In this document: positions 1-33,816 of the stretch, piece by piece | Layout: each line of letters opens with the position of its first letter | Position numbering within the stretch: the first letter of the stretch is position 1 | IMG/VR virus record: IMGVR_UViG_3300035663_000059 | Span: 1 to 33,816 of that record | Source: a virus | DNA: 33,816 nt | Direction: 5' to 3' (one strand) | The notes under the pieces: generated by a model | What the model saw: only the letters and a program-made list of their open reading frames with translations | Database searches by the model: none | Told to the model about the DNA's origin: nothing | Translations under genes and position numbers: made by a program

Positions 1-1
1 T

Positions 2-469
2 GGCATTCTGGCGGCCTGCAGCCCCACGGCGCGGATAGCCTCCACGGCCAACGACATCCGGGCCGAGGCGGGGCTCCTCGTGGAGCACGGCACGGCTGCG
101 GGAGACAAGGTGACGGTGAGCCATGCCAGGAAGATCGACGAGCTCGCGGCGACCATCCACGAAGACCTCCCGGGGACGGCAGACCGAACCCCCGCGTGGG
201 TTTCCATGCTCATCTGGGTCGCTGGGGCCGTTTGCGCGGTCTGCCTCGTGGTTGTCCTGTGGCAGACAGGTCTGGGAAGCGGTATTCGGGCGGCTTTGGG
301 CTGGATACCTCGCAAGACCCAAAGCAGGGCCGACCTCGCCGTCAGTATGCTCGACCCATCCCGGCCGGAAGGCGACCGGGAGTTCATCGCCGCGCTGCGG
401 CAAGACCCGGAGTTCGACGCGGCCTTCCGCCGCGCCAAGGAACGCCGCAAAGACAAGGAAAGCACATGA
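2..469 (+). CDS. Membrane lipoprotein, unimolecular-spanin candidate (5' truncated)
   Basis: The frame is open to the left window edge, so the true start lies outside; the first in-frame GTG (80) is downstream of an important motif. Codons 8-19 read L-A-A-C followed by S, a classical lipobox, so the mature protein would begin with a lipidated Cys. About 60 residues follow, mostly polar and helical, then one membrane segment (AWVSMLIWVAGAVCAVC and the hydrophobic run after it) and a charged tail rich in Arg, Lys and Asp. Lipid anchor plus one transmembrane helix is the layout of u-spanins, which bridge outer and inner membrane and finish lysis. The 70-residue tail after the helix is longer than in T1 gp11, so another membrane role remains possible. 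It overlaps the next gene by ATGA. Confidence 0.6.
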   Translation, partial: GILAACSPTARIASTANDIRAEAGLLVEHGTAAGDKVTVSHARKIDELAATIHEDLPGTADRTPAWVSMLIWVAGAVCAVCLVVVLWQTGLGSGIRAALGWIPRKTQSRADLAVSMLDPSRPEGDREFIAALRQDPEFDAAFRRAKERRKDKEST

Positions 470-579
470 GCCCGATTCTCGCTGACGCCCTCGGAACCCT
501 CTGGTGGTCGGTCCTCTGCTTCGTCGCCGGCGCGGCGCTCACGTTCGTCGCCTGCAAGAAGGGCTGGATCAAGTGCTGA
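466..579 (+). CDS. 37-residue single-span membrane protein
   Basis: The ATG at 466 overlaps the stop of the preceding gene (ATGA) and has an AAGGAA Shine-Dalgarno-like stretch at 455-460. The 37-residue product begins MSPILADALGTLWWSV and contains one hydrophobic helix (about residues 8-30) followed by a short basic Cys-containing tail (CKKGWIKC). Its position directly after a spanin-like lipoprotein suggests a lysis accessory such as a small holin or pinholin, but nothing in the sequence proves this. It is too short for family assignment. Confidence 0.5.
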   Translation: MSPILADALGTLWWSVLCFVAGAALTFVACKKGWIKC

Positions 580-617
580 GGCTCGTCTTCCTGCTCTGCC
601 TCGTGATCGTGGCGTGA
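573..617 (+). CDS. Possible 14-residue hydrophobic leader peptide
   Basis: A GTG at 573 opens a 14-codon frame (MLRLVFLLCLVIVA) that overlaps the stop of the upstream peptide and ends in a TGA overlapping the GTG start of the 607-residue protein (GTGA at 614-617). The large gene has no visible Shine-Dalgarno sequence of its own, so this tiny frame could deliver ribosomes to it by translational coupling. It may equally be chance. Confidence 0.2.
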   Translation: MLRLVFLLCLVIVA

Positions 618-2437
618 GCGCGATCCCGGCATACCAGTGCTGCTGCCCGACCGAGCCGCCGATCTACCCGGCTGAGTATTACGTCTTCTCGGTCTGCCCA
701 GACCCGTGCTGCCCGCTCGACTGCGCCGACAGCGTGGACGTGAAGTGGTGCCCGTCCTACGCGGTCGCGCAGGGGCTGGTGGTCCCCATTGTCCTCACGC
801 CCGGGCTTTGCATCAAGATGACGCTGGGGTGCTGCACGTACGTGATGACGGCGGTCATCGCCAACCCGGGCGGCGTCTGCCCCACGGGGGGCGGCGTCTG
901 GAACCAGGGCACGTACGCAGGGACGCGGACCATCGACCCCGAGGAGGAGGGATGCTGCGACGCGGTCATCATCGACCCGCCCGACAACTGCCTGACGGAG
1001 GCGGCCTACGTCGACCCCTTGGTCGGGAACGCCTGCTTCGCGTACGTGTTCGAGCCTTACGCCTTGGATGACCAATGGGGCACGGTCCCGTCAAAGCCCG
1101 TCACGGTGCGGTCAAACCTGATCTACTGCTACGCGACGTTCGGCGCCAACTGGGACCAGCGCTGCGACAACTGTCCGCCCATCGACTACTACCAGTCGAC
1201 CGTGAAGGCGAGCCAGGAGATCGGCTACTGCATCCCTACCGACCCCATCAGCTCGTGCCTGGGCCAGCGCACCTACTCGCAGACGGTCACGCTTGACTGC
1301 CAGCAGTGCTATCCCTGCGGCGACTGCTGCGGCAACGGCGACCCGTGCTTTCCGCCGAGCGACCCGCCCATCACGTGCGACGACCCCAAGGGCACATGGA
1401 GCGTGCGGACCTGCTACGCGGTCAACCCGTGCCTGGACGAGAACGACGACTTCACGTGGTTCGAGCAGGACGTGCTGACCGTGACCTACGACTTCTGCGC
1501 CACGGCGGTGGACCCGGACGACCCGGGCGCGCTGGCGGCGCTCGAGGCGCTGTTCGCGGGCGGCGACGTGGTCACGCCGTGGAGCGCGCTGACGGTGTGG
1601 GGCGCGCCCGACACGGGCATCCGCATCTCGCTCTGCCCGGGCGCCGTCTTCAGCGACCCGAGCGTCTTCGTCTTCAGCGGCAACGCCAAGCACATCGCCG
1701 ACGCGATCAACTCGCTCACCGTCAACACGCCCTTCCTGTCGGCCGAGGCCGACGAGGAGTGGGGCGACTGCTTCTGGTTCGGGGTACGGCAGACCTGCGA
1801 CGAGTGCCCGGAAGACCCGCCCGGGACGCGGCCGGCGTTCCGCGCCGAGGGCGACGAGCTCGTCTTTGACCGCTGCGAGATCATCAGCGCGACCAAGTTC
1901 AAGGCGATCTTCCGGGGGCGGTCGAAGAAGCACTACGTCTGCGCCTCGCAGACCCTGATCTCGACCTACTCCGTGTCGGGCAACTGCGTGGGCTCGTCCA
2001 CGGACGTCATCAACCTCGCCATCAGCGCCACGGGCGACGACGATGAGGGCTACGCCCTGCACTGCCTGTCGCCTGCGGAATACGCCTGCGGCGAGCGCTA
2101 CGAGATGCGACAGGTTGAGCAGGAGTACTGCGACACGACCATCTGCACGGCAGGCAACCCGACCCTGACCGTCCCCCAATGCGATGCCGTGTCGGGCTAT
2201 CCGCTGCTTGACGTGGTGGTCGAGGGCGTGACCGTGCTCGAGGGCTGGCAGTCCTTGTGCGGCGGCGGCCTCGGCGGCCTGCCGTCGATCTCCCAGATCA
2301 AGTGCCGCTCGTACCCCTTCGTCTACGAGGTGCTCGGCTGCGAAGACCCCTTCTACGGCGGCCTCTGCACCCCGGGCGTCTACCAGCAGGCCGACCGCTT
2401 CTGCGAGACTTTCGCCACCCCCATCCAAGTGCTATGA
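614..2437 (+). CDS. Cysteine-rich 607-residue phage protein, function unknown
   Basis: I count about 48 cysteines in 607 residues (near 8%), many as CC, CxxC or CPxxC clusters, e.g. QCCCPTEPP near the start and QQCYPCGDCCGNGDPC near residue 230. Asp, Pro, Gly and aromatic residues are common and Lys is scarce, giving an acidic, loop-rich protein that could be stabilised by disulfides or metals. No signal peptide or enzyme motif is visible. It starts with GTG in a GTGA overlap and ends in an ATGA overlap with the next gene, so it belongs to the same operon as the spanin-like gene. A virion surface role such as an adhesin is the natural guess for a protein at the distal end of a late operon, but this is inference; no family is recognised. 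Confidence 0.75.
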   Translation: MSAIPAYQCCCPTEPPIYPAEYYVFSVCPDPCCPLDCADSVDVKWCPSYAVAQGLVVPIVLTPGLCIKMTLGCCTYVMTAVIANPGGVCPTGGGVWNQGTYAGTRTIDPEEEGCCDAVIIDPPDNCLTEAAYVDPLVGNACFAYVFEPYALDDQWGTVPSKPVTVRSNLIYCYATFGANWDQRCDNCPPIDYYQSTVKASQEIGYCIPTDPISSCLGQRTYSQTVTLDCQQCYPCGDCCGNGDPCFPPSDPPITCDDPKGTWSVRTCYAVNPCLDENDDFTWFEQDVLTVTYDFCATAVDPDDPGALAALEALFAGGDVVTPWSALTVWGAPDTGIRISLCPGAVFSDPSVFVFSGNAKHIADAINSLTVNTPFLSAEADEEWGDCFWFGVRQTCDECPEDPPGTRPAFRAEGDELVFDRCEIISATKFKAIFRGRSKKHYVCASQTLISTYSVSGNCVGSSTDVINLAISATGDDDEGYALHCLSPAEYACGERYEMRQVEQEYCDTTICTAGNPTLTVPQCDAVSGYPLLDVVVEGVTVLEGWQSLCGGGLGGLPSISQIKCRSYPFVYEVLGCEDPFYGGLCTPGVYQQADRFCETFATPIQVL

Positions 2438-2883
2438 GCCTCGGCACGGTCAAGCTCGGGGCCATCGAGCTCCCCATCGTGGACTGCCGCTCGTGGTACG
2501 TGGCGGGGAAGGGCGCCCATTGCCGCCAAGGCCTCGACGTGGCCGGATGCGCCACCTGCCCTAGCCGCACGAGCCGAGAGGGGAACCTCCGCGAGCCGCC
2601 CGTCTACGGGCGCGGGACGGCCCCTAGGGCGCTTCCCCCGCAGGGGCGGCCCTCGGAGCCCCCGGCGGCCCCGGACGCGTCTGGGGGCAAGCCTGCCCCC
2701 ATGCGCGGCCTCGGGGACTTGATCGAGCGCGGGACCAAGGCGGTGGGCATCCGCGCCTGCGGGGGGTGCCAGCGCCGCCGGGACGCCCTGAACCGTTTGG
2801 TGCCCTTCAACGAAAAGCCCCCGGCCGATCCGCGTCCTGCGGAGCCGACCGGGGGCGAGAGGAGATCAGGGGACGCTACTTGA
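2434..2883 (+). CDS. Small phage protein with zinc-ribbon-like Cys pairs
   Basis: ATG at 2434 overlaps the preceding stop (ATGA). The 149-residue product has an N-terminal Cys cluster (DCRSWYVAG, then CRQG, CATCPSR), a Pro/Ala/Gly-rich low-complexity middle, and a C-terminal segment GLGDLIERGTKAVGI followed by CGGCQRRRDALNRL. This last motif, GLGD..(E/K).TKA.GI..CGGC..R...LN, recurs at the end of many small phage proteins of unknown role, from family memory. Cys pairs at both ends suggest zinc binding. The gene is convergent with, and overlaps by 8 bases, the Gp157-like gene on the other strand. Confidence 0.75.
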   Translation: MSLGTVKLGAIELPIVDCRSWYVAGKGAHCRQGLDVAGCATCPSRTSREGNLREPPVYGRGTAPRALPPQGRPSEPPAAPDASGGKPAPMRGLGDLIERGTKAVGIRACGGCQRRRDALNRLVPFNEKPPADPRPAEPTGGERRSGDAT

Positions 2884-3382
2884 TCCGCAGGCTGGTGCCT
2901 CGCGGGAGCAGGGTGCAGCCGGGGACTGCCGTGCCGGCCTCGAGCGCGGCGCGGATCGCGTCCTTGTTCGGCTCGTGGCGCACGACCCTGAACTCGGACG
3001 GCAGATCATCGACCGGGGTTTCGATGACGAGCGGCTGCTTGCCTCCATTGCCAGCCACGCTGAGTTTAAAGCGGGGGGTGTCAATGACTTGCTTCCCCGT
3101 GGCCTCCATCGCCTCCTTGAGCCGCTTCTTGAGGCGGTCGGCCACGGCCTCGTCGGCCTCGGCTAGGGCGCGGATGCGGGCGGCCTCGTCCTTGCGTGCC
3201 TTGGCGCGGAGAGACAGCTCCTGGATGACGGAGGCGTAGGCTTCCGACTTTTGCTCCAGCGCCGTATCGAGCGAAGCTAGGTGCTCCTCCAGCGCCGCGT
3301 TCGCGTCGGCCTCCGTTTGCCCGCCCTCAAGCAAGGCGTCAATGATGTCGCTGATCTCGTTCTGGATTGCGTACAGGGACAT
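2876..3382 (-). CDS. Gp157-like phage protein (Siphovirus Gp157 family)
   Basis: The 168-residue product matches the Gp157 family layout: a long N-terminal coiled coil (about residues 10-95, LASLDTALEQKSEAYAS, repeated EAD/RLKKRLKEAM) and a C-terminal beta region with 'ATGKQVIDTPRFKLSV', 'P.EFRVVRHEPNKDAIRAAL' and a 'SLRIK' ending. Gp157 was named from Streptococcus thermophilus phages and is usually found beside annealing proteins and SSBs, as here next to Bet; its molecular role is not settled. SD GAGGA precedes the ATG at 3382. It is the last gene of the minus-strand early operon. Confidence 0.88.
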   Translation of the reverse strand: MSLYAIQNEISDIIDALLEGGQTEADANAALEEHLASLDTALEQKSEAYASVIQELSLRAKARKDEAARIRALAEADEAVADRLKKRLKEAMEATGKQVIDTPRFKLSVAGNGGKQPLVIETPVDDLPSEFRVVRHEPNKDAIRAALEAGTAVPGCTLLPRGTSLRIK

Positions 3383-3396
3383 GGGATTCCTCCGGG

Positions 3397-4407
3397 TCAG
3401 AAGGGCATGGACAGGTCGTCGTCGGCTGGCACGGGCTGGGGCTTGCGCTCGGTGGATGAAAGGACGCGCATGATGGTCAGGGCATTACCGACCCGGGCGA
3501 TGTCAAGCCGCATCTCCTCGGACTTGTCAGCCAACATCCCGTACTCACCTACGGTCGTGGCGACCCACGCGGTCCCGTGGTCGCCTGCGACCTGGATCGC
3601 GATGGGCTTGTCCTTGCGGCGCACGACCCGCAGGATGGCGAACGTCCCCTCATACTCGTCCGGGTAGGTGTCGGCCGGCTCGGCCTGCTCGGCTGGCTTG
3701 GGGGCTGGGGCCGGGGCGGGCGCAGATGCCTCAGGAGCGGCCTTGCGCTTGCGGACGGGCTTCGGGGCGTCAGCGGCCACGGGCGCGTCCTGGGGGATCG
3801 TGGTGGCTTCCACGACCTCCGGGGCGGGCAATGCGGCGATGGGCGCGGCGGCCGGCGGGTTGTCGGCCTGCGCCATCTCCTCGGCGGTGTACAGCCCCGA
3901 CAACTCGGCGGGGAATGCCTTGCGGAGCGCGAGCGCCTCGGCGCACTTGGCGATCATCACGCTGGGCATCCGCGACCACATCGCCGTCAAGCCGCCCTCC
4001 TTGTTGCGCTGCGCGTACTCGCGGAACAGGGCGATGGCCGTGACGGCCTCGACAAATCCCTTTCGGTACACGCCCACGCGGGCAGCCGCCGGCGGCTCGT
4101 CGTGCAGCCAGACGTCGGTCCAGCGGCCGTCCGTGCCGCAGTAGGCGACTGCCGTCTGCCCTGCGTACTCGCCGCTGCGCTGCGCGATCAGGCGGAACCC
4201 GTCGATGGAGAGCTGCGTCTGCATGACCTCCCGGCGGGCGCGGCCGTCCCAGCGCTTAACCGCGTAGATCTGCCGCGCGAACGGGTCGAGCCCGGTGCGC
4301 TCGCAGATGTTGAAGAACAGGTCCAGCTCGTCGCGGGTTGCCCCGTTGCAGAGCGTGCGCGCGAGCAGCTCGCGCTTCTCGTCGTCCAAGCGTGCCAATG
4401 CCGTCAT
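3397..4407 (-). CDS. bet: Bet/RecT-like single-strand annealing protein with extra C-terminal domain
   Basis: Residues 1-185 carry the Bet-family signature: '[25 protein letters not shown]', '[21 protein letters not shown]', 'VGVYRKGF', '[23 protein letters not shown]', '[10 protein letters not shown]' (segments of the classical Red-beta core). It anneals complementary single strands during phage recombination. The start at 4407 is chosen for its AGGAG ribosome site; a longer frame upstream has none. After a Pro/Ala/Lys linker (about 186-250) comes a compact beta-rich domain (about 255-320) and an acidic tip ending DDDLSMPF, resembling the DDDIPF tail of SSB proteins. No RecE/Exo partner is seen in the window. 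It has its own promoter (4472-4499). Confidence 0.9.
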
Positions 4408-4471
4408 GTGGTTCTCCTCTCGTGCTGCGCGGCCCGCCGCGCCCGTGCCCCGCAACGCGCAAGGCAGGCGC

Positions 4472-4499
4472 AGTATACGCCCCCGCATCACGCCGTCAA
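4472..4499 (-). promoter_or_regulatory. Promoter P1 for bet and the Gp157-like gene
   Basis: On the minus strand, TTGACG (4499-4494) is followed by a 16-base spacer and TATACT (4477-4472). A CCCCC run sits immediately upstream of the -35, as in the two related copies at 8068-8097 and 12586-12615. The bet start lies 65 bases beyond the -10. The -35 overlaps the last codons of the HNH gene, so bet can be expressed separately from the rest of the operon. Confidence 0.7.
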
Positions 4500-5393
4500 G
4501 GGGGTCGCCGGCAGGGCTTCCGCGCCGATGAACTCCGCGCCATGCGCCTCAAACCAGGCAAGCCTGTGCATCTGCGCCCATCCGGCCGGGTTGTCCACCA
4601 AGCCATTGATCCGGGCGGCGATCCCGACCAAGCGATGGCACCCGGCGCAAAGCGCGACCATGTGCTTGTTGTCGGGGTCATTCACCTTGCCGATCACGTG
4701 ATGGACGTGCAGGATCGGGGGGTCGATGCGCCCGCACACCTGGCACGTGCGCTCCCGCGCCCCGACCGCCTCAAGCCGCCGGCCCCCGAAATACTTCTGA
4801 TCGTGGTGATGCGCGGTAGCGCACTTGCGGGTGCAGTAGCGCTGCTTGCCGTTGGCCGGGATGAACGGCGCATTGCAGCCAGGACATTCGCGGCGCACGA
4901 TGTCGCCGTGGTGCTGCTCCATGTACAAGGCAAACTCGGCCGGGAAATGCCGATGCATCGCTCCCACCATCGAGTCGACGTTCAGGCCGCACTGCCGCGA
5001 ATACTGCGTGATCTTCGCCGCCGGGTTCTTGAGCAGGAATGCCAGGTGCTTCTTGATGCTGGCCTTGTCGTAGCCCGCGCCGCGCTTGATCTTGCGGCGC
5101 CGCTCGCGTCGGTAGCGCTTCAGGCCGATCTCGTTCAGCTTGCAGGCGATCCCGGCAAACGTTCGATCAAGACGGCTGGCGATATCGGAGATGGCCACGC
5201 CAGCCTCGATCATCGCGCGCAGCTCGGCCACTTCCTCGTCCGTCCATTGCGTATTGCCGATCATGCGGACGCCATGCTTCTTCAGGCGTTCATGCACCGA
5301 CTGGCCCGTCAGCCCGAGGATCTTCCCGGTCTTCCAGATGGACCCGGTCTGCTGATAGGTCGCAATGACTTGCTCAATCTCAACGCGCACCAT
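4488..5393 (-). CDS. HNH homing-type endonuclease with N-terminal HTH and zinc fingers
   Basis: 301 residues. N-terminal part: an HTH ([22 protein letters not shown]) and a second, GcrA/Myb-like helical unit ([23 protein letters not shown]). Middle: a Cys4-type zinc knuckle (CPGCNAPF...RYCTRKC). C-terminal: an HNH nuclease core, [19 protein letters not shown]...[12 protein letters not shown], with His-His as general base and metal site and two Cys pairs binding structural zinc. This architecture fits a free-standing phage HNH endonuclease that binds a specific site through its HTH units. The gene sits inside the operon 2 bases after the preceding stop. A role in genome packaging nicking is less likely because it is far from terminase. 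Confidence 0.85.
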
Positions 5394-5394
5394 G

Positions 5395-5595
5395 TCAGTC
5401 GGTCCTCAGCTTGTGGTTGAGTGCAAGGAGTCGCTCCTGGCGGCAGCGGTTGAGGTCGCGGGTCATGTGGGCCATCTGCTCGCGCAGGTACACGACGTGC
5501 TCGACGAGCTCGCGGTGCAGGGGGTCGGGCCTGTCGAGCATCTGGACGCGCTCCACGACGTCCACCTCTTCCTCGCTCGCCTTCCTCCGCGGCAT
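5395..5595 (-). CDS. Small coiled-coil protein, unknown
   Basis: 66 residues, start MPRRKASEEEVDVVERVQML, with a predicted helical coiled coil over most of its length (HRELVEHVVYLREQMAHMTRDL). SD AAGGG lies 8 bases before the ATG. Highly charged and cytoplasmic. It is the gene immediately ahead of the HNH nuclease in the same operon. No family recognised. Confidence 0.65.
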   Translation of the reverse strand: MPRRKASEEEVDVVERVQMLDRPDPLHRELVEHVVYLREQMAHMTRDLNRCRQERLLALNHKLRTD

Positions 5596-5599
5596 GGAA

Positions 5600-5815
5600 T
5601 CACCCTTCGCCTTTGTAGAGCTCGTGCGCGACCTCGGCGGCGCCGGCGCTGGGGATGGCGGCGAGCGCCCACTCCATCGCGCTGGCGGCCTCGAGGAGCA
5701 CCCCGACGAGCGCCTTGTCCTCGGTCTTCTCCGAGAGCAGGCGCGCGGCGTGGTTGCGGCAGTCGCGCATGGACGCGCGCACGCGGATGGCGGTCAGCAT
5801 CAGGGGGTCGCTCAC
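5600..5815 (-). CDS. Small helical protein, unknown
   Basis: 71 residues starting with GTG at 5815, which overlaps the TGA of the preceding gene (GTGA). SD GAGGA is present. The product (MSDPLMLTAIRVRASMRDCR...) is almost entirely helical with an Ala/Leu-rich second half. No motif or family is recognised; overlap and ribosome site support it as a real operon member. Confidence 0.65.
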   Translation of the reverse strand: MSDPLMLTAIRVRASMRDCRNHAARLLSEKTEDKALVGVLLEAASAMEWALAAIPSAGAAEVAHELYKGEG

Positions 5816-5976
5816 GGGATTTCCTCGTCGAGGGCGGTCAGGAATCGCAGCAGGGTCTCTCGGTCTGCGCCGGGGAGCATTTGGTCGACCATGTGCCGAA
5901 GGGCCATCCCCTCGAGCTGCAGGGTACGCAGGCGGGCGCGCAGCCGCGCCACGAGCAGGGTCAGGGCTTCGTCCAT
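5812..5976 (-). CDS. 54-residue helical protein, unknown
   Basis: A short frame beginning ATG at 5976 (MDEALTLLVARLRARL...) and ending in FLTALDEEIP. GAGG is positioned about 7 bases before the ATG, it overlaps the CsrA-like gene by 16 bases at its start, and its stop forms a GTGA overlap with the next gene. The helical leucine-rich sequence could dimerise. No family recognised. Confidence 0.6.
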   Translation of the reverse strand: MDEALTLLVARLRARLRTLQLEGMALRHMVDQMLPGADRETLLRFLTALDEEIP

Positions 5977-6152
5977 GTGGGTGCCTCGCTCCGCAGGATG
6001 CGGATGTCCTTGGGTGCCTTGAAGACCAGGCGCGCCGCCTGGGTCATCGTGTTGTTCGGGGTCACGACGGCGATGAGGGTGCCGTCCGGTGCGTAGATTC
6101 CCGCGCTCTCGCCGACGCGCAGGGTGATGCAGAGTTTTCCTAGGTCACTCAT
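5961..6152 (-). CDS. CsrA-like RNA-binding regulator
   Basis: 63 residues. The N-terminal LCITLRVGESAGI aligns with the CsrA beta-1 strand (L.LTRKVGESI.I), and the C-terminal ARLVFKAPKDIRILRSE aligns with the CsrA segment VRIGIDAPKDVSVHREE, including the Arg and the APKD(I/V).(I/V).R.E signature that contacts GGA in RNA loops. CsrA dimers bind GGA motifs at ribosome sites and repress or stabilise mRNA. Compared with host CsrA the middle is diverged (GTLIAVVTPNNTMTQ). SD GGAGG precedes the ATG. In this operon it could redirect host or phage translation; the target is unknown. Confidence 0.78.
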   Translation of the reverse strand: MSDLGKLCITLRVGESAGIYAPDGTLIAVVTPNNTMTQAARLVFKAPKDIRILRSEAPTWTKP

Positions 6153-7368
6153 GGTCAGCCTCCCACTTTGCGATTTGCTCCCCTATCCAAGCCATGCAGT
6201 TGCAGGCCATCGAGTTCCCGAGGGCTTTGTACCGGGGGCCGTCCGGGCATTCGGAGGCCGGCTTCTTGCGCCACGGGATCGCCGTCCAGTTGTCCGGGAA
6301 GCCCTGGAGCCGCTCGCACTCAACGGGCGTGAGCCGGCGCACGGTCATGGCTGTTCCAACCATTGAATGTCCATTTCCATCGGAGGGGTCGGGATATCCG
6401 CGTTCTCCGCTGCCACCCTTGAGAGTTGAAGAAGTGTCGCTGAACGCCACCGCTGGCGGCGAAGGAATGCCGAGCCCGCTTCCCACCTTTACGGCGGGGG
6501 ACACCTCGGGATGTTGGTTGACTCCGTGGGTTCCGCCCGTGCTGTAGAAGGCGTGCGCCACGGGCTGCGCGATCACCGGGTGGTTCATCTCATGGAACCC
6601 GGAGCTGCCGGCCGATGCCCGCAGCGCGGCCACGGCATCGTCCTTCTCCGGCATGGTCTGTCCCTTGGACAGAACCGCATCAAGCGTCTGACTTACTTGC
6701 CCACCGTCCCACCAGCAACCGCCTCGAGCGCCGCCTTCAGCATCGGAGGCAGCGCCTTTCCGCGCCTTTGCGCCCGCCTCAAGATGCCGCTGCAAGCCTT
6801 CGCGGACAGCGAGTACCTCGGCGGCAGCGGTCCAGTCTCCAGCACCTCGCTCAAGGAGGCGACCGACGACGAACACCCGGCGGCGGCGCTGCGGGACGGC
6901 TCGGGGCCATCTCCCCACTCGCACGTATTGAGCGTCCAGCACTCGGTACGCGAACCCATACCCGAGTTCGCCCAGCGCCCCGAGGAAGGTGCCAAAGTCC
7001 CGTCCTCCGTTTGAGGACAGAACACCGGGGACATTTTCCCAGACAATCCACCGAGGTCGGAGCCGAGCAGCGATTGCCAAGTAGGTGAGCATGAGGCTCC
7101 CTCGCGGATCTGCGAGTCCTTGCCGCAACCCCGCGACTGAATATGACTGGCATGGAGTTCCGCCCACGAGAAGGGCAATTGATTCGGGTTGAAGTGGCCA
7201 TTGCTCATACTTGGTCATGTCTCCAAAGTTTGGGACGTTGGGGAATCGGTGCGCCAGCACCGCTGCCGGGAACGGCTCGATCTCGCTGAAGCCGACAGGC
7301 TCCCAGCCAAGATGGTGCCACGCAACGCTCGCGGCTTCGATGCCGCTGCAGACGCTCAGGTAGCGCAT
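6145..7368 (-). CDS. DNA (cytosine-5) methyltransferase
   Basis: 407 residues with the ordered C5-methyltransferase motifs: SVCSGIEAASVAW (motif I, SAM binding), GGTPCQSYSVAG (motif IV, catalytic Cys73), ENV (111-113, motif VI), PQRRRRVFVVG (motif VIII), a long variable target-recognition region, LTPVECERLQGFPDNW (motif IX) and YKALGNSM (motif X). It transfers a methyl group from SAM to C5 of cytosine. No restriction partner is present, so protection of phage DNA from host restriction is the likely purpose. Start at MRYLSVC (7368), overlapping the upstream gene by 13 bases; the ribosome site is weak, consistent with coupling. Confidence 0.93.
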   Translation of the reverse strand: MRYLSVCSGIEAASVAWHHLGWEPVGFSEIEPFPAAVLAHRFPNVPNFGDMTKYEQWPLQPESIALLVGGTPCQSYSVAGLRQGLADPRGSLMLTYLAIAARLRPRWIVWENVPGVLSSNGGRDFGTFLGALGELGYGFAYRVLDAQYVRVGRWPRAVPQRRRRVFVVGRLLERGAGDWTAAAEVLAVREGLQRHLEAGAKARKGAASDAEGGARGGCWWDGGQVSQTLDAVLSKGQTMPEKDDAVAALRASAGSSGFHEMNHPVIAQPVAHAFYSTGGTHGVNQHPEVSPAVKVGSGLGIPSPPAVAFSDTSSTLKGGSGERGYPDPSDGNGHSMVGTAMTVRRLTPVECERLQGFPDNWTAIPWRKKPASECPDGPRYKALGNSMACNCMAWIGEQIAKWEADHE

Positions 7369-7661
7369 GGCCGCTCGATCTCCGGGGGGTCTGCCTCGAG
7401 CAGCTCGCGCATCGCACGAGAGTAGACGGCGTTCACGATCTGCTGCGCGGGCATCCCCTCCGGGATGGCCCCCGGCACGACGTCCACGCCGTCCTGGCGC
7501 AGGAGGAACGGCTCCCAATCAAGGAGCGCCAGCCGCGCCTGCTGCCATTGCCAGCGGCAGCGCACGGCGACCTCGACGGCGTGCTCGCCGACCCACGACT
7601 GCGCGCCCAGGGGCACGAGGTCAACGGTCATGCGGACGATGGTTTCGCGTACGTGGATCAC
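7356..7661 (-). CDS. Unknown phage protein, 101 residues
   Basis: A GTG start at 7661 overlaps the stop of the winged-helix gene (GTGA) with GAGG 6 bases upstream. The product reads MIHVRETIVRMTVDLVPLG and has a beta-rich first half (HAVEVAVRCRWQW) and a helical C-terminus. A longer upstream extension in the same frame is the shadow of the winged-helix gene. No family recognised. Confidence 0.65.
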   Translation of the reverse strand: MIHVRETIVRMTVDLVPLGAQSWVGEHAVEVAVRCRWQWQQARLALLDWEPFLLRQDGVDVVPGAIPEGMPAQQIVNAVYSRAMRELLEADPPEIERPCAT

Positions 7662-8011
7662 CAGTACCTCGCCTGCGCCTTGGGCGCGGTGAACAGGCTG
7701 TCGGGGATGGGGGACGGGTCGGGGCAACGGCAGACAACCTGCAACCGCCCGCTCTGCCCGGGCCGGGTTAGCCCTGTGTCGACGATCAGGCCGGCGGCGC
7801 GCAGCTCCGAGATGCGCTTCGATGCCGCCCAGGTCGGGATGCCCGCAAGCTCGGCCGCCTCGTCCATCGTCAGCCCGGTGGGTCGGCCTTGGTAGACGGC
7901 CAAGAGCTCGGCGCGCAAGCCCTTGCTCTCCTCGCGCATTGAGACGGCGGCAGCGTGGCTGGTTGCGGGGTCGGTTGCCCTCGCGGAGGGCTGGGTGTTC
8001 TTCGCTTCCAT
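7658..8011 (-). CDS. Winged-helix DNA-binding phage protein
   Basis: 117 residues. It opens with a TDPATSHAAA motif common to a family of phage helix-turn-helix proteins, followed by LRAELLAVYQGRPTGLTMDEAAELAGIPTWAASKRISELRAAGLIVDTG, a MarR-like winged helix (recognition helix TWAASKRISELRAAG), and a wing reading RPGQSGRLQVV. SD GAGGAG lies 6 bases before the ATG. First gene behind promoter P2, so it may regulate its own operon or the divergent genes at the palindrome 8101-8128. Confidence 0.8.
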   Translation of the reverse strand: MEAKNTQPSARATDPATSHAAAVSMREESKGLRAELLAVYQGRPTGLTMDEAAELAGIPTWAASKRISELRAAGLIVDTGLTRPGQSGRLQVVCRCPDPSPIPDSLFTAPKAQARYW

Positions 8012-8067
8012 GCGATTCTCCTCGTAAGGTCAGGCCATCCTGGCACCGCACCACGACGGCGGGCGGC

Positions 8068-8097
8068 AGTATGCCCAAGCGTATATCGCCCTGTCAA
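8068..8097 (-). promoter_or_regulatory. Promoter P2 of the minus-strand early operon
   Basis: Minus strand TTGACA (8097-8092), 18-base spacer, CATACT (8073-8068). CCCCC precedes the -35. Over 35 bases it matches promoter P3 at 27 positions, including an internal TATACGC block. The transcript would begin about 50 bases before the first gene (start 8011). Confidence 0.72.
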
Positions 8098-8100
8098 GGG

Positions 8101-8128
8101 GGAATCCGGAAAGTTCTTTGCGGATTCC
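8101..8128. promoter_or_regulatory. 28-bp near-perfect palindrome, operator candidate
   Basis: Arms 8101-8113 (GGAATCCGGAAAG) and 8116-8128 (CTTTGCGGATTCC) are reverse complements with one mismatch and a TT centre. The element lies between promoter P2 (minus) and the phosphoesterase start (plus), the usual place for an operator serving divergent genes. As RNA it would also fold to a hairpin in the plus-strand leader. Confidence 0.55.
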
Positions 8129-8154
8129 TGCAATCGGTTTGGTACAAGGCGGGC

Positions 8155-9066
8155 GTGGGCAAGGACGAACCCCTCCGGTTCGACGTCGAGGCGCTGACGC
8201 GATCCATCGTGCGCGTCAACTTGCACGCGACGTCGCATGGCGACTCCTGGCGCTTCCTGCTGGCAGCCGACAGGCACCATGACAACCCGCACGCCGACTG
8301 GGAGCTCGAGAAGCGACACCTCGACGAGATGCGCGAGGTCGGCGCGGGCTGGGTAGATGGAGGTGACCTCTTTTGCTGTATGAATGGGAGGCACGATCCG
8401 AGGCGTGCCCGAGTCGACGTGCGCCCCGAGCACGCGATGGCGCCCGACTACCTAGACGCCGTGGTCCGCGATGCGGCGAACTTTTACGCCCCGTATGCGC
8501 GGCACGCCGTGGTCGTGGGACGCGGCAATCATGAGGTCTCCATAAGCAAGAACTGCGACACGGATTTGACCGAGCGTCTCTGCGAGCGCATGAGCCAGCA
8601 GTCCAAGCGCAAGGTGATCGCCGGCGGCTACGGCGGCTGGGTGCATTTCCGCGCGCAGATTCGGCAGGAGCGCTATGCCCTGCGGCTCAAGTGGTTCCAC
8701 GGCTCGGGCGGCGCGGCGCTGATGTCCTTCGACACGCTCAAGGTGCGCCGCATGGGCGCGGTCTTGCCCGACGCCGATGTCGTCATGTGCGGGCACGTCC
8801 ACAAGCAATGGGTGATGCCGCTGGCGCGCGAACGCCTGGTCATCGACCGCCAGGGCGCACGGGTCGAGCAGGACGTGCAATGGCACGTCCGCACGGGCAC
8901 CTACAAGAACGAGTACGAGGACGGCTACGGGTCGTGGCACGTCCAGCAGGGAAGGACGCCCGAGATGCTCGGTGCGGTCTGGATGACCATACGCTTCCAG
9001 CACCGGGACAACGGCAGGGGCGCACGCACGTGGGAGCTAGTCCCGGAGTTCAGGCTCGCCAACTGA
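8155..9066 (+). CDS. Calcineurin-like metallophosphoesterase
   Basis: 303 residues with all core motifs of the family: LAADRHHDNP (Asp39, His41), GGDLFC (GD), GRGNHE near residue 124, and MCGHVHKQ near residue 212. These ligate two metal ions and hydrolyse phosphomono- or diesters; substrate unknown (nucleotide, DNA end or RNA). GTG at 8155 with a weak AAGG upstream is chosen because earlier sequence is the P2/palindrome regulatory region. It is followed 10 bases later by the gluzincin-like gene. Phage enzymes of this kind have been linked to DNA metabolism, but nothing here settles the role. Confidence 0.85.
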   Translation: MGKDEPLRFDVEALTRSIVRVNLHATSHGDSWRFLLAADRHHDNPHADWELEKRHLDEMREVGAGWVDGGDLFCCMNGRHDPRRARVDVRPEHAMAPDYLDAVVRDAANFYAPYARHAVVVGRGNHEVSISKNCDTDLTERLCERMSQQSKRKVIAGGYGGWVHFRAQIRQERYALRLKWFHGSGGAALMSFDTLKVRRMGAVLPDADVVMCGHVHKQWVMPLARERLVIDRQGARVEQDVQWHVRTGTYKNEYEDGYGSWHVQQGRTPEMLGAVWMTIRFQHRDNGRGARTWELVPEFRLAN

Positions 9067-9076
9067 GGAGGCCAGG

Positions 9077-9367
9077 ATGCGCGTCAGGCTCGGCGGGCAT
9101 TGGTTCACCGTGCGCGAGAGCGGCAACCTTGCCGACTGCGGGCAGTGCGAGATCACGCGCCGGCGCAACGGGAAGGTCACGCGGGTGATCCGGGTCGCCA
9201 CATGGCAAGACGAGGAGGACGCGCTGGACACTTGGGTCCACGAGGCGATGCACGCGATCTGGCCAGAAAAACCCGAGGCAGAGGTCGCGTCGGCCAGCGC
9301 CGAGCTCGCCCGGATGCTTTGGCGATTGGGCTACCGCCGCGCATATGATCCGGGCGCGGAGGGGTGA
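9077..9367 (+). CDS. Minimal HExxH zinc metalloprotease-like phage protein
   Basis: 96 residues. A beta N-terminus (VRLGGHWFTVRESGNLADCGQCE) leads to DTWVHEAMHAIW, the HExxH zinc site (His55, Glu56, His59), and a helix ending ASAELARMLWRLGYR, where the Glu after ASA is a plausible third ligand. This matches a family of tiny phage gluzincin-like proteins (HEALHA...E..V..IA..IARLLWRLGWR), from memory. Proteolysis is not demonstrated for the family. A strong AGGAGG lies 5 bases before the ATG. Confidence 0.78.
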   Translation: MRVRLGGHWFTVRESGNLADCGQCEITRRRNGKVTRVIRVATWQDEEDALDTWVHEAMHAIWPEKPEAEVASASAELARMLWRLGYRRAYDPGAEG

Positions 9368-9913
9368 GTCTGCGGCTGTCGGAGGCCAACCACTCACAGG
9401 GGCATCGGCAGAAAGGCCGCGAGGCACGGCTCGGTGCGGCGCAACCCTTGGTGTAGCAAGAGCATTCCGCCATCGGGCAGGCACGGCTAAGCCCGTGCGC
9501 TGTCCACGCAAGGTGCAGAAAGTGGAACCTAAACTTCCGCTTTCACGCCGTGATGAAACTTCGACCCTTGGATAGAACGACCGACACTTGTTCACAAGTG
9601 TGGCGGATTCGTACCGCTTATCCGGCCATGTCGACGGCGCGTACGTGCCCATCCCGTACCCACAAATCGATGACGGGCGTCGAGTTTCGCGTACGAGGTG
9701 GCTCCTGGTTGCCGAAACGCATACAGATCGGCTAACGAGCGGCAAACGAACGCAACAAACGAAACGCGGCCCGGGACTTGCGTCTACCGAGCCGCGCTTC
9801 CGGGGGTCAAGAAGTCGGGTCACGCCGCGCTTGGCGGCCACAGGCCGCGTTGCCTCGTCAGAGAGGCGCGCCCGACGCGGGGCATCGTAACAGCGCGTAA
9901 CAGGGCGCGCAAG
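9368..9913. other. Non-coding 546-bp region with repeats, replication-origin candidate
   Basis: No convincing gene on either strand. It holds an 18-bp palindrome (9584-9601), two CGCGTACG boxes exactly 50 bases apart (9638-9645, 9688-9695), a stretch rich in AACGAA repeats (about 9728-9765), a GCGGCC/GGCCGC hairpin (9834-9848) and two CGTAACAG direct repeats 10 bases apart (9886-9893, 9896-9903). It lies next to the replication module. These are typical of initiator-binding arrays, but no initiator is identified. Confidence 0.35.
9584..9601. repeat. Perfect inverted repeat 8-2-8
   Basis: ACACTTGT and ACAAGTGT are exact reverse complements around a TC centre. Isolated in non-coding DNA, so a dimeric regulator or replication-initiator site is plausible. 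Confidence 0.5.
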
Positions 9914-10627
9914 TCAGGGGCGGGAGAAGCGCATCTGCCCGAGCTTCTGTAGTACAGCCCGCAGCTCGCCCATGCGCGCATCGCCGCCAAGCCGGCGCCA
10001 GGATGCCACGGCAATCTCGTTGGCGCGTCCGACTTCGTGATTGAATCGTCGCGCATCGGCCTTGTTGCCCTGCTGAAGCATCCGTGCCTCAGCAGCGGAG
10101 TTGTCGCCGTAGTCGAACAACGCTCGCTGCAACGCATCACGTGTCGCGCTAGCGGGCAGATCGGCGATGAACTCGTTCACCACGCGCCGCACCTCGCCAA
10201 CATCAAACTTCGCCTTTGCGCCGGGTCGAGCGGCCATGCCCAGCCGGGACGCAATCGCCTTGTACGTGTCGCTTCGCATCGCAGTCTCCTTGTTGAGTTC
10301 CTTGGTCTTCCGTTCAGCCCAGCCCTTGCCCGCATCGCCCCCCCACAGGAGCCACGCGATGTAGCCCGCGTCGTCCTCGCCGCCGGCCTGGTTGCCCTCG
10401 TGGCGGGAGAAGAACGAGTGCATCCGGCGCACGGTGTCGGGGGACAGGTTGGCGCGCCGCGCCAGGTCGCGCGCCCGTGCCACGCCCACGGCCGTGCCGC
10501 CCTTGCCGTGCTGGCGGCGCAGCTCGAGGCCGCGCTTGGCGTTCGCGGCCATCTCGGCGGTGGGCTTGAGGTCAACGTCGGGCACGGGGGCGATGGTACT
10601 TGACGCGGGGCGCGTGGTCGGTATCAT
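9914..10627 (-). CDS. Two-module phage protein with RPGAKAKF joint
   Basis: Module one (about residues 15-115) is a recognisable phage domain of unknown function: MAANAKRGLELRRQ, GKGGTAVGVARARDLA, TVRRMHSFFSRHE, GYIAWLLWGGDAGKGW. Module two begins at MRSDTYKAIASRLGMAA, runs through ARPGAKAKF (10205-10231) and a helical body, and stops at ...MRFSRP. AAGGAG lies 6 bases before the internal ATG at 10279, so module two may also be made alone (121 residues). ATG 10627 has no ribosome site; GTG 10585 and ATG 10552 are alternatives. The RPGAKAK joint also occurs three times in the gene at 18449. The stop falls inside a second partial seam. Confidence 0.7.
   Translation of the reverse strand: MIPTTRPASSTIAPVPDVDLKPTAEMAANAKRGLELRRQHGKGGTAVGVARARDLARRANLSPDTVRRMHSFFSRHEGNQAGGEDDAGYIAWLLWGGDAGKGWAERKTKELNKETAMRSDTYKAIASRLGMAARPGAKAKFDVGEVRRVVNEFIADLPASATRDALQRALFDYGDNSAAEARMLQQGNKADARRFNHEVGRANEIAVASWRRLGGDARMGELRAVLQKLGQMRFSRP
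9917..9928 (-). repeat. Half seam at the 3' end of the minus-strand gene
   Basis: On the minus strand TTCTCCCGCCCC, identical to the start of seam 2 in the 18449 gene with its preceding TTC (18813-18824), then TGA instead of the Gly codon. The protein ends F-S-R-P, exactly where a further RPGAKAK joint would begin. Confidence 0.5.
10205..10231 (-). repeat. Diverged seam encoding ARPGAKAKF
   Basis: Same nine-residue joint as in the 18449 gene (Phe for Met) but with several synonymous changes in the DNA (CGA, GCA codons), so the peptide is conserved more than the bases. Confidence 0.7.
10600..10627 (+). promoter_or_regulatory. Candidate promoter of the replication module
   Basis: TTGACG (10600-10605), 16-base spacer, TATCAT (10622-10627). 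A start near 10634 would place the first arm of the leader structure (10637) almost at the 5' end of the RNA. It lacks the CCCCC run of P1-P3 and overlaps the 5' end of the minus-strand gene. Confidence 0.45.
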
Positions 10628-10636
10628 CACGCACAA

Positions 10637-10712
10637 GAGCGGCTGGCACCGTTCGACAACCAACGACTGAGGGCGGGGCGGGTCAGCTCGCCAGCCGCTC
10701 CCCGCCCCGCCC
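10637..10712 (+). promoter_or_regulatory. Leader with two interleaved perfect inverted repeats
   Basis: Arm A GAGCGGCTGGC (10637-10647) pairs with A' GCCAGCCGCTC (10690-10700). Arm B GGGCGGGGCGGG (10671-10682) pairs with B' CCCGCCCCGCCC (10701-10712). Order A-B-A'-B'; A' and B' abut, which leaves no loop to span stem A, so the stems should be alternatives rather than one pseudoknot. The ATG of the DUF1376 gene follows 24 bases later. Could be a bistable translation or termination switch, or a DNA-level origin element. Confidence 0.55.
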
Positions 10713-10736
10713 CGGTCATCGAACGCAAGGACAGCG

Positions 10737-11282
10737 ATGCACTGGTTCCCGTTCTACACGAAGGATTGGTCGGCGAGCGTGGCGCACATGAGCGCCGCCC
10801 AGCGGGGGATCTACCTGTCCCTGCTGATCTACCAGTGGGACAACGGCACGGTGCCGGATTGCCCGGAGCAATGCTCGCGCATTGCGGGCGCACACCCCAT
10901 GCACGACATGGACTGGGCGGTCGTACGCGCCAAGTTCCACGTCGAGCACGGCCGGCTGGTCAACCACAAGCTCGAGGACGTGCGCCAAGAGCAGCGGACG
11001 AAGCAGGAAGCCGCTTCTGAACGCGGGAAGCGGGCTGCGGCCGCCCGTCACGGGTCCAAGCGCAATGCGGACGCAATGCCCGAGCAGTCCCCAAGCAGGC
11101 GTCAAGTATGCCAGTCAGAGTCAGAGTCAGAGTCAGAGTCAGATACAGAACCAGATACGCCCGTCTTAACCGTACGTCCAACGAGAAGGGCTCCCGTAGG
11201 CGACCCGCCGCCTGACAACCTCGGCGCTCTCCGGGCGCTGGCCGCCGCCGAGCGCAAAGGCGGGCGGGGGTCAAAGCGATGA
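10737..11282 (+). CDS. DUF1376 phage replication protein
   Basis: 181 residues. N-terminal HWFPFYTKDWSASVAHMSAAQRGIY, LLIYQWDNGTVPD and a helical end with LVNHKLEDVRQEQ are the DUF1376 signature, a winged-helix domain at the start of phage replication initiators and helicase-loader partners. The C-terminal half is disordered: basic (KRAAAARHGSKRN), then a Ser-Glu run coded by a hexamer tandem repeat, then Pro-rich. It is shorter than DUF1376 proteins that carry a second domain. AAGGA precedes the ATG by 5 bases. It overlaps the next gene (ATGA). Confidence 0.85.
   Translation: MHWFPFYTKDWSASVAHMSAAQRGIYLSLLIYQWDNGTVPDCPEQCSRIAGAHPMHDMDWAVVRAKFHVEHGRLVNHKLEDVRQEQRTKQEAASERGKRAAAARHGSKRNADAMPEQSPSRRQVCQSESESESESDTEPDTPVLTVRPTRRAPVGDPPPDNLGALRALAAAERKGGRGSKR
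11113..11142 (+). repeat. Five tandem copies of AGTCAG
   Basis: Hexamer microsatellite inside the DUF1376 gene encoding alternating Ser-Glu. Copy-number changes keep the reading frame, altering only the length of an acidic linker. Confidence 0.9.
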
Positions 11283-11731
11283 ATTCCCAAGCCCCGACAT
11301 GGCTCGAGAACCGCGCCTACATGGGCGAGCTCTGGCCGCGCTGGCGCCTCGAGCCCGCCCTCCTGCGCCTCCTCGACGAGCGATGGGGGAGCCTGCACCA
11401 GGACAAGCTCCGCGAGTGCATCAAGCAGCACCGCCTCGAGCGAGACTCGACCCCCGACGTGAGCGCCATCCACGACGCGTACTGCCGCATGACCGGGCAC
11501 GGCCAGGAGGGCCGCGCCGCCGTCAAGCAGACCCAGCGCTACCTCGAGGAGGTGCGCGGCCCGAGCGAGGCCGACACCGCCGCTTGGGACCGCGAGGCCG
11601 ACCAGATCTTCGCCAGCGCCACCTTCGAGGAGATCAAGGCCGCGAAGGAGTCGTTCGGGATCGCACCGGACACGAAGCGCGTCCTGAGCCTGATGATCCA
11701 GATCCGCCGCGAGCAGAAGGGCAGGCGGTAG
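11279..11731 (+). CDS. Replication-module protein, unknown
   Basis: 150 residues, start ATG in an ATGA overlap with the DUF1376 gene, so the two are translationally coupled. Sequence is helical and charged (TWLENRAYMGELWPRWRLEPALLRLLDERWGSLHQDKL; C-terminal APDTKRVLSLMIQIRREQKG). In many phages the gene after the DUF1376 protein supplies a helicase-loader or its partner; no Walker motif is present here, so it is not an ATPase loader. Family not recognised. Confidence 0.7.
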   Translation: MNSQAPTWLENRAYMGELWPRWRLEPALLRLLDERWGSLHQDKLRECIKQHRLERDSTPDVSAIHDAYCRMTGHGQEGRAAVKQTQRYLEEVRGPSEADTAAWDREADQIFASATFEEIKAAKESFGIAPDTKRVLSLMIQIRREQKGRR

Positions 11732-11740
11732 CATGACCCC

Positions 11741-12046
11741 ATGCCGAAGCCGCGCGGGCCGATACTTCTCAAGGGCTTTGACGACTGCTTGTTAGGGTTA
11801 TCGTTCCCCAGGGCCGTTGACCGCGGCGTGGGCGTCCCGGTCGCCGTCTACTCGGCCGACATGATCGCCGCGAGGATGCGCGACCGACAGGGCATGACCG
11901 ACGCCGACGCCCGGGCCTTTGTCGTGGACGTCCTCGAGCAGGCCCGCCTGGGGCCAGCGACCCCCCGCGTGGTATGGGCCGCAACCGCCTTCGACATGGG
12001 GGTCGCCCCCGACCCGGACGACGAGGATGCCCGGGAAGCCGCCTAG
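11741..12046 (+). CDS. Small phage protein, unknown
   Basis: 101 residues: KGFDDCLLGLSFPRAVDRGVGVPVAVY, then SADMIAARMRDRQGMTDADARAFV and a short TPRVVWA. The pattern 'D..L.G......G....avYs...i...M...GM...(E/D)A..fv......lG..TP..v' is shared by many small phage proteins of unknown role, from memory. A TAGCAT hexamer ends 6 bases before the ATG and there is no Shine-Dalgarno sequence, hinting at a leaderless transcript. Last gene of the replication unit, convergent with the lysozyme. Confidence 0.65.
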   Translation: MPKPRGPILLKGFDDCLLGLSFPRAVDRGVGVPVAVYSADMIAARMRDRQGMTDADARAFVVDVLEQARLGPATPRVVWAATAFDMGVAPDPDDEDAREAA

Positions 12047-12055
12047 ATTGCCCCA

Positions 12056-12124
12056 GGACGCGTCCGAAGGGGCCGGGGCGGCCGTCGTGCCACCCCAACC
12101 CCCCGGACGCGCCTGAAGGCGTCC
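12056..12124. terminator. Hairpins between convergent genes, possible bidirectional terminator
   Basis: GGACGCGTCC (12056-12065) is a perfect 10-bp palindrome, and GGAC-GCC TGAA GGC-GTCC (12105-12124) folds with a tetraloop; the surrounding CCCC(A)GGACGCG is repeated. No T-run follows, so intrinsic termination is uncertain. Confidence 0.3.
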
Positions 12125-12519
12125 TAGCGCATCCGGCGGGCGACCTTGCCCCAATATTTGACCGTCGCCTGCTTGCGGTGGCCCTTGGGGCCGCCGTTGT
12201 GGACGCGGGCGAGGGTCTCAGCCCGCCAGTCGGGGGCGTAGCGGTCCCAATACGCGAGGATCACGCGCTCGGCGTAGGCGGCATCGCGCACGTCCTCGTA
12301 CGACCCGCCGAGGCTGGGGTCGTGCTCGACGGCGTCTTGCCAGTAGACGCGGTGGATCTGGTAGGGGCCGAGGGCACGCCCGCCGTCCCCGACCGCGTTC
12401 TCGGGGTCAGGCTCGGACCCGGTCTCAACGTGCCGGATGGCATCAAGAATGGGTCGGGGGTCGTAGCCCGCAGGTGCGTCGACGGCCAGGATGACGATGA
12501 GGGGGAGGAAGGGGATCAT
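12124..12519 (-). CDS. Secreted lysozyme-like endolysin (destabilase/i-type-like)
   Basis: 131 residues. A signal peptide MIPFLPLIVILAVDAPAG is followed by ILDAIRHVETG (Glu32 the likely catalytic acid), NAVGDGGRALGPYQIHRVYWQDA, a YEDVRDAAYAERVILAYWDRY helix and TLARVHNGGPKG. The order E...VGDGG.(S/A)LGPYQI...YW.D...HNGGP matches lysozyme-fold muramidases that I associate with planctomycete genomes. It cuts peptidoglycan at lysis. The start at 12519 has AGAGGGG upstream; ATG 12536 is an alternative without it. Single gene on the minus strand between two plus-strand blocks. A signal peptide rather than holin-dependent release implies export through Sec. Confidence 0.82.
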   Translation of the reverse strand: MIPFLPLIVILAVDAPAGYDPRPILDAIRHVETGSEPDPENAVGDGGRALGPYQIHRVYWQDAVEHDPSLGGSYEDVRDAAYAERVILAYWDRYAPDWRAETLARVHNGGPKGHRKQATVKYWGKVARRMR

Positions 12520-12563
12520 GTCCCCTCTGTCGGCCATCGCCGCCACGGCCTGAAAGAAATCCT

Positions 12564-12615
12564 GTGAAATATTCCTTTCACCCCCTTGACGGGCCACTAT
12601 ACGCCCCCGCATACT
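12564..12615 (+). promoter_or_regulatory. Promoter P3 with upstream inverted repeat
   Basis: TTGACG (12586-12591), 18-base spacer, CATACT (12610-12615), with CCCCC before the -35 and a TATACGC block inside the spacer, as in P2. An inverted repeat GTGAAA...TTTCAC (12564-12581) ends just before the CCCC run. P3 faces the HTH gene at 12707 and the whole packaging/head block. Confidence 0.7.
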
Positions 12616-12706
12616 CCCCGCCATCGGCGCGTTGCCGATCCCCGGAGCCGCCCACGTGGTTTCCGCCCAACGGCCCGGGGCTTCCCGACCACCAGAGGAG
12701 ACACCC

Positions 12707-12964
12707 ATGAGAACCGCACGAAGGGCAGGCACCGAACTGCTCGTCCACCGCATCGCCGAGCTGGTCGCCCTGACCGCCAGCCGGCCAACCCCCAGGCAGC
12801 GCCTCGCCGCGCGCTGGGCAGTCACTCCCCGCACCGTGAACAACGTGATCGACCGCGCCTTCGACCTGTTCGGGGTCCGCGTCGAGCACCTCCCGTCCGA
12901 GGGCTACGCCCTCATCACCCCCGGCATCCTCGACCTCAAGGCCTGCGCCAAGGCAACCCGATGA
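12707..12964 (+). CDS. HTH DNA-binding phage protein
   Basis: 85 residues, ATG with GAGGAG 6 bases before. The middle, TPRQRLAARWAVTPRTVNNVIDRAFDLFGV, is a helix-turn-helix (turn RWAVTP), followed by a short beta end (EHLPSEGYALITPGILDL). First gene behind P3, so a candidate regulator of the late block or of P3 itself. Overlaps the next gene (ATGA). Confidence 0.75.
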   Translation: MRTARRAGTELLVHRIAELVALTASRPTPRQRLAARWAVTPRTVNNVIDRAFDLFGVRVEHLPSEGYALITPGILDLKACAKATR

Positions 12965-13350
12965 CTCAGCCATCCCACTCCCCCACATTCCCTGCTTCCT
13001 CGTTTGCGAGCCCTGACGTGGTCGCCGGCCTCCTGCGCGAGATCGAGCGCCTGCGCGAGGAGCTCGCCGAGACCCGCATGGGCCACCGCGTCATCGTCGC
13101 CGCCATGAGCGAGGAGCGCGAAACGCTTGAGCGCATGATCACGCAGCTCAACGCGAGCGTCCACCGCGTGGACGCCGAGCTCCGCATCGTCAAGCGCGAG
13201 CGCGACGAGGCGCGACGGGGCTACTGCAACGTCGACAGCGACTACCGCCGCATGATGGGCCTGCCCCGCGCAGCCGTGCTCCTCGCCCGCGACAAGGGCT
13301 GGGACTGCTTTGAGGACGCCGCCGTCGACCTTGAGGAGGACGCCCAATGA
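12961..13350 (+). CDS. Coiled-coil protein with C-terminal GWDCF motif
   Basis: 129 residues. After a Ser/Pro-rich start, residues 20-85 form a long coiled coil (LLREIERLREELAETR, RVDAELRIVKRERDEARR). The end, AAVLLARDKGWDCFEDAAV, resembles the end of the following gene (RIAERRGWDCYRTAEAP), as does the RDEARRGYC segment. The two are tandem, ATGA-coupled and probably diverged duplicates. Function unknown. Confidence 0.65.
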   Translation: MTQPSHSPTFPASSFASPDVVAGLLREIERLREELAETRMGHRVIVAAMSEERETLERMITQLNASVHRVDAELRIVKRERDEARRGYCNVDSDYRRMMGLPRAAVLLARDKGWDCFEDAAVDLEEDAQ

Positions 13351-13727
13351 ACCTCCGCAAGGACCGAGCCCTCGCCGCCGTCAAGGACGCAGGGCTCCCC
13401 CAGCACCACGTGGCCCGCCGGCTGCTCTCCGAGAGCGTCAGCCTGAACTGGGACATCGCCTGCGAGGCCGCAGAGTGCATCGCCTACCTCTTCCGCGAGT
13501 ACCGCGTGGCCGTCGAGGCGCGCGACGACGCCCGGGACGAGGCCGTGCGAAGCGTCAAGGGGCAGATGGACCGCCTTGAGGACGCCATCCACGCCGCCCA
13601 CGCCGAGCGCGATGCCGCCCGCCGTGACTTCTGCGAGATCCTCGCCCGCCACGAATCCGCCAAGACCCCCCAGCGCATCGCCGAGCGGCGCGGCTGGGAT
13701 TGCTACCGAACTGCGGAGGCCCCCTGA
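13347..13727 (+). CDS. Coiled-coil protein with C-terminal GWDCY motif
   Basis: 126 residues, ATGA-coupled to its neighbour. N-terminal helix RKDRALAAVKDAGLPQHHVARRLL, coiled coil VEARDDARDEAVRSVKGQM...HAERDAARRDFC, and ending AERRGWDCYRTAEAP. Shares the RD.ARR.(Y/F)C and GWDC(F/Y) signatures with the previous protein. Function unknown. Confidence 0.65.
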   Translation: MNLRKDRALAAVKDAGLPQHHVARRLLSESVSLNWDIACEAAECIAYLFREYRVAVEARDDARDEAVRSVKGQMDRLEDAIHAAHAERDAARRDFCEILARHESAKTPQRIAERRGWDCYRTAEAP

Positions 13728-13746
13728 CCGCGCTATGCTCCCGCGC

Positions 13747-13998
13747 ATGGTACGACTGAGCAACTACGCCGCCTTCAAGGCCGCCATCACCAAGGCCGTC
13801 GAGCAGCGCGGCTCCACCAGAGGCACCCTCGCACGCGAGATGGAGGCCAAGGGCATCCTCGCCGCACATACCGTCCGATGCCTCCTCGGCGGCCCAGGCA
13901 CCCGCATCGGGCGCCGCAAGGCCACCTTCGACTCCGTCGTCAAGCTCGCCAAGGCCGCAGGCTTCGACCTCGCCCTCACCCCGAGGGACGAGCGGTAG
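13747..13998 (+). CDS. Small lambda-repressor-like HTH protein
   Basis: 83 residues, MVRLSNYAAFKAAITKAVEQRG, then STRGTLAREMEAKGILAAHTVRCLLGG (HTH), then TFDSVVKLAKAAGFDLALTPR, the pattern of Cro/CI-fold or HigA-like DNA-binding proteins. No toxin gene is adjacent. A TATGCT hexamer ends 7 bases before this ATG without a Shine-Dalgarno sequence; an in-frame ATG at 13735 would add four residues. Confidence 0.72.
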   Translation: MVRLSNYAAFKAAITKAVEQRGSTRGTLAREMEAKGILAAHTVRCLLGGPGTRIGRRKATFDSVVKLAKAAGFDLALTPRDER

Positions 13999-14017
13999 CA
14001 TGGGGCAGGAGGTGACA

Positions 14018-14413
14018 ATGCCCGACGAACCGCAGAATCCCGTGGGGGGGACTAGGGGGGTTGACCGTGTGTCCCGCCGCGAGAACAGGCAGCACCTCCA
14101 CGCCCTCGAGCAGGCCGTCTACAACGGCTGGCAGATCCCCCCGGACGCCGCAGCCGCCCTGCCCCGCGAAATCCTCGCCATCGCCACCGACCCCAACTCA
14201 AGCCCCCGCGACCGCATCCGGGCGACCGAGCTGATCGCCACCCTGCGCCGCCAAGACTGCGAAGCCGCCATCGACCTCGACAAGATCCTGCGCCTCGACG
14301 CCGGCGCGGCCACCGAGAACCTGGCCTTCGTCGACCTCCCCGAAACCGCCCTCAAGGCCGTCGCCGACACCATCCGCGCACGACGATGCCCCGCAAAGCC
14401 TCGAAAGCGCTGA
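14018..14413 (+). CDS. Small terminase subunit candidate
   Basis: 131 residues, ATG with AGGAGG 5 bases before. Helical core RRENRQHLHALEQAVYNGWQIPPDAAAALPREILAIATDPNSSPRDRIRATELIATLRRQD, and an acidic/hydrophobic end. It overlaps the large terminase by 28 bases, the usual position of TerS. The helix with NGW(Q/D)IP is common to TerS-adjacent proteins of Mu-like-head phages, from memory; the HTH is not obvious. Confidence 0.65.
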   Translation: MPDEPQNPVGGTRGVDRVSRRENRQHLHALEQAVYNGWQIPPDAAAALPREILAIATDPNSSPRDRIRATELIATLRRQDCEAAIDLDKILRLDAGAATENLAFVDLPETALKAVADTIRARRCPAKPRKR

Positions 14414-15831
14414 CCCCGCCCGAGGCCATTCAGGGGGCGCGCGACGACCCCGTCGACTTCCTCGCCCTCATGCTCGAGCGGCGAGCCGCCGACCTGCAGG
14501 AGGAGCTCATCCTCCACGCCGCAGACCACGAGTCGTGGTACGCCGAGCTCCCCCGCGGCCACGCCAAGACCTCAACCCTCACCTACCTCGCCGCCTGGTG
14601 GCTCGGGCACCGCCCGTCCACCCGCCTGAAGCTCATCGGCTCAAACGACGACGGCGCGGCCGCCACCAGCCGCTTCCTGCGCGACATCATCCGCAGCCCC
14701 CGCTACCGGGCCGTCTTCCCCCACGTCGCCCTGAAGCCCGGGGAGGACACCGTCATGGCCTGGAGCGTCACCGCACCCGGCCTCCCCGCCCGCCGCGACC
14801 CCTCCGTGCAGGCGTCAGGCGTCTTCGGCCGCACGGGTGGCCGCGCCGACATCCTCTGGCTCGACGACATCTGCGACCTCCGCAACGCCGTGCTGCAGCC
14901 GGCCTTGCGCGCCCAGGTCAAGGAGGCCGTCGCCAACATCTGGCTCCCCATGCTCGACCCGTCCTCGCCGCACCCCACGCGGCTCTGGCGGTCGGCGACC
15001 CCCTTCCACACCGACGACATCACCGCCGACTGGCGCCGCGAATGCGCCCGGGACGGCACCCTCCTGCGCCGGCCCTGCGTCGGCACCGAGAGCCCCTGGC
15101 CCGAGGTCTTCACCCGCAAGGTGCTTGAGCAGAAGCGCCGCGACTTCGGGCCGATGGCCTACGCCCGCGCCTACGAACTCGTCCCCCTCTCCTCCGACCT
15201 CCTCGTCTTCCGCCCGGAGTGGATCAAGTTCCACACGGAACTGCCCTTGGGCTGCCGCACCGTGGCCGCCATCGACTGGGGCTACGGCCGCCGCCGGCAG
15301 GACCGCGACGACCCCGACTGGTCGGTCTGCATCGTGGGGGAGGTGTCGATGGAACGCAACCTGCACCTGACCGACGTCCTGCGCGTGCGCGAGTCGTTCC
15401 CCGAGTTCGCCCGCCTCGCCCGCGAGCTCGTCGAGCGCCGTGGCGCGGCGATGGTCCTCGCTGAGGCCAACGGCCCGCAGAAGGGCGTCTTTGACCAGTT
15501 CCGGGAGGCCTGCCGCCAGCCCGTGGTGGCCGTTGAGCGCTCGACCGACAAGCACCTGCGCGCCGCCGCCAGCCAGCCCTTCGTGGCCGCAGGCAAGCTG
15601 TCCTTCCCACAAGGACAGAATGGCCAGGTCGCCCAGGCCTTCGCCCCGGTCGTGGACGAGATGCTCTCCTTCCCCGCCGGGAGCCACGACGACTGCGTCG
15701 ACTGCGTGGTCGACCTCTGCACGCTCGCCGCGCAGGGGGCCATCGTTTCTCAGGGCGGGGCCATGACCGTCGCCACGCGCGCCGAGCGCATCTTCGGCAA
15801 CCGAGGCATCAAGCGGCGGATGTTCGCCTGA
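14386..15831 (+). CDS. terL: Large terminase subunit (packaging ATPase/nuclease)
   Basis: 481 residues. ATPase: ELPRGHAKTS (residues 56-63), a deviant Walker A with His-Ala before Lys-Thr, and DILWLDDI (155-162), Walker B. Coupling motif region RSATPFHTDD near 202-210. Nuclease: VAAIDWGYG (Asp297), LAEANGPQKG, and SHDDCVDCVVDL near residue 450, the acidic residues of the RNase H fold. It drives DNA into the prohead and cuts it. Directly upstream of portal, as usual. Confidence 0.95.
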   Translation: MPRKASKALTPPEAIQGARDDPVDFLALMLERRAADLQEELILHAADHESWYAELPRGHAKTSTLTYLAAWWLGHRPSTRLKLIGSNDDGAAATSRFLRDIIRSPRYRAVFPHVALKPGEDTVMAWSVTAPGLPARRDPSVQASGVFGRTGGRADILWLDDICDLRNAVLQPALRAQVKEAVANIWLPMLDPSSPHPTRLWRSATPFHTDDITADWRRECARDGTLLRRPCVGTESPWPEVFTRKVLEQKRRDFGPMAYARAYELVPLSSDLLVFRPEWIKFHTELPLGCRTVAAIDWGYGRRRQDRDDPDWSVCIVGEVSMERNLHLTDVLRVRESFPEFARLARELVERRGAAMVLAEANGPQKGVFDQFREACRQPVVAVERSTDKHLRAAASQPFVAAGKLSFPQGQNGQVAQAFAPVVDEMLSFPAGSHDDCVDCVVDLCTLAAQGAIVSQGGAMTVATRAERIFGNRGIKRRMFA

Positions 15832-15854
15832 GCACCGTTAGACTGAGGGGCAAC

Positions 15855-17342
15855 ATGGCCGACGCCAAGAGCAACCCCATCATGCCGAACGCCATCCCGG
15901 GCACGGGCCTCCCGCCCGCCCGCCGGCCGCGCAAGGCACCGCCCGCCCCCGCGCAGCGCGGACCCACCACCCCGCTCGCCATCCCGGTCGAGGTGCAGCG
16001 CTCCTACTTCCGCACCGCCAGCCTGATGCTGCGGAACTCGAGCCTCGCCTACAGGATCGACCCCAACTACCAGGCGATGATGCGCGCCGACGCGGACATC
16101 GAGGGCGTCCTGCGCTCCCTCCTCGTCACGCTCGCCGGCCTCGAGTGGGCCATCGTTCCCGATGACGAGGAGAACCCCCGCCTCGTCGCCCTCGCCGAAC
16201 GCCTGACCGAGATCGTCCGCGACATCCCCCGCCGCAGCGACCTCTTCCGCCACCTGCACGAGGCCGTCTGGTACGGCGTCAGCGCCGCCAACCTCGTCTA
16301 CGAGCGCGACCCCGTCCTCGGCGTGCGCGTCAAGGAGTGGGTGCCGTTCGCCGCCGACACCCTCGCCTTCGACCAGTACGGCAACCTCGCCATGCGCGTG
16401 GGCAGCGCGTACATCAACGAGCCCTCCGTCACCGACCTCGGCTTCGACAGCCTCGTCCACCTGTTCGACGAGAACGAGCGCCGCGCCGTCATCCTGCACC
16501 GGGTCTTCACCGCGGCCCCGAACTTCATCGACCCGAACACCAGCGAGGCCGTCTACCGCGGCATCGGCGCGCGGGACGTGTGCTGGTACATCTGGCTCCT
16601 CAAGCAGGAGATCCTGCAGAACGCCGCCGCCTACGCCGAGCGCTACGCGCTGGGCATCCGCGTCGGCTACTACCCCTCGGGCAACGACGCGGCCAAGAAC
16701 GAGATGCTCACGGTCCTGCAGAACCTGGTGAACGACAACTCCGTCGTCCTCCCCCGCACCGGGCCGAACGAGAGCTTCTACGACATCGACATCAAGGACG
16801 CCAACGCCGGCCGCGCCCAGATCTTCATGGATCTCGTCAACTGGTGCAGCGGCAAGCTCAAGGAGGCGATCCTGGGGCAGTCGCTCTCGAGCGAGGCCGG
16901 GTCAACGGGCCTGGGCTCCGGGGTCGCCGACCTCCACGCAGACACCCTCTCGCGCGTCATCCGCTACCACGCCGACGCCATGAGCGAGTCGTTCACGACC
17001 GACTTCCTGCGCGTCGTGGCGGGCATCCTCGGCGCGAGCGAGTCCGAGGCCCGGTCGATCAAGTTCCGCTTCGCGCCCGAGCGCCCGAACGTCAAGGAGC
17101 GCCTCGAGGCCGTGCAGGCCTTCACCCAGATGGGCGGCCGCGTGAGCGAGCGCGAGGTGCGCGACCTCCTCGGCCTCTCCGAGCCCCAGGACGGCGAGGC
17201 CGTCCTCGGCGGCGGTCAGGCGGGTGGCAGCGGGGCCAACCCCCTCGCGGCCCTCTTGGGGCAAGGGAACGAGCCTGACGAGGGCGAGGAACCCGCCCCC
17301 GAAGCACCCAAGGTCGTGGCCCTCCGCAAGCGCAAGCGATGA
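15855..17342 (+). CDS. Portal protein, Mu gp29-like (DUF935)
   Basis: 495 residues. Typical DUF935 segments: MMRADADIEGVLRSLLVTLAGLEWAIVP, HEAVWYGVSAANLVYE, VKEWVPFAADTLAFD, AYAERYALGIRVGYYPSGNDAAKNEM, NWCSGKLKEAILGQSLSSEAG and VADLHADTLSRVIRYHADAMSESFTTDFLR. Forms the dodecameric vertex ring through which DNA passes. GAGGGG precedes the ATG. ATGA overlap with the Mu F-like gene. Confidence 0.92.
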   Translation: MADAKSNPIMPNAIPGTGLPPARRPRKAPPAPAQRGPTTPLAIPVEVQRSYFRTASLMLRNSSLAYRIDPNYQAMMRADADIEGVLRSLLVTLAGLEWAIVPDDEENPRLVALAERLTEIVRDIPRRSDLFRHLHEAVWYGVSAANLVYERDPVLGVRVKEWVPFAADTLAFDQYGNLAMRVGSAYINEPSVTDLGFDSLVHLFDENERRAVILHRVFTAAPNFIDPNTSEAVYRGIGARDVCWYIWLLKQEILQNAAAYAERYALGIRVGYYPSGNDAAKNEMLTVLQNLVNDNSVVLPRTGPNESFYDIDIKDANAGRAQIFMDLVNWCSGKLKEAILGQSLSSEAGSTGLGSGVADLHADTLSRVIRYHADAMSESFTTDFLRVVAGILGASESEARSIKFRFAPERPNVKERLEAVQAFTQMGGRVSEREVRDLLGLSEPQDGEAVLGGGQAGGSGANPLAALLGQGNEPDEGEEPAPEAPKVVALRKRKR

Positions 17343-18427
17343 AGCGACCCGCGCTCGACAAGCACCTGCGCCGCGTCCTGCGCGAGGCGCAGCAGTCGTA
17401 CCGCCAAGCCCTCGCCGCCCAGGTGCGCGGGCAGGACGACCCCGCCCTCTGGGATGCCTTCTCCGAGGCCACCAGCGCCCTCCTGCTTGCCTCCTGGCTC
17501 GCCGGGGCGCGGCAGACCGTCACCAAGGCCCGCATCCCCGACAAGGCCGTCGAGGGGATGCTCGAGGACGGGGACGCCGTCACCTTCGCCGCCCTCCCCG
17601 CCCTGAAGCTCGACGGCTTCGGCGGGGAGGCCATGAAGCCCATCGCCGACTGGTTCCGCCGGCGCGTCCCCATCAGCCGCAAGGACTGGGAGGTGCTCGT
17701 CGAGGCCGCCCGCCGCAGCGCCCGCGAGGTGGGGGACCACGAGCGCCAGAACGCCCTGATCGACCTCCGCAAGCGCAGCCCCTTGCTGGACGGCCTCTTG
17801 CGCGGCGTCCTGTCGCGCCCAAACGCCACGGGCGGCATCTCGGCCGTGAAACGGATCGTAAGCGATACGTTCTTCGTGACGGCCCTCAGCCCCGGCCAGA
17901 CGGCCAAGGTGCAGGAGCTCATCGCCCGGGTGATCGAGGAGCGCCCCGGCAAGAGCGTGGTGGGCAAGGAGATCAAGGCGATGAACCTAGGGGACTTCGT
18001 CACCACGGCGCAGGTGCGCCTGGGGGTCGAGCTCTCAAGCGCGCGCCTGGAGACCGTGCTCAGAACGAACACGAACCGGGCGGCCACGGAGGGTGCGGCC
18101 GAAGTGCTGCGCGACGAGCGCGTGCAGGCCTTCGTGCCGCTGGTCGAGTACAGCGCGACCAAGGACAGCCGAACCCGCCCGACGCATCGTGCGTTGGATG
18201 GCTACATTGGCACGATGGCAGACTTCGACCGCATGGGAATCACGCCCCCAACAGGGTTTTCTTGTCGCTGCGCGCTGATCCCGGTGTCGGCGTCGGACGC
18301 GATGGACAACGGCTGGACGCTCCCGAACGGGACGCTCGACTACCAGGCGATCAGGGCGCACAACGGCGCGCGGCAGGGCGTGATCGACCGCCGCGAGATC
18401 CCCGATCCCGGCTTCGTGAATGCGTAG
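17339..18427 (+). CDS. Mu F-like head morphogenesis protein
   Basis: 362 residues. The C-terminal part has the Mu F signature: RTNTNRAATEGAAEVLRDE, YSATKDSRTRPTHRALDG, and GITPPTGFSCRCALIPVS (CRC end). The first 200 residues are helical. Proteins of this family sit inside the prohead near the portal and are needed for assembly. Coupled to portal by ATGA. Confidence 0.92.
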   Translation: MKRPALDKHLRRVLREAQQSYRQALAAQVRGQDDPALWDAFSEATSALLLASWLAGARQTVTKARIPDKAVEGMLEDGDAVTFAALPALKLDGFGGEAMKPIADWFRRRVPISRKDWEVLVEAARRSAREVGDHERQNALIDLRKRSPLLDGLLRGVLSRPNATGGISAVKRIVSDTFFVTALSPGQTAKVQELIARVIEERPGKSVVGKEIKAMNLGDFVTTAQVRLGVELSSARLETVLRTNTNRAATEGAAEVLRDERVQAFVPLVEYSATKDSRTRPTHRALDGYIGTMADFDRMGITPPTGFSCRCALIPVSASDAMDNGWTLPNGTLDYQAIRAHNGARQGVIDRREIPDPGFVNA

Positions 18428-18448
18428 ACCACAAGGAGGAACGCTACG

Positions 18449-19504
18449 ATGGGCGGCATGAGCACCCGGAACGAGATCAAGGCGCGGCTGGGCATCCTCG
18501 CGGAACCGAAGACGGCGATGGCCCGCCCCGGCGCGAAGGCGAAGATGGCTACCTCATACGAGTCCGACAATCAACTGTACGACCGAGTCATGCCGAGCAT
18601 CATTGAGATGAATCAGTTTGTCTCGTTGCGTATTCCTAGTGTCCAAAGCAGTCTGAAGGAAACAGCGACAGCCGCCAAAAGAGCGGCTGCGTTTGGGGAG
18701 AAGATTTTGAAAGAGCGCGCGGCAAGTCCAGAGATGCTTCGTGAGCTTGATCGGTTGGTTTCGGTGGTGAAGGCCCAGTACGGATATCGCATTACGCAGC
18801 GCGGAGCATCGTTCTCCCGCCCCGGCGCGAAGGCGAAGATGGCGTATCGCCATGCTGATGCGTCTATGTGGTCTGATGTCCGTCGATCCTTTGATTCCGA
18901 ACAGGAAGCAGAACAATGGCTTGCGCGTCAGGGATGGAAGCGGAGGCGCGTAAACACCGATGGCGAAATCGAATATGCGAAGAACGGTGCGCTTGCATAT
19001 GTCTACACCGACGAACTTTCAGAACCGCGTATCCGCATGAAGGGCGGAATGACATATTCAAGTCGAAATGCTTCCCGCCCCGGCGCGAAGGCGAAGATGG
19101 ATCTGACGGACGTCCAGCGCAAGGCCGGATACAAGTGGCGCGTGGCCTACACCCGGCAGCTCGGCAAGGATCAGTACCTCGGCGGCCCGCCCGTCACGAT
19201 GCAGGACGACCTGCTCTTCGCAACCGAGAGCGCGGCACGCCAATGGGCCGACACCATGCTCAAGAAGGGCTGGTTCAAGGGACAAGGCGGCGGCCCTGAG
19301 AAGATCCTCAAGGCCACGGTGCTCATGGCCTCCCGCATTGGCGCGAAGTCCACCCACGCTGCCGCCGACAAGCCCGGTCGCAAGGTCATGGCCGAGTCCG
19401 ACCCCGCCGTCAGCGCCAAGATCCGCAAGCTCATGGCCGAGGGCAAGCCCCAGAAGCAGGCCGTCGCAATCGCGCTCGACATGAAGCGCCGAGGAGAAAT
19501 CTGA
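18449..19504 (+). CDS. Seam-bounded multi-cassette protein (RPGAKAKM repeats)
   Basis: 351 residues. Leader (1-24, MGGMSTRNEIKARLGILAEP...), then three modules each opened by (A/S)RPGAKAKM at residues 25, 123 and 209. Module 1 body is helical (LKETATAAKRAAAFGEKILKE). Module 2 contains EAEQWLARQGWKRR. Module 3 contains ESAARQWADTMLKKGWFK, a similar helix-strand motif. A decayed joint SRIGAKS (near 295) precedes the C-terminus SAKIRKLMAEGKPQKQAVAIALDMKRRGE, a tail common in phage proteins. Bodies 1 and 2 are about 52% GC (140/267, 119/231 by hand), module 3 about 66%. AAGGAGG precedes ATG 18449. Between Mu F-like protein and decoration genes, so perhaps an internal head protein; no known function. 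Confidence 0.85.
   Translation: MGGMSTRNEIKARLGILAEPKTAMARPGAKAKMATSYESDNQLYDRVMPSIIEMNQFVSLRIPSVQSSLKETATAAKRAAAFGEKILKERAASPEMLRELDRLVSVVKAQYGYRITQRGASFSRPGAKAKMAYRHADASMWSDVRRSFDSEQEAEQWLARQGWKRRRVNTDGEIEYAKNGALAYVYTDELSEPRIRMKGGMTYSSRNASRPGAKAKMDLTDVQRKAGYKWRVAYTRQLGKDQYLGGPPVTMQDDLLFATESAARQWADTMLKKGWFKGQGGGPEKILKATVLMASRIGAKSTHAAADKPGRKVMAESDPAVSAKIRKLMAEGKPQKQAVAIALDMKRRGEI
18522..18548 (+). repeat. Seam 1, 27-bp exact repeat
   Basis: First of three identical 27-base copies, in frame, encoding RPGAKAKM with flanking bases. It separates the conserved N-terminal leader from low-GC body 1. Confidence 0.95.
18816..18842 (+). repeat. Seam 2, 27-bp exact repeat
   Basis: Second identical copy, 294 bases (98 codons) after seam 1. 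Separates low-GC bodies 1 and 2. Preceded by TTCT, giving FSRPGAKAKM. Confidence 0.95.
19074..19100 (+). repeat. Seam 3, 27-bp exact repeat
   Basis: Third identical copy, 258 bases (86 codons) after seam 2. GC content returns to about 66% immediately after it. Confidence 0.95.
19331..19348 (+). repeat. Decayed seam
   Basis: TCCCGCATTGGCGCGAAG keeps 15 of 18 bases of the seam with its preceding T (CCC to ATT), encoding SRIGAK. It starts exactly 258 bases after the T preceding seam 3, suggesting an older cassette boundary. Confidence 0.5.
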
Positions 19505-19505
19505 C

Positions 19506-20654
19506 ATGGCACAGGCGATTCTTTCCACTGGCGTTCCCGCTTACTCGCTGCTTGACTACACGGCGGCCAGCGCGTCGTACGGCTCCGTGGCGCCCACCGC
19601 CACCAAGCCCACCACCGGAGTCATCTACGATTCCCCCAACACTGCGCCCAGCCTGCTGCGCGTGCTGCCCTTCAGCAGCGTCAACAACGCCACCGGGGTC
19701 GGAGTGCGAGTGGTCGGATGGACCGTGGGCTACATCCCGAAGCGGTACACCAACCTCCTGACCTACAGCCAAGCCTTCGACGACGCAGCGTGGACCAAGA
19801 GCGAGATCACCTGCACCGGAGGATCGGTCAACGCAGAAATCGCGCCCGATGGGACGCTGACCGCCGACGTCCTCCTTGAGACCACCAACAACGCTGACCA
19901 CAAGGCATACCGAGACCAGGGCAGCACGAGCTGGACAACGGGAGCGCATACCTTCTCCGTGTACCTGAAGGGCGGCAAGGGCAGGACGCACGCGACCGTC
20001 TGCTGCGGAAACGGCCCAGGCGGCCCGTACTACGCGGTCACCATCAACCTCTCCACCGGAGCGGTGACCCAGGTTGATCGGCAGGACAGCGGCAATCCCG
20101 CCACCCTCGGGACCACGTCCAATGCCGTGACCGATGCCGGGAACGGATGGTGGCGGGTCGCCATCACCACGAACGCCGTGCAGTTCTACCTGCTGGCTCC
20201 CAGCAACACCGCCACGCCAGTCACCGGATCGAGCTGGGGATTCGGCGTCTACGCCGGCAACGCCAGCAACGGGATGGTGGCATGGGGCGCGCAGCTTGAA
20301 TGGGGATCGACCGCCTCCCCGTACGCAGCGACCACCGCCGCGGCGGTCACGGCCGTCGACTCGACGGTGGCGGCGACTCCGACGTGGTTCTCCACGATCC
20401 TCGGCGACTTCACGCTCATCTATTCAACGGGCACGGTCCCGAGCACGGTCGTGAACAACAACGCGACCTACATCTTCAGCAACATGACCCAGGTGGCGAT
20501 CAGCCCCGATGCAAGCCTGTACCAGCCTGCCGTCGTGACGGCCACCGACCTGGGGACGGCATCCGTGCTGATCGACACCATCGGCCACCAGATCGTGCAG
20601 CTCCAGTTCAAGGCAAACAGCGGGAACATGGGCGCCTTCTGGTGCTCCATCTGA
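19506..20654 (+). CDS. Head decoration-type protein with inserted lectin-like domain
   Basis: 382 residues. N-terminal 1-78 (STGVPAYSLLDYTAAS..., VVGWTVGYIP) and C-terminal 292-382 (PTWFSTILGDFTLIYSTG, HQIVQLQFKA) look like two halves of one capsid decoration/fibre-base fold. Between them sits a jelly-roll, head-spike-fibre-like domain (about 79-285): TNLLTYSQAFDDAAWTK, APDGTLTADVL, HTFSVYLKGG, GNGWWRVAIT, WGAQLEWGSTASPY. That pattern is a carbohydrate-binding module seen in phage fibres. A related domain ends the next gene's product. Likely displayed on the capsid to bind host or mucus glycans. GAGGAG upstream; TGATG overlap downstream. Confidence 0.72.
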   Translation: MAQAILSTGVPAYSLLDYTAASASYGSVAPTATKPTTGVIYDSPNTAPSLLRVLPFSSVNNATGVGVRVVGWTVGYIPKRYTNLLTYSQAFDDAAWTKSEITCTGGSVNAEIAPDGTLTADVLLETTNNADHKAYRDQGSTSWTTGAHTFSVYLKGGKGRTHATVCCGNGPGGPYYAVTINLSTGAVTQVDRQDSGNPATLGTTSNAVTDAGNGWWRVAITTNAVQFYLLAPSNTATPVTGSSWGFGVYAGNASNGMVAWGAQLEWGSTASPYAATTAAAVTAVDSTVAATPTWFSTILGDFTLIYSTGTVPSTVVNNNATYIFSNMTQVAISPDASLYQPAVVTATDLGTASVLIDTIGHQIVQLQFKANSGNMGAFWCSI

Positions 20655-23600
20655 TGCGGAACAGGCTGTCCAACGCGATCCGGCGATTCAGGCGACCCGG
20701 CCTCACCGGGGCAGGGATCGTCTATGACCTGTATCCGCCAAACACGGCCGCGCTGACGGTCTCGGACTACGAGGCGATCCAGCAGCAGACGGCGCAGACG
20801 CTTGAGTTCCGGCGATCCATCGTCGAGAACAACCGGATGGCATATGCCTCGCCGGGTTCCCGAGTGTCGTTCCAGACCGATGCGAACGACCTGCGCCTGC
20901 AGCTCTACTGGAACGCGGAGATCTACAACGTCATCACGCTTCTGGCGACGTTCAACGGCGTCGGGTCGGTCCTTTCGGACGGCGTCGAGATCGGCACGTT
21001 CGATTGGTCGCAGCCGCTGGTGGCGGGATATTCCTTTCCGAGCTACAAGCTTCCGACCGGGAGCAAGACGGTCACCATTGTCTGGCCCTACAGCGCCGGC
21101 CTGCAGCTGCAGGGCATCGAGCTCTCCAAGGGGTCGTCCATTTCCTCAGCTACGCGCCCGAGCAACAAGATCGGAATCTGCGGCGACAGCATCTCGCAAG
21201 GATTCGATTCGACCAAGATCACGACGACCTGGGCATACCTCGTCGGGGGGCTGCAGAACCGCCAGGTCGTGAATCTTGCCAACGCGGGCGCTCCTGCCGA
21301 TGCAAGCCATGCAAATGCGCTGATCGGCACCGGGTGCGACCGCGTCACTTATCTCATCGGCTACAACGACTTCGCCGCGCAGACAGCCATTGCCACGTTC
21401 CAGTCCAGGGTGGAAGGATGGATCACGAACGCCAGGGCCGCGCTCCCGACCGCGGAAATCTACGTCATTTCCACGATCTACAGCCCGAACACGAACACGC
21501 TGACGCTGGCGCAGTACCGGAGCGCCGTGCAGGCCGCCGAGCTCGCGGCAGGCGATGCCAACACGTTCTACGTGGACGGTCTGACGCTGATGACGAACAG
21601 CACCACGCGGCTGAGCGGCACCATCCACCCGAACGACCTCGGGGCATCCGAAATCGCTGCCAACCTCGATGCGATCATCAGCGGGTCCATCCCTGCCGCC
21701 CCGACCGGGGTCAGCGCGTCCCCGAGCACGGACGGCACGGCGGTGGCAGTCACCATCACCTGGACGGATGCGTCGACGAACGAAAGCGGGTTCTACGTCT
21801 ACCGCAACACGTCGAACACGACGGTCGGCGCCACGCAGATCAACTCGGTCGGCGCTGGCGTCCAGACCTACACGGACAACTCGACCAACAATCCCGGCAA
21901 CGCGCCGGCCGTCAACACGACGTATTACTATTGGGTCAGCGCCTACAACGTGCTCGGCGAGAGCACGAAGGTCGCTGCCAGCCAGAACGCGACGGGCGGG
22001 GTCACGACCCTCAACGTCCCGGCCGCGCCGACCTCGCTCACGGCGACCGCTACGAGCACCACGCAGATCGACCTCGCCTGGACGGACAACGCCACGAATG
22101 AAACCGGATACGTGGTGGAGCGCGCTACGTCGCCCGGAAGCGGATTCTGGTCGCAGATCGCCACCCCGGCGGCTGGCGCGACCTCGTACAGCAACACGGG
22201 CCTGACCGAGAGCACGCAGTACGAGTACCGCGTCTACGCGACAAACGCGGCGGGCAACAGCGCCAACAGCAACGCGGCGAGCAAGTTCACGATCCCCGCG
22301 ACCCCCACGGGCCTGACGGCGACGGCGGCGTCCTCGTCGCAGATCGACCTTGCCTGGACGGACGTCTCGACCGGGAACACGGGCCAGCGCATCGAGCGGC
22401 GCAGCCCGAGCGGCAGCGGCTCGTACTCGACCCTGACGACGGTCAGCGCGACGGCCACGACGTACAGCGACACGGGCCTGACGGCGTCGACCTCGTACGA
22501 GTACCGCATCGTTGCGACGAATGCGGACTACGACTCGTCGCCGTCGACGGCGGCGAACGCGACCACGTCTGCCGGCGGCCCCACACCCGCATGGAGCATC
22601 GACTGGTCCACGGGCACCCCCTCGGGCTACACGCTCACCCGCGCCAGCAGCGGCACGTACGTTGACTCCTCGGGCTACATCGCGTCGGCGTCCACGGACG
22701 TCGCCCGCCTCACCCACGACAGCAGCGGCACCCGGCTCGGGCTGCTGGTGGAGGAGAGCAGGACGAACAACGTGCAGTACAGCGAGGACTTCGCCAATGC
22801 GTACTGGACCAAGGGACTCACGACGATCGACGACAACGGGGGATCGTTCTGGACATCCCCTGCAAACGCATCCGATGCCGTGCTGCTTGAGCAGGTTACT
22901 GGCGCAAACGAACACAATCTCAGGCGATCAGCTATCACGATTGCGAACCCCTGTTGGTCGATTTTCGTCAAGAAACAGAATCTCACCACGGGTACTGGTC
23001 GCGCTGGCAGGTACATCACCCTGACCATCCGCGATGCCGCATCGGGAACGGAATATGTCCATGCGACGTTTGACCTTGATGCCGGGACCATGACGCAGTC
23101 GGGAACGGTCGGAACGAACTACACCAACCGTTCGCAGGGAATCGAGTCGTTCCCGAATGATTGGTACCGGATTCACCTGACTGCGACACGCGCATCAGCA
23201 TCGCTCAACGTGTGCGCGGCGCTGGCAACGACCGGAACGCCAACGGTAACCAGCCTTGGGCAGAACTACAACGCCGCAAACTCAACAGATGGCGTGTACA
23301 TCTGGGGAGCGATGTTGGAATCTGGGGTGGCCGTCCCGACCTCCTACATCGAGACGCCGTCGAACGCCACCGTCACCCGCAGCGCCGACCTCGCGCACGT
23401 CCTTGATTCCTCCATCACGTCGTGGGGCGACCCCGGCGCCCTCGTCATCCACTTCTACCCGCCTGGTCAGGCCGGGACGCTGCTGTCCACCGACGATGCG
23501 TCTGCGGCGCAACTCGGCCTTCAGGCCAGCAGCACGACCGCGGCGCGGGCGTTCTGGTCGAACGGGCAGACCTCGACGGGCACCATCGCCGCGGGGGTGA

Positions 23601-23845
23601 ACAAGGCCGTCCACTACTGGAGCGGCACGGCATCGTCGTTCTGCATCAACGGCGGCACGGTGCAGACCGGGACGAACAACGTCACGACCTTCGGCAACAT
23701 CGACTTCGTGACCTTTGGCGCGGAGGCAACCGACAGCAGCGGCAGCCCTGGCACGTTCTCGCAGTGGCCGAATCTAGTCATCCGCAAGATCGAGTTCTAC
23801 GCCGGGACGCTGACAAACGCGAACCTGCAAACGATCACCACATGA
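20654..23845 (+). CDS. SGNH esterase / FN3 / lectin spike protein
   Basis: 1063 residues. 1-75 anchor; 75-165 beta-rich carbohydrate-binding-like domain (SRVSFQTDANDLRLQLYW); 170-340 SGNH/GDSL hydrolase with KIGICGDSISQGF (Ser179), NLANAGAPA, YLIGYNDF (Asn238) and TIHPNDLG (His325); three FN3 domains at about 346-455, 457-545 and 548-640 (..LAWTD..., YEYRVYATNAAGN); C-terminal lectin-like part with TNNVQYSEDFANAYWTK and a LamG-like end. The usual Asp three before the His is replaced by Gly. It probably de-acetylates host surface glycan. Placed among head genes, so it may be a head-borne spike. ATG 20654 overlaps the previous stop. Confidence 0.82.
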   Translation: MRNRLSNAIRRFRRPGLTGAGIVYDLYPPNTAALTVSDYEAIQQQTAQTLEFRRSIVENNRMAYASPGSRVSFQTDANDLRLQLYWNAEIYNVITLLATFNGVGSVLSDGVEIGTFDWSQPLVAGYSFPSYKLPTGSKTVTIVWPYSAGLQLQGIELSKGSSISSATRPSNKIGICGDSISQGFDSTKITTTWAYLVGGLQNRQVVNLANAGAPADASHANALIGTGCDRVTYLIGYNDFAAQTAIATFQSRVEGWITNARAALPTAEIYVISTIYSPNTNTLTLAQYRSAVQAAELAAGDANTFYVDGLTLMTNSTTRLSGTIHPNDLGASEIAANLDAIISGSIPAAPTGVSASPSTDGTAVAVTITWTDASTNESGFYVYRNTSNTTVGATQINSVGAGVQTYTDNSTNNPGNAPAVNTTYYYWVSAYNVLGESTKVAASQNATGGVTTLNVPAAPTSLTATATSTTQIDLAWTDNATNETGYVVERATSPGSGFWSQIATPAAGATSYSNTGLTESTQYEYRVYATNAAGNSANSNAASKFTIPATPTGLTATAASSSQIDLAWTDVSTGNTGQRIERRSPSGSGSYSTLTTVSATATTYSDTGLTASTSYEYRIVATNADYDSSPSTAANATTSAGGPTPAWSIDWSTGTPSGYTLTRASSGTYVDSSGYIASASTDVARLTHDSSGTRLGLLVEESRTNNVQYSEDFANAYWTKGLTTIDDNGGSFWTSPANASDAVLLEQVTGANEHNLRRSAITIANPCWSIFVKKQNLTTGTGRAGRYITLTIRDAASGTEYVHATFDLDAGTMTQSGTVGTNYTNRSQGIESFPNDWYRIHLTATRASASLNVCAALATTGTPTVTSLGQNYNAANSTDGVYIWGAMLESGVAVPTSYIETPSNATVTRSADLAHVLDSSITSWGDPGALVIHFYPPGQAGTLLSTDDASAAQLGLQASSTTAARAFWSNGQTSTGTIAAGVNKAVHYWSGTASSFCINGGTVQTGTNNVTTFGNIDFVTFGAEATDSSGSPGTFSQWPNLVIRKIEFYAGTLTNANLQTITT

Positions 23846-24147
23846 CCGTCTTCCACGATTACTGGCTCAAGGGCACGGACGAGGCGGATGTCCAGTCGGC
23901 GCTTGCCGCCGCCGGCATCCCGCTGCTCCCGACCGAAACTTCGTCCTACGACTTAATCGGAACGATCTGGGTGCCGGGACCGGACGTGGACGAGGACGGC
24001 AACCCCATCCCCGTGCCGCTCCCCGGCTGGCACGCCAACCTGCGGATGCGCGACAAGATGACCTTCCCGCAGCGCTCGGCCCTGGAGAGCATCCTCATCC
24101 CGCAGCCCCAGCACCCCGTCCGGGTCTGGGCAGGAGCAGACGAATGA
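23842..24147 (+). CDS. Small phage protein after spike, chaperone-like position
   Basis: 101 residues, ATGA-coupled to the spike gene and again to the protease gene. TVFHDYWLKGTDEADVQSALAAAGIPLL, then an acidic loop (GPDVDEDGNPIPVPL) and PGWHANLRMRD. Acidic-loop proteins with PGWHANLR follow fibre genes in many phages, from memory; a fibre-assembly role is inference. Confidence 0.65.
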   Translation: MTVFHDYWLKGTDEADVQSALAAAGIPLLPTETSSYDLIGTIWVPGPDVDEDGNPIPVPLPGWHANLRMRDKMTFPQRSALESILIPQPQHPVRVWAGADE

Positions 24148-25334
24148 CCCCCACATCCCACCCCATCGTCGAGGCCGGCGACAAGGTCGTCATCAAGGGC
24201 GTCGAGCTCTTCATGGCCTTCGACCCCGCCATCGACGACGCCAAGGCCGACCCCGAGCTCAAGCGCTTCGACAACGAGCGCCTCCGCAAGATCGTCGGCG
24301 CCACGGGCAAGCACATGAGCCGGGGCTCCTTCCCCCGCGTGGTCATCATGCACGAGAAGGACGGCAAGGAGCCCAAGTCGGCGGTCGGCAGAATCCCGGC
24401 CCTCAAATACGAGGAACGGGATGGGGTCGGGTACATTGTGGGCGACATGGAGGTGGGAAGGGACATCTTCGACCGCTTGATCGCCACCAACGCCTTCCCC
24501 AGGCGCTCGGCTGAGATCTGGTCCGAATCCAACCACCTGAGCGAGGTGGCGCTGCTGGGCCGCGAGACCCCACGGCGACCCCTCCCCGACACGCACTTTG
24601 AGCGTGCCGGCCGAAAGATCACCTTCTCGAAGTCCAACCACGACCTCGCCGGGGTCGGGGGCGGGCTGAACACCTTCGTCCCGGCAGCAATCAAGGAGGA
24701 GGCTTCCATGCCTTCAGACCGAGACTACGGAGCCGAGCTCGATGCCATGAAGTGCGCCATCGACGACCTGGCCGCCACGATGAAGAAGAAGTTCGGCGAG
24801 GACAACGACGAGGACAAGGCCGAGATGGCCGGCGAAGGCATGGACTTCCAGGCCGACGAGGAGGAGGCCGAGGAGGGTGGCGAAGGCGTCCACATCGACA
24901 TCGGCAGCCACGACGACGAGAGCGCCGAGATGGGCATGGACGAGGAGGAGGAGGTCATCGCCTCCCGTTCCACCTACGCCCTGCGCTCGGAGAACGCCCG
25001 CCTGAAGGCCCGCATGAGCCGCCTCGAGGCCGAGGTTAAGCGCGAGCGCTTCTCGCGTGAGATCGAGATCATGGAGCAGGAGGGCTACCGCATCCCCGAG
25101 GGCCAGCGTCCCGCGCTCCTGGCGCAGCTCGCCTCGGCCAAGGACCCGGTCGCCCTGCTCGAGTCGTGGCGCGAGCTGTTCTCGCGCGACCCCATCGGCG
25201 CCAAGATCGACATGAGCCGCGCGTCCATGCCCAAGGCGATGGCCGTGGGCGACGTCGGCGACCTCGTCAAGCAGTTCGCAGGCAAGCCGGATGAGTTTGC
25301 CAAGGCGATCAACTCCCGCATCAACAAGCGCTGA
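24144..25334 (+). CDS. Prohead protease fused to scaffold
   Basis: 396 residues. 1-165 is protease-like: PRVVIMHEKDG (His70), GYIVGDMEVGRDIFDRLI, NAFPRRSAEIW (Ser122), LSEVALLGRETPRRPLP. Residues 170-180 are GVGGGLNTFVP, a motif that recurs at the start of the capsid protein. The rest is scaffold-like: very acidic (DNDEDKAEMAGEG, DEEEAEEGGEG), coiled coil (SENARLKARMSRLEAEVKRE) and a helical end (VGDLVKQFAGKPDEFAKAI). The protease trims scaffold and capsid proteins during maturation. Confidence 0.82.
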   Translation: MTPTSHPIVEAGDKVVIKGVELFMAFDPAIDDAKADPELKRFDNERLRKIVGATGKHMSRGSFPRVVIMHEKDGKEPKSAVGRIPALKYEERDGVGYIVGDMEVGRDIFDRLIATNAFPRRSAEIWSESNHLSEVALLGRETPRRPLPDTHFERAGRKITFSKSNHDLAGVGGGLNTFVPAAIKEEASMPSDRDYGAELDAMKCAIDDLAATMKKKFGEDNDEDKAEMAGEGMDFQADEEEAEEGGEGVHIDIGSHDDESAEMGMDEEEEVIASRSTYALRSENARLKARMSRLEAEVKRERFSREIEIMEQEGYRIPEGQRPALLAQLASAKDPVALLESWRELFSRDPIGAKIDMSRASMPKAMAVGDVGDLVKQFAGKPDEFAKAINSRINKR

Positions 25335-25355
25335 GGCGCAAGGAAACAGACACCC

Positions 25356-25739
25356 ATGCTCAACTTCTCACCCAACCTCGTCGCGGGCGGGACCATCAAC
25401 CCGTACCGCATCGTCAAGATGGACACGACCGCCTTCACGGGCGTGGCCGCCACCGCCGCCGCCGACTACGTCGTGGGCGTCACGGACGGCTCCACCCGCC
25501 GCTTCGACGCGACGGCCAACGCCTCGTCGGGCGACCCGATCAGCCTCCAGCCCTCGAACGTGGTTCAGATCGAGGCTGGCGGCAACATCACCGCAGGCCT
25601 GGGCCTGATCCCGTCGACCGCAGGCGTGGCGATCACGGCCGCCGGCTCGGGCAACGTGCCCATGTTCGTCGCCCTGGAGGCTGCCGCCAGCGGGCAGATC
25701 TTCTGGGCCTACCGTCTCCCCGCCACCAAGGCGCTCTGA
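25356..25739 (+). CDS. Capsid decoration protein candidate
   Basis: 127 residues, small-residue rich (Ala, Gly, Thr): MLNFSPNLVAGGTINPYRIVKMD, DYVVGVTDGSTRRFD, IEAGGNITAGLGLIPSTAG, FVALEAAASGQIFWAYRLP. Composition, beta pattern and position directly ahead of the major capsid protein fit DUF2190-type or other trimeric decoration proteins that cement the shell. SD AAGGAA about 12 bases upstream is weakly placed. Confidence 0.75.
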   Translation: MLNFSPNLVAGGTINPYRIVKMDTTAFTGVAATAAADYVVGVTDGSTRRFDATANASSGDPISLQPSNVVQIEAGGNITAGLGLIPSTAGVAITAAGSGNVPMFVALEAAASGQIFWAYRLPATKAL

Positions 25740-25767
25740 TCCAAACGGACCTTAAGGAGGTCACACA

Positions 25768-26802
25768 ATGGCTTACGTCGCAGTCGGTGGCGGGCTCAAC
25801 ACCTACGTCCCGTCCACCAACGCCCTCGCAACGGGCGCTCTTCAGGTCGAGTTCACCCGTGCGGTGAACACGTTCCCCATCACCAAGTACGCGCAGATCG
25901 TCCCGGTCAACCAGATGACCGGGTACTACCTGCGGCTGGATTCGGACGACAACGTCCGCATCACGGACATCAACGCCTTCCAGTGGCCGCTGGGGAACGA
26001 CCGTCCGGTCGGCTCCACGAACCAGCACGACTTCGTGCAGTTCGCCTGCCAGCGCTTCGCGTATCCGTTCTACATCCCGAACGAGACCGTGAAGCAGGCC
26101 GCCTGGGACATCGTCGCGCAGCACGCCCGTGCCAAGGCGCAGCTGGCCATGACGGGCCGCTGCATCCGCACCGCGACCGCGCTGACGACCTCGGCGACGT
26201 TCAACGCCGTGGGCAACTACGCGGCGACCGGAACGGCCAGCCCCGGCGGCGCCATCTGGACGACCTCGAGCACGAACGTCATCCAGAAGGCGATCCAGGG
26301 CATCCTGCAGCGCATCTCGCTCACCACGGGCGGTGCGGTGCGGGCCGAGTACGACGTGATGATGGTCATCTCCCCGACCGTCGCCAACCTGCTTTCGCAG
26401 ACCACGGAGGTTCGTGACTACGTCAAGAACTACCCTGCGGCCATGCCCTTCCTGCAGGGCTCGGACACGTTCGCCATGTACGGCCTCCCGCCGAACCTCT
26501 TCGGCGTGCAGGTGGTCGTGGACGACAGCGTGCGCGTCACGACCCGCAAGGGCGCGTCGAGCACGACCCGGCAGTACATCTACGGCAACTCGGCCGTCTT
26601 CGTGAGCCGCCCCGGCGGCCTGATCGGCGTCGAGGGCTCGACGAGCTTCTCGACCGTGCAGATCATGGCCTTCGAGGACATGACCGTCGAGAACTGGGAC
26701 GACCCGAAGGACCGCCGCATCGAGGGCCGCGTGATCGACAACAGCACGACCGAAGTGGTCGCGCCCGTGTCGGGCTACCTCGTCGCCGACGTCACCGCCT
26801 GA
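25768..26802 (+). CDS. Major capsid protein
   Basis: 344 residues, with the strongest ribosome site of the block (AAGGAGG, 7 bases from ATG) and followed by a strong terminator, both expected for the most abundant virion protein. MAYVAVGGGLNTYVPSTNAL, FPITKYAQIVPVNQMTGYYLRL, YPFYIPNETVKQAAWDIVAQHARAKAQLAM, DVMMVISPTVANLLSQTTEV, FGVQVVVDDSVRVTT, and a beta C-terminus. The fold should be HK97-like; I do not recognise a closer family by eye. The N-terminal GGGLNTYVP repeats a motif of the protease/scaffold. Confidence 0.88.
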   Translation: MAYVAVGGGLNTYVPSTNALATGALQVEFTRAVNTFPITKYAQIVPVNQMTGYYLRLDSDDNVRITDINAFQWPLGNDRPVGSTNQHDFVQFACQRFAYPFYIPNETVKQAAWDIVAQHARAKAQLAMTGRCIRTATALTTSATFNAVGNYAATGTASPGGAIWTTSSTNVIQKAIQGILQRISLTTGGAVRAEYDVMMVISPTVANLLSQTTEVRDYVKNYPAAMPFLQGSDTFAMYGLPPNLFGVQVVVDDSVRVTTRKGASSTTRQYIYGNSAVFVSRPGGLIGVEGSTSFSTVQIMAFEDMTVENWDDPKDRRIEGRVIDNSTTEVVAPVSGYLVADVTA

Positions 26803-26821
26803 TCGGTCTCGGAGTGGAAGG

Positions 26822-26860
26822 GAAAGGGGGGAGGGCGCTTCGGCTCCCTCCCCCCCTTTC
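26822..26860 (+). terminator. Strong rho-independent-like terminator after capsid gene
   Basis: GAAAGGGGGG-AGGG pairs with CCCT-CCCCCCC-TTTC around a TTCG-centred loop, about 14 base pairs. It separates the capsid gene from the head-completion genes and would cap a capsid-rich transcript. Confidence 0.8.
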
Positions 26861-26876
26861 GTGAACGGAGGCACGC

Positions 26877-27368
26877 ATGGCATTCGCCACCTACGCCGAC
26901 CTCGAGAAGGAACTGGACGCCCGGATCATCGCCGAGCTCTGCTCGGACAACGGGGAGGACTCCGCGCCCCCCAACCCCATCACGACGATGGCGCTCGAGC
27001 GCGCCACCGCGATGATCAAGAGCTACGCCCGGGTGGGGAACATCTACACCGACCTGGACCTCAACACGCTGGCCAGCGCAGGGGACTGGCTCCTCGTCGG
27101 GCTGACCTGCGACCTGGCGACCGAGGTGCTCTTCCAGCGCCGGGGCATGGTCGTGCCGCCGGCCGTCGAGGAGCGCCGCAAGCGGGCCTACGAGATGCTC
27201 GAGCACCTGCGGGACGGGCGGCAGATCTTCGGGGCGATCTCGAAGGCGGCCGACGCTGGCCTGCCCGAGGTGCGGGCGACCCCCCTGCAGACGCTTGCCT
27301 ACTACAACCAGGTGAGCTCGAGCAACTTCTTCCTGCCGCGCAAGCCCAACACGATGCCAGGAGGCTGA
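26877..27368 (+). CDS. Head completion (head-tail connector) protein, gp36/DUF1320-like
   Basis: 163 residues: ATYADLEKELDARIIAELCSDNG, ALERATAMIKSYARVGNIYTDLDL, WLLVGLTCDLATEVLFQRRG, VEERRKRAYEMLEHLRDGRQIFGAI. The layout (helical bundle with 'L..A...I..Y......', 'LL...C.LA...L..RR', 'A...L..L..G...F') fits Mu gp36/DUF1320 adaptor proteins that seal the portal. GGAGG before ATG. Confidence 0.8.
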   Translation: MAFATYADLEKELDARIIAELCSDNGEDSAPPNPITTMALERATAMIKSYARVGNIYTDLDLNTLASAGDWLLVGLTCDLATEVLFQRRGMVVPPAVEERRKRAYEMLEHLRDGRQIFGAISKAADAGLPEVRATPLQTLAYYNQVSSSNFFLPRKPNTMPGG

Positions 27369-27369
27369 C

Positions 27370-28074
27370 GTGGCCTTCGGCTTTGGCGGCAGCAGCTGGC
27401 AGAAGCGTGTGGCGGCGGCGCTGGGCGACCCGCGCATCCTCAACGGCATCTCGCAGGCCGTGGCGGCGGCAGCAAAGCGCCACATCGCCAAGAGCGAGGG
27501 CCGAGGCCCGGGCGGCTCTGCGACCGCCCTGAAGCCCCTCAAGAGCCTGGATACCGAGTTCTGGACGAAGACCAAGCCCAAGCAGGGGCCGATCTTGGGC
27601 ACGCGCAAGCGCGTCGAGATGCGGCAGAAGAAGGCCAAGGACGGCCGGGTCACCATCAAGCCCACGGAGGTGACCGAATACCTCGTCAAGGGGCAGTCCT
27701 ACCGCGACGGCGGGCAGCCGCTGCGGGACACGGGCAACCTCGTACGCAACCTTGGGGCCAGGACGGCCCGCATCGGCGCGACCCGGCTCGAGATCACCCT
27801 GACCGGGCCGAAGTACGCGATCTACCAGGAGCTCGGCTTTGAGACCTCCGGGCCGAACTACGTCCCGCTGACGCGCAAGGGCGTGCGCCAGCACGCGACC
27901 GGGCAGAACCCCGACAAGGAAGGGCTGGTGCGCGGCAAGGACTTCCTCATGGCATGGGGCGGCGTCAAGGTGCCCGCGCGTCCGTTCCTCGTCCCCACGG
28001 ACAAGGAATGGGCGGGTATCGGCCGCACGATTAGACTAGGGATGAGCAAGGTGCTCAAAGGAAGGACTACCTGA
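27370..28074 (+). CDS. Phage virion morphogenesis protein (Mu gpG-like)
   Basis: 234 residues, GTG with AGGAGG upstream. Basic N-terminus, then PLRDTGNLVRNLGARTARIGATRLEITLTGPKYAIYQELGFET and VPARPFLVPTDKEWAGIGRTI. 'PL.DTG.L..S/N....' followed by 'YA..h..G' and 'PARPFL' is the virion-morphogenesis / tail-completion signature. Couples to the next gene by TGATG. Confidence 0.85.
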   Translation: MAFGFGGSSWQKRVAAALGDPRILNGISQAVAAAAKRHIAKSEGRGPGGSATALKPLKSLDTEFWTKTKPKQGPILGTRKRVEMRQKKAKDGRVTIKPTEVTEYLVKGQSYRDGGQPLRDTGNLVRNLGARTARIGATRLEITLTGPKYAIYQELGFETSGPNYVPLTRKGVRQHATGQNPDKEGLVRGKDFLMAWGGVKVPARPFLVPTDKEWAGIGRTIRLGMSKVLKGRTT

Positions 28075-28565
28075 TGCCTACGGCGATCTTCGTGAGCGGG
28101 CCGACCCGCATCGACTGGTACGACGGCTCGGTGTGGACCGAGCTCGGCGAGTGCGACAACGACAACCTCCCGCAGGCCACGTGGAACGACTACCAGCACG
28201 AGGTGCGGACGTCGTCAAGCGGAGGCACGCCCGAGGAGATCGTCCTGCAGAACACGGACGGGGCGATCACCTTCACGCTGGTGAAGTGGGACGCCACGGA
28301 GCTCGCGCAGCTCGAGGCGCGCCAGCGCGGGGCGCAGGGCACGACCACGGTCGGCCGCCTGCTCGTCACCGACAGCGGCACTTTCGGAATCCGCATCTAC
28401 CCGAAGACCCCCGGCAAGACGACCTACACCTTCAATCGGTGCTACCTGCCCCCGAACGGGCTCGTGCATTCGAACTTCGGCAACGTCGAGCGGCGGCTGG
28501 GCCTGACGGTCAAGGCCGTGCCCGACGCCAACAACCTCCTCTACGCGACGGGGACCAGCGTTTGA
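28074..28565 (+). CDS. Tail tube protein candidate
   Basis: 163 residues, beta-rich throughout (VSGPTRIDWYDGSVWTELGE, EEIVLQNTDGAITFTLVKWD, GTFGIRIYPKTPGKTTYTFNRCYLP, RRLGLTVKAVPDANNLLY). Size, beta content and position ahead of the frameshifted chaperone match tail-tube or major tail proteins. It starts in a TGATG overlap. No closer family identified. Confidence 0.62.
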   Translation: MPTAIFVSGPTRIDWYDGSVWTELGECDNDNLPQATWNDYQHEVRTSSSGGTPEEIVLQNTDGAITFTLVKWDATELAQLEARQRGAQGTTTVGRLLVTDSGTFGIRIYPKTPGKTTYTFNRCYLPPNGLVHSNFGNVERRLGLTVKAVPDANNLLYATGTSV

Positions 28566-28816
28566 TCGACCTCAACGAAAACGACGACCCGCTCCTCTTC
28601 CGCGCCCAGGTTCCTGCGGGCAGCCTCATCGTGCAGTGGAACGAGGCGCTCGCCGTGCTCGCCAAGCCCGCTGGCGGCGAGCCGAGCGTGCAGGACGTGG
28701 CTACGGCCATCCGCAAGGTGTCGCGCACGCCCGAGGTGGCCGCGCAGTCGAGCGACGAGGTGCTTTTCGCCGTCTTTGCCCGCATGGGCAAGGCGGTGGA
28801 AGCCGCGGGAAACTGA
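28562..28816 (+). CDS. Tail assembly chaperone, short form (G)
   Basis: 84 residues; TTG start in a TTGA overlap with the tube gene. MIDLNENDDPLLFRAQVPAGSLIVQWNEALAVLA and SDEVLFAVFARMGKAVEAAGN. The last two sense codons and preceding base form the slippery GGGAAAC immediately before TGA. The -1 frame continues as T part. Such G/GT pairs chaperone the tape measure during tail building. Confidence 0.75.
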   Translation: MIDLNENDDPLLFRAQVPAGSLIVQWNEALAVLAKPAGGEPSVQDVATAIRKVSRTPEVAAQSSDEVLFAVFARMGKAVEAAGN

Positions 28817-29073
28817 CCAGGGGGGCCGCCCTCTTCCTTGCGACGTACGGCCGTCCCCCGAGCGACTTTGACCAGGAGACTGCTATGGGCCTGATGGCCA
28901 ACATCCCGATGGTCGAGGCCCGCAGGGCGCTGTCGTTCGCGCAGGGCATCGCCGTGGCGTTCGGGTCGCCCGAGGCGGCCGAGGGCGTCGTGCGACAGGC
29001 CACGGGCAGCGACGAGCTCGCCTGGAACGTCCGCATGGGCCTGCAGCACCAGATGCACGGGAGGGGCCGCTGA
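28562..29073 (+). CDS. Tail assembly chaperone, frameshifted long form (GT), join 28562-28813 and 28813-29073
   Basis: A -1 shift on GGGAAAC (28807-28813) fuses 84 residues of G to 86 residues beginning LTRGAALFLATYGRPPSDFD and ending MGLQHQMHGRGR. The T part has no stop between the slip site and 29071. An ATG at 28885 with AGGAG 6 bases upstream could also start the T part alone (62 residues). Confidence 0.72.
28807..28859 (+). promoter_or_regulatory. Programmed -1 frameshift site: slippery heptamer and downstream stem
   Basis: GGGAAAC (28807-28813) in the phase G GGA AAC, then TGA. Six bases later GGGGGGCCG (28820-28828) can pair with CGG (28848-28850) and CCCCC (28855-28859), a stimulatory stem or pseudoknot candidate. 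Confidence 0.78.
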
Positions 29074-29537
29074 TGGCCGTGCAGGCGAATGCCGCCGTGT
29101 GGAACGCGCTCGTCGCGGACCTGAAGGAGTGGATGGACGACGCTGGCTACGGCATCGCCGTCTACCTCCGCGAGGCGCCCGGGCAGGACGTCACCGCGCA
29201 GTACGCGATCCAGGTGATCCCGGGCGGCGACACGGCGCGGCATCCCATCAGCGGCGTGGGCCTGCTTGAGTCGCAGGTGCAGCTCGTCGTCTGGTGGCGG
29301 AACCTGTACGACCCCGTGCACAAGGCGACCCTGCGGATCGCAGGCGAGCGTGGCATCGAGCAGTTCATCGACGGCCTGCGGACCCGCATGATCCAGAACA
29401 CGCTCGGCGGGCGCCTGACGATCCCGTTCACGTGGCGGTCGGGCGGCAACGTCGAGCAGGTGGATGACCTCGTGGGCTGGATGCGCGGGACGGAGACCTT
29501 CGTCTGCGCGTTCGAGATCGAATGGAGCGTGCAGTGA
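29073..29537 (+). CDS. Tail terminator candidate
   Basis: 154 residues: NALVADLKEWMDDAGYGIAVYLREAPGQD, QVIPGGDTARHPISGVGLLESQVQLVVWWRNLYDP, RGIEQFIDGLRTRM, WRSGGNVEQVDDLVGWMRGTETFVCAFEIEWSV. The alpha/beta order with a final beta strand '..F....E' resembles tail-terminator/tail-completion proteins, though these usually precede the tube gene. TGATG start overlap. Confidence 0.6.
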   Translation: MAVQANAAVWNALVADLKEWMDDAGYGIAVYLREAPGQDVTAQYAIQVIPGGDTARHPISGVGLLESQVQLVVWWRNLYDPVHKATLRIAGERGIEQFIDGLRTRMIQNTLGGRLTIPFTWRSGGNVEQVDDLVGWMRGTETFVCAFEIEWSVQ

Positions 29538-30307
29538 TGGAAGACCTGGGACGCATCGTCATCGACGTGAACGCCACGGGGGACGGCGGGGCCGGCGGCG
29601 GGACAGGCTCGCGGATGCTGCAGCGCGTGGGCGGGGCGCTGACGCAGGCGGGCATCGGGATGATCCAGGGGCAGGGCGCGGGCGGGGCGCTTGCGGCGCA
29701 GGGGTTGACGAAGCTCGCGGCGATGGGAACGGCGGGCGGGGCGATTGCGGCCCCGCTGATTGCCGTGGGCGTGGCGGGCATCGCCCTGAAGAAGACCTTC
29801 GACTTCCTGAACGCGGCCGCCAAGCGGCTTACCGACACGCTGCGGGACTACAGCCCACAGATCATGCTCGCCGACGCCATGAACGAGATTCTGATGTTCC
29901 AGGAGAAGATGCGCGCAAGCGCGGCGTCGGGCGGGGTGCTGGCGCGGCGCGAGCTCGCGCTGGGCCGGATCGAGCGCGTGCTGTTCCGGGTTTCGGACCT
30001 GCTCGGCCGCATCGGGGCCATCGCCGTGGCGCCGATCCTTGAGCTGCTCGCCAACCTGCTTGAGTTCGTCGAGAAGAAGATCGCGCCCACGTTGTCCTTG
30101 GTGGGCCTTGCCGTCTTGGGCTCCATCAAGCTGATTGGGCAGTTTCTCCAGATGATCCCCGGCTTCATGGCGTACGGACTAGGGGCCGAGGCATGGGCGG
30201 TCGACATGATCAAGGCGCTGAACAGGCTCGGCACGAACACCGACCCGATCTACCAGGGCAACGCGCCCTTCATCGCCGACCTGCGCCTCATGGGAGCGAA
30301 GATTTGA
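29537..30307 (+). CDS. Short tape-measure-like protein
   Basis: 256 residues from the ATG in the TGATG overlap (29537; a start at 29522 would add five). Gly/Ala-rich hydrophobic N-terminus (ALTQAGIGMIQGQGAGGALAAQGL, two hydrophobic segments to residue 90), long helices (QEKMRASAASGGVLARRELALGRIERVLF), another hydrophobic region (VGLAVLGSIKLIGQFLQMIPGFMAYGLG) and a C-terminal tag PFIADLRLMGAKI. Order after chaperone and helix/hydrophobic pattern fit a tape measure. At about 1.5 angstrom per residue this gives a tail near 38 nm. Confidence 0.65.
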   Translation: MEDLGRIVIDVNATGDGGAGGGTGSRMLQRVGGALTQAGIGMIQGQGAGGALAAQGLTKLAAMGTAGGAIAAPLIAVGVAGIALKKTFDFLNAAAKRLTDTLRDYSPQIMLADAMNEILMFQEKMRASAASGGVLARRELALGRIERVLFRVSDLLGRIGAIAVAPILELLANLLEFVEKKIAPTLSLVGLAVLGSIKLIGQFLQMIPGFMAYGLGAEAWAVDMIKALNRLGTNTDPIYQGNAPFIADLRLMGAKI

Positions 30308-30513
30308 ACCCGCAAGGCGCGAGGATCGAGGACGTCGCGCAAGGCATGATGCTCATGTCCGACCGCAAGGCGGCCGAGCAGCGTGCCCTGCAAGCGCAGG
30401 GCGCCAAGGCCGCCGTCGCCGTGCAGCGCGTGGCGCGCAACCTGCAGGTGATCAACCACGAAACGAACGCGCCTTTTGTTGCTGACCTGCGCCTCATGGG
30501 AGCCCTGCCGTGA
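30304..30513 (+). CDS. Small tail protein with duplicated C-terminal tag
   Basis: 69 residues; TTG start in a TTGA overlap with the tape-measure stop. Helical body (IEDVAQGMMLMSDRKAAEQRALQAQGAK) and end ETNAPFVADLRLMGALP, nearly the same as the end of the preceding protein (NAPFIADLRLMGAKI). The 20 bases coding the core of the tag are identical (30278-30297, 30484-30503). GTGA overlap with the next gene. Unknown role, presumably in the tail tip. Confidence 0.65.
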   Translation: MNPQGARIEDVAQGMMLMSDRKAAEQRALQAQGAKAAVAVQRVARNLQVINHETNAPFVADLRLMGALP

Positions 30514-32360
30514 GCACCCCGACCGGAAACGCCTACCTGTCCTTCGCCTACGACAGCCGCAGCTGGGATCTCGGCTTCGTCAACGTGTCGCAGTACGACC
30601 AGCGGCCTGAGTACGCCGAGGACGGCTTCACCCTGAACTACTACGCCGTGACCGTGACGGGAACGGCCTTGGTTGCGGACGGCACGGGCACCTACACCGA
30701 GCTCGCCGCCAAGATGCGCGACGGCACGGGCCGGGTGGACGCCGTCAACCTCCGCATCGTGTCGGGCGGCACCGAAACCCTGATCGCCCAGACCTACCCC
30801 GACGCCCGCCGCGGCCCGCTGCTGCAGCTGACCGTCACCGAGGTGGCCGGCAGGCGCGCGGCCCTCGTGTCCTTCACCCTGACCGCCGCGGTGGTGCGGA
30901 CGAGCCCCATAGACGACGAAGATCCCGACCTCGACTATCCCGTCGTGTCGCACCGCTGGACGCAGTCGTTCAGCCTCGACGCGGGCGGCCTCGTCACCCG
31001 GACGGTGCGCGGGACGCTGACGGTCAACATGAGCGCCACGGGCCTCAGCACGACGCCAGCCGCGAGTGGCCTCATTGCTGCGGTAACCGGGATCTCCGCG
31101 TGGCCCGACCTGTTCCGCCGCTGCGTGATGCCCACGACGGACGGCACGAGCATCTGGCGGCGCACCGCGCAGACCTTCGCCATCAGCGAGAGCGGCAACC
31201 AGCTCACCTACGAGGTGACCGACGAGCAGGCCCGGACGAACCTCCCCAACGGCGCCTACGAGGGCAACTGCGACTTCACCTACGAGCGCAGCCGCAACAA
31301 CATCGCGTACGCCACGCTGCGGTTCTCCTGCGACCTTGCGGGCGAGGTGCAGGGCGACGTGCGCGCCCTGATCTGGGCGGCGGTGGAGCTCGCCACGACC
31401 CGCATCCCCTTCGACAAGGCGATCCTTGACCGCCTGAGCGTGCAGGAGAAGGACATGATGAAGCGGGCGGCGATCCGGCTCGAGATCGACGCCAGGTGCC
31501 CCGCGACCGCCGTGGAGGGTCCGACTGCGGCCTACGCGGCCGTCCCGCTCGCCCGCCTTGTCGGCATCGCCTTCACGGTCACCCGGACGTGCAGCTTCGC
31601 CGTGGGCGCCTACGGCGGCGCAGGCAACGGCGTCTACGGCATCCCGCACTGGAACGGCAACCGACTGTCGGCCAAGCCCAACACGATCCAGAACGTGCAG
31701 GTCGCGGCGATGGTGGCCGTGATTGAGTCCAGCTGCCCGCTCGGCACGCCAGCCACGGTGCTGCTTGTCCCCGACACCGACCTCGCCTCCGCAAACAGCC
31801 TGATTGTGCAGGGGCCGTTCGACAACGAGCAGATCGCGTCGTTCAACTCAAGCGGCGAGACTACGACGGTCGAGAAGGCATTCACGGTCACGGACGTCGA
31901 CACCGACACGGGGATGCACCGCCTGCCGACTATGTACACGCAGGGCGCCGACTTCGTCTTCCAGGCGAAGAAGCCCACGGTGATGCTGACCGAGGTCACG
32001 ACCGTGCGGCGCACGAACAGCCCGCCCAACCGCATCTTCCGCCCGATCCCGGCCGGCTTCGTGGTCGTGAAGGACGAGTGGCGGGTCAACCACGGCGAGA
32101 TCGACTCGGCGGGGCAGCGGTCGTTCACGGGCATCTACACGCGCAAGCTGATGGCCTTTGACGGCGGCGGCTCGACCTCCAACGGCTTCTCGACGGTGAG
32201 CAGCCGCCGGCAGTGGTGGGTGCCGGGAACGAACCCGAGCGTGGCCGCCCCGCTCACCTTGGGCTACAACCTCGACAACCAGCAGCAGGCATCGAGCGTC
32301 CTTGCGCTTGGGTCGGCGGCGCAGGCATACGCGCTGGGCACGGCCCAGAACTACGCATGA
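30510..32360 (+). CDS. Large tail/virion structural protein
   Basis: 616 residues, GTG start in a GTGA overlap. Mostly beta-rich: NAYLSFAYDSRSWDLGFVNVSQYDQRP, GGLVTRTVRGTLTVNMSATG, EGNCDFTYERSRNNIAYATLRFSCDL, DEWRVNHGEIDSAGQRSFTGIYTRKLMAF. It resembles a distal-tail or tail-hub protein in position (after tape measure) and in beta content; I recognise no family. ATGA overlap with the next gene. Confidence 0.7.
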   Translation: MSTPTGNAYLSFAYDSRSWDLGFVNVSQYDQRPEYAEDGFTLNYYAVTVTGTALVADGTGTYTELAAKMRDGTGRVDAVNLRIVSGGTETLIAQTYPDARRGPLLQLTVTEVAGRRAALVSFTLTAAVVRTSPIDDEDPDLDYPVVSHRWTQSFSLDAGGLVTRTVRGTLTVNMSATGLSTTPAASGLIAAVTGISAWPDLFRRCVMPTTDGTSIWRRTAQTFAISESGNQLTYEVTDEQARTNLPNGAYEGNCDFTYERSRNNIAYATLRFSCDLAGEVQGDVRALIWAAVELATTRIPFDKAILDRLSVQEKDMMKRAAIRLEIDARCPATAVEGPTAAYAAVPLARLVGIAFTVTRTCSFAVGAYGGAGNGVYGIPHWNGNRLSAKPNTIQNVQVAAMVAVIESSCPLGTPATVLLVPDTDLASANSLIVQGPFDNEQIASFNSSGETTTVEKAFTVTDVDTDTGMHRLPTMYTQGADFVFQAKKPTVMLTEVTTVRRTNSPPNRIFRPIPAGFVVVKDEWRVNHGEIDSAGQRSFTGIYTRKLMAFDGGGSTSNGFSTVSSRRQWWVPGTNPSVAAPLTLGYNLDNQQQASSVLALGSAAQAYALGTAQNYA

Positions 32361-33816
32361 CGCTCGTGCAGGCCTACATCACGGCCGGCGCGACGGTCAT
32401 CCCCTGCCTGCCGCCAGGGGCGCAGGAGCGCGAGCACGCAAGGCGGCTGGGGATCGACGAGAACGACCTCTTCAGCGTGGACGTGCCCTGCGGCATGACG
32501 CGCTGGACGCGGGCGTCGGTGCTGATTGCCTCTACGCAGGTGTCGGCCCTGTACGCCTCGAGCCCGGTGCGTTTGGATCTGAACGACGGCAGCGGCGGGA
32601 CGCTTGCCATCCGCAACCTGTACGCCCGCCCGCCGCAGCCGTTCCTTTGGCGCCAGCCCGGGGGGCTGGTGCTCGTCGAGCTCGTGGACGAGCGCTGGTG
32701 GTGGCAGTTCTCGAGCGCGGCCCTGATGGACCAAGTGCTTGCGCCCCTCTGGTCGTCGGACGGCAGGTGGCAGGTGAACGGCACGGGCGCGACGGTCGAC
32801 ATCACGACCTATTCGGACGTCCTGACCGAGGTGGCGACGGTGGCGGGCTCACTCAACCTGACCGCCCCGACTGGGTTCGTGACGCGCAGCCCGGAGCACA
32901 TCCGTCGCCTGTCGGACCTGATTGGCAGCCCCAACGCAAGCCTAGCGATGGTCGTGGACGCCGTTGGCGCCGCCAACACGCAGGTGATCGTGCCGGATGG
33001 CCTAGGCGGGTTCGTGTTCGTGGACCGCGCCGGCCTGCAGGCCGACTACGACAAAACGATGGGCACGTATGCGCGGGCGTTCTCGGGGGGCGGTCAGCCC
33101 GTCAACGGGACGGCTGGCGGCGCCGATGCCCTGGTCAACATCTGGAACCAGGCGGGCTTCCAGAACCGGGCGCCGCGGCAGGCCATGAAGATCCTGCCGC
33201 AGCGGTCGGTCGAGGGCAAGACGGTCTACGACAACGTCACGGACGCCAACGTCCCCGCCGACCGGGTGCATTACCCCTACGACCAGTCGTTCAACCAGAC
33301 CGACACGCCAGCATGGACGCGGCAGCCTGAACGCCTTGGGCACGGAATGCTCACGGAATCGGCCGTGGTCGTGAACGACGCCTCAGGCGGGACGCTGACG
33401 AGCTGCCCCGGCTGGAACCCGGCCACGCTGCTCGGGCAGGTAGACACGGACTACACAAACCGCTACGAAACGGTGCCCTTCGGGCGCACCTGCTGGGCGG
33501 GCTTCATCCCGTGGTTCATCAACGCCTCGGACACCATCGGGCAGCTCGGCTGCGTTTCCTACCGCCTGAGCGAGGTGGACGGGGTCGTGTCGCCGTTCAC
33601 GGTCAGCGTGGCGCGCGAGGACGACTGGCGATTCGGCCTGCAGGGCGTGGGGGAAAATGAGCCCTCGCGCCTGGTGACGGGCAAGGGGCTGGCCCACGCC
33701 TACCGCAACTGCGTGGGCCTGACGGTCGTGGACGTGCCCCCGCCGATGACGCGGGTCTTCCCGGCCCGGATCACCGCGTCGGACGGTCTTGGAAACTGGC
33801 GCTGGATTTACAACTT
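32357..33816 (+). CDS. Tail structural protein (3' truncated by window)
   Basis: ATG at 32357 (ATGA overlap); the frame is open for 486 codons to the window end. MTLVQAYITAGATVIPCLPPGAQ, LVLVELVDERWWWQFSSAALM, a run of beta segments (GFVFVDRAGLQADYD, RVFPARITASDGLGNWRW). Likely a baseplate, hub or fibre-base protein that continues the tail operon. Family not recognised; the C-terminus, which usually identifies such proteins, is missing. Confidence 0.75.
   Translation, partial: MTLVQAYITAGATVIPCLPPGAQEREHARRLGIDENDLFSVDVPCGMTRWTRASVLIASTQVSALYASSPVRLDLNDGSGGTLAIRNLYARPPQPFLWRQPGGLVLVELVDERWWWQFSSAALMDQVLAPLWSSDGRWQVNGTGATVDITTYSDVLTEVATVAGSLNLTAPTGFVTRSPEHIRRLSDLIGSPNASLAMVVDAVGAANTQVIVPDGLGGFVFVDRAGLQADYDKTMGTYARAFSGGGQPVNGTAGGADALVNIWNQAGFQNRAPRQAMKILPQRSVEGKTVYDNVTDANVPADRVHYPYDQSFNQTDTPAWTRQPERLGHGMLTESAVVVNDASGGTLTSCPGWNPATLLGQVDTDYTNRYETVPFGRTCWAGFIPWFINASDTIGQLGCVSYRLSEVDGVVSPFTVSVAREDDWRFGLQGVGENEPSRLVTGKGLAHAYRNCVGLTVVDVPPPMTRVFPARITASDGLGNWRWIYN

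Follow-up and report, generated by a model that had tools for sequence, protein, structure and literature searches.

The DNA analysed here (hereafter the window, meaning the whole stretch) is a virus record of 33,816 bases from IMG/VR. On its plus strand, two successive genes of a replication operon are preceded by a short leader bearing an interleaved set of inverted repeats, whose components are collected in Table 1. The product of the first gene contains the Pfam domain DUF1376 and also matches the PHROGs family annotated as primosomal protein (E 2.8e-15), in agreement with the replication gene expected downstream, whereas no Pfam or PHROGs family was found for the product of the second gene. 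The original prediction, made from the letters alone, described two perfect repeats of 11 and 12 bp, interleaved in the order A-B-A'-B' over 76 nt with A' and B' touching, and followed by an ATG (10737) located 24 nt after B'; all these elements were confirmed. Interleaved perfect repeats of at least 10 bp occurred in none of 5000 dinucleotide shuffles of positions 10601-10740, and an interleaved pair of at least 11 bp in none of 40 shuffles of the whole window. Moreover, the real window contains no inverted repeats of at least 11 bp with a loop of at most 60 nt other than A/A' and B/B'.

Table 1. Features of the leader and of the genes that follow it; positions are those of the window.
Feature	Position	Strand	Remark
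Sigma-70-like promoter, TTGACG-16-TATCAT	10600-10627	+	0.0 expected in shuffles
Arm A, 5' strand of helix P1	10637-10647	+	GAGCGGCTGGC; 11 bp, perfect
H1 alternative hairpin, 5' strand GAGCGG	10637-10642	+	First half of arm A
Loop L1	10648-10670	+	Conserved GCUC(A/G)ACA...ACC stretch (alignment of relatives)
H1, 3' strand CCGTTC	10649-10654	+	GCTC or GTTC in all aligned relatives
P2b, outward extension of helix B, 5' strand GACTG	10665-10669	+	From the minimum-energy fold
Arm B, 5' strand of helix P2	10671-10682	+	GGGCGGGGCGGG; 12 bp, perfect
Loop L2, TCAGCTC	10683-10689	+	3-8 nt long among relatives, commonly TYAGC
Arm A', 3' strand of P1	10690-10700	+	Perfect 11-bp partner of A
Arm B', 3' strand of P2	10701-10712	+	Perfect partner of B; directly abuts A'
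P2b, 3' strand CGGTC	10713-10717	+	Partner of 10665-10669 in the minimum-energy fold
Shine-Dalgarno-like AAGGAC	10726-10731	+	Outside the helices; similarly placed SD-like stretch in relatives
First operon gene, DUF1376 / primosomal-type replication protein	10737-11282	+	Pfam PF07120, E 7.7e-11
Second operon gene	11279-11731	+	Conserved partner of different first genes (tblastn in relatives)

The extension P2b lies past a mismatch from helix B and has a CCG/CGG or CCTG/CAGG counterpart in relatives. With this extension the helices end at 10717, ahead of the Shine-Dalgarno-like stretch, a layout that is the same in relatives, and no plus-strand terminator-like site was found in positions 10300-11000. 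The leader had been proposed to act as an attenuator or as a translation switch; since no terminator-like site follows and the Shine-Dalgarno sequence lies outside both stems, neither an attenuator nor a switch masking the Shine-Dalgarno sequence is evident.

Protein and DNA searches of phage contigs retrieved several hundred loci, and about 45 distinct copies of the element are present in IMG/VR phage contigs, at one per near-complete contig. The element thus stands ahead of the replication genes in a large group of uncultured phages. Among the first 21 DUF1376 relatives, which were found by protein alone, the A-B-A'-B' arrangement stands just before the gene in every case (21/21). Pattern scans extended the set to 38 distinct aligned copies, to which more distant ones were added later. 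With a covariance model, 23 of the 28 long contigs each gave one strong match, and none of the contigs contained a second strong copy. To avoid selecting for structure, 80 loci were fetched with the DUF1376 protein profile, and the model matched 77 of these. Among the 80, L389 has its element cut by the contig end, with A'-B' still visible, and L430 and L431 encode DUF1376 and lack the element. The shortest L2 loop, only 3 nt (TGC), is found in the group of L437, L440 and L451 and provides a useful limit for three-dimensional models.

The element belongs to no RNA family described in Rfam 15. At the gathering score there was no match in the window and in seven relatives, and an E-value search of positions 10590-10760 returned only sub-threshold, chance-like matches. 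A self-cleaving ribozyme of the HDV type, whose pseudoknot likewise begins at the 5' end of the RNA, was considered and rejected, given the absence of an Rfam match and the lack of room for the inner helices of that family in a loop of 3-8 nt. Isolated phages and plasmids, searched by DNA and by protein, included no carrier and yielded only distant terminases, so that no host can be named. Similarly, a pattern scan of bacterial and archaeal genomes gave 18 matches, none of them with both helices and none significant by the covariance model. A relaxed pattern returned mostly noise among the matches listed, and a CTTGGC-type pattern only three covariance-model matches.

The covariation scores come from 29 distinct sequences, aligned by their arms into a block without gaps. 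Standard pairs occupy 99.6% of the cells, two-sided changes are seen at 14 of the 19 pairs, and none of 500 shuffles, which ignore kinship, reached any of five covariation measures. In P1 every cell is paired (100%) and 6 of 10 pairs have changed on both sides; in P2 this holds for 8 of the 9 counted pairs. Position 7 of helix A, for instance, is G-C in 16 sequences and C-G in 13, and among dissimilar copies the inner pairs of helix B are found in several states. When the partners are slid by 1-3 columns, pairing falls to about 50%. The 16 distinct sequences from protein-found loci give the same picture (99.7% paired, two-sided changes at 13 of 18 pairs). Compensatory change in related phages, put forward earlier as a check of the paired arms, was thus observed, the arms being both conserved and covarying.

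The strand that pairs is indicated by the wobble positions of helix B, which comprise 31 G-T against 3 A-C cells, in a scan that allowed one mismatch but preferred G-T; this asymmetry points to the plus strand as the one that must pair, and disfavours the DNA cruciform offered as an alternative in the original prediction. Helix P1 is made of Watson-Crick pairs only, with zero G-U, and taken alone it is therefore indistinguishable from a DNA inverted repeat. Taken together, the compensatory changes beyond controls and the plus-strand wobble pairs in helix B identify the element as a conserved structured RNA. Hairpin H1 behaves differently: its 3' side in L1 is a near-invariant (N)NGCTC or CCGTTC, able to pair with the start of A, and its pairing is possible in all copies (95.4% of cells) with zero two-sided changes, which leaves H1 plausible, not proven.

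The start of the transcript was placed from the promoter match at about 10634-10636, that is 1-3 bases before arm A. The -10 boxes were assigned as matches to the consensus. On this reading, 21 of the 38 distinct copies have 7-9 nt between the end of the -10 box and A (GAGC), which, together with the promoter of the window, bears out the proposal that RNA starts just before A; the spacing is 24-32 nt in the other copies. In these longer leaders, the segment from the start to A folds into a hairpin reaching A (hereafter P0) in nearly all distinct copies; its sequence changes, it usually folds better than shuffles, and the single segment that does not fold is accounted for by a misassigned -10 box. 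Transcription probably starts with arm A or with a hairpin that immediately precedes it. Provided that the promoter assignments hold, short leaders would start at A and long ones would be filled by a hairpin, so that neither class of transcript seems to carry a free tail at its 5' end.

At the other end of the element, the start of B' and the start codon are 28-36 nt apart, or 57-61 nt apart in copies with an additional hairpin between them. The constant spacing could be mere compactness. The inserted hairpin, of 18 nt and of the GTCCGCTACATGGCGGAC type, lies between B' and the start codon in L386, L428, L437 and L444; it is near identical behind several leader types and adds about 25-30 nt to the spacing.

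The gene located directly behind the leader varies among relatives, being a DUF1376 gene, an O-like initiator with an HTH_36 domain, or an HNH protein, and the window's second operon gene is found behind all three kinds. Comparison of individual contigs reveals a mosaic. L007 and L004 are identical at 299 of 300 positions of the gene and at 220 of 245 upstream positions, whereas their leaders share only 57 of 100; conversely, the leader of L007 is identical to that of the window at 95 of 100 positions, with a much more different gene and upstream region. L092 has the upstream region of L007 and also its leader, except that both A arms bear a compensated change, and an unrelated gene follows. 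These comparisons indicate that phages exchange the leader as a cassette, whichever gene stands behind it. Autoregulation by the product of the first gene is unlikely. As the leader forms the constant part of a module whose protein part changes freely, it is probably needed whichever initiator is used.

HNH genes of at least two families are located directly behind the leader in L092, L114, L050, L150 and L035. A homing endonuclease gene adjoins the pseudoknot of T4 gene 32 (PMC535899) and, by analogy, HNH endonuclease genes may drive the exchange of leader cassettes. The O-like initiator gene contains, at L020:6276-6350 and in its counterparts of L025, L031, L094 and L098, the repeats TGTCCGGA/TCCGGACA, which look like origin iterons.

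The stems A/A' and B/B' had been thought to compete. They have no strand in common and A' abuts B' in every copy read; this abutment was favoured by the pattern scans and the later scanner, and the protein-found loci were not selected for it. Because A' and B' adjoin in every case and neither helix uses a strand of the other, P1 and P2 most likely coexist in one molecule as a pseudoknot, as judged from the sequences. The real competitor of P1 would be the short hairpin H1. Of the control element initially envisaged, the RNA leader of a replication operon therefore stands and the competition between the two stems does not; a milder bistability is possible, in which the first 5-6 bases of A would pair either with A' or with the (N)NGCTC of L1.

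Our preferred reading, to which we give about even chances, is that of a conserved pseudoknot forming the 5' leader of a phage replication operon and acting in cis on the replication mRNA. The leader RNA probably controls the making, the keeping or the translation of this message. In the proposed structure, P1 (10-12 bp) and P2 (11-16 bp) would be stacked coaxially along the uninterrupted strand A'B'; with zero bases between A' and B', P2 would sit on the outer end of P1. Judging from the lengths, L2 (3-8 nt) would cross P1 and L1 would run along the whole stack. The 5' end of the transcript would thereby lie at the junction of P1 and P2, and P0 would fill the space before A in relatives with long leaders. 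During transcription, H1 may form at first, then be invaded through its loop by the emerging A' to give P1, after which B' would close P2. The finished structure would end about 12-20 nt before the start codon and leave the ribosome-binding site open. Acting in cis whatever gene follows, it could determine how long the replication mRNA lives and how it is translated, whether by closing off its 5' end to 5'-dependent decay or by offering a phage or host protein a translational operator to bind.

The zero-base junction was also considered as a bar to a pseudoknot, an objection that was dropped, as the placement of P2 on the outer end of P1 with L2 crossing allows it. Against the pseudoknot, nested folding prefers H1 with the extended P2, H1 being part of the minimum-energy fold in all 13 copies folded; the energies of the single helices in the window are -8.3 kcal/mol for H1, -22.3 for P1 and -29.6 for P2. 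Furthermore, helices existing at different times would covary alike, so that covariation does not prove a pseudoknot. The preferred reading is also weakened by L430 and L431, with DUF1376 but no element, and by L014, L043 and L056, whose slot is occupied by another sequence.

Several known systems resemble the proposed leader in part. The translational operator of gene 32 in T4 and RB69 consists of a 5'-leader pseudoknot and, after it, a less structured stretch with the ribosome-binding site (PMC535899); in T4 the pseudoknot spans about 28 nt, over 40 nt containing UUAAA/UAAA repeats come next, and the binding protein is the product of the gene itself (PMC535899). By its layout and covariation, the leader described here would fit such an operator, with a predicted pseudoknot upstream of an open ribosome-binding site and of a phage replication gene. 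Unlike the T4 operator, it measures 76-90 nt, includes two long helices and is followed by varying genes; in the window no UUAAA/UAAA repeat occurs in positions 10713-10736 and the first gene encodes DUF1376, not Ssb. According to literature cited in a review, the 5'-terminal stem-loops of ompA and papA can slow 5'-end-dependent decay (PMC3997798). Like the proposed leader, they are structured right from the 5' end and leave few bases unpaired there, but they are plain hairpins, whereas here two helices are interleaved and loop bases are conserved. By analogy with these systems, a protein-bound operator and a 5'-end seal would be the two uses best matching the position of the leader. As regards architecture, a standard H-type pseudoknot also has two helices in the A-B-A'-B' order; judging from the lengths, the present one would differ by its zero bases between A' and B' and by the 19-27 nt loop joining the far ends.

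Other explanations of the locus were weighed against the cis-acting pseudoknot leader. A truly bistable leader, alternating between H1 with P2 (A' being free) and a fold containing P1, would let a ligand, a protein or the speed of transcription toggle the replication operon. H1 can form in every copy and belongs to the nested fold of all those folded, A' can pair with the loop and 5' strand of H1 as is usual for strand exchange, and bases are conserved in both L1 and L2; we nevertheless consider this switch unlikely, as H1 is devoid of two-sided covariation and, with no terminator-like site and a Shine-Dalgarno sequence outside the helices, no switch output is visible. For a riboswitch, neither a candidate ligand nor an expression platform was seen. 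The nascent leader could instead bind RNA polymerase and permit read-through, as an RNA-only processive antiterminator akin to put of phage HK022, a structured RNA, about 70 nt long, that follows an early phage promoter and needs no particular gene behind it (PMC9378689). Both are structured RNAs near the transcript start that do not depend on the following gene, the leader lying at the very start of its transcript as putL lies just downstream of PL (PMC9378689). Yet HK022 has two put sites of about 70 nt each, made of two tandem stem-loops, unlike the interleaved helices of this predicted pseudoknot, present as one copy per long contig, and no terminator was shown to need suppressing, which makes antiterminator activity improbable in our opinion.

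We see an equally small chance for a trans-acting or antisense RNA, whereby the leader or a processed piece of it would pair with itself or with another RNA for copy control or inter-phage immunity, arm A diversifying for specificity. The many covarying versions of arm A, the exchange of the leader as a cassette and the resemblance of H1 plus A' to a hairpin with its own antisense speak for it, but 10-mers of A or A' are found elsewhere only 5 times, without pattern and not above scatter, in 406,850 bases searched at the same loci, and no processed RNA or terminator is evident. A DNA-level element, be it a cruciform, a replication origin or a protein-binding dyad, would be consistent with the location ahead of replication genes and with the exclusively Watson-Crick pairs of P1; it is nonetheless very improbable in view of the G-T excess in helix B and of the promoter placement, which favour RNA, and of the persistence of the element when the replication gene changes type. 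A broader proposal, which we hold to be rather unlikely, is that of a new class of phage regulatory RNA, in which a 5'-terminal pseudoknot with an arm A exchanging between H1 and A' would serve as a switch, control RNA polymerase as RNA alone, or act in trans as a type-specific RNA for copy control or immunity; it would move from phage to phage on a cassette, whatever replication gene it controls.

The element adds an undescribed and strongly covarying RNA family in phages whose replication switch is otherwise undescribed. In addition, the sequence set constitutes a ready-made collection of natural compensatory mutants for tests of structure and function.

Some further observations were made on these contigs. 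L014, L043 and L056, which are near to the window by terminase, harbour a different sequence in the leader slot. A conserved, G+C-rich stretch of about 400 nt precedes their second operon gene (L056:1330-1900, L043:420-980 and L014:1470-2020) and looks like a large structured RNA; it had no Rfam match in L056 and L014, and no tRNA or tmRNA was detected in L056, L043 and L014. A second stretch resembling a non-coding RNA lies upstream of it. In the window itself, the peptide RPGAKAK(M/F) occurs in the products of two genes, at 9914-10627 on the minus strand and at 18449-19504 on the plus strand, three times in the latter. It splits both proteins into unrelated pieces, and in relatives the two halves of the protein encoded at 9914-10627 have their matches at different places.
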